The position numbers were made by a program, and so were the translations under genes. From Actinotalea ferrariae (GTDB lineage Bacteria > Actinomycetota > Actinomycetes > Actinomycetales > Cellulomonadaceae), in the NCBI RefSeq assembly GCF_019733465.1, contig NZ_JACVQL010000004.1, positions 1 to 36,760 of the forward strand: DNA of 36,760 nt, read 5' to 3'. This document shows positions 1 to 36,760 of this stretch, in pieces (position 1 is the first letter of the stretch; the number at the start of each line of letters is the position of its first letter). The notes below the pieces were generated by a model. The model saw only the letters and a list, made by a program, of their open reading frames with translations, had not been told where the DNA came from and did not search any database.

Positions 1-209
1 CGCGAGACGCGCCCGACGGCGCGGGACGGGCCGCCGGCGCGAGCGGCGAGCGCGGCCGACCAGCCGGTGTCCCAGCCCAGGCGCGTGAGGCCGGGCGGCG
101 CGACGTCCGAGGTGGGATCGGCAGTCGAGGTGGGGGTGGTGGTGGTGGTCCCGGCGGTGCGGGAGGTGGTGGTCGTGGGGATGATCGGGGTCGTGCGGCG
201 TGCGTGCAA
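1..209 (-). CDS. rsgA: N-terminal fragment of a probable RsgA-type ribosome-assembly GTPase (runs off the left edge)
   Basis: Only about 69 codons of this minus-strand frame lie in the window. After a Thr/Pro-rich leader (residues about 8-36) it reads GLTRLGWDTGWSAALAARAG and then AVGRVSR. That resembles the start of actinobacterial RsgA (small-subunit-dependent GTPase A), where an LGWD..-AAF.. segment precedes the OB fold and circularly permuted GTPase domain. The match is from memory of the family; the diagnostic GTPase motifs are outside the window. The start is unsure: no ATG or GTG fits, and I chose TTG at 209, preceded by GAAGGG at 8 nt spacing. It is divergent from recO. It could instead be an unrelated protein or a non-coding open frame. 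Confidence 0.35.
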   Translation of the reverse strand, partial: MHARRTTPIIPTTTTSRTAGTTTTTPTSTADPTSDVAPPGLTRLGWDTGWSAALAARAGGPSRAVGRVS

Positions 210-530
210 CGGAGGAGCCCTTCGAGGGCCGCGCCGGTCAGCGGCGCGGGAGGTGGGGTGAGGGGTGCGTGACGAGGTGGAGGACGTCCATGGTCAGCAC
301 CTCCCTCGAGCTCCGTCGGCGTTCGTCCGGTCGACGCGACGGCCGTCGCGGCCGTGCGAGGCCGACGCTAGACCCGGGCCCGTGCGTGCGTCGCGCGATT
401 TCTTGCCTCGCAGGGGCGGTCGCCCGGACGTCTCGAGCCGCACCCGGCTACCCGCCGTACGAGCGCGCCGAGCGCGCGGCGCCCGCGCGGCGCGGGGGCT
501 CACGAGGCCCGCGAGGGGGACAATGGATGC
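210..530. other. Intergenic region upstream of recO
   Basis: No convincing gene was found in these 321 bases. Short open frames on both strands lack family features. The right end carries the recO -10-like hexamer. No strong hairpin or operator was seen. Confidence 0.5.
519..524 (+). promoter_or_regulatory. -10-like GACAAT for recO, leaderless spacing
   Basis: GACAAT lies exactly 6 nt before the recO GTG. The same hexamer at the same distance precedes dusB (8638-8643). The spacing suggests an mRNA that begins at or next to the start codon. No good -35 is visible. Confidence 0.45.
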
Positions 531-1262
531 GTGAGCCTCTACCGCGACGAGGCGATCGTGCTGCGCGCCCAGAAGCTGGGTGAGGCCGACCGCATCGTGA
601 CCCTCCTGACACGCCGCCACGGCAAGGTCCGTGCGGTGGCGAAGGGCGTGCGCCGCACGTCGTCCCGCTTCGGGTCGAGGCTCGAGCCGTTCATGGTCGT
701 GGACGCGCAGCTCTACACCGGACGCAACCTCGACATCGTCACGCAGGTCGAGACGCTCGGGCCGTACGCCCGGGCCGTGTGCTCGGACTACGCGCTCTAC
801 ACGGCCGGCACGGCGATGCTCGAGACGGCGGAGCGGCTCGTCGAGGCGGAGCGCGAGCCCGCGACCCAGCAGTTCCTGCTGCTCGTCGCGGCGACGCGGT
901 CGCTGGCGGAGCGTGCGCACGCACCCGGTCTCGTGCTCGACTCCTACCTGCTCAGGGCGCTCGCGGTCGCGGGCTGGGCGCCGTCGTTCACCGACTGCGC
1001 CCGGTGCGGCGCGCCGGGTCCGCACCGCGCGTTCGCCGTCGGCTCGGGCGGCGCGGTGTGCGGGGCGTGCCGCCCGCCGGGTGCCGCGTCGCCGGCGCCC
1101 GAGACGTTCACGCTGCTGGCCGCGCTCCTCTCGGGCGAGTGGGCCGAGGCGGACGAGAGCCACGAGCGGCACCGCCGTGAGGCGAGCGGGCTGGTCGCGG
1201 CGTTCCTCCAGTTCCACCTCGAGCGCGGGCTGCGCTCGCTGCGCATGGTCGAGCGCGTCTGA
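531..1262 (+). CDS. recO: DNA repair protein RecO
   Basis: 243 aa, the usual RecO length. RecO anneals single strands and loads RecA with RecR in the RecFOR gap-repair pathway. The N-terminal OB fold is recognisable ([20 protein letters not shown], then [12 protein letters not shown]). The C-terminal half carries a zinc knuckle, C156-x2-C159 and C177-x2-C180, in the form CARCG...CGACR. GTG at 531 is taken as the start because it opens the conserved [10 protein letters not shown] segment and sits 6 nt after a -10-like GACAAT. The stop codon overlaps the uppS ATG by one base (TGATG), so the two are translationally coupled. The recO-uppS pairing is common in actinobacteria. Confidence 0.95.
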
Positions 1263-2104
1263 TGGCTCGCGCGACCCGGACGGGCGGCGCGGGCAGCGGA
1301 CGGGCGGGGCACGACGTCCGCACGCGCCGCGTGCCGGAGCCCCCGCCCGCGCACCCCTCCGGCGAGCGGCCGCCCGCCGTACCGCGCGAGCTCGTGCCGA
1401 AGCACGTCGCGATCGTCATGGACGGCAACGGACGCTGGGCGAACGCGCGCGGGCTGCCGCGCACGGCGGGCCACGCGGCGGGCGAGGCTGCGCTGCTCGA
1501 CGTCGTCGCCGGTGCGATCGAGGTCGGCGTCACGCACGTCTCGGCCTACGCGTTCTCGACCGAGAACTGGAAGCGGTCGCCCGAGGAGGTGCGCTTCCTC
1601 ATGGGCTTCAACCGGGACGTGCTGCGCCGGCGGCGCGACACCATGGACGCGTGGGGGGTGCGGGTCCGCTGGGCGGGCCGGCGCCCCCGGCTGTGGCGGT
1701 CCGTCATCTCCGAGCTCGAGACGGCCGAGGAGCTCACGCGCGGCAACGACGTCTGCACGCTGACGATGTGCGTCAACTACGGCGGCCGGGCGGAGGTGGC
1801 CGACGCGGCCAAGGCGATCGCGCGCGAGGTCGCCGCGGGCCGGATCGACCCGGAGCGGGTCGACGAGCGCACGGTCGCGCGCTTCCTCGACGAGCCCGAG
1901 CTGCCCGACGTCGACCTGTTCCTGCGGACGTCCGGCGAGCAGCGCACGTCGAACTTCATGATCTGGCAGGCGGCGTACGCCGAGATGGTCTTCCTCGACG
2001 AGTACTGGCCCGACGTCGACCGCCGCCACCTGTGGCGGGCGGTCGAGACGTACGCGCGTCGCGACCGGCGCTACGGCGGCGCCGTGGACCGCTCCGCGAC
2101 GTGA
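1262..2104 (+). CDS. uppS: Isoprenyl transferase (undecaprenyl/decaprenyl diphosphate synthase)
   Basis: 280 aa cis-prenyltransferase that elongates an allylic diphosphate with IPP to make the polyprenyl carrier for cell-wall synthesis. The catalytic motif [13 protein letters not shown] puts the essential Asp at residue 54. STENW (99-103) and RTSGEQR (222-228) are the other family signatures, followed by the conserved [13 protein letters not shown]. The first 45 residues are a Pro/Arg-rich extension, common in actinobacterial homologues. The start ATG overlaps the recO stop. Sequence alone does not show whether the product is C50, C55 or shorter. It is cytosolic or peripherally membrane-associated. 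Confidence 0.95.
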
Positions 2105-2107
2105 CTG

Positions 2108-2162
2108 CGGCCTGACGCCGGCCCGACGCCGGTCTGACGCCGCCTGACGTCGCCTGACGCCT
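2108..2162 (+). repeat. Short imperfect tandem repeat, about 10-11 bp unit
   Basis: About five degenerate copies of (c/t)ctgacgccg follow directly after the uppS stop. It is GC-rich and non-coding. No hairpin with a T tract was seen. Confidence 0.6.
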
Positions 2163-2225
2163 GGAGATGGGGCGAGGCCGGCGCCGCCGTCAGAGGCTGC
2201 GCGGGTCCGTGTCGGTCGGCGAGGG

Positions 2226-2231
2226 TACGGT
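2226..2231 (+). promoter_or_regulatory. -10 TACGGT, leaderless spacing to the VOC gene
   Basis: A TANNNT hexamer 6 nt before ATG 2238. The identical hexamer and spacing precede the beta-propeller gene at 9856. Confidence 0.5.
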
Positions 2232-2237
2232 CTCGCC

Positions 2238-2591
2238 ATGACGATGACGGTGGCCATGGTGACCTTCGACGCGCGCGACGCCACGGCGCTCGCCACCTGG
2301 TGGGCGCGCCAGACCGGCGGCGAGATCACCGCCGACCACGACGGCTGGTTCGTGATGGTCGCGCCCGGCGAGCGGGGCGGTCCGATGCTCGCCTTCCAGC
2401 AGGTGACGGACCCGACCCCGGGCAAGAACCGGGTGCACCTCGACCTCGTGGCGCCGGACCGCGAGCTCGAGGTCGAGCGCCTGCTCGGGGAGGGGGCCCT
2501 CGAGGTCGCGCGGCACGAGACGCCGTCGTTCACGTGGGTCGTGCTGGCCGACCCTGAGGGCAACCAGTTCTGCGTCTCGCAGCACCACTGA
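2238..2591 (+). CDS. VOC (glyoxalase-like) family protein
   Basis: 117 aa, one vicinal-oxygen-chelate module pair. It opens with the beta strand VAMVTFDARDATALATWWAR and ends with the strand VVLADPEGNQFCVSQHH, typical of the Glyoxalase_6-like group. The middle contains KNRVHLDLVAPDRELEVERL. Members bind small molecules or a divalent metal; the substrate cannot be told from sequence. ATG 2238 is supported by TACGGT 6 nt upstream and by the N-terminal position of the first family strand. It stands alone, with no operon partner. Confidence 0.8.
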   Translation: MTMTVAMVTFDARDATALATWWARQTGGEITADHDGWFVMVAPGERGGPMLAFQQVTDPTPGKNRVHLDLVAPDRELEVERLLGEGALEVARHETPSFTWVVLADPEGNQFCVSQHH

Positions 2592-2680
2592 CCGACACCT
2601 CGGCGGGGACACGCCGTCCGGGCGGGCACCGCCGTCAGGGACGCGCGTCCGGGCCGTGGAGGCCACCCGGGCGCGACGTC

Positions 2681-2734
2681 TGCGGCCCGTGGACCTCGTC
2701 AGGGGCGTGAGGTCCGCGGCCCGTGGACGTCGTC
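2681..2734 (+). repeat. Direct repeat, 2 copies of about 23 bp
   Basis: Two close copies of gcggcccgtggac(c/g)tcgtcag lie between the VOC gene and the end of the minus-strand zinc operon. No function is evident. Confidence 0.5.
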
Positions 2735-3245
2735 AGCGGCGCGCGTCCGCGGGGTCGCCCACGCCGTCGGTGCGCGCGGCCGGGCGGGTCCGCCGTCGTC
2801 GGACGACGAAGGCGGCGGCCGCGGTCGCGAGGACCGCGAGCACCGTGGCGAGCGCCCACGGCGACTCGGCGGCCAGCGCGACGCCCGCGGCGACCGCCGT
2901 CATGCCACCGCCGGCCCAGACCAGCGCCCACACGAAGTAGCCCGGGAGGGCCCACAGCGTGTAGCGCAGCCACCGCAGGCGGAGCAGCCCGGCGGCGGCG
3001 TGCACGGCGCTCTGGAAGCCGACCGTGAGGAACGAGAGCGGGATCACGGGCATGCCCCAGCGCTCGATCGCGGCCGTGGCACGCCGGACCTTGGGGTGCT
3101 CGAGCCCGCCGGCCCAGCGCGACCGGAGCACGCCGACGGCGATGCCGCGGCCGGCCCAGTACGTCGCCTGGGACCGCAGCGCCGCACCGCCGACGAAGAG
3201 CAGGTAGACGGGCAGGAACGGCCAGCCCTCGAGCCAGTCAGGCAC
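2733..3245 (-). CDS. DedA/VTT-like small membrane protein
   Basis: 170 aa, about four to five hydrophobic segments (roughly residues 8-25, 62-82, 95-115, 120-145), with a basic C-terminal tail. The early LRSQATYWAGRG and the PVIPLSFLTVGFQSAVHAAAG stretch recall the SNARE-associated (DedA/VTT) family of membrane proteins, some of which flip lipids; the match is partial. The GTG start at 3245 overlaps the end of zur by 8 bases, so it is probably the last gene of the zinc operon, with no clear Shine-Dalgarno of its own. A role in zinc homeostasis is only suggested by position. Confidence 0.65.
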   Translation of the reverse strand: MPDWLEGWPFLPVYLLFVGGAALRSQATYWAGRGIAVGVLRSRWAGGLEHPKVRRATAAIERWGMPVIPLSFLTVGFQSAVHAAAGLLRLRWLRYTLWALPGYFVWALVWAGGGMTAVAAGVALAAESPWALATVLAVLATAAAAFVVRRRRTRPAARTDGVGDPADARR

Positions 3246-3753
3246 CGGTCGTCGGCCCGGTCCGCGGTGCGGTGCGTGGGTCGGTCTGCGATCCGCTCCG
3301 CGACCCGCTCGGCGACCCGTTCTGCGGCCCGCCCGATGACCCGCTCGGCGACCCGCTCCGCGCGGACGGGTCGGCGGCGCAGTCCGCGCACGTCCCGAAG
3401 AGCTCCATGGTGTGCTCGATGTCGCTGAAGCCGTGCGTCGCGCCCACCTGCGCCGCCCACGCCTCGACGGTCGGGCCGTCGATCTCCACCGTCGTCCGGC
3501 AGGTGCGGCAGACGAGGTGGTGGTGGTGCTCGCGGCGCGCGCAGCGCCGGTACAGGGCCTCGCCCTCGCCGCTGCGGAGCACGTCCACCTCGCCGCCGTC
3601 GGCGAGCGACTGCAGCGTCCGGTAGACGGTCGCGAGGCCGATGCCCTCGCCCCGGTGGCGCAGCTGCTCGTGGAGCTGCTGGGCGCTCCGGAACTCGTCG
3701 AGGTCCGCGAGCAGCTCGGCCACCGCGGACCGCTGGCGCGTCATCCGCTGCAT
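3238..3753 (-). CDS. zur: Fur-family zinc uptake regulator Zur
   Basis: 171 aa. The winged helix (about 1-75) has the recognition segment GIGLATVYRTLQSLADGGEV. The metal and dimer domain carries HHHHLVCRTC (H76-H79, C82, C85) and a second pair C122/C125, the structural CxxC zinc site of Fur/Zur proteins. Its place behind znuACB argues for Zur rather than Fur. ATG 3753 overlaps the znuB stop (TGATG) and is preceded by GGAGG at about 9 nt. Residues about 131-171 form a Ser/Gly-rich tail absent from typical family members and encoded by a 12-bp tandem repeat. It probably represses its own operon through the palindromes at 6539-6575. Confidence 0.9.
   Translation of the reverse strand: MQRMTRQRSAVAELLADLDEFRSAQQLHEQLRHRGEGIGLATVYRTLQSLADGGEVDVLRSGEGEALYRRCARREHHHHLVCRTCRTTVEIDGPTVEAWAAQVGATHGFSDIEHTMELFGTCADCAADPSARSGSPSGSSGGPQNGSPSGSRSGSQTDPRTAPRTGPTTGA
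3289..3360 (-). repeat. Six 12-bp tandem units inside the 3' end of zur
   Basis: Units of 12 bp (consensus cgacccgctcgg on the plus strand) run from 3289 to 3360. They encode four-residue S-G-rich blocks (PSGS, RSGS, QNGS) in the C-terminal tail of Zur. The period keeps the frame, so copy-number change would alter tail length only. Confidence 0.8.
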
Positions 3754-4679
3754 CACCGACCACCTCCGAGGGCGAGCTGGACGTCGTCGTCGACGGCGGG
3801 GTGGGGGTCCTCCCGCTCGACGGCACCGCGCAGCCGGCGCATCGCCGGCCGGGCCAGCGCGAACGCGGCGTACACGGCGATCGCGAGGACCACGATGGTC
3901 GCACCGGGGGAGACGTCGTTCCAGTACGTGATCGCCAGGCCGCCGACGCACACGACGGCGCCGACGGTCATGGCCACGGTCATCGTGCGGCGGAACGACG
4001 CGGTGACCTGCTGGGCTGCCGCGACCGGCACGATCATCAGCGCGCTCACGAGCAGGAGGCCGACGACCCGCATCGCGACCGTCACCGTGAGCGCGGCGAC
4101 GACGGCGATCGCCAGGTTGAGCGCACGCACGGGGAGCCCCGCGGCGCGGGCGAACTCCTCGTCCTGGCTGACCGCGAACAGCGCCGTGCGCAGGCCGACG
4201 CCGACCACGAGCACGACCGCGGTGAGCGCGACCGTGAGCCAGAGGTCCGCCCACGTGACCGTCGAGATCGACCCGAACAGGTAGCCCATGAGGTTGGCGC
4301 TCGTCCCTCCCGCCTGGGAGATGAGCAGCACGCCACCGGCGATGCCGCCGTAGAACAGCAGGGCGAGCGCGACGTCTCCCGACGTGCGGCCGCGCTCGCG
4401 GACGAGCTCGATGACGACCGCGCCGGCGACGGCGGCGACCACGGCGCCCGGGATCGCGAGGGCGTCGGGCGCGAGGCCGGCGAACGAGCCCACGAGCCAG
4501 CCGAGGGCGACGCCGGTCAGGGCGACGTGCCCGATGCCGTCGCCCAGCAGCGACAGGCGGCGCTGCACGAGGTACGTGCCGATCACCGGCGCGGCGAGGC
4601 CGACGAGCAGCGCCGCGACCAGGGCGCGCTGCATGAGCGGGTCGCCGAGCATGCCCGTGAGCTCGCTCCACACGTTCAC
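3753..4679 (-). CDS. znuB: Zinc ABC transporter permease ZnuB
   Basis: 308 aa with about eight to nine transmembrane helices, an ABC-3 family permease. It opens with PLMQRALVAALLVGLAAPVI and has the family's RRLSLLGDGIGHVALTGVAL, then RVVGLLLVSALMIVPVAAAQ near the C-terminal third. It forms the membrane channel through which ZnuA-bound Zn2+ is imported with ZnuC energy. GTG 4679 overlaps the znuC stop as GTGA, and the stop overlaps the zur start as TGATG, so translation is coupled along the operon. Metal specificity rests on context: ZnuA with a His-rich loop, Zur and Zur boxes. Confidence 0.93.
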   Translation of the reverse strand: MNVWSELTGMLGDPLMQRALVAALLVGLAAPVIGTYLVQRRLSLLGDGIGHVALTGVALGWLVGSFAGLAPDALAIPGAVVAAVAGAVVIELVRERGRTSGDVALALLFYGGIAGGVLLISQAGGTSANLMGYLFGSISTVTWADLWLTVALTAVVLVVGVGLRTALFAVSQDEEFARAAGLPVRALNLAIAVVAALTVTVAMRVVGLLLVSALMIVPVAAAQQVTASFRRTMTVAMTVGAVVCVGGLAITYWNDVSPGATIVVLAIAVYAAFALARPAMRRLRGAVEREDPHPAVDDDVQLALGGGR

Positions 4680-5449
4680 AGCTCCCACCCCACCCTCGGC
4701 GTGAGCGCCGCCGCGTCGTCGTCGGCCGTGTCGTGCGGGTGCACGTGGTCGTGCTCCGGGCCGGCGTGCCCTGCGGCGGGGGACGGCGGCGCGCCGTCGT
4801 GCACGACGCTGCCGTGCCGCAGCACGACGGCGCGACGCACGAGCGGCGCGAGGGCGCCGAGCTCGTGCAGCACGACGAGGACGGTCGTGCCCCCGGCGGC
4901 GAGCGTCGTCAGGGCGTCGGCGAACGCGCGCTGGCTGGGGACGTCGACACCCGCGACCGGCTCGTCGAGCACCAGGAGGTCCGGGCGGCGGACCAGGGCG
5001 CGGGCGATGAGCACGCGCTGCTGCTGGCCGCCGGAGAGCTGGCCGACGGGACGGTGGGCGAGGGCGCCCAGCCCCACCTGCTCGAGCGCCTGCGTGACGC
5101 GCCGGCCCGTGTCGCGCGGCGGGCGGAGCCTGCGGGCGTGCAGCGTGCCCGAGGCGACGACCTCGGCGGCGGTCGCGGGGACGCCCGTCGCGGCCGAGAC
5201 CCGCTGGGGCACGTACCCGATCCGGTCCCACGCGACCGACCGGCCGAGCGGCGTGCCGAGCAGCTCGACGGACCCCCGGTCGACCGGGACGACACCCACG
5301 AGCGCCCGGACGAGCGTCGACTTGCCGGAGCCGTTGGCCCCGAGCAGCGCGACGACCTCGCCCTCGTCCACCGAGAGGTCGACGTGGTGCACGATCGGTG
5401 CTCCGCCGAGGGTCACGTGGACGCCGGTGGCGCGGACGGCGACGCTCAT
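4676..5449 (-). CDS. znuC: Zinc ABC transporter ATP-binding protein ZnuC
   Basis: 257 aa ABC ATPase. Walker A GANGSGKST (37-45), signature LSGGQ (138-142), Walker B LLVLDEP (158-164) and switch His (195, VVLHELG) are all intact. It powers ZnuB. The C-terminus is an acidic, His-rich tail (EHDHVHPHD, about 232-240), which may bind zinc, as in some ZnuC proteins. I took ATG 5449 as start because it directly precedes the first ABC strand; no good Shine-Dalgarno is visible. A 91-bp gap separates it from znuA, the largest gap inside this operon. Confidence 0.93.
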   Translation of the reverse strand: MSVAVRATGVHVTLGGAPIVHHVDLSVDEGEVVALLGANGSGKSTLVRALVGVVPVDRGSVELLGTPLGRSVAWDRIGYVPQRVSAATGVPATAAEVVASGTLHARRLRPPRDTGRRVTQALEQVGLGALAHRPVGQLSGGQQQRVLIARALVRRPDLLVLDEPVAGVDVPSQRAFADALTTLAAGGTTVLVVLHELGALAPLVRRAVVLRHGSVVHDGAPPSPAAGHAGPEHDHVHPHDTADDDAAALTPRVGWEL

Positions 5450-5540
5450 GCGCGTCGGTCCGCGCTGGCGCCGTGGCCCGTGCTGGTGCCGTGGCCCGTG
5501 TCGACGCGGCTGCAGGGGCCGGTGCCGGCGGGCGTGCTGG

Positions 5541-6539
5541 TCAGGCGCATCGCAGCGCCTCGCGGAGGGCCTCGAGGTTGCGCTCCATGACGTCACGGTA
5601 GTCGCTGTCCTCGTCCGCCTGGCTCTCGAGGGGGTCGAGCACCGCGGTCCCGATGCCGAGGTCGGCGGCGAGCGTCTCGGCCACCTTCGGGTTGAGGAGC
5701 TGCTCGGTGAAGATGGTGGTCACGCCGTGCTCCTCGACGACCGTGCGGATCTCGCGCAGGCGCGCGGGCGACGGCTCGGCCTCGGGGTCCAGGCCCGAGA
5801 TGCCGACCTGCTCGAAGCCGTACCGCTCCGCCAGGTAGCCGAACGCCTCGTGCGACGTGACGACGACGCGCTGCTCGCAGGTGGCCAGGCCGGCCGCGAG
5901 CTCGGCGTCGAGGGCGTCGAGCTCCTCCGCGAGCGCCGCGGCGTTCGCCGTGAAGACGTCCGCGTGGTCGGGGTCGGCCTCGCCGAGCACGCTCGCGACG
6001 TCGGCCGCGACCGCCGCCAGCAGCGTCGGGTCGAGCCAGAAGTGCGGGTCCCCGCCCTCGTGGTCGTGACCGTCGCCCTCCTCACCCTGCTCGGCAGCCT
6101 CGTCGTGCTCGTGCTCGGGCTCGGCCGCCTCGGCGTGATCGTCCGCGCCGTGGTCCTCCGCCGTCCCCCCGTGCTCGGCCCGGTGCTCGGCGACGGCGGG
6201 CGTCCGCGCGGCGTCCACGACGTGCGCGGGCTCGCGCGCCGCGACCGCCTCGTCGACGGCGGGCTGGAAGCCGCCGAGCACGACGACGACGTCCGCCTCC
6301 CCGACGGAGCGCACCTGGCGCGGGGACAGCTCGAGGTCGTGCGGCTCGGCGCCCGGCGGTGTGAGCGCGGAGACGCTCACGTGATCGCCGCCGACCTGCT
6401 CGGCGACGTACTGGAGCGGGTAGAACGAGGCGAGCACGGCGACGGAGCCGTCGTCGGCGGGGGACGGAGCGCACGCGGCCAGGCCCGCCGGGAGCAGGAG
6501 GGCGCAGGCGACGGCGGCGGCTGCGCGGCGGGTCGACAT
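5541..6539 (-). CDS. znuA: Zinc-binding lipoprotein ZnuA
   Basis: 332 aa cluster A-I solute-binding protein. A lipobox (PAGLAAC) gives a lipidated Cys at residue 23, tethering it outside the membrane. Likely zinc ligands are H67 (in EPHDLELSP), H166 (in DPHFWLDP) and H230 (in TSHEAFGY). Residues about 119-160 are a His/Asp/Glu-rich loop, typical of zinc- rather than manganese-specific members. ATG 6539 is chosen because a well-formed promoter ends so that transcription would begin at this A. An in-frame TTG at 6554 would lie inside the -10. It heads the znuA-znuC-znuB-zur operon. Confidence 0.93.
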   Translation of the reverse strand: MSTRRAAAAVACALLLPAGLAACAPSPADDGSVAVLASFYPLQYVAEQVGGDHVSVSALTPPGAEPHDLELSPRQVRSVGEADVVVVLGGFQPAVDEAVAAREPAHVVDAARTPAVAEHRAEHGGTAEDHGADDHAEAAEPEHEHDEAAEQGEEGDGHDHEGGDPHFWLDPTLLAAVAADVASVLGEADPDHADVFTANAAALAEELDALDAELAAGLATCEQRVVVTSHEAFGYLAERYGFEQVGISGLDPEAEPSPARLREIRTVVEEHGVTTIFTEQLLNPKVAETLAADLGIGTAVLDPLESQADEDSDYRDVMERNLEALREALRCA

Positions 6540-6577
6540 GAGGATGATTCTCAAGACTCCTGAGAACGGTTGTCAAA
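6539..6577 (-). promoter_or_regulatory. znuA promoter with two Zur boxes
   Basis: On the minus strand a perfect -35 TTGACA (6577-6572) is followed after 19 nt by GAGAAT (6552-6547). Seven nt later comes the znuA ATG, a leaderless layout. Two 15-bp palindromes overlie it. TGAGAACGGTTGTCA (6561-6575) covers most of the -35 and the spacer. TGAGGATGATTCTCA (6539-6553) covers the -10 and start codon. Both match the actinobacterial Zur-box pattern TGAnAAnnnTTnTCA closely; centres are 22 bp apart. Zur with zinc bound should shut the promoter. Confidence 0.8.
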
Positions 6578-6742
6578 CTCCCGGCGCCCAGCTGGACGGG
6601 CGCACGATCCGCGCGCCGGTAGCCTGGTGCGGTTGCCCGCCCACCGGTCGACGGCACCGCCTGCCGCCGGTCGACGCGGCAGCGCCGTCCCCACCCCGTC
6701 CGCGCGAGCCACGTGCGGACCGCAGAGCACCCTGGAGCTGAT

Positions 6743-8128
6743 GTGGCACCGACCTCCCGTCTCGACGCCGTCACGAACCTCGCCAAGCGCCGCGGCTTCG
6801 TCTTCCCGGCGGGGGAGATCTACGGCGGTACGAGGTCGGCGTGGGACTACGGACCCCTGGGCGTCGAGCTCAAGGAGAACATCAAGAAGCAGTGGTGGCG
6901 GGCCATGGTCACCAGCCGCGACGACATCGTCGGGCTCGACTCGTCCGTGATCCTGCCGCGTCAGGTCTGGGTCGCGTCGGGCCACGTCGGAGTCTTCACC
7001 GACCCGCTGACCGAGTGCCTCTCGTGCCACAAGCGCTTCCGCGAGGACCAGCTGCTCGAGGAGTTCGAGGAGCGCAAGGGCCGGGCCCCCGAGGGCGGCC
7101 TCGCCGGCGTCCCGTGCCCGAGCTGCGGGACCAAGGGCCAGTGGACCGAGCCGCGCGACTTCAACATGATGCTCAAGACGTACCTCGGCCCGGTCGAGGA
7201 CGAGTCCGGCCTGCACTACCTGCGGCCCGAGACGGCCCAGGGCATCTTCGTGAACTTCGCGAACGTCATGACGACGTCGCGCAAGAAGCCGCCGTTCGGC
7301 ATCGGCCAGATCGGCAAGTCGTTCCGGAACGAGATCACCCCGGGCAACTTCATCTTCCGCACGCGCGAGTTCGAGCAGATGGAGATGGAGTTCTTCGTCG
7401 AGCCCGGCACGGACGCGGACTGGCACCAGTACTGGATCGACACGCGCACCGACTGGTACGTCGACCTCGGCATCGCGCGCGACAACCTGCGCCTCTACGA
7501 GCACCCGCAGGAGAAGCTCTCGCACTACTCGACCCGCACGGTCGACATCGAGTACCGGTTCGGCTTCCAGGGCAGCGAGTGGGGCGAGCTCGAGGGCATC
7601 GCCAACCGCACGGACTTCGACCTGCGGACGCACTCCGAGCACTCGGGTCAGGACCTCTCGTACTTCGACCAGGGCAAGAACGAGCGGTGGGTGCCCTACG
7701 TCATCGAGCCCGCAGCGGGTCTGACGCGCTCGCTCATGGCGTTCCTGGTCGAGGCGTACGCCGAGGACGAGGCGCCCAACGCCAAGGGTGGGGTGGACAC
7801 GCGGACCGTCCTGCGGCTCGACCCGCGCCTGGCCCCGGTCAAGGCCGCCGTGCTGCCGCTGTCGCGGCACGAGGACCTCTCGCCCGTGGCGAGGGACCTG
7901 GCCGCCGAGCTGCGCAAGGCCTGGAACGTCGACTTCGACGACGCCGGCGCGATCGGTCGCCGGTACCGCCGTCAGGACGAGATCGGCACGCCGTACTGCA
8001 TCACGGTCGACTTCGACTCGCTGCAGGACCAGGCCGTGACCATCCGCTCGCGCGACACGATGGCGCAGGAGCGGGTCGGCCTCGACCAGGTGGCCGCGTA
8101 CCTCGCGCCCAAGCTCCTCGGCGCCTGA
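6743..8128 (+). CDS. glyS: Glycine--tRNA ligase (dimeric class II type)
   Basis: 461 aa, the usual length of the alpha2 GlyRS of actinobacteria. It charges tRNA-Gly in the cytosol. Class II motifs are clear: [20 protein letters not shown] (34-53), the glycine/ATP site [13 protein letters not shown] (160-172), motif 2 [19 protein letters not shown] (194-212), and [14 protein letters not shown]. Four cysteines (92, 95, 125, 128) form a likely zinc ribbon in the insertion. The start is GTG 6743 ([10 protein letters not shown]), with GGAG about 7 nt upstream. A GTG 30 bases earlier would add ten residues that do not look conserved. Confidence 0.96.
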
Positions 8129-8133
8129 GCGCA

Positions 8134-8221
8134 CGCCGGCCGGCGCCGCTCGTGGTGCCGGCCGGCTGCTCAGGTCGCGCGCCGACCTGCGGCTCGCGTC
8201 GCGCGCCGGCCGGCTGCTCAG
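8134..8221. repeat. GCCGGCCGGC direct repeats and hairpin between convergent genes
   Basis: A 17-bp sequence GCCGGCCGGCTGCTCAG occurs at 8157-8173 and 8205-8221, and a shorter copy of its palindromic core near 8135-8145. The second copy reaches into the end of the DUF5655 gene. Confidence 0.75.
8171..8189. terminator. Perfect 7-bp hairpin between glyS and the DUF5655 gene
   Basis: CAGGTCG, a 5-nt loop, CGACCTG. There is no T tract. Its place between two convergent genes suggests a bidirectional transcription stop. Confidence 0.4.
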
Positions 8222-8589
8222 CCGAGCAGGTGGTCGCCCTCGCCGACGCGGTACGCCTCGTGCACCCAGCCCGCGAAGGTCTCGTCGAGGTCCTGCGGAC
8301 CGGTGAGCCGGTACTGGTGCACGAACAGCCGTGACGTGTAGGGCGTGACGTTGGTGATCCGCGGGTCCTCGACCACGCGCATGAGGTCGAGGTAGCCCCG
8401 CACGCCCGTCCGGGTCGGCCGCGCGCCGGCGAACCCGCGGCGCCGGCCCTTGAACGTGATCGTGGTCTTGGACACCGAGACCTCGACCGGTCCCTGGGCG
8501 AGGACCAGCGCCTCGACCTGCCGGTACAGCGCGACGTGCGCCGGGTCGGCGCCCTCGAGGTGGTCCTCGACGCTCCAGGTGCGGTCCAC
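8218..8589 (-). CDS. DUF5655 domain protein
   Basis: 123 aa. It begins RTWSVEDHLEG and continues VALYRQVEALVLAQGPVEVS, KTTITFKGRRRGFAGARP and FVHQYRLTGPQDLDETFAGW. This is the pattern I recall for DUF5655, a family of unknown function sometimes linked to DNA-transport or YdhG-like domains. No signal peptide or membrane segment. GTG 8589 is supported by TAGCGT (minus strand, 8602-8597) 7 nt upstream and by the WxVEDHL start typical of the family. It is divergent from dusB with only 60 bp between the start codons. Confidence 0.75.
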   Translation of the reverse strand: MDRTWSVEDHLEGADPAHVALYRQVEALVLAQGPVEVSVSKTTITFKGRRRGFAGARPTRTGVRGYLDLMRVVEDPRITNVTPYTSRLFVHQYRLTGPQDLDETFAGWVHEAYRVGEGDHLLG

Positions 8590-8596
8590 CCCCGCG

Positions 8597-8602
8597 ACGC
8601 TA
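8597..8602 (-). promoter_or_regulatory. -10 TAGCGT for the DUF5655 gene, leaderless spacing
   Basis: TAGCGT on the minus strand ends 7 nt before GTG 8589. The same hexamer and spacing precede the small gene at 34187. Confidence 0.5.
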
Positions 8603-8637
8603 CAACCGGCCGACGTCGGGTGGCAGCGCGGGTGGGG

Positions 8638-8643
8638 GACAAT
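8638..8643 (+). promoter_or_regulatory. -10-like GACAAT for dusB, leaderless spacing
   Basis: GACAAT ends 6 nt before GTG 8650, the same arrangement as at recO. Confidence 0.45.
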
Positions 8644-8649
8644 GATGGG

Positions 8650-9834
8650 GTGACGACCTCGACCGAAGCCCTCGCGCCCGCCGCCGGCTCCGTCGTGGCG
8701 CCCCTGCAGATCGGGCCCATCACCGTGGGCACGCCCGTCGTGCTGGCGCCCATGGCCGGTGTGACGAACCGGGCCTTCCGCCGGCTGTGCCGCGAGCACG
8801 GCGCGGGGCTCTACGTCGCGGAGATGGTCACCTCGCGGGCGCTGGTGGAGCGCACGCCGGAGTCGATGCGCATCATCCGCCACGACGGCGACGAGACGCC
8901 GCGCTCCGTCCAGGTCTACGGCGTCGACCCCACCACGGTCGGCGCCGCGGTGCGCATGCTCGCCGAGGAGGACCGCGCCGACCACGTCGACCTCAACTTC
9001 GGCTGCCCCGTCCCGAAGGTCACCCGGCGCGGCGGTGGTGCGGTGCTGCCCTGGAAGCGGGACCTCTTCGCGGCCATCGTGCAGGCGGCCGTGGCGGCGG
9101 CGTCGCCGCACGGGGTCCCGGTCACGGTCAAGATGCGCAAGGGGATCGACGAGGACCACCTCACGTACCTCGAGGCGGGTCGGGTCGCCGAGGACGCGGG
9201 CGTCGCCGCCGTCGCGCTGCACGCGCGCACGGCCGCGGACTACTACTCCGGCACCGCCGACTGGCCGGCGATCGCGCGCCTCAAGGAGGCCGTCACGAGC
9301 ATCCCGGTGCTCGGCAACGGCGACATCTGGTCGGCCGAGGACGCCCTCACGATGATGGCGCGGACGGGGTGCGACGGCGTCGTCGTCGGGCGTGGGTGCC
9401 AGGGCCGCCCGTGGCTCTTCGCGGACCTCGCCGCCGCGATGCGCGGGTCCGACGAGCGCGTGCGACCGGGGCTGCGCGAGGTCGCGACGGTCGTCCGGCG
9501 GCACGCCGAGCTCATGGTCGAGGAGTTCGAGGACGAGCTCAAGGCGATGCGCGAGATGCGCAAGCACATGGCGTGGTACCTCAAGGGCTACGTCGTCGGG
9601 GGTGCCCTGCGCGCACAGCTGGGGCTCGTCGAGACCCTCGACCACCTCGACGAGCTGCTCGGCCAGCTCGACCTCGACCAGCCGTACCCGGGCGCGGGCG
9701 CCGAGGGGCAGCGCGGACGATCGGGCTCGCCCAAGCGGCCGCACCTGCCCGAGGGCTGGCTCGACTCGCGTGAGCTCAGCGAGACGTTCCGGGCCTCCCT
9801 GCGCGAGGCGGAGCTCAGCGTCTCGGGCGGCTGA
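8650..9834 (+). CDS. dusB: tRNA-dihydrouridine synthase
   Basis: 394 aa flavoenzyme that reduces uridine to dihydrouridine in tRNA using FMN and NADPH. A TIM barrel begins at VVLAPMAGVTNRAFRRLC (about 30-47). The active-site loop NFGCPVPKVTRRGGGAVL holds the catalytic Cys119. FMN-phosphate binding is seen in NGDIW and GVVVGRGCQGRPWLF, and HARTAADYYSG is also conserved. The helical C-terminal domain has MREMRKHMAWYLKG. GTG 8650 is taken as start from the GACAAT 6 nt upstream and from conserved N-terminal spacing. The label dusB follows common actinobacterial annotation; the exact tRNA position modified is not readable. Confidence 0.93.
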   Translation: MTTSTEALAPAAGSVVAPLQIGPITVGTPVVLAPMAGVTNRAFRRLCREHGAGLYVAEMVTSRALVERTPESMRIIRHDGDETPRSVQVYGVDPTTVGAAVRMLAEEDRADHVDLNFGCPVPKVTRRGGGAVLPWKRDLFAAIVQAAVAAASPHGVPVTVKMRKGIDEDHLTYLEAGRVAEDAGVAAVALHARTAADYYSGTADWPAIARLKEAVTSIPVLGNGDIWSAEDALTMMARTGCDGVVVGRGCQGRPWLFADLAAAMRGSDERVRPGLREVATVVRRHAELMVEEFEDELKAMREMRKHMAWYLKGYVVGGALRAQLGLVETLDHLDELLGQLDLDQPYPGAGAEGQRGRSGSPKRPHLPEGWLDSRELSETFRASLREAELSVSGG

Positions 9835-9843
9835 GCGGGCCGG

Positions 9844-9849
9844 TACGGT
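9844..9849 (+). promoter_or_regulatory. -10 TACGGT, leaderless spacing to the first beta-propeller gene
   Basis: TACGGT ends 6 nt before ATG 9856 and so favours that ATG over GTG 9853. Confidence 0.5.
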
Positions 9850-9855
9850 GACGTG

Positions 9856-11364
9856 ATGCGGCCATCCCGGGCGCCCGAGCCGCACCGGCTCGTGGAGGTC
9901 GAGCTCGACGACGCCGCCGACGCGCCCGGGACGCCCGTGCGTGCGGCGGACGGGGCGCCGAGCGACGCAGGGCGCCCGCCGGACGCGCCGCACGACGGCG
10001 AGGACCGCCGCGCCCGTCGCGGACGCGGCCTCCGTGCCGCCGCGCTGGCGACCTGCGTCGTGCTGGCCCTGGTCGTCGTGGCCAACGTGGTCGAGCTGCG
10101 CCGCGACCGCGAGCGTGCCGCGCGGATCGAGGGGCTCCCGGGCGTCGTCGACTCGCTGGCCGAGCCGCTCACCGAGCGGTGGCGCGCCGACGGGTGGGTC
10201 TCGGCGGACCTCGGCGAGCTCCTGCTGCTCGACACGCCCGACGGGATCCGGGCCGTCGACCCCGCGACGGGGGAGACGGCCTGGCGGATGGGCAGCGAGG
10301 AGCGGGAGAGGCTGGGCGTCGACCACTGCCGGCTGCCCGGTGACAGCACGTACATCGCCGGGCAGGAGCAGCCGCGGCCCGAGGTCGTCCTGTGCGTGCC
10401 GCCGCTCTGGGGCACCGACACGGGCACGGGCGCCGTCGCGCTGCTCGTGCTCGACGTCCGCACGGGCGAGGTCCTGCGCACGCTCGAGACGGCCGGGCGT
10501 CCCCTCACGCTCGAGTGGGTCGACGACGGCGTCGTCCTGCTCCTCGCGACCCCCGAGGGCACCGTGCGCGCGGTGGCCTGGGACCTGGCCACGGGCACGC
10601 TCCGGTGGGACACCACGACGACGACGGCGGTGTTCCGGCCGGGCGGCGGCGACGAGGGGCTGCTCAACTGGCAGCGCCTCGACGAGGTGGCGCTCCTCAC
10701 CGGGTCGACCGGTGACGTCGCGGTGGACCTCACGACGGGTGCCGAGGTCACCTGGGACGGCTCGGAGGAGATGCCGACGGGCGAGATCCGGGTGGAGCTC
10801 GCGGACGGGTCGACGCTCGTCTGGGTGTGGAACGACGAGGACGCCGGCGGGCGGGTCGAGGACGAGGGCGGCGGGACGCGGTTCCGGCTGACGGACGTCC
10901 CGATGCTCCCACTGGTCGACGACGGCGCGGTCACCGACGTGCTCGTCGTCGACGGGCAGGACGGCGTGCGCGGCCTCGACCTGGCCACGGGGGAGGAGCT
11001 GTGGGTCAGCGAGGTGCCCGACGGGTTCGGCCTGCTCTCGATCGACGGGACCCTCGTCGTCGCGAACGGCGGGCGCATCGTCGCGCTCGACATGCGGCAC
11101 GGGACCACGCTGTGGGAGGAGGAGGCCGGCAGCCTCGGCTACCCGACGACTCCCACCGACGGCGAGCTGCTGCTCCGGCTGGAACGTGCGACCGACCCGA
11201 TGCGCACCGCCGGCCCCGAGGACAGCGTGCTCGTGGCGCGGTCGATCGCCGACGGGCGCGAGGTCTGGCGGCTGCCGCTGGGGACCCCGGCGCACGACGT
11301 CATCACGACGCGCGACGGCCACGTCGTGATCAGCACCGACGAGGGCGTCGTCGGACTCGGCTGA
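9856..11364 (+). CDS. Membrane-anchored PQQ-like beta-propeller protein (paralog 1)
   Basis: 502 aa. A disordered, charged N-terminus (1-58) with RLVEVELDD near residue 11 precedes one transmembrane helix (about 60-79, AAALATCVVLALVVVANVV). A large extracytoplasmic region follows, made of PQQ-like blades such as IRAVDPATGETAWRMG, LDVRTGEVLRTLETAG and VRGLDLATGEELWVSEV. The topology is type II (N-in, C-out). It probably binds a protein or wall component rather than PQQ; no dehydrogenase residues were seen. The next gene is a paralog with the same architecture, including the shared PLTERWR just after the helix and the C-terminal GLG. Function unknown. Confidence 0.8.
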   Translation: MRPSRAPEPHRLVEVELDDAADAPGTPVRAADGAPSDAGRPPDAPHDGEDRRARRGRGLRAAALATCVVLALVVVANVVELRRDRERAARIEGLPGVVDSLAEPLTERWRADGWVSADLGELLLLDTPDGIRAVDPATGETAWRMGSEERERLGVDHCRLPGDSTYIAGQEQPRPEVVLCVPPLWGTDTGTGAVALLVLDVRTGEVLRTLETAGRPLTLEWVDDGVVLLLATPEGTVRAVAWDLATGTLRWDTTTTTAVFRPGGGDEGLLNWQRLDEVALLTGSTGDVAVDLTTGAEVTWDGSEEMPTGEIRVELADGSTLVWVWNDEDAGGRVEDEGGGTRFRLTDVPMLPLVDDGAVTDVLVVDGQDGVRGLDLATGEELWVSEVPDGFGLLSIDGTLVVANGGRIVALDMRHGTTLWEEEAGSLGYPTTPTDGELLLRLERATDPMRTAGPEDSVLVARSIADGREVWRLPLGTPAHDVITTRDGHVVISTDEGVVGLG

Positions 11365-11397
11365 CGTCGGGGCCTCCGGTGGTGGCGCGTGCGGCGT

Positions 11398-11403
11398 TAC
11401 GCT
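11398..11403 (+). promoter_or_regulatory. -10-like TACGCT before the second beta-propeller gene
   Basis: A TANNNT hexamer ending 5 nt before ATG 11409. Slightly short for a leaderless start; no Shine-Dalgarno is present. Confidence 0.35.
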
Positions 11404-11408
11404 CGAGC

Positions 11409-12950
11409 ATGGCTCTGCCCCGGGGCCCCGGCCGCGCCGGTGAGGTCGTCGACGTCGAGCTCGTCGACGTCCCGTCCGAGGGCGCGCCCTGGTCCGCTGC
11501 CCGGCGGACGGAGGGATGGCTCGACGGCGGTGCCGGCGGTGGCCCTGCGGGCCGCGACCGGCGCACCCGCTGGACCCGACGGCAGCGGCGGTGGGCGCTC
11601 CTCGCGGCGTGCGTCGTGCTCGTCCTCGTCGCGACGGTTGCCACCGTGCGCCAGGCGACCCACGACGCGCTCCTCGCCGGCCTGGGCCGTGACGGCGTCG
11701 CGCTGCTGCCGCTCGACGGGCCGCTCACGGAGCGGTGGAGGGTCGAGGCGGACGCCGTGACCGGGGACATGGGGCCGCTCGTGCTCGTCCAGGACGGCCG
11801 GCGCACCCGGGCGCTCGACGCGCGGACGGGCGCGGTGCGGTGGCAGCGGGACGACGTGCCGGTCGGGGCGACCGAGGTGTGCCGCCCGCTCGAGGACCAC
11901 GCGTCGCGCAGCACGCCCGCGGTCGGTCCGCAGGGCGCGGCGGCCGCCGTGCGGCAGGCAGGCGCCGTCGTCTGCCTGCGCACGAGCCCGGTCGGGACGG
12001 GCGCGGGCGAGGTCCCGGGTGGTGACTCGCCGCGCTCGACGACGGCGGCCGTGCTCGACGGTGCGACCGGCGAGCTCGGTCGGACGCTCACGGTCGCCGG
12101 GTCCGTCGTCGCGTCGCACGTCCACGAGGGCGACCTCGTCCTCGTCACGGCGGCCGACGACGCCACGCTGCGCCTGACGCGTTGGCACCCGGACACCGGC
12201 GGCGTCCGGTGGCGGCGCGAGGTCGAGCCCGCAGAGGCCGCCGGTCTGCGCTACGCCGGCTGGCAGCGGGGAGTGCTCACCGTCGTCGGCCGCGCGGGGA
12301 CGCTGGCCTACTCGCTCGACAGCGGCCGGGAGCTGCGCGTCGCGGACCCGCTGCCCGCGCACGTCGTGGCGGTCGAGCGCCGACTCCTGCCGCGCGGCGG
12401 CGTCGAGGTGGTGTGGGGCCACCACGAGGACCCGGCGTTCCCCGGTGGCGCAGGCGTCCTCGTGCACCCCGGCGGGCGCGAGGTGGCGCTCGCGGGCCCG
12501 CCGCTGCCCGTCGCCGTCGATGACGGGTCCGCGCCCGGCCTCGTGCTCGTCGCGACGTCGCCGTCGACGGTCGGGGCCGTCGACGTCTCGAACGGCGACG
12601 TGCGGTGGGAGGCGGAGCACGCCGCGTCCGCGCAGGTCGCCGTCCGCGCCCGAGGCCTCGCCGTGCTCGTCGACGGTACGGTCGCGAGCGCGCTCGACGT
12701 GCGTACGGGCGAGGTCCTCTGGCGCGTCACGGGGCTGACGGACCGGCCGGGTGCGCTCGGGCTGACCGACGGCGAGCGCGTGCTGCTGCGGCACACCGAG
12801 GACGGCGAGGACCGGCTCGCCGCGCACGCCCTGCGCACGGGCGAGCAGCTCTGGTCGGCCGTCCTGCCCGAGGGGACCGACGACGTGCTCGGTCTCGCGG
12901 AGGGGCGCGTCGTCGCCGTCGGCCCCGGCTGGATCGCGGGCCTCGGCTGA
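11409..12950 (+). CDS. Membrane-anchored PQQ-like beta-propeller protein (paralog 2)
   Basis: 513 aa and built like the gene before it. The N-terminus has GEVVDVELVD (11-20) and a basic stretch (49-61), followed by one transmembrane helix (about 62-80). The shared PLTERWR (105-111) comes next, then repeated blades such as ALDARTGAVRWQRDD, AVLDGATGELGRTLTVAG, GAVDVSNGDVRWEAEHA and ALDVRTGEVLWRVTG. ATG 11409 gives the same helix position as paralog 1, which supports it. The 44-bp gap holds a possible -10, so it may have its own promoter. Function unknown; extracytoplasmic scaffold or sensor is a guess. Confidence 0.8.
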   Translation: MALPRGPGRAGEVVDVELVDVPSEGAPWSAARRTEGWLDGGAGGGPAGRDRRTRWTRRQRRWALLAACVVLVLVATVATVRQATHDALLAGLGRDGVALLPLDGPLTERWRVEADAVTGDMGPLVLVQDGRRTRALDARTGAVRWQRDDVPVGATEVCRPLEDHASRSTPAVGPQGAAAAVRQAGAVVCLRTSPVGTGAGEVPGGDSPRSTTAAVLDGATGELGRTLTVAGSVVASHVHEGDLVLVTAADDATLRLTRWHPDTGGVRWRREVEPAEAAGLRYAGWQRGVLTVVGRAGTLAYSLDSGRELRVADPLPAHVVAVERRLLPRGGVEVVWGHHEDPAFPGGAGVLVHPGGREVALAGPPLPVAVDDGSAPGLVLVATSPSTVGAVDVSNGDVRWEAEHAASAQVAVRARGLAVLVDGTVASALDVRTGEVLWRVTGLTDRPGALGLTDGERVLLRHTEDGEDRLAAHALRTGEQLWSAVLPEGTDDVLGLAEGRVVAVGPGWIAGLG

Positions 12951-13003
12951 GGTCCGTGGCCCGTCGGCGCCGAGGTCGTCCCACCGGCGCGATCACCGGC
13001 CGA

Positions 13004-13041
13004 CGCCCGCCCGCCCGGCGTGACGGCCGGGCGGACGGGCG
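13004..13041. terminator. Strong GC hairpin between convergent genes
   Basis: A 16-bp stem with a single mismatch (13004-13019 against 13026-13041) and a 6-nt loop, between the second beta-propeller gene and the alpha-glucosidase gene. No T tract. Probably a bidirectional terminator. Confidence 0.65.
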
Positions 13042-13066
13042 ATCGGTCAGCGTGCGGTGGGGCGGG

Positions 13067-14842
13067 TCAGCGGCGCCGGGCCCAGACCGTCACGTCGGTG
13101 GGCACGCGCGCGCCGGACTCGGCGCCGAGCGGCACCGACGCGTGGAGGACCTCGTAGCCGTCCGGGAGCGCCACGGTCTCGGCGCCGAGGTTGGTCACGA
13201 CGAGCACGTCGCCGTTCTCGAACGCGAGCACCTCGGGGTTGCCGAACCGCTCGAGCCACGTCAGAGACCCGTGGCCGAGCCCGAGCTCGCGACGCAGCCG
13301 CAGGGCCGTGCGGTACATGGCGAGCGTCGAGCCCTCGACACCCTCCTGCACGTCGAGCGCGTAGCGGGCGAAGGACTCCGGCTGCGTGAGCCAGGTCGCC
13401 CCGGTGGGGGAGAAGCCGAGGCCCGGTGCGTCCGACGCCCAGGGCAGCGGCACGCGGCAGCCGTCGCGACCGCGCTCGGTGTGGCCGGACCGCCACCACG
13501 TCGGGTCCTCGCGCTCGTCGTCGTCGAGCGCGGTGTGCTCGGGCAGACCGAGCTCCTCGCCCTGGTAGAGGTAGGCCGAGCCCGGCAGGCCGAGCATGAG
13601 GAGCGTCGCCGCCCGGGCCCGGCGCAGGCCGAGCTCCTCGTCCGGCTGGGGGTCGCCCGCGCCGATGCCGTTGGGCTTGGACCCGGGGACCTCGAGGCCG
13701 AGACGCGACGCGTGCCGCACGACGTCGTGGTTGGACAGCACCCAGGTGGTCGGGGCGCCGACGGCGTCGTTCGCCTCGAGCGAGGCCGTGACGACGGACC
13801 GCAGCGCGGGGGCGTCCCACAGCGTCGTGAGGAAGGAGAAGTTGAAGGCCTGGTGCATCTCGTCGGGCCGCACGTACCGCGCGAGGCGGCTCAGCGGCTC
13901 GACCCACGCCTCCGCGACGAGGCAGCGGTCGCCGTCGTACTCGGCCAGCACGCGGTGCCACGAGCGGTAGATGTCGTGGACGCCCTCCTGGTCCCACATG
14001 GGACCCCGGTTGCCCGCGCCGGTCGAGCCGTCCTCGGAGCCCGTCGTGCCCTCGTGCGCACCGTCGATCATGGCGGACGTGCCGGCCCAGTCGGGCAGGC
14101 CGGCCTCCTTGACCATGCCGTGCGCGACGTCGACGCGGAAGCCGTCGACCCCGCGGTCGAGCCAGAAGCGCAGGACCTGCTCGAACTCGTCCCGCACCTC
14201 GGGGTTCGTCCAGTCCAGGTCGGGCTGTGTCGTGTCGAACAGGTGCAGGTACCACTGGCCCGGCGTGCCGTCGGGCTCGGTGACCCGCGTCCAGGCCGTC
14301 CCGCCGAAGACGGAGGTCCAGTTGTTCGGCGGCTCGTCGCCGCCCGGGCCGCGGCCGTCGCGGAACACGTAGCGCGCGCGCTCCGGGCTGCCGGGCGCGG
14401 CGGCGAGCGCCGCGCGGAACCACGCGTGCTCGGACGACGTGTGGTTCGGGACGAGGTCGACGATCACGCGGATCCCGCGCGCGTGCGCGTCGGCGAGCAT
14501 CACGTCGAAGTCGTCGAGCGTGCCGAAGAGCGGGTCGACGTCGCGGTAGTCGGCGACGTCGTAGCCGGCGTCGTGCTGGGGCGAGCGGTAGAACGGCGAC
14601 AGCCAGACCGCGTCGACGCCGAGGCGCTCGAGGTGCGGCAGCCGGCTCGTGATGCCGGGGAGGTCGCCGATGCCGTCGCCCGAGGCGTCCGCGAACGAGC
14701 GCGGGTACACCTGGTAGATGACGGCCGTGCGCCACCACTCGGCGGCCGGGTCACCCGCCGTGTGGACGACCGTGCGCGCCTCGGTCAGGGAGGCCGCCGT
14801 CGCGGCGGTCTCGGCGGCTGCGGAGGGCAGGGATGTGGTCAC
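13067..14842 (-). CDS. GH13 alpha-glucosidase (oligo-1,6-glucosidase/maltase type)
   Basis: 591 aa, cytosolic (no signal peptide). It hydrolyses short alpha-glucosides such as maltose or isomaltose. GH13 signatures: IYQVYPRSFADASGDGIGDL, DLVPNHTSS, GFRVDVAH (nucleophile Asp238), LVAEAW (acid/base Glu311) and LSNHD (Asp373), numbered from GTG 14842. VPNHTSSEHAWF and GPMWDQEGVHDIYRSW place it with alpha-glucosidases, not alpha-amylases. GTG 14842 has GAGG 9 nt upstream; an in-frame TTG at 14851 is the alternative. It sits behind the LacI gene on the same strand, 209 bp away. It would finish the breakdown of sugars imported by MalEFG. Confidence 0.92.
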   Translation of the reverse strand: MTTSLPSAAAETAATAASLTEARTVVHTAGDPAAEWWRTAVIYQVYPRSFADASGDGIGDLPGITSRLPHLERLGVDAVWLSPFYRSPQHDAGYDVADYRDVDPLFGTLDDFDVMLADAHARGIRVIVDLVPNHTSSEHAWFRAALAAAPGSPERARYVFRDGRGPGGDEPPNNWTSVFGGTAWTRVTEPDGTPGQWYLHLFDTTQPDLDWTNPEVRDEFEQVLRFWLDRGVDGFRVDVAHGMVKEAGLPDWAGTSAMIDGAHEGTTGSEDGSTGAGNRGPMWDQEGVHDIYRSWHRVLAEYDGDRCLVAEAWVEPLSRLARYVRPDEMHQAFNFSFLTTLWDAPALRSVVTASLEANDAVGAPTTWVLSNHDVVRHASRLGLEVPGSKPNGIGAGDPQPDEELGLRRARAATLLMLGLPGSAYLYQGEELGLPEHTALDDDEREDPTWWRSGHTERGRDGCRVPLPWASDAPGLGFSPTGATWLTQPESFARYALDVQEGVEGSTLAMYRTALRLRRELGLGHGSLTWLERFGNPEVLAFENGDVLVVTNLGAETVALPDGYEVLHASVPLGAESGARVPTDVTVWARRR

Positions 14843-15051
14843 GGGCTCCAACCTCGGATCGGGGACGTGCGTTCGGTCGAGTCGGGCGCCGGCTCGCGGT
14901 GACGACGGCGGCGGCTCGGGTGCGGGTCTCGGGTACGGGTTTCACGTGCGGTTCGGGTGCAGGCGGGTGCACGAGGGGCGGCGGCAAGCGCGCGCACCAC
15001 GGTGCACGGCTGTCGGCGGGCGTCGGCGAGCGGGCCGGTGCTGCCGACGGG

Positions 15052-16128
15052 TCAGCGGCCGCCCGCGCCCACGGCGGGCAGGTGGGCGACGGGCGACGCC
15101 GCGGGTGCGGGTGCCGTCGACCCTCGGACGATGAGCTCGGGGTGGAAGAGCAGCTCGGTACGGGGGACGCGCGTCCCGGAGATCTCGGACAGCAGGGCGC
15201 TGACCGCGGCGCTACCCATGCGGTCGACCGGCTGACGCACCGTCGTCAGCGGCGGGTCGGTGAACGCGATGAGCGGCGAGTCGTCGAAGCCGACCACCGA
15301 GACGTCCTCGGGGACACGCAGCCCCCGGGCGCGCGCCGCCCGGATGGCGCCGAGGGCCATGAGGTCGGAGCCGCAGATGACGGCGGTGTGCCCGCTGTCG
15401 ATGAGCTCGCCGCCCGCGGCCTGGCCGCCCTCGACCGTGAAGAGGGTGCTGACGACGTGCTCACCCGGGACCGCCGACGGGTCCCGTCGCAGGGTCGCCG
15501 CCTCGAAGGCCGCGACCTTGCGCTGGGCGGGGATGTACCGGTCGGGACCGATCGCCAGGCCGATGCGCGTGTGGCCGAGCGAGGCGAGGTGCCGCAGGGA
15601 GAGGTCGACGGCGACCGTGTCGTCCGTCGAGACCGCGGGCGCGTCGACGCCCTCGGCGAAGCCGTTGACGAGGACGATCGGGAGCCCGCGGCTGCGCAGC
15701 CGGTGGTAGCGGTCGCGGCTCGCGGCCGTGTCGGCGTGCCGGCCGGAGACGAAGACGATGCCGTCGACGCCGTGCTCCATGAGCATCTCGACGTACTCGT
15801 CCTCCGTGGTGCCACCGGGGGACTGGGTGCACAGCAGGGGCGTGTAGCCGCGGTCCGAGAGGGTCGTCTCGATCGACTGGGCGAGCGCCGGGAAGACAGG
15901 GTTGTCGAGTTCGGGCACGATGAGTCCGACGAGGCCCTCCGAGCGTGTGCGCAGCTTCTCGGGCCGGTCGTAGCCGAGCACGTCCAGGGCCGCGAGCACG
16001 GCCTTGCGCGTCTCGGACGCGACGCCGGCCTTGCCGTTGAGCACGCGTGAGACCGTCGCGGTGCTGACCCCCGCCTGGTCGGCGAGGTCCTTCAGACGGG
16101 TGCGCACGTGCGGCAGCGTAGAGGACAC
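15052..16128 (-). CDS. LacI-family transcriptional regulator of the maltose locus
   Basis: 358 aa. The LacI helix-turn-helix and hinge are at residues about 10-58 (RLKDLADQAGVSTATVSRVL, then ALDVLGYDRP). The periplasmic-binding-protein-like effector domain follows, with GLIVPELDNPVFP and VVGFDDSPLIAFTDPPLTTV. GTG 16128 has AGGAGG 6 nt upstream. An open extension of 12 codons upstream lacks an RBS. It is divergent from malE, and operator-like palindromes lie in between. By position it represses malEFG and perhaps the flanking glycosidase genes, with a maltodextrin as likely inducer; the inducer is inferred. Confidence 0.92.
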   Translation of the reverse strand: MSSTLPHVRTRLKDLADQAGVSTATVSRVLNGKAGVASETRKAVLAALDVLGYDRPEKLRTRSEGLVGLIVPELDNPVFPALAQSIETTLSDRGYTPLLCTQSPGGTTEDEYVEMLMEHGVDGIVFVSGRHADTAASRDRYHRLRSRGLPIVLVNGFAEGVDAPAVSTDDTVAVDLSLRHLASLGHTRIGLAIGPDRYIPAQRKVAAFEAATLRRDPSAVPGEHVVSTLFTVEGGQAAGGELIDSGHTAVICGSDLMALGAIRAARARGLRVPEDVSVVGFDDSPLIAFTDPPLTTVRQPVDRMGSAAVSALLSEISGTRVPRTELLFHPELIVRGSTAPAPAASPVAHLPAVGAGGR

Positions 16129-16172
16129 CGGACACCTCCTCGTGACGGTTCGTCCGCCTCGCACCGGGTCGT

Positions 16173-16235
16173 GCGAAAGCGTTGCCTGAAAGTTACCGCA
16201 ACGGCTTGCAAGAGCGCGAGTCCCAGCGTTAGCGT
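16173..16235 (+). promoter_or_regulatory. malE promoter with LacI-type operators
   Basis: -35 TTGCAA (16206-16211), an 18-nt spacer and -10 TAGCGT (16230-16235). The near-palindrome GCAACGGCTTGC (16198-16209) overlaps the -35 and fits the LacI-family half-site pattern GCAA...TTGC. A second operator-like element GCGAAAGCGTTGCC lies at 16173-16186. Expected ligand: the adjacent LacI protein. Confidence 0.6.
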
Positions 16236-16299
16236 CCGGACATCAGGGCCGCGGCGCACTCCGCAGCGGCCGGTGACACGACCCGTCTGGAGAACCACG

Positions 16300-17541
16300 A
16301 TGCGACGGAGCATCCCCCTTGTCGCGGCCGCCCTCGGCGCCGCCCTCACCCTGACCGCCTGCAGCGGCGGCGGCGACCCGGCCGAGAACGAGGAGCCGGC
16401 ACCGCAGGAGACCGAGGCCGCCGACGACGGCGGCTCGCTGACGATCTGGGTCGACGAGACCCGCCAGGCCGCCGTCGAGGCCGCCGCGGCCGACTTCGAG
16501 GAGGAGTCGGGCACGACGGTCGAGCTCGTCCTCAAGAACTACGACGACATCCGCACCGACTTCCTCACCCAGGTGCCGAGCGGCGAGGGTCCCGACATCA
16601 CGGTCGGCGCCCACGACTGGCTGGGGGAGCTCACGACGAACGGTGTCGTGGCGCCGATCGAGCTCGGCGACAAGGCCGGCGAGTTCGCCGACGTCGCCGT
16701 CGAGGCGTTCACCTACGACGGCCAGGTCTACGGCCTGCCGTACGCGATCGAGAACATCGCGATCATCCGCAACACAGCGCTCGCCGACTCCACGCCCGGG
16801 ACCTTCGACGAGATGATCGCGAAGGGCCGCGAGGCCGGCACGACCTACCCCTTCCTGGTCCAGGTCGGCGAGACCGGTGACGGCTACACGCTGTACCCGT
16901 TCCAGACGTCGTTCGGCGCCCCGGTCTTCACGCAGTCCGAGGACGGCTCCTACAGCTCCGAGCTCGCGCTCGGCGGCGAGGGTGGCACGGCGTTCGCGCA
17001 GTGGCTGCGGGCGCAGGGCGAGGCGGGCGTCCTGTCCGCGTCGATGACGTACGACATCGCCGTCGAGGCGTTCAAGAACGGCGAGTCGCCCTACATCCTC
17101 GGCGGCCCGTGGATGCTCGGCACGTTCGAGGGCATGGACCTCGCGATCGACCCGGTCCCGAGCGCGGGCGGCCAGCCGGCTCAGCCGTTCACCGGCGTCC
17201 AGGGCTTCTTCATCAACGCGCAGAGCGACAACCAGCTGCTCGCCAACGACTTCCTCACGACCTACATGGCCACCGAGGAGGCGCAGATCGCGCTCTACGA
17301 GGCGGGCGACCGCACGCCGGCGCTGACCGCGGCGGCCGACACCGTCGCCGCCGACCCGATCGCCGCCGGGTTCCGTGCCGCGGCCGAGAACGCCGTCCCG
17401 ATGCCGTCCATCCCCGAGATGGGCGCGGTGTGGTCCTTCTGGGGCACCACCGAGGCCGGGATCATCTCGGGCGCCATCGAGCCGGCCGCCGGCTGGGAGA
17501 AGATGGTGGCCGACATCCAGGCCGCCATCGACGCCGCCTGA
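16300..17541 (+). CDS. malE: Maltose/maltodextrin-binding lipoprotein
   Basis: 413 aa family 1 solute-binding protein. The signal ends in LTAC with a lipidated Cys at residue 21, followed by an acidic linker. SLTIWVDETRQAAVEAAAAD, SGEGPDITVGAHDWLGELTT, GLPYAIENIAIIRN and PYILGGPWMLGTF are typical of maltodextrin-binding proteins. ATG 16300 has GGAG 8 nt upstream. It captures maltodextrins outside the membrane and passes them to MalF-MalG. It is first in the operon, under the LacI-controlled promoter. Exact sugar length is not readable. Confidence 0.9.
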   Translation: MRRSIPLVAAALGAALTLTACSGGGDPAENEEPAPQETEAADDGGSLTIWVDETRQAAVEAAAADFEEESGTTVELVLKNYDDIRTDFLTQVPSGEGPDITVGAHDWLGELTTNGVVAPIELGDKAGEFADVAVEAFTYDGQVYGLPYAIENIAIIRNTALADSTPGTFDEMIAKGREAGTTYPFLVQVGETGDGYTLYPFQTSFGAPVFTQSEDGSYSSELALGGEGGTAFAQWLRAQGEAGVLSASMTYDIAVEAFKNGESPYILGGPWMLGTFEGMDLAIDPVPSAGGQPAQPFTGVQGFFINAQSDNQLLANDFLTTYMATEEAQIALYEAGDRTPALTAAADTVAADPIAAGFRAAAENAVPMPSIPEMGAVWSFWGTTEAGIISGAIEPAAGWEKMVADIQAAIDAA

Positions 17542-17628
17542 CGGACCCCTCGTCCCCGGTGGGCCGTCCTCGGACGTGCCCTCGCCCGACCCGCACCGGC
17601 CCGGCCCTCGTCCGTGCCCGTGCACCCC

Positions 17629-17646
17629 GGCCGCGACGACGCGGCC
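17629..17646 (+). terminator. Intra-operon hairpin between malE and malF
   Basis: GGCCGCG, loop ACGA, CGCGGCC: a perfect 7-bp GC stem in the 126-bp malE-malF gap, 21 nt before the malF start. No T tract. It could stabilise the malE message or reduce downstream transcription so that binding protein exceeds permease. Confidence 0.45.
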
Positions 17647-17667
17647 CACCCCCGCTCGGAGGACTCG

Positions 17668-19311
17668 ATGAGCTCGCCCCAGGTCCCGCAGGTCGTCGCC
17701 CCACGCGGGGCGCCACCCGGTCAGTCGTCCGACGGTCCGGACGAGACGATCCCCGCGCGCCGCCCGTCCTCGATCGCGCGCACGTTCTCGCGCGGCTTCC
17801 TCGCCAAGATCCTGCTGCTCGCGGTCGTCGACGCGCTCGGCGTCTACGTCGTCATGGCGGCGTGGGCGCAGGAGTCCTTCGGCATCCTGTGGGCGATGGT
17901 CGCGCTGCTCGTGGTGGCGAACTGGGCCTACTTCACGCGCCGCGCGATCCCCCTGAAGTACATCCTGCCCGGGGTCGCCTTCCTGCTCGTCTACCAGGTG
18001 TTCGTGGTCGCCTACACCGGCTACGTCGCCTTCACGAACTACGGCGACGGCCACAACTCGACCAAGGAGCACGCCATCGAGGCGCTGCTCGCGCAGAACG
18101 AGAAGCGCGTCGAGGGGACCGAGGCGTACACGCTCGCCGTCGTCGAGGGCGCTCCGGGGCTCGGCTTCGCGCTCGTCAACGACGGCGAGGTGCGCGTCGG
18201 CTGGGCGGACGAGCCGCTCGCGGACGTCCCCGACGCCGTCGTCGAGGACGGCGTGATCACGGAGGTGCCGGGCTGGACCGTCCTGCCGCGCGCCGCGGTG
18301 CTCGAGCGCCAGCAGGAGGTCGTCGACCTCCGCGTCCCGGTGTCCGACGACGCCGAGGACGGCTCGATCCGCACGCAGGACGCCCGCAACGGCTACGTCT
18401 ACCGCTCGACCTTCACGTACGACGAGGAGGCCGACCGGCTGATCGACACGAGCAACGGACTCGAGTACGCGCCGAACGACGAGGGCAACTTCGAGGCGGC
18501 GGACGGCACCACGCTGCCGGTCGGCTGGCGCGTGACGGTCGGCATGGACAACTTCGTGCAGGCCTTCGGGGACACGAGGTACTCCACGCCCTTCTTCAAG
18601 GTGCTGGCGTGGACGGTCGTGTTCGCGGTCCTGTCCGTGGTGCTGACGTTCCTCGTCGGCATGTTCTTCGCCGTGGTGCTCAACGACGACCGGATCAGGT
18701 TCCGCCGGGTGCTGCGCGCGCTGCTGATCCTCCCGTACGCCTTCCCGGCGTTCATGAGCTACCTCCTGTGGCGGGGCATGCTCAACCGCGACTTCGGCGT
18801 CATCAACACGGTCCTGCTGGGCGGTGCGGACATCAACTGGCTCGCCGACCCGTGGCTCGCCAAGATCGCCGTGCTCGTGGTCCAGGTCTGGGTGGGCTTC
18901 CCGTACATGTTCCTGATCTGCACGGGTGCGCTGCAGTCCATCCCGGGGGACCTCGTCGAGGCCGCGAAGATCGACGGCGCCGGCCGGCTGCGGATGTGGC
19001 GCTCGATCACGCTGCCGCTCGTCCTGGTCGCGACCGCACCGCTGCTCATCTCGTCGTTCGCGTTCAACTTCAACAACTTCAACATCATCGAGATGATCAC
19101 CGAGGGCAACCCGCGGTTCGCGGACGCGTCCGTCCCCGTGGGGGCGACCGACATCCTCATCACGATGGTCTACTCCGTCTCCGGGCTCGACGGAGGCGCG
19201 GCCAAGAACTACGGCCTCGCGAGCGCCCTCTCGATCGTCATCTTCATCATCGTCGCGACCATCTCGGTGATCTCCTTCCGCAGGACCCGCACGCTCGAGG
19301 AGCTGAGCTGA
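17668..19311 (+). CDS. malF: Maltose ABC transporter permease MalF
   Basis: 547 aa. Three N-terminal helices (about 46-66, 71-89, 98-122) are followed by a large extracytoplasmic loop (about 125-295), comparable to the P2 loop of MalF. The transport core comes next (about 310-540), with the EAA loop EAAKIDGAGRLRMWRSITLP (431-450). LILPYAFPAFMSYLLWRGML and NFNNFNIIEMITEG are typical of MalF. ATG 17668 has GGAGG 5-6 nt upstream. It pairs with MalG; the loop would contact MalE. malG follows after one base. Confidence 0.93.
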   Translation: MSSPQVPQVVAPRGAPPGQSSDGPDETIPARRPSSIARTFSRGFLAKILLLAVVDALGVYVVMAAWAQESFGILWAMVALLVVANWAYFTRRAIPLKYILPGVAFLLVYQVFVVAYTGYVAFTNYGDGHNSTKEHAIEALLAQNEKRVEGTEAYTLAVVEGAPGLGFALVNDGEVRVGWADEPLADVPDAVVEDGVITEVPGWTVLPRAAVLERQQEVVDLRVPVSDDAEDGSIRTQDARNGYVYRSTFTYDEEADRLIDTSNGLEYAPNDEGNFEAADGTTLPVGWRVTVGMDNFVQAFGDTRYSTPFFKVLAWTVVFAVLSVVLTFLVGMFFAVVLNDDRIRFRRVLRALLILPYAFPAFMSYLLWRGMLNRDFGVINTVLLGGADINWLADPWLAKIAVLVVQVWVGFPYMFLICTGALQSIPGDLVEAAKIDGAGRLRMWRSITLPLVLVATAPLLISSFAFNFNNFNIIEMITEGNPRFADASVPVGATDILITMVYSVSGLDGGAAKNYGLASALSIVIFIIVATISVISFRRTRTLEELS

Positions 19312-19312
19312 C

Positions 19313-20218
19313 ATGGCCGTCGACACCATGACCCGACGCTCGACGCAGGCCGCCGTCGCCCAGCCGCGGATGTCCCGCCGTCGGTGGTGGAGCGAGCTCG
19401 GCTGGCGCTACGTCGTCGCCGCGCTCGCCGTCGTCTACGCGGGGGCGCCGATCCTCTACATCATCTCGGCGTCGGTCTCGCAGGGCGGGACCCTCACGGG
19501 CTCGAACCGGATCTTCGCGACCGTGACCGGCGCGAACTACGCCGCCCTCAACGAGACGCGGTTCTGGAGCTGGGTCACCAACACGATGATCATCGCGACC
19601 GTCACGGCGATCGGGACGGTCCTCATGGGAGCCGCCGCCGCGTACGCGTTCTCGCGGTTCCGGTTCACCGGTCGACGCGTCGGGCTGACGTCGCTGCTCG
19701 TCATCCAGATGTTCCCGCAGCTCCTGGCCTTCGTCGCCGTCTTCCTGCTGCTGCTCAGCCTGGGCGAGGTGGTGCCGGCGCTGGGGCTCAACTCGCGGCT
19801 CGCGCTGATCATGGTCTACCTGGGCGGCGCGCTCGGCGTGAACACGTTCCTCATGTACGGCTTCTTCAACACGGTGCCCAAGGAGCTCGACGAGGCCGCG
19901 AAGATCGACGGCGCCACGCACGCCCAGATCTACTGGACGATCATCCTGCGGCTCGTCGCACCGATCCTGGCGGTCGTCGCGCTGCTCTCGTTCATCAGCT
20001 CGTTCTCCGACTTCCTCCTGGCCAAGCTGATCCTCCAGTCGGAGGAGAACTGGACCCTCGCGGTCGGGCTCTACCAGTGGGTCTCGGACCGGCTGTCCGC
20101 CAACTGGGGCCTGTTCGCGGCCGGCGCCGTGATCAGCGCGATCCCCGTCGTGCTGCTCTTCATCTTCCTGCAGCGCTACATCGTCGGCGGCCTGACGGCG
20201 GGCTCGGTCAAGGGATGA
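19313..20218 (+). CDS. malG: Maltose ABC transporter permease MalG
   Basis: 301 aa with six transmembrane helices. The EAA loop DEAAKIDGATHAQIYWTIIL (193-212) docks the ATPase. GVNTFLMYGFFNTVPKELDEA and SFSDFLLAKLIL are typical of MalG. ATG 19313 lies 1 nt after the malF stop, with GAGGAG upstream. Its stop overlaps the next ATG (ATGA). No ATPase gene is present in this operon, so a shared MsiK/MalK-type ATPase encoded elsewhere must power it. Confidence 0.93.
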   Translation: MAVDTMTRRSTQAAVAQPRMSRRRWWSELGWRYVVAALAVVYAGAPILYIISASVSQGGTLTGSNRIFATVTGANYAALNETRFWSWVTNTMIIATVTAIGTVLMGAAAAYAFSRFRFTGRRVGLTSLLVIQMFPQLLAFVAVFLLLLSLGEVVPALGLNSRLALIMVYLGGALGVNTFLMYGFFNTVPKELDEAAKIDGATHAQIYWTIILRLVAPILAVVALLSFISSFSDFLLAKLILQSEENWTLAVGLYQWVSDRLSANWGLFAAGAVISAIPVVLLFIFLQRYIVGGLTAGSVKG

Positions 20219-22038
20219 CCTCGGGGCGCGTCCTCGAGCCGCACCACGACGGCAGCGCGCTCTTCGTCCCACCGGGGACCCCTGCGCTCGGCGACGTCGT
20301 GCCGGTGCGGGTCCGCGTGCCGGCGGGCTCGGCCGCGCGGTCGGTGCACGTGCGCTCGGTGCGCGACGGCGAGCCGCACGTCGTGCCGGCGCGGCTCGAC
20401 CGCACGGACGACGGCGAGCGGTGGTACGTCGCCGAGGTCGAGGTCCACAACCCCGTGACGTCCTACCGGTTCCTGCTCGACGAGCCGGGCGGCTACCGGT
20501 GGCTCAACGGTTCCGGGCTGCACGCCAGGGACGTGCCGGACGCCGCCGACTTCCGGCTCACCGTGCACCCCTCCGCGCCGTCGTGGGCGCGCGACGCCGT
20601 CGTCTACCAGGTGTTCCCGGACCGGTTCGCCCGGTCCGCGCACGCACTGGCGCCCGAGGCGCTGCCCGGCTGGGCGGAGCCCGCCGCCTGGGACGACGAG
20701 CCGGTGGGCTCGGGACCCAGCACGCCGAGGCAGCTGTTCGGCGGTGACCTGCGCGGCATCGAGGAGCGGCTCGACCACCTCGAGCGCCTCGGCGTCGACG
20801 TCCTCTACCTCACGCCGTTCTTCCCGGCGAGGTCCAACCACCGGTACGACGCGAGCACGTTCGACCACGTGGACCCGGTGCTCGGCGGCGACGCGGCCCT
20901 CGCCTCCCTCGCGGCGGCGGTGCACTCGCGCGGCATGCGGATCATGGGTGACGTCACGACGAACCACACGGGCGACGCTCACGAGTGGTTCGCCGCGGCC
21001 CGCGCGGACCGGTCGTCGCCCGAGGCGTCGTTCTACCACTGGACCGAGGACGGCTACGTCGGCTGGCTGGGGCACGCGAGCCTGCCGAAGCTCGACCACC
21101 GCGCGCCCGCGCTCGCCGACCGCATGGTGCGCGGGCCGGAGTCGGTGATCGCGCGGTGGCTGGCCGAGCCGTACCGGCTCGACGGCTGGCGGATCGACGT
21201 CGCGAACATGACCGGCCGGTACCGCGACGTCGACCTGACGCACGAGGTCGCGCGCACCGTCCGCGCGACGATGGCCGCCCAGGCCCCGGACTCGCTGCTC
21301 GTCGGCGAGCACTTCCACGACGCGTCGGAGGACCTGACCGGCGCGACGTGGCACGGCAACATGAACTACACGGGCTTCACGAGGCCGGTCTGGACGTGGC
21401 TGACGCCGCCGGGGACGGACGCGCCGATGCTGGGTCTGCCGGTGCCCCGCCCGCGCCGACCCGGCGGCGCGATGGTGGACGCGATGCGCGACTTCGACTC
21501 GCGCGTGCCGTGGCAGGTGACCGCGCACCAGTGGAACCTGCTCGGCTCGCACGACACGCCGCGCCTGAGGACGATCGTCGGCGGGGATCCGGCCATGGTC
21601 GAGGTCGCCCTGGGCCTGCTCATGACCTACCCGGGGACGCCCATGGTGTTCGCCGGCGACGAGGTGGGTGCGACCGGGGACAACGGTGAGCACGGGCGCG
21701 TGACCATGCCGTGGGACCAGCCGTCGCGGTGGGACGAGCACGCGTTCGCGACGTACCGCACGCTCATCGGGCTGCGGCGCTCGACCGAGGCGTTGCGTCG
21801 CGGCGGTCTGCGCTGGGTCCTCACCGACGACGACGCCGTCGGCTACCTGCGCGAGACGCCGACCGAGCGCGTGCTGGTGGTCGTCGCCCGCGCGCCGTGG
21901 TCCGGCGCGACGCTCCCGGCTTCGCTCGCGCCGACGGGCGACGTCGAGACGCTGCACGGGCCGGACCTCGCCGTCGGGCCCGGGGGAGTCGCGGTGCCGG
22001 GTGACGGCCCGGGTGTGGGTGTGTGGCGGCTCGGCTGA
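20215..22038 (+). CDS. Intracellular GH13 maltodextrin hydrolase (cyclomaltodextrinase/neopullulanase-like)
   Basis: 607 aa, no signal peptide. An N-terminal beta-sandwich (about 10-118) precedes the barrel. WARDAVVYQVFPDRFARS opens it. The catalytic residues are D328 (DGWRIDVANM), E365 (VGEHFHD) and D447 (LLGSHDTPR). GDVTTNHTGDAHEWF and LMTYPGTPMVFAGDEVG are further GH13 motifs. The N-domain plus barrel layout and maltose operon context fit an enzyme that opens or shortens imported maltodextrins; exact product unknown. The ATG overlaps the malG stop, so it is translated with the transporter. The final codons are duplicated 110 bp downstream as a non-coding repeat. Confidence 0.88.
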   Translation: MTSGRVLEPHHDGSALFVPPGTPALGDVVPVRVRVPAGSAARSVHVRSVRDGEPHVVPARLDRTDDGERWYVAEVEVHNPVTSYRFLLDEPGGYRWLNGSGLHARDVPDAADFRLTVHPSAPSWARDAVVYQVFPDRFARSAHALAPEALPGWAEPAAWDDEPVGSGPSTPRQLFGGDLRGIEERLDHLERLGVDVLYLTPFFPARSNHRYDASTFDHVDPVLGGDAALASLAAAVHSRGMRIMGDVTTNHTGDAHEWFAAARADRSSPEASFYHWTEDGYVGWLGHASLPKLDHRAPALADRMVRGPESVIARWLAEPYRLDGWRIDVANMTGRYRDVDLTHEVARTVRATMAAQAPDSLLVGEHFHDASEDLTGATWHGNMNYTGFTRPVWTWLTPPGTDAPMLGLPVPRPRRPGGAMVDAMRDFDSRVPWQVTAHQWNLLGSHDTPRLRTIVGGDPAMVEVALGLLMTYPGTPMVFAGDEVGATGDNGEHGRVTMPWDQPSRWDEHAFATYRTLIGLRRSTEALRRGGLRWVLTDDDAVGYLRETPTERVLVVVARAPWSGATLPASLAPTGDVETLHGPDLAVGPGGVAVPGDGPGVGVWRLG

Positions 22039-22148
22039 CGCGCTCTGCACGGGTCGCTCTCGCCGTCGGGCCGAGCCGCGTCATAGCGACGGCCCTGGTG
22101 TGGGGTCATGGCGACAGCCCGGGTGTGGGTGTGTGGCGGCTCGGGTGA
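22001..22148 (+). repeat. 38-bp direct repeat: end of the GH13 gene copied downstream
   Basis: 22001-22038 (last codons and stop of the hydrolase gene) recur at 22111-22148 with three mismatches. The period is 110 bp. The second copy is non-coding and lies just before the dgt promoter. Confidence 0.85.
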
Positions 22149-22162
22149 CCGGCGTCGCTGGT

Positions 22163-22168
22163 TAGGGT
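22163..22168 (+). promoter_or_regulatory. -10 TAGGGT for dgt, leaderless spacing
   Basis: TANNNT hexamer ending 6 nt before GTG 22175; there is no Shine-Dalgarno. Confidence 0.55.
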
Positions 22169-22174
22169 GGCCGC

Positions 22175-23464
22175 GTGCCAGCCTTCCGCGACGACCCCGG
22201 CCCGCGCGTCGGGCGGTACGTCGACGAGGACCGGCGTCGGTGGCTCGACGAGGCGCCGAAGTCGCAGCAGCGGACGCCGTTCGAGCGGGACCGCGCCCGG
22301 ATCCTGCACTCGTCGGCGCTGCGTCGGCTCGGCGCCAAGACCCAGGTGCTGGGGCCGGCGACCGACGACTTCGTCCGGACGCGGCTGACCCACACGCTCG
22401 AGGTGGCGCAGGTCGGCCGAGAGCTGGGCAAGGCGCTCGGCTGCGACCCGGACGTCGTGGACGCGGCGTGCCTGGCGCACGACCTCGGGCACCCGCCCTT
22501 CGGTCACAACGGCGAGCGCGCTCTCGCGGAGCTCAGCGCTGACGTGGGCGGCTTCGAGGGCAATGCCCAGACGCTGCGCCTGCTCACGCGCCTCGAGCCC
22601 AAGGTCACCGACCCGAGCACCGGACGGCCGATCGGCCTCAACCTCACCCGGGCCAGCCTGGACGCCGCCACGAAGTACCCGTGGTCGGCCGTCGACGCGC
22701 CTCCGCGGCCGGACGGCACGCCGTCGGCCAAGTTCGGCGTCTACGCGGACGACCTCGAGGTGTTCGCCTGGCTCCGCGACGGCGCACCGACGGCCGTGCG
22801 GTGCCTCGAGGCGCAGGTGATGGACCTGGCCGACGACATCTCGTACTCCGTCCACGACGTCGAGGACGCCGTGGTCGGCGCGCGCCTCGAGCTCGAGGTC
22901 CTCGCGGACGCCGAGGTGCGTCACCGCGTGGCCGCGCAGGTGCGCGCCTGGTACGGCGACGCGGTCGACGACGCGGCGCTGCACGACGCGATGCGCCGCC
23001 TGCCCGGCCTCGGCACGTGGGTGCGGGACTACGACGGCTCACGCCGCGCGCTCGCCGCCCTCAAGGACATGACGAGCCAGCTCATCGGACGGTTCTGCGG
23101 CGCCGCGATCGCCGCGACCCGCGAGGTCTACGGCGACGGTCCGCTCACCCGGTACGACGCGCAGCTGGTCGTCCCCACCGCGACGCTCGCCGAGATCCTC
23201 GTCCTCAAGGGCCTCGCGGTGACGTTCGTCATGGCGCCCCGCGAGCAGGAGCCGCTCTACCGACGTCAGCGGGAGATCATCGCGGACCTCGTCGAGGTGC
23301 TGCACGAGCGCGCCCCGGTCGCGCTCGAGCCACCCCTCGCGGCCGACTGGGACGCCGCCGACGACGACACCGCGCGCCTCCGCGTCGTCGTCGACCAGGT
23401 CGCATCGCTCACGGACGTCAGCGCCGCGGACTGGCACGTCCGGCTCGTGCGCCCCCATCGCTGA
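22175..23464 (+). CDS. dgt: Deoxyguanosinetriphosphate triphosphohydrolase (dGTPase-like HD protein)
   Basis: 429 aa. It hydrolyses dNTPs (typically dGTP) to nucleoside and triphosphate. HD-domain metal ligands: H73 in RTRLTHTLEVAQVGREL, then H102-D103 in CLAHDLGHPPFGHNGE. The third metal Asp is probably in VMDLADDISYSVHDVEDA. RARILHSSALRRLGAKTQV is the usual N-terminal motif. GTG 22175 is supported by TAGGGT 6 nt upstream. In actinobacteria dgt is commonly found just before dnaG; here a VOC gene and an HNH endonuclease gene intervene on the other strand, suggesting later insertion. Confidence 0.95.
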   Translation: MPAFRDDPGPRVGRYVDEDRRRWLDEAPKSQQRTPFERDRARILHSSALRRLGAKTQVLGPATDDFVRTRLTHTLEVAQVGRELGKALGCDPDVVDAACLAHDLGHPPFGHNGERALAELSADVGGFEGNAQTLRLLTRLEPKVTDPSTGRPIGLNLTRASLDAATKYPWSAVDAPPRPDGTPSAKFGVYADDLEVFAWLRDGAPTAVRCLEAQVMDLADDISYSVHDVEDAVVGARLELEVLADAEVRHRVAAQVRAWYGDAVDDAALHDAMRRLPGLGTWVRDYDGSRRALAALKDMTSQLIGRFCGAAIAATREVYGDGPLTRYDAQLVVPTATLAEILVLKGLAVTFVMAPREQEPLYRRQREIIADLVEVLHERAPVALEPPLAADWDAADDDTARLRVVVDQVASLTDVSAADWHVRLVRPHR

Positions 23465-23529
23465 GCCGCCCGACCCCGGCATCACTGAGAGCGGAGCCGC
23501 CACCATCCACCCTGCTGACCGGATGCTGC

Positions 23530-23544
23530 GCTGAGTCGCTCAGC
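23530..23544. terminator. Small hairpin after dgt
   Basis: GCTGAG, loop TCG, CTCAGC: a perfect 6-bp stem in the gap between convergent dgt and VOC genes. Weak as a terminator and without a T tract. Confidence 0.25.
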
Positions 23545-23587
23545 CGTCGTGAACCGCTCCCGTCCAGCCTGCTGACGCGTCGAGCGC

Positions 23588-23662
23588 GGCGTCGCTGGGC
23601 CCGACGTCGCTGAGCCCGGCGTCGCTGGGCCCGGCGTCGCTGGGCCCGGCGTCGCTCAGACC
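23588..23662. repeat. 15-bp tandem repeat, about 5 units
   Basis: Units of ggcgtcgctgggccc at 23588, 23603, 23618 and 23633 and a diverged one at 23648. The last unit overlaps the stop codon of the minus-strand VOC gene. Confidence 0.85.
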
Positions 23663-24123
23663 TCCTGACCGGCGGCCATCCACTCGTCCATCCGGGCCTT
23701 CATCTGCTCCGGCGTCAGGTCCTCGAGGTGGGTCGCGACGATCCAGCGGTGCCCCGACGGGTCGCGCAGCGTCGCCGTGCGGTCGCCGTGGAACTGGTCG
23801 GCGGGCTCGGAGACGACGCGCGCGCCCGCCTCGACCGCCTGGCGGAACGCCGCGTCGACGTCGGGCACCCACAGAGTGAAGGAGGCGGGTACCGGTCCGT
23901 CGGGGTCGGGCGCCGCGACGCCGTACTCCGGCATCTCGTCGCTCACGGTCACGACCGTGCCGGCGATGCGTACCTCGGAGTACATGAGCATGCCGTCGGC
24001 CTCGAGGGTCATGACGACCTCACCGCCGAACGCGCGGACGTAGAAGTCGAGCGCGGCCGCGCCTCCGCGCACGACGAGGTTCGCGGTGACCGTGCTCTGA
24101 CCGGGCGAGACGTGCTGTGACAT
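23656..24123 (-). CDS. VOC family protein (PhnB-like)
   Basis: 155 aa. The first strand follows the PhnB pattern: NLVVRGGAAALDFYVRAFGG, then MYSEVRIAGTVVTVSDEMPE, and the second module SFTLWVPDVDAAFRQAVEAG with DPSGHRWIVATHLEDLTPEQ at the end. The C-terminal EDLTPEQMKARM is typical of this subgroup. Ligand or reaction unknown. ATG 24123 has GAGGAG 6 nt upstream, a strong RBS, unlike the many leaderless genes nearby. It is 98 bp downstream of the HNH endonuclease gene on the same strand, so co-transcription from the SOS promoter is possible. Confidence 0.85.
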   Translation of the reverse strand: MSQHVSPGQSTVTANLVVRGGAAALDFYVRAFGGEVVMTLEADGMLMYSEVRIAGTVVTVSDEMPEYGVAAPDPDGPVPASFTLWVPDVDAAFRQAVEAGARVVSEPADQFHGDRTATLRDPSGHRWIVATHLEDLTPEQMKARMDEWMAAGQEV

Positions 24124-24221
24124 GGGTTTCTCCTCATCGTCGGGCGCCACCATGGCACCCGTGGCCTCGAGCGTCGGACGTTCGCCGACGCGCTTCTCGT
24201 CTGATGTGGCGCGGAGTGCCG

Positions 24222-25565
24222 TCACGACCCTCGGTCGACGGCGCCGTCCGACACGACGCGTCCGGACGGGCTCATGAAGACGTAGCGCATCCTCCCTTCG
24301 GGATCGGGCGGCCCGGCGCGGCTGATCTCGAGCTCGCGACGGTGGACCTCGTGGTGGTGGAAGCTGCAGAGCAGGACGCCGTTCTCGACGGAGGTCGGGC
24401 CCTTGTCCCGGTCCCACCACCGGATGTGGTGCACCTCGCACCACCGTGCCTGCGCGTCGCAGCCCGCCCAGCCGCACGCGCGGTCGCGAGCCACGACCGC
24501 GCGGCGCTGGGCGCCCGTGTACGTGCGCTGCGCCCGGCCGATGTCCAGCGGTGCGCCCCGGGCGTCGACGACGACCCGCGTGAGCTCGCAGTCGCACAGC
24601 GCCCGCGCCACTTCGCTCGGGGGCACGGGCGTGCCGTCGTCGAGCGTGACCGGCTCCACGGCCGGCTCCTCGACGGTCGGTTCGGTGGCCCTCCTCTGCG
24701 CGCGGATCGCGACCCACGTGGACTCCGTCATGTGGAACGACACGTGCGGGCGGACCGCCGCGCCGCTCGACGTGCGCGGGTCGGTGAGCACCGACTCGGC
24801 GAGCGCACCGAGCGCATCGGCCCGACGCTGCTCCGACGTGCGCTCGTCGTCCTTCGCGGGTCGTGGCGTCGCGGCCTCCAGCGCGAGGCGCAGGCGGTGC
24901 CCCGCCATGCGGTCCAGGAGGCCGCTGATCCGGGTGCCGTCGGTGGCGTCGGTCACGTGCAGGTACCGCGCGGCCCGCTGCGCCTGGTACGACCGCTCGA
25001 GGCCACGAGGGTCGAGGCGGGCGGCGATCCGTGCCGCCGCGCGGCCGAAGGTGCCGGCGTCGACACGCCGTGCCACGGAGAGCAGCTCCTCCTGAGCCTC
25101 CGGCGCCGCGAGCGCGGCCTGCACCTGAGGATCGGCACTCGCCACGACCCGGCTCAGCGCTTCGAGGTGGTCCGGCGTGACGGAACCGTCCCGTACCGCG
25201 TCGCCGACGCGGGGGAGGGCTGCAGCCGTGTCGGCCTGCCGGACCTGGACCATCACGGGCCGTGCGCCTGCTCGCGAGGTGCGCGCACGCCACGCCTCGA
25301 AGGTCGGGTCGCCGTGCCCGCGCCACGTCCCCTCAGCACGTTCGGCCAGCAGCACCTGTCCCCGAAGGGCGGTCAAGGTGGCGACCGCGCGGTCGAACCC
25401 GCTCAGCAGCTCGCGCCGAGCGACCGGGCCGAGGTCGGCGGGACTCGCGGCCACGGAGGTCAGCTCGCGCACCGAGCCGGCCAGGGCGGCGAGCGCTCCA
25501 GCGACGTCGTGCGTCCGGCGCTCAACCGTGAGCACGGGAGGTGCCGCCATGGTCATCACAGCCAC
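24222..25565 (-). CDS. DUF222 domain HNH endonuclease (13E12-repeat family type)
   Basis: 447 aa. The helical DUF222 region (about 20-345) is followed by an HNH nuclease domain (about 350-425): C364/C369, CEVHHIRWWDRDKGPTSVEN with His379/380 and Asn395, then CSFHHHEVHRRELEI. It is a predicted cytosolic metal-dependent DNA endonuclease. Actinobacterial genomes carry many copies, and the M. tuberculosis 13E12 members are known SOS genes. Here too a perfect LexA-type box lies at the promoter. GTG 25565 has GGGGG 7 nt upstream; ATG 25556 or ATG 25550 are alternatives. Biological role of the family is unclear; mobile or damage-response functions are discussed. Confidence 0.9.
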   Translation of the reverse strand: MAVMTMAAPPVLTVERRTHDVAGALAALAGSVRELTSVAASPADLGPVARRELLSGFDRAVATLTALRGQVLLAERAEGTWRGHGDPTFEAWRARTSRAGARPVMVQVRQADTAAALPRVGDAVRDGSVTPDHLEALSRVVASADPQVQAALAAPEAQEELLSVARRVDAGTFGRAAARIAARLDPRGLERSYQAQRAARYLHVTDATDGTRISGLLDRMAGHRLRLALEAATPRPAKDDERTSEQRRADALGALAESVLTDPRTSSGAAVRPHVSFHMTESTWVAIRAQRRATEPTVEEPAVEPVTLDDGTPVPPSEVARALCDCELTRVVVDARGAPLDIGRAQRTYTGAQRRAVVARDRACGWAGCDAQARWCEVHHIRWWDRDKGPTSVENGVLLCSFHHHEVHRRELEISRAGPPDPEGRMRYVFMSPSGRVVSDGAVDRGS

Positions 25566-25606
25566 GTCGTCACCCCCGTCGTCGGCTCAATACCTGGGCA
25601 TTGCCG

Positions 25607-25652
25607 TTCGAACGCCTGTTCGAAGTCTATCGAGATCGGGCGAACCGGACAA
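25607..25652 (-). promoter_or_regulatory. SOS (LexA) box and promoter of the DUF222-HNH gene
   Basis: TTCGAACGCCTGTTCGAA (25607-25624) is a perfect 7-4-7 palindrome matching the actinobacterial LexA box TCGAACnnnnGTTCGA. On the minus strand it starts at the last base of a -10 TAGACT (25629-25624). Seventeen nt further upstream is a -35 TTGTCC (25652-25647). LexA would cover the transcription start. Confidence 0.85.
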
Positions 25653-25720
25653 GGCCTTCGGCGACCACATCCGGGTCCTCGACGAAGGCCGCTTCGGAGA
25701 CCGCATCCGGGTCCTCGACG
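25651..25720. repeat. About 36-bp tandem duplication upstream of dnaG
   Basis: Two adjacent copies share cgcatccgggtcctcgacga with one or two changes and matching flanks (aaggcc...cggagacc). It sits between the SOS promoter and dnaG. Confidence 0.7.
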
Positions 25721-25789
25721 AGAGCCGGCCCGGAGTCCGTGACCCCACCGTCTGCCTGTGCGACGACCGTCCGCGTCCGCCCCACCACC

Positions 25790-25795
25790 TAGACT
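25790..25795 (+). promoter_or_regulatory. -10 TAGACT for dnaG, leaderless spacing
   Basis: TAGACT ends 6 nt before GTG 25802; no Shine-Dalgarno. Confidence 0.55.
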
Positions 25796-25801
25796 CCAGC
25801 C

Positions 25802-27775
25802 GTGGCAGGACGCATCCGGCAGGACGACGTGGCTGCCGTCCGCGAGCGCGCCCGGATCGACGAGATCGTCGGCGAGCACGTGACGCTCAAGCCCGCCGGC
25901 GTGGGCTCCATGAAGGGCCTGTGCCCCTTCCACGACGAGCGCTCGCCGTCCTTCCACGTGCGGCCGCAGGTCGGGTTGTGGCACTGCTTCGGCTGTGGCG
26001 AGGGCGGCGACGTCATCTCGTTCCTGCAGAAGATCGACGGCCTCGGGTTCGCCGACGCGGTCGAGCACCTCGCCGGCAGGGTCGGCGTGCAGCTGCGCTA
26101 CGAGGACGGCGGGGGACCGGTCCGGCCTGGTGAGGAGCCCGGCCGCCGGCAGCGCCTGCTCGAGGCGCACCGCGTCGCTGCCGCCTACTACGCCGAGCAG
26201 CTGGTCACGCCCGCGGCCGCCGTCGGGCGCACGTTCCTCGCCGAGCGCGGCTTCGACCGCTCGGCTGCCGAGCAGTTCGGTGTGGGCTTCGCGCCTCAGG
26301 GCTGGGACAGCCTGCTGCGCCACCTGCGCGGCCGCGGCTTCACCGAGGGCGAGCTGACGACGAGCGGGCTCATGAGTCAGGGCAACCGCGGCCTGTACGA
26401 CCGTTTCCGTGGGCGGCTCGTGTGGCCGATCCGGGACGTCACGGGCGACGTCGTCGGCTTCGGCGCGCGCCGGCTGCTCGAGGAGGACCAGGGGCCCAAG
26501 TACCTGAACAGCCCGGAGACGCCGCTCTACAAGAAGGCCCAGGTGCTCTACGGGATCGACCTCGCCAAGCGCGCGATCGCGAAGGCGAAGCAGGTCGTCG
26601 TCGTCGAGGGCTACACGGATGTCATGGCCGCCCACCTCTCCGGCGTGCCGACGGCCGTCGCGACCTGCGGTACGGCCTTCGGCCCGGACCACGCGCGGGT
26701 CGTGCGGCGGCTCGTCGGGGACAGCTCGGCCGGGGCGGGCGTCCAGCTGGCCTCGGGCACGTCGGTCGGCGGGGAGATCATCTTCACGTTCGACGGCGAC
26801 GCGGCCGGGCAGAAGGCCGCGCTGCGTGCGTTCGGCGAGGACCAGCGCTTCTACGCGCAGACGTTCGTCGCCGTCGAGCCCGGCGGCATGGACCCGTGCG
26901 ACCTGCGCCTGGCGCGGGGACCGGAGGCCGTCCGCGCGCTCGTCTCGAGCCGTCAGCCGCTCTTCGAGTTCGTCATCCGGTCGACCATCAAGGCGCACGA
27001 CCTCGACACCGTGGAGGGGCGCGTCGGCGCCCTGCGTGCGTCCGCCCCCGTCGTCGCCGGGATCCGCGACGCGGCGCTGCGCCCCGAGTACGCGCGCATG
27101 CTGGCCGGCTGGCTCGGCATGGAGCAGGACGCCGTCCGCTCCGCCGTCGCGGCGGCGGGTCGCAGCCTCGCGGGTCGCGGCGACGCCGGGGGCGGGGACC
27201 GGCGACCCGACGGCCGTCGCCCCGACCCGACCATGCCCGGCCCGGGCGAGCGTCCCGCGCGACCGGGCGGCGGTGACGACCGCCCGCAGCGACCCATCGC
27301 GCCGGACCGCGCGGACCCGGTCGCGAAGCTCGAGCGCAACGCGCTCGAGGCCGTGCTGCAGCACCCGGCGGTGGTCGACGCCGCCGCGTTCGACGCGCTG
27401 CCCACGGACACCTTCTCCGTCCCCGCGTTCCGGGCGGTCCATGAGGCGCTGCGGGCAGCCGGAGGTCTGGGGGCGATGCAGGACCCAGCCGGATGGGTCG
27501 ACCGCGTGCGCGAGGAGGCGGCGGCACCGGTCGCCGGGCTCGTCACCGAGCTCGCCGTCACGCCGCTGCCCGAGGACCGTCCCGACGCCCTCGAGGACTA
27601 CGTCCGCGGTGTCGTCGACGCGCTCGTGGACCTCGGCCTCACCCGCCAGATCGCCGACGCGCGTGGTCGCCTGCAGCGCATGGACCCGGTCGCGGAGGCC
27701 GACTCCTACCAGGCGGCGTTCGCGGACCTCGTGGCGCTCGAGGGCCGACGTCGGGCGCTGCGGCAGCGCGACTGA
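25802..27775 (+). CDS. dnaG: DNA primase
   Basis: 657 aa. It makes RNA primers for replication at the fork with the DnaB helicase. The N-terminal zinc-binding domain is CHC2 type (C41, H44, C62, C65 in CPFHDERSPSF...WHCFGCG). The RNA-polymerase core has LYDRFRGRLVWPIRD and KYLNSPETPLYKK. TOPRIM: VVVEGYTD (E269), TFDGDAAGQKA (D331, D333), DPCD (364-367). A Gly/Ser-rich insert (about 306-325) before the second TOPRIM motif resembles other actinobacterial primases. A Pro/Gly/Arg linker (about 455-500) leads to the C-terminal helicase-interaction domain. GTG 25802 is supported by TAGACT 6 nt upstream. Confidence 0.97.
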   Translation: MAGRIRQDDVAAVRERARIDEIVGEHVTLKPAGVGSMKGLCPFHDERSPSFHVRPQVGLWHCFGCGEGGDVISFLQKIDGLGFADAVEHLAGRVGVQLRYEDGGGPVRPGEEPGRRQRLLEAHRVAAAYYAEQLVTPAAAVGRTFLAERGFDRSAAEQFGVGFAPQGWDSLLRHLRGRGFTEGELTTSGLMSQGNRGLYDRFRGRLVWPIRDVTGDVVGFGARRLLEEDQGPKYLNSPETPLYKKAQVLYGIDLAKRAIAKAKQVVVVEGYTDVMAAHLSGVPTAVATCGTAFGPDHARVVRRLVGDSSAGAGVQLASGTSVGGEIIFTFDGDAAGQKAALRAFGEDQRFYAQTFVAVEPGGMDPCDLRLARGPEAVRALVSSRQPLFEFVIRSTIKAHDLDTVEGRVGALRASAPVVAGIRDAALRPEYARMLAGWLGMEQDAVRSAVAAAGRSLAGRGDAGGGDRRPDGRRPDPTMPGPGERPARPGGGDDRPQRPIAPDRADPVAKLERNALEAVLQHPAVVDAAAFDALPTDTFSVPAFRAVHEALRAAGGLGAMQDPAGWVDRVREEAAAPVAGLVTELAVTPLPEDRPDALEDYVRGVVDALVDLGLTRQIADARGRLQRMDPVAEADSYQAAFADLVALEGRRRALRQRD

Positions 27776-27825
27776 CCCTGCTGGGCGCCGTCCCCGAGCC
27801 GCCCACCACGGCACGGACGTGCCTC

Positions 27826-27874
27826 TTGACGATCCCCACACGACCGACCTAGGTTCTCCGGATAGCGCTTTCCG
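27826..27874 (+). promoter_or_regulatory. Pectate lyase promoter with LacI-type operator
   Basis: -35 TTGACG (27826-27831), an 18-nt spacer, -10 TAGGTT (27850-27855). Directly after it comes CGGATAGCGCTTTCCG (27859-27874), an 8-8 palindrome with one mismatch, centred on GC like LacI/CelR-family operators. It covers the expected start of transcription, so it fits repression. Which LacI protein binds is unknown; its sequence differs from the malE operator. Confidence 0.7.
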
Positions 27875-27907
27875 TCATCGTCGACGGGCGCGGGGGAGGT
27901 CGAGCTG

Positions 27908-29299
27908 ATGACGGCACGGACGGTTCGCGCGGGCGTCGCGCTGGGAGTGCTCGCCCTGGTCGTGGCCGGTGCACCGGCCGCCGCGGCAGAGGGTCACGGT
28001 CACGGGGGCCACGGCAACGGGGGCCACGGCAACGGGCACGGGCACGGCCACGGCCACGGCAGCCGCGACCTCGGGCGCCAGGTGCTCGGCCCCACGGACG
28101 GCTGGGCGGCCGCCGAGGGCGGGACGACCGGCGGCTCCGCGGCCACGGAGGAGTACGTCTTCCACGTCGACACGTGGCAGGAGCTCCGCGACGCGCTCGG
28201 CGGTGCCGACGCGCGCACGAACCAGACGCCCCGCATCGTGTACGTGCACGGCGAGCTGAACGCCTACGAGCAGGCGGACGGCACGCTCGCCACGTGCGAC
28301 ACGTTCGAAGCCACGTCCGGCTTCGACCAGGACGCGTACGTCGACGCCTTCGACGCCGACACCTGGCAGTGGCGCATCCCGGAGGCCGAGGTCGAGGCCC
28401 TGCAGGCTGCCCAGGACGCCGCGGCCGAGGTCCAGGCGGCCCAGACCCAGCAGCACATCGGCTCGCGCACCACGGTGGTCGGCGTCGGCGACGACGCCCG
28501 CATCGTCGGCGCCAACCTGCGCATCCGCGACGCGGACGACGTCATCGTCCGAAACCTCACCGTCTCCGACTCGACCGACTGCTTCCCCGAGTGGGACCCG
28601 GGCGACGGTGCCACGGGCAACTGGAACTCGCGCTACGACAACATCTCGGTGTGGACGTCGACCCATGTGTGGGTCGACCACACGACGCTGGACTCGGGGG
28701 CCGTGCCGCCGTCGGCGCTCGACACCGTGCACGGCCGACCGTACGAGGTGCACGACGGGCTGCTCGACATCACGCACAGCTCGGACCTCGTCACCGTCTC
28801 GTACAACGTCTTCGGCGAGCACGACAAGACGATGCTCATCGGCTCGTCCGACAGCCGCACCGCCGACCGCGGCACGCTCCGCGTCACGGTGCACCACAAC
28901 CACTTCGTCGACATCGGTCAGCGCGCGCCGCGCGTGCGCTACGGCCAGGTGCACGTCTACAACAACCTCTACACGCAGACGACGGCGCAGGGCTTCACGT
29001 ACTTCTGGGGCGTCGGCCGCGAGTCGCAGCTGTACGTCGAGAACAACTACCTCGACCTCGCGCCCGGTGCCGATCCGGCGACGGTCGTGGGCGCGTACGG
29101 CGGCACGGCGATGACGGAGGTGGGCACGCGCATCGACCACCGGCGCGTGAGCGCGCTCGCGCTCTACAACGCCGCGCACCCCGACGCGCCGCTGGGCGGC
29201 GACGCCGGCTGGGAGCCCGTGCTGCACGACCGCGTCCAGCCGACGTCGGCCGTCCGCGCGCACGTGCGCCACAAGGCAGGTGCGGGCGTCATCGGCTGA
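27908..29299 (+). CDS. Secreted pectate lyase, PL1 family
   Basis: 463 aa. A Sec signal peptide ends near APAAAA (about 22-27), followed by a His/Gly-rich segment (29-51). The right-handed beta-helix of PL1 shows VWVDHTTLD (254-262), HDGLLDITHSSDLVTVSYN (282-300), HDKTMLIG (305-312) and VHHNHFVDIGQRAPRVRYG (328-346), which holds the conserved catalytic Arg region. It cleaves polygalacturonate by beta-elimination with Ca2+ outside the cell. ATG 27908 has GGGGGAGG about 8 nt upstream. Expression is likely controlled by a LacI-family repressor through the operator at 27859-27874. No pectin transport or catabolic gene is adjacent, so it appears as a stand-alone degradative enzyme. Confidence 0.93.
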   Translation: MTARTVRAGVALGVLALVVAGAPAAAAEGHGHGGHGNGGHGNGHGHGHGHGSRDLGRQVLGPTDGWAAAEGGTTGGSAATEEYVFHVDTWQELRDALGGADARTNQTPRIVYVHGELNAYEQADGTLATCDTFEATSGFDQDAYVDAFDADTWQWRIPEAEVEALQAAQDAAAEVQAAQTQQHIGSRTTVVGVGDDARIVGANLRIRDADDVIVRNLTVSDSTDCFPEWDPGDGATGNWNSRYDNISVWTSTHVWVDHTTLDSGAVPPSALDTVHGRPYEVHDGLLDITHSSDLVTVSYNVFGEHDKTMLIGSSDSRTADRGTLRVTVHHNHFVDIGQRAPRVRYGQVHVYNNLYTQTTAQGFTYFWGVGRESQLYVENNYLDLAPGADPATVVGAYGGTAMTEVGTRIDHRRVSALALYNAAHPDAPLGGDAGWEPVLHDRVQPTSAVRAHVRHKAGAGVIG

Positions 29300-29318
29300 G
29301 AAAGGGCCATCAGGGCCT

Positions 29319-29351
29319 CCTCCACCCTGCCCGTGGCTGGCAGGGTGGAGG
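29319..29351 (+). terminator. Perfect 13-bp hairpin after the pectate lyase gene, overlapping the next RBS
   Basis: CCTCCACCCTGCC, a 7-nt loop, GGCAGGGTGGAGG. No T tract. The right arm contains the GGTGGAGG that is the only Shine-Dalgarno candidate for ATG 29353, so the structure could stop transcription, mask the RBS, or both. Confidence 0.65.
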
Positions 29352-29352
29352 G

Positions 29353-30186
29353 ATGCAGCTCGACGACGACGACCTCGTGACCACGCTCGACACGGCGCTC
29401 GCGGGGATGACCGACGTCCTGGTCGCGCTCGGAGACGACCTCGTGAACGCGCGCCCGGACCTGCCGGGCGCCAACTCGCCGTACGCCATCGTCACGCACT
29501 GCCTCGGCGTCCTTGACCACTGGGTCGGCCGGCTCGTCGCCGGCCGCGACGTCGAGCGGGACCGGGAGGCCGAGTTCCGTGCCGCGGGCCGGGTCGACGA
29601 CCTGGTCGCCCGGGTGCAGGCAGCGCGTGACCGGCTGCGGGACGACGTCGCGGGCGCCGACGGCACCGCACCGTTCGCCCTGCCGACGGGCCGACCCCCG
29701 CGGGACTGGCCCACGACGCGGGGCGGTGCGCTCGTGCACGCCGTCGAGGAGCTCGCGCAGCACCACGGTCAGCTCGAGATCACGCGCGACCTCCTGCTCG
29801 CGCGCGCCGGGCGCGCCGGGCTGGCGCAGGTGGCGCAGCACGCGGACGACCTCGACCGCGCCGCGGCGTTCTACCGCGACCTGCTCGGCGCGGAGCCGGC
29901 CGGCCGGTTCGACCCGCCGGGGCTGCTCTTCTTCCGCCTCGGGCCCACCCGGCTGCTGCTCGAGCGCAGCGCGCCGTCGTCCCTCGTCTACCTGCAGGTC
30001 CCTGACGTGCGCACGCGCGTCGAGGAGCTCCGCGCGCGGGGCGTCGTGATCGAGGGCGATCCGCACGTCATCTTCCGGCACGACGACGCCGCGCTCGGTC
30101 CCGCCGGGCACGACGAGTGGCAGGCCTTCGTCCGGGACTCGGAGGGCAACCTCGTCGGGCTCGTCAGCCACCAGCCGGTCGCGTAG
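29353..30186 (+). CDS. DinB-like (DUF664/mycothiol-type) and VOC domain fusion protein
   Basis: 277 aa. Residues 1-152 form a four-helix DinB-like domain: LDTALAGMTDVLVALGDDLV, NSPYAIVTHCLGVLDHWVGR with His49 and His55, and ALVHAVEELAQHHGQLEITR with His137/138. These His positions match the metal site of DinB/mycothiol-S-transferase-like proteins. Residues about 158-277 form a VOC domain: QHADDLDRAAAFYRDLLGAE and AFVRDSEGNLVGLVSHQP. The two domains are usually separate proteins. A thiol-linked or detoxifying role is possible; no substrate is readable. The ATG follows a hairpin holding its RBS. The 3' end overlaps the convergent GGDEF-EAL gene by 23 bp. Confidence 0.85.
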   Translation: MQLDDDDLVTTLDTALAGMTDVLVALGDDLVNARPDLPGANSPYAIVTHCLGVLDHWVGRLVAGRDVERDREAEFRAAGRVDDLVARVQAARDRLRDDVAGADGTAPFALPTGRPPRDWPTTRGGALVHAVEELAQHHGQLEITRDLLLARAGRAGLAQVAQHADDLDRAAAFYRDLLGAEPAGRFDPPGLLFFRLGPTRLLLERSAPSSLVYLQVPDVRTRVEELRARGVVIEGDPHVIFRHDDAALGPAGHDEWQAFVRDSEGNLVGLVSHQPVA

Positions 30187-33094
30187 CAGCGTCCCCGACG
30201 GCGCCGCCGGAGTCCCGGAGCGCGGAGACCAGCCACCGCAGCACGTCGTCCGTCGCGGCCGGGCGCGCGTAGTGGAACCCCTGCGCGTGGTGCACCCCGA
30301 CCTCCATCAGCCGGGTCGCGACCGCCTGCGACTCGACGCCCTCGGCGATGACGTCGAGGCCGAGCGTGCGGGCGAGGTCCACGACCGACCGGATGATCGC
30401 GAGGTCGACGTCGCCGTCCTGGACGTCCGCGACGAAGGCACGGTCGATCTTCAACGTGCTCACGGGCAGCGAGCGCAGGTAGGCGAGGGCCGAGTACCCG
30501 GTGCCGAAGTCGTCGACCGCGCAGTGGACCCCCGCCCCTGCGAGCTCCTGCAGCACCGCCCGCGCTCTGCGGTCCACGAGCGCGGACTCGGTGACCTCGA
30601 CCGAGACCACGTCCGCGGCGCGGCTGAGGAGGTCGACGAGCTCGTGCGCGACCTCGTGGTCGGTCAGGCTCGTGACGCTGACGTTGACCGCGATGGGCAG
30701 CGCGAGTCCGCGGCGGTGCCACCGGCGCGCCTGGCTGGTCGCCTGCCGCACCACGTCCAGCGTGAGCTCGCCGATCAGCCCTGTCTGCTCGGCGAGCGGG
30801 ACGAACTCGCCGGGCAGCACGAGGCCGCGTGAGGGGTGGCGCCACCGCACGAGCGCCTCGAGCGAGACCGGCTCGCCGGACACCATGTCGACGACCGGTT
30901 GGTAGTAGAGCTCGAGCTCGTGGGTGCGGATCGCCGCGCGGAGCTCGGTGATCATGGCGAGCCGTTCCGCGGGCGCCGAGTCCAGGACCGGGTCGTAGCT
31001 CACCCAGTGCCTCCCCGTGGTGCGTTTGGCGCGGTACATCGCGACGTCCGCATGACGCAGCAGGACCGATGCGTCGGTGCCGTGCATGGGCGCCGTCACC
31101 GCGCCGAGCGACGCGGAGAGCGTCACGTCGAGGCCGTCGAGCGGCACCGGCGCCTCGACGGCTGACAGCACGGCCTCGGCCATCCTCGTCACGTCCGTGG
31201 ACTCGACCGGGCCGGGGAGGCAGACGGCGAACTCGTCGCCGCCGAGCCGCGCGACCGTCGCGTCCTCGCCCGCGAGGGCGAGCAGACGCGCCCCGAGGAC
31301 CTCGAGGAGCTCGTCACCCGCCGCGTGCCCGAGAGAGTCGTTGACGTCCTTGAACCCGTCGAGGTCCAGCAGGAGGAGCGCCGTCGTGTGGCCCTGCTGC
31401 AGGGCGGCGGCGACCGCCGCGTCGACCTCCCGTCGCAGGACGGCACGGTTGGGCAGACGCGTCAGCACGTCGCGCTCCGCGAGGTCGCGCAGCCGCTCCT
31501 CGGCGACGTTCCGCTCGAGCGCGGCACCCAGCACGTGGGCGAGCTGCTCGAGGAAGACGACGTCGGCCGTGGTGAAGGCGTCGTAGTCCTGCGAGGCGAC
31601 GAACACGGCACCCCAGACGGAGCCGCCGACACGGATCGGCACGGCGGCGTCGCTGCGCAGACCGAAGTCCACGAGGGGCTGGCGCCCGGCCTCGCCAGGA
31701 CCCGGGATGCGGGGGACCACGGTAGCTGCGGCGCCGACGGCGGCGCCCGCGAGCGCCGTCCCGGCGATCGAGGCGAGCGGCAGGCGCGTGCCCAGCAGCT
31801 TCGCGCCGGACGGCCCCGCGACCGCGTGCATGGCCAGGGTCGCGCCGTCGTCGACCAGCTCACCGACGCCGACCAGCGCCGGGTCGAGGACGCGCACGAC
31901 CTCGGCCACCGTCGCTCCGGCGAGGACGTGCGGTCCCGCCTCGCTGACCGCGCGACGTCCGAGCTCGGCAACCGCGCGCTGCTGCTCCGCGCGACGCTCG
32001 AGCGCTCGCGAGGCCCCGACGCTCTCGGTCACGTCGACGAAGTAGACGGCCAGACCGCTGTCGGACGGGTGGGCGCGGACGTCGAACCACCGGTCGAGCG
32101 GTGGGTAGTACTCCGTGAAGGTCTCCCGGTGACCGCTCGCGACGGCGTCGCGGTAGCGGCGGTCGAACGTCGAGCCGACGATCTCGGGGAACGCCGCCCA
32201 GATCGACCGGCCGAGGATCTCCTCGGCAGGCCGCTTGAGGAAGCGCTCAGCCGCCGGGTTGACGAACGTGAACCGCCACTGCGGGTCGAGGGCGTAGAAG
32301 CCGTCGGAGATGCTGTGCAGCAGCTCGCTCGTACGGGCGAGCGCGACCTCGGCGGCGAGCTCGGCGCGCGCCCGTTCGAGGGCCAGGGCGGCAGCGCGTG
32401 CGAGGTCGTGCAGGAGGGCTCCCCGCCGGTGTCGCTCGGCGTCGTCGAGCCCCTGCGGGAGCCAGACCTCGACCGTGCCGACGCTGTGGTCGTCGTGGCT
32501 CACCAGGGGCACGACGAGCGGTGCGACGGCGCGGTCAGGCGTCCCGACGGTCGCGATGCACGGCTGCGCGTGCTCGTGCGTCCAGACGGGCACGACCGGT
32601 GGGGCGGCGGTCGTCACGGCCGCGAGCGCGTCGACGAGCCGCACGACCTGCTCGCTGACGCCCGCGACGGTGGCCTCGTAGCTCGGCGCGGAGGCGAGGG
32701 ACAGGACGGCGACGTGCAGCTGCTCGCGCTCGCTCGCGAACCGCCGGGCCCTTGTCACGTCGCGCGCGACGCCGTAGCGCAGGCCGCCCGGGCCGTCGGT
32801 CCACGCGCTCCAGGCGAGGGTGCGGTACCCGCCGGCGCGGCGCCGGTAGCGGTTCTCGAAGTTCGTGATCCGCTCGCCCGCAGCCGTCCGGGCAAGGGCC
32901 TCGGCGGTGGCGGCGACGTCGTCCGGGTGGATGAGGTCGACGATCCGCATGCCCCGCAGCTCGTGCGGCGACCAGCCGAGAGTGGTCTCCCACGCGTCGT
33001 TGACGTGCAGGAACGTCCCAGCCGGGTCGGTCACGCACAGGAGGTCGAGGGACAGCGCGAAGAACCGCTCGAGGTCCACGCGCTCGGAGGCCAT
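30164..33094 (-). CDS. PAS-PAS-GAF-GGDEF-EAL cyclic-di-GMP signalling protein
   Basis: 976 aa, no transmembrane segments. PAS 1 is about residues 8-118, a GAF-like stretch about 125-240, PAS 2 about 255-358, and a GAF about 372-530. The GGDEF domain (about 538-700) has an intact ARLGGDEFAVC (GGDEF 618-622). The EAL domain (about 715-955) has intact SLEALVRW (745-752), NVSVTSL, DDFGTGYS (861-868), LKIDR and IAEGVES. Both catalytic motifs are complete, so either cyclase or phosphodiesterase activity, or switching, is possible. No RxxD inhibitory site precedes GGDEF. ATG 33094 is the first Met before the first PAS domain; the RBS is weak. It is downstream of, and on the same strand as, the WYL regulator gene. 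Confidence 0.93.
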   Translation of the reverse strand: MASERVDLERFFALSLDLLCVTDPAGTFLHVNDAWETTLGWSPHELRGMRIVDLIHPDDVAATAEALARTAAGERITNFENRYRRRAGGYRTLAWSAWTDGPGGLRYGVARDVTRARRFASEREQLHVAVLSLASAPSYEATVAGVSEQVVRLVDALAAVTTAAPPVVPVWTHEHAQPCIATVGTPDRAVAPLVVPLVSHDDHSVGTVEVWLPQGLDDAERHRRGALLHDLARAAALALERARAELAAEVALARTSELLHSISDGFYALDPQWRFTFVNPAAERFLKRPAEEILGRSIWAAFPEIVGSTFDRRYRDAVASGHRETFTEYYPPLDRWFDVRAHPSDSGLAVYFVDVTESVGASRALERRAEQQRAVAELGRRAVSEAGPHVLAGATVAEVVRVLDPALVGVGELVDDGATLAMHAVAGPSGAKLLGTRLPLASIAGTALAGAAVGAAATVVPRIPGPGEAGRQPLVDFGLRSDAAVPIRVGGSVWGAVFVASQDYDAFTTADVVFLEQLAHVLGAALERNVAEERLRDLAERDVLTRLPNRAVLRREVDAAVAAALQQGHTTALLLLDLDGFKDVNDSLGHAAGDELLEVLGARLLALAGEDATVARLGGDEFAVCLPGPVESTDVTRMAEAVLSAVEAPVPLDGLDVTLSASLGAVTAPMHGTDASVLLRHADVAMYRAKRTTGRHWVSYDPVLDSAPAERLAMITELRAAIRTHELELYYQPVVDMVSGEPVSLEALVRWRHPSRGLVLPGEFVPLAEQTGLIGELTLDVVRQATSQARRWHRRGLALPIAVNVSVTSLTDHEVAHELVDLLSRAADVVSVEVTESALVDRRARAVLQELAGAGVHCAVDDFGTGYSALAYLRSLPVSTLKIDRAFVADVQDGDVDLAIIRSVVDLARTLGLDVIAEGVESQAVATRLMEVGVHHAQGFHYARPAATDDVLRWLVSALRDSGGAVGDAATRPAGG

Positions 33095-33182
33095 GCCCCA
33101 CTGTTGCGCCTGCGGGCGTCGGGCGCACCGCAGCCCGCGAGCGGCGTGCAGGGCCCGAGCGGGGGCGCCGGTCCCATCCGCG

Positions 33183-34145
33183 CTACGTCGCCGCGAGCAG
33201 CCGCTCGCCGAGCCGTCGGACCGTCTGCCGCAGCTCGGGTCCGCCGACGACGTGGAAGGGCACCGGGATCGCGGCGAGCTGCTCGGCGTACCAGTACGGG
33301 TTGCTCGTCGTGCCGACGAGCCGTGCGCGCCCGGGGCCGGCGTGCTCGAGCGCACCCAGGGCACGCGGCAGGTAGCGGCCGGCCGCCGCGGCGTCGTCGT
33401 CGACGAGCACCTCCGTCGCGTACTCCCAGCCGACGGCGAGCTGCGCCTCGAGCACGGCGACCGGGTCCAGGTCGACCGGCCGCTCGAACGTCTCGGCGAG
33501 CACGGCGACCGAGCGCACGCGGTCGACGCGGTAGGTGCGCACCGCCTCGGCGCGGTGCGACCAGCAGACGAGGTACCACCGCCCGTGGCGCACGACGACG
33601 GCCCAGGGATCCGCCTCGACGGACCACTCGCTTCCCGCCTCGGACCGATACTCCACCGAGACCCGACGGCGATCGGCGCAGGCTGCGACGAGCGTGGAGG
33701 TCGTCGCGGGGTCCGGCCGCGCGGCGGCGCGGTCCGGCGCCGGCGCGGCCGAGACGCGCACCGCCTCCACCTGCGCCGCGAGGGTCGCGGGCAGCGCACG
33801 CACGATCTTGCCGAGCGCGCTGCCCACCGGGTCCGCGGTGTCGCTCACGTCGTGGTGGCCGTCGAGGACGGCCATCACGAGGCCGAGCGCCTCGGCGGGG
33901 GTGAACATCAGAGGCGGCAGCCGCACCCCGCGACCCGCGCGGTAGCCGCCGTAGCGGCCGCGTGACGACTCGACGGGGATGCCGGCCTCGCGCAGCACGG
34001 CGACGTACCGGCGGGCGGCGCGCTCGCTGACGCCCAGGCGGCCGGCCAGCTCGTCGGCGGTGATGCCGGGCCGCGCCTGGATGGCCTCGAGGGCGAGGAG
34101 GGCTCGTGCGGTCGGGCTCGCGTCCGCGGCCATAGGACTTCCCAT
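33183..34145 (-). CDS. WYL-domain HTH transcriptional regulator (YafY-like)
   Basis: 320 aa. An N-terminal DeoR-type helix-turn-helix (about 12-70: ARPGITADELAGRLGVSERA, then RRYVAVLREAGIPVESSRGR) is followed by the central PPLMFTPAEALGLVMAVLDG. The WYL domain (about 145-235) has RRRVSVEYRSEAG, ADPWAVVVRHGRWYLVCWSH and RTYRVDRVRSV. Such proteins sense a ligand, in some families nucleic acid, through the WYL fold. ATG 34145 is chosen as the first Met; ATG 34133 is also possible. It is divergent from a small gene 41 bp away, which by the usual logic of such pairs would be its target. Confidence 0.92.
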   Translation of the reverse strand: MGSPMAADASPTARALLALEAIQARPGITADELAGRLGVSERAARRYVAVLREAGIPVESSRGRYGGYRAGRGVRLPPLMFTPAEALGLVMAVLDGHHDVSDTADPVGSALGKIVRALPATLAAQVEAVRVSAAPAPDRAAARPDPATTSTLVAACADRRRVSVEYRSEAGSEWSVEADPWAVVVRHGRWYLVCWSHRAEAVRTYRVDRVRSVAVLAETFERPVDLDPVAVLEAQLAVGWEYATEVLVDDDAAAAGRYLPRALGALEHAGPGRARLVGTTSNPYWYAEQLAAIPVPFHVVGGPELRQTVRRLGERLLAAT

Positions 34146-34173
34146 CCGGCAGTAGATCGTCCGGATTCGACCC

Positions 34174-34179
34174 TAGCGT
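34174..34179 (+). promoter_or_regulatory. -10 TAGCGT, leaderless spacing, divergent from the WYL gene
   Basis: TAGCGT ends 7 nt before ATG 34187, as at the DUF5655 gene. Confidence 0.5.
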
Positions 34180-34186
34180 GCGAGCC

Positions 34187-34432
34187 ATGACACACGACAT
34201 CGCCCTGGACACGACGATCGCCGAGCCGGCCCCGGACGCCGACGAGGTCGAGATGATGCTGTTCGCGCTCGAGCGCTCAGCTCGCCTGGACACCGACGCC
34301 ATCGCCTGGACGGTGCTGGCCGGGGCGACCCTCGACGTCATCGTCGCTGGTGGGCTCTTCGCGGATGCTGGGGACGCCACACTCGGCCAGGACGTCCAAG
34401 GCCCGTTCACGGTCGCAGCCGAGCGCGCCTGA
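34187..34432 (+). pseudogene. Small gene divergent from the WYL regulator, probably a truncated DUF664/DinB-type gene
   Basis: 81 aa. Only the beginning looks like a known type: MTHDIALDTTIAEPAPDADE and EVEMMLFALERS recall the start of DUF664/DinB proteins encoded next to WYL regulators, which continue with an AWK...GLDAAGL segment and a conserved His. Here that continuation is missing. From residue about 32 the frame reads unrelated sequence (LDTDAIAWTVLAGATLDVIV) and stops at 34432. The promoter is intact. I read this as a 5' fragment cut by a rearrangement near 34280-34290. The comparison is from memory; it could instead be a genuine short protein of unknown function. Confidence 0.45.
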
Positions 34433-34729
34433 ACGGTACCCGCGCAAGTCGTCCGGGACTACCACTCGTTCCGAGGCGCGTCCCAGAGGCGCTCCATGTC
34501 CGCAGCCGTCCCTCGAGCGTATCCGCAGACCCTCATGTGTTCGGCACGGCACGGCGCCCGTTCGAGGGGAGGAGGTGTGCTCCGCAGACCCGTACGAGAA
34601 CGCCGTCGTAGAGATTACGACTAGTGTGAACGCCAATGATGACTCCCTCCTTGACGGCCATGATCACCGGCTGGCACGCTGCTCGCATTCGGCCCACGAA
34701 GACAGCGCGGAACCCAAGGAGATGACGCA
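34433..34729. other. Intergenic region of altered composition
   Basis: 297 bases without a recognisable gene. Base use is visibly less GC-extreme than to the left. A TAGTGT (34622-34627) and a 29-codon frame (34636-34725, starting ATGATG) lie before the secreted-protein gene. The short frame's stop is 4 nt before that gene's ATG. It could be a leader peptide or chance. Confidence 0.4.
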
Positions 34730-35665
34730 ATGGCGCGTGCAGCAGGTGCGCTTGGAACGGCAGCAGCGATGAGCATCGCCCTGCTTATCACCAGCGCGAG
34801 CGCAACGGCAGCCGTACCCCAGCAGGACGCGACAGACGGGGTGGCTGAACTCATCGCCGACGTAGCCCCCGACCAGGGCGACGTCCTCGTGGGCGTGCAG
34901 AACGCAGCCGGTGACACCACCGCGCGCATTGGTGCCATCACCGTCGCAGTGCCGGCCGACCCAACCGAACCCGTGACTCTCAGCAGCACGGGCGCTGCGG
35001 CGCTCGAGGTGTCCTTTCCCGCCGAGGTAGACGTCAGCGCAGCGGACATCGCGGGCGACGGCACGTTGGTCTATGCAGGCGACGACGCCACGGCCGCAGC
35101 GCAGATCCTCGACGACGGCTCGGTGCGGCTCCAGACCGTGACCGAGAGCGCCAAGGGCCCCCACGAGTTCACCTACTCGTTCGGGGACAGCATCACGCCA
35201 ACCCGCAGCGTAGACGGCGCGACAATCGAGCTCCTGGCGGGTGGCTCTCCACTCGGACAGGTCGCACCCGCGTGGGCCGTGGACGCCAACGGCAACGCGG
35301 TCGCCACGTCCTACGAGATTCGTGGCAACACACTCGTCCAGGTCATCGTGCCGAACGCGGACACGACCTACCCCGTCGTGGCCGACCCGAAGGTGAGCTT
35401 TGGACTGGGCATCTACTACCACTACAACCGGGCTGAGACGGCAACCATCGCGGGCTACGGCATCGGAGGAGCAACCGCGGCGGGGGCGGTATGCGCGACG
35501 TTCGGCGGGGCAATCGGGCTCGCGGTGTGCGGGTCGTACATTGCCGCGATCATCCACCAGGCGGGCATTGCGCAGAACTCGTCGCCCAAGAAGTGCCTCG
35601 TGGTCCGGCAGGTCACTCCGACGCTCCTGGTTCCCTACACCTACCGCGACTCCCGGTGCGTGTGA
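34730..35665 (+). CDS. Secreted protein with YPVVADP motif and hydrophobic glycine-rich C-terminus; function unknown
   Basis: 311 aa. A signal peptide (about 1-28, ending SASATAA) is followed by an acidic beta-rich region. AWAVDANGNAVATSYEIRGN and LVQVIVPNADTTYPVVADP (to residue 220) form a pattern I recall from many actinobacterial secreted hypothetical proteins, in which the part after YPVVADP varies. Here the C-terminus has IYYHYNRAETATIAGYG. Next come a Gly/Ala-rich hydrophobic stretch (about 240-282) with Cys255 and Cys267, and a basic end with Cys289 and Cys310. It could insert in membranes or be processed to a peptide; this is inference. ATG 34730 has AAGGAG 8 nt upstream. Codons such as GTA, ATT and GCA are commoner than in neighbours. 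It is coupled to the next gene. Confidence 0.75.
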   Translation: MARAAGALGTAAAMSIALLITSASATAAVPQQDATDGVAELIADVAPDQGDVLVGVQNAAGDTTARIGAITVAVPADPTEPVTLSSTGAAALEVSFPAEVDVSAADIAGDGTLVYAGDDATAAAQILDDGSVRLQTVTESAKGPHEFTYSFGDSITPTRSVDGATIELLAGGSPLGQVAPAWAVDANGNAVATSYEIRGNTLVQVIVPNADTTYPVVADPKVSFGLGIYYHYNRAETATIAGYGIGGATAAGAVCATFGGAIGLAVCGSYIAAIIHQAGIAQNSSPKKCLVVRQVTPTLLVPYTYRDSRCV

Positions 35666-35904
35666 GCATGGACGCGAATGCCCGCAGGAAGGGACCGCGA
35701 GCGGTGTTCACCCCATGGCCACGTGCGGCTGCGCTAGCTCTTGGCTGGGTCGCGATCGCCGTCACGTGGGTCGTCTCGACGGCGGATGGTGGGGTCAATG
35801 CCGCTTGGGTTCCAGCGATCATCGTCGGTGGGGTCACTGCGCTCTGGTTCGAGGGGTACTCCCTCGGCGAGTTCGCTCGGCGATTCGGTCTAGCCAGGCA
35901 CTAG
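35662..35904 (+). CDS. Small two-helix membrane protein, partner of the secreted protein
   Basis: 80 aa from GTG 35662, which overlaps the preceding stop as GTGA (ATG 35668 would give 78 aa). A basic N-terminus (MDANARRKGPR) precedes two hydrophobic helices: about ALALGWVAIAVTWVVSTA, and AAWVPAIIVGGVTALWFEG. The tail is short and basic. No family recognised. The coupling to a secreted protein with a hydrophobic C-terminus suggests an immunity, export or anchoring role; this is not shown by the sequence. The terminator just after it closes the unit. Confidence 0.65.
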   Translation: MSMDANARRKGPRAVFTPWPRAAALALGWVAIAVTWVVSTADGGVNAAWVPAIIVGGVTALWFEGYSLGEFARRFGLARH

Positions 35905-35917
35905 CACGGAAGCGCAG

Positions 35918-35954
35918 AACACGGTCACTCCGGCCGTCGGGGTGCCCGTGTTTT
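35918..35954 (+). terminator. Intrinsic terminator after the secreted/membrane protein pair
   Basis: AACACGG pairs with CCGTGTT (35918-35924 and 35946-35952). An inner CACTCC/GGGGTG stem extends it after one mismatch, with a 7-nt loop, and the run TTTT ends the structure. It is the most classical terminator in the window. Confidence 0.8.
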
Positions 35955-36727
35955 GCACCGGCTCGATGGGGAAATTGTGCCGCTCGCCGGGAGACTGTCC
36001 AATCAACTGCGCGCTGCCTTCCAGTTCGTTGCGCCTCGTTCCGTTGGTGAGCACCGTGTGCATTGCACGGCCAGGCTACGTTGCTGCCATCCGTCGCTGA
36101 TGGGCGCTCCGATTCTGACGAGCGATCCGGGCATTCGCGCGGCGAGTCACGCTCTCGCCCTTGGCGGGCTATCGGTTGGCAGTGCACCAGGGAAGGCAAC
36201 ACGGGCCGGGTCGGTGACGCGCCCATCTCATACCGGGTCTCGCAGGAGGTTGCGACGACATCCCTGGCCACGAGTTGATCGAGCCCGGCGTGATGGGTGT
36301 GCTCGGCCCGGACCGTTCGGGCGCCGGATCGAACTGGCTTGGGAGTGTGACATCACTCGACGAGGCGCATCGCCGTGTGCGTGCTGCGCCCGATCCACGG
36401 GGGAGGGCCGGTCGACGACGCCACGCAGCTTCCCGGTTCGCCATAGTTCCATGAGGGCAGCGGCGCCTTCGTCGACTGGCGCGATGCAACGAGCGGCCCG
36501 GACGAAGTGCAAGCTCATGTCCCGAGGTCTCGACCCTTCACGGCCCGCATGTCGCGCGGGATCGGCTTGGCCACAGGCGCACATCCACCGCGGGAGCTAG
36601 TTGCAGCCGACCGGTCAAGGTCGGTCCGGACGCACGCGCGGCCCTGAACGAGTTCGCGCCTCGCGTCCTGGAGACCGGACCGCGATCGAAGACCCGGGGT
36701 GACGACCCCCGTATAAGGACCGGTCGA
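35955..36727. other. Region with no intact gene; possible degraded mobile-element scraps
   Basis: About 770 bases. Open frames exist on both strands but none has a credible start, RBS and family motif together. In one plus-strand frame near 36523-36650 the reading HVARDRLGHRRTST resembles the C-terminal active-site region of tyrosine recombinases (..RLGHxxxxTT..). The part carrying the catalytic Tyr is not present. Composition is less GC-extreme than in the core genes. Confidence 0.35.
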
Positions 36728-36760
36728 TTGAACCGCCCCGGCTTCCGTGGAGGCTCTCAA
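36728..36760. mobile_element. Possible terminal repeat of an insertion sequence (cut by the window edge)
   Basis: The window ends in ttgaaccgccccggcttccg and tggaggctctcaa. A TGAACCGCCCCGG start followed by GTGGAGGCTC recalls the terminal inverted repeats of some actinobacterial IS3-like elements. This is from memory, and the element body would lie outside the window. Confidence 0.3.

Follow-up and report, generated by a model that had tools for sequence, protein, structure and literature searches.

Two Zur boxes over a probably leaderless znuA promoter in Actinotalea ferrariae and its relatives

In Streptomyces coelicolor, znuA is preceded by two Zur boxes, to which Zur binds with a Kd of about 15 and 19 nM (PMC5472717). 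A review locates them at the −35 and −10 elements and describes a wide Zur regulon for the organism (PMC6103462). The run-off template published for this promoter spans −107 to +87, and an 87-nt transcript is predicted from it (PMC5472717). In Corynebacterium glutamicum, mapping showed transcription of cg0042, cg0043 and cg2911 (znuA1) to begin at the A of the ATG, and both the zinc-dependent binding of Zur and repression by it have been reported (PMC2823685). According to the same source, each of these promoters has one 21-bp Zur motif, and a stretch resembling a half-site lies upstream of cg2911. Related operators are also described outside the actinomycetes. In Bacillus subtilis, yciC has two Zur boxes, on −35 and −10, and at the znuABC promoter of Escherichia coli two Zur dimers bind a single compound box cooperatively (PMC6103462). 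The role of a second Zur box is called unclear in this review (PMC6103462).

An arrangement of this kind is found in Actinotalea ferrariae. The window, which is the whole stretch of 36,760 nt analysed here, contains the genes znuA-znuC-znuB-zur in this order behind one promoter region on the minus strand, where they would be read as a single transcript. The gene znuA (5541..6539) encodes the zinc-binding lipoprotein of an ABC importer (Pfam PF01297, 3.2e-84), znuC (4676..5449) the importer ATPase (PF00005, 4.7e-32) and znuB (3753..4679), which overlaps znuC, the importer permease (PF00950, 1.2e-58). The regulator gene zur (3238..3753; PF01475, 4.8e-29) overlaps the stop codon of znuB. The original prediction placed zur four genes after znuA; it does lie in the same operon, but as the fourth gene, three after znuA. 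The Pfam matches, which exceed their cut-offs, support each of these roles, and gene order and protein families are the basis for reading the locus as a zinc ABC importer operon that includes zur. Matches to the NCBIfam zinc-importer models stay below the curated cut-offs, and the NCBIfam Zur model of the E. coli type gives this Zur 37.8 bits against a cut-off of 167. Such scores are expected for a distant branch, yet they count against the exact label.

Comparison with solved structures places the Zur of A. ferrariae in the group of S. coelicolor Zur and Mycobacterium tuberculosis FurB. The match to S. coelicolor Zur (3mwm, 1.5e-53) spans the whole DNA-binding and dimer core and marks the two proteins as orthologous; that to FurB (2o03) reaches 1.4e-49, and E. 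coli Zur matches at only 0.00069.

Both predicted 15-bp palindromes were recovered by motif matching on the minus strand. The upper box (6561..6575, centre 6568) reads TGACAACCGTTCTCA on the gene strand and the lower box (6539..6553, centre 6546) reads TGAGAATCATCCTCA, so that the centres are 22 bp apart. They have zero and one mismatch, respectively, to the motif TGAnAAnnnTTnTCA. Both palindromes are imperfect, with 6 of 7 arm pairs matching in each. They are of the 7-1-7 kind of TGAnAAnnnTTnTCA, as in the znuA-type operator of S. coelicolor, and stand above chance: with up to two mismatches, the window holds 4 matches against 0.62 expected, the maximum in 100 shuffles being 3. At no more than one mismatch, the two znuA boxes are the only matches in the 4.26-Mb genome, and the backwards control gave 0. 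The search for further sites proposed in the original prediction thus added no other place at this threshold. At two mismatches, 63 places were found against 29 in the control, so that the motif by itself does not identify weaker Zur sites.

The boxes coincide with the core promoter. On the minus strand from 6576 to 6537, TTGACA is followed by 18 nt, GAGAAT, 7 nt and the ATG of znuA (6537..6539). The upper box includes TGACA, five of the six bases of the −35 hexamer (6571..6576), as had been proposed. The lower box covers the −10 hexamer (6547..6552) in full, and its last base is the A of the ATG. The claim that it also covers the start codon and that part of the operator is coding sequence holds for this one base, 6539; positions 6538 and 6537 lie outside the box. 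The two hexamers have 10 of 12 promoter matches in all, the −10 GAGAAT being weak. A scan of 6400-6800 for sigma-70-like promoters gave a single site, under the boxes (shuffles: mean 0.0, sd 0.1).

The position of the −10 hexamer points to a leaderless gene. It occupies the Shine-Dalgarno place, the 14 bases 5' of the ATG are box sequence, and AGGAG is 17 nt before the ATG, not at a normal Shine-Dalgarno distance. The 5' end of the znuA mRNA is probably at the start codon, as predicted from the distance between −10 and ATG and from the relatives; the A lies 8 nt past the last −10 base. One estimate holds more than 20% of genes in Actinobacteria to be leaderless (PMC3160421). The start at the A of the ATG put forward in the original prediction is thus supported as probable by the comparisons with the family, with S. 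coelicolor and with C. glutamicum znuA1.

Among 392 Streptomyces genomes, the published reverse primer for znuA was found in two and both primers in one (G580), which is taken as S. coelicolor or a near relative. The amplicon in this genome is 193 bp against the published 194, which puts +1 at the A of the ATG or at the base before it, depending on the end counted. Its znuA has two boxes 22 bp apart, and the last base of the lower one is the A of the start codon ATG. The S. coelicolor operator is thus like that of A. ferrariae in having its boxes on −35 and −10, with the spacing and the end in the start codon seen in G580. The boxes of G580 differ in having one mismatch each to TGAnAAnnnTTnTCA and other arm bases. 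A further difference from the wide S. coelicolor regulon is that in A. ferrariae this operon is the only place marked by the strict motif. In C. glutamicum, the motif at znuA1 and cg0042/cg0043 likewise overlaps the core promoter, with the start at the A of the ATG (PMC2823685), which is predicted for A. ferrariae, but each promoter there has a single motif. The yciC boxes of B. subtilis share the placement; the target gene is another one and the phylum is distant. The E. coli operator likewise places two Zur dimers on one znu promoter, and differs in joining both on one compound box instead of two separate boxes.

The layout was followed through the family. A znuA-like profile matched in 149 of 150 family genomes, A. 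ferrariae included. The upstream regions analysed come from 107 relatives, chosen as those whose match began no later than residue 32 and five with a partial match; the set does not include another 42 relatives or any second copy in the same genome. With up to two mismatches per box and a spacing of 19-25 bp allowed, both boxes were found in 58 of the 107, at 22 bp in 43 and at 21 bp in 15, and at no other spacing. At one mismatch or fewer, both were present in 49. In 57 of the 58, the end of the lower box is the A of an in-frame ATG; in the remaining one (L077) the box precedes GTG. The start was resolved in 105 relatives, while L079, at a contig end, and L104 gave none. These 105 comprise 58 with both boxes, 34 with the upper box only and 13 with the lower box only (two mismatches or fewer), and are not independent, since they fall into 20 genera, 12 of which have at least one two-box member. 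The upper box is therefore present in 92 and the lower one in 71. Only one box is seen in 47 of the 105 at this threshold, which shows that two boxes are not essential.

The distance between the −35 element and the start varies little in these classes. It was measured from TTGAC to an ATG or GTG lying in frame 28-45 nt further along, and in 42 of the 105 relatives more than one candidate start was available, ties being broken towards 36.5 nt. With both boxes, the distance is 37 nt (43 relatives) or 36 nt (15). With the upper box only, it is 37 nt in 18, 36 nt in 13 and 35 nt in 3, and with the lower box only it is 37 nt in 13 of 13. TTGAC is present in these 13 relatives lacking the upper box, though it was itself a condition of the search. 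Since one-box relatives keep this distance, the geometry of RNA polymerase and promoter is sufficient to account for the spacing.

Within the genus, a strict box was found in 16 of 19 genomes. The two-box layout at znuA was seen in 13 of the 15 loci examined; in each of the 13, the ATG lies 37 nt past −35 and the second box, which has 0-2 mismatches, is 22 bp away. The remaining strict-box genomes are A. ferrariae itself (G000) and G125 and G130, which show the two-box layout in L025 and L106. The other two of the 15 loci, L246 and L257, belong to G125 and G130; their strict boxes are away from znuA and lack TTGACA.

Beyond the family, the strict layout becomes less frequent. In 198 genomes of the order, two boxes followed by the start codon (CAT on the opposite strand), with 19-25 bp allowed, matched in 15, at 22 bp in 14 and at 21 bp in one (control 0). 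Outside the family, 13 of 183 genomes matched, and the strict layout of two boxes plus ATG is thus a minority there. A scan of named genomes matched at least 118 stretches, and many of the named matches listed are from Nocardioides, Janibacter, Phycicoccus, Knoellia, Promicromonospora and their kin. In 93 of the 118 matches listed, a ZnuA frame, recognised by our own profile, opens at the overlapped ATG. Of these 93 loci, 76 have the boxes 22 bp apart and 17 have them 21 bp apart, 20-23 bp being allowed. Among the matches listed, 43 ZnuA loci are long enough to show the genes that follow, and 42 of them carry zur on the same strand, 1.5-4.2 kb downstream. The layout is known from Streptomyces and common among relatives, so A. 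ferrariae offers an ordinary but clean example. A literature search, with most subscription journals outside its scope, found no paper on this fused layout across the actinomycetes.

In four listed matches, all from Nocardioides (L154, L201, L216 and L226), the frame opening at the ATG is the zinc chaperone AztD. The scores are 426, 414, 413 and 381 bits against an NCBIfam cut-off of 400, which three pass and L226 fails. The operator before AztD-type lipoproteins supports the layout as a signature of zinc uptake beyond znuA. A further 21 of the 118 matches listed are neither ZnuA nor AztD, and several of them are in unrelated phyla. Among the matches listed, the pattern also precedes a very short frame beginning with MCK or MRK in MAGs of iron oxidisers, Gallionella, Sideroxydans and their kin (L113, L142, L146, L175). 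In the Gallionella group, the matches are perhaps a Fur operator.

The preferred reading, with a probability of about 0.88, is that the site serves the znuA-znuC-znuB-zur operon as an operator-promoter under zinc control, at which Zur represses a leaderless promoter sterically. That Zur boxes cover −35 and −10 of znuA is supported by comparison with the family and with S. coelicolor and by the orthology of Zur. When zinc is plentiful, zinc-loaded Zur dimers would occupy both boxes, covering −35 on one side and −10 with the start point on the other, and RNA polymerase would be kept off. When zinc is scarce, Zur would be released and a leaderless mRNA would be made, starting at the A of the ATG or at most one base away. 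Importer and repressor would then both be produced, and on the return of zinc, Zur would shut off its own operon. The operator is real and well conserved, and its kind has already been described.

The original prediction went further and proposed cooperative, graded repression by two dimers bound 22 bp apart. It is unlikely that selection set the spacing to bring two Zur dimers into contact on one face of the DNA for repression of this kind. Spacings of 22 or 21 bp do correspond to about two helical turns, and EcZur binds znuABC cooperatively as two dimers (PMC6103462). D37 and H41 of ScZur reportedly bring DNA-bound dimers into contact (PMC11077047), and in the alignment H36, D37 and H41 correspond to H28, E29 and H33 of the A. 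ferrariae protein, so that the putative inter-dimer residues are conservatively kept. Against this, the geometry persists without a second dimer, at 35-37 nt with the upper box only and at 37 nt with the lower one; spacing was accordingly rejected as proof of cooperativity, and this part of the original prediction did not hold up. In the review cited above, the two sites at S. coelicolor znuA, like those at B. subtilis yciC, are judged very probably independent of one another and suited to tighter repression (PMC6103462), and the graded response of S. coelicolor has been attributed to several zinc sites in Zur itself (PMC11077047). The geometry kept in one-box relatives is no disproof of dimers touching each other at promoters that have both boxes. 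As for the number of dimers, a 33-bp probe with one S. coelicolor znuA box is reported to take up a Zur dimer and then a tetramer (PMC11077047). There are indeed two boxes, but two dimers may be too few.

Three other readings of the locus are still less probable. A leadered mRNA from an unseen upstream promoter, with the boxes as a roadblock, would fit the imperfect −10 and a znuA start that is predicted rather than mapped. It is very unlikely in view of the single promoter match within 6400-6800, the operator in the Shine-Dalgarno place, the +1 of the S. coelicolor template at the ATG or one base earlier and the C. glutamicum znuA1 start at the A (PMC2823685). Hardly any weight is given to control of the divergent glyS (6743-8128) by the same box pair. 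This gene starts near 6743 on the strand opposite znuA, and it is divergent beside znuA in 62 of 86 named-genome loci among the matches listed; its start, however, is about 170 bp from the boxes, and the scan of 6400-6800 found no glyS promoter beside them. Service of the boxes to another Fur-family regulator, for iron, manganese or nickel, is equally improbable. Fur-family boxes resemble each other, and the tiny frames of the Gallionella-group genomes match the pattern, although a Fur operator there is a guess. The zur gene within the operon, as in the 42 of 43 named loci mentioned above, the zinc-importer genes themselves and the likeness of the box to the S. coelicolor znuA boxes speak for Zur.

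With Zur acting on a leaderless promoter as the preferred reading, the 22-bp spacing follows from boxes built on promoter hexamers 18 nt apart. Somewhat short of even odds, it is possible that znuA control in actinomycetes is a fused module, in which the hexamers and the initial base of the start codon double as the boxes. The spacing would then be set by polymerase geometry rather than by dimers touching each other, and lineages would gain or lose either box while promoter and start stay unmoved. If this is true, one-box and two-box relatives form a natural series for the benefit of a second operator, that is, tighter shut-off versus the zinc set point. Such natural versions make the role of the second Zur box testable. 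The relatives also date a metal-repressor switch known in this layout from one model species, as the geometry extends across the 20 resolved genera of one family.

For A. ferrariae itself, ordinary zinc control of zinc uptake is predicted. A COG0523/YciC protein was sought as a further target; PF02492 was not found in the genome and is present in 13 of 14 control genomes. The Zur regulon may therefore be this single operon, as judged from the lack of both a further strict box and a PF02492 protein. A VTT-domain (DedA-like) membrane protein is encoded at 2733-3245, overlapping the end of zur, with a Pfam score of 29.1 against a cut-off of 33.9 bits. It may be the fifth gene of the operon.
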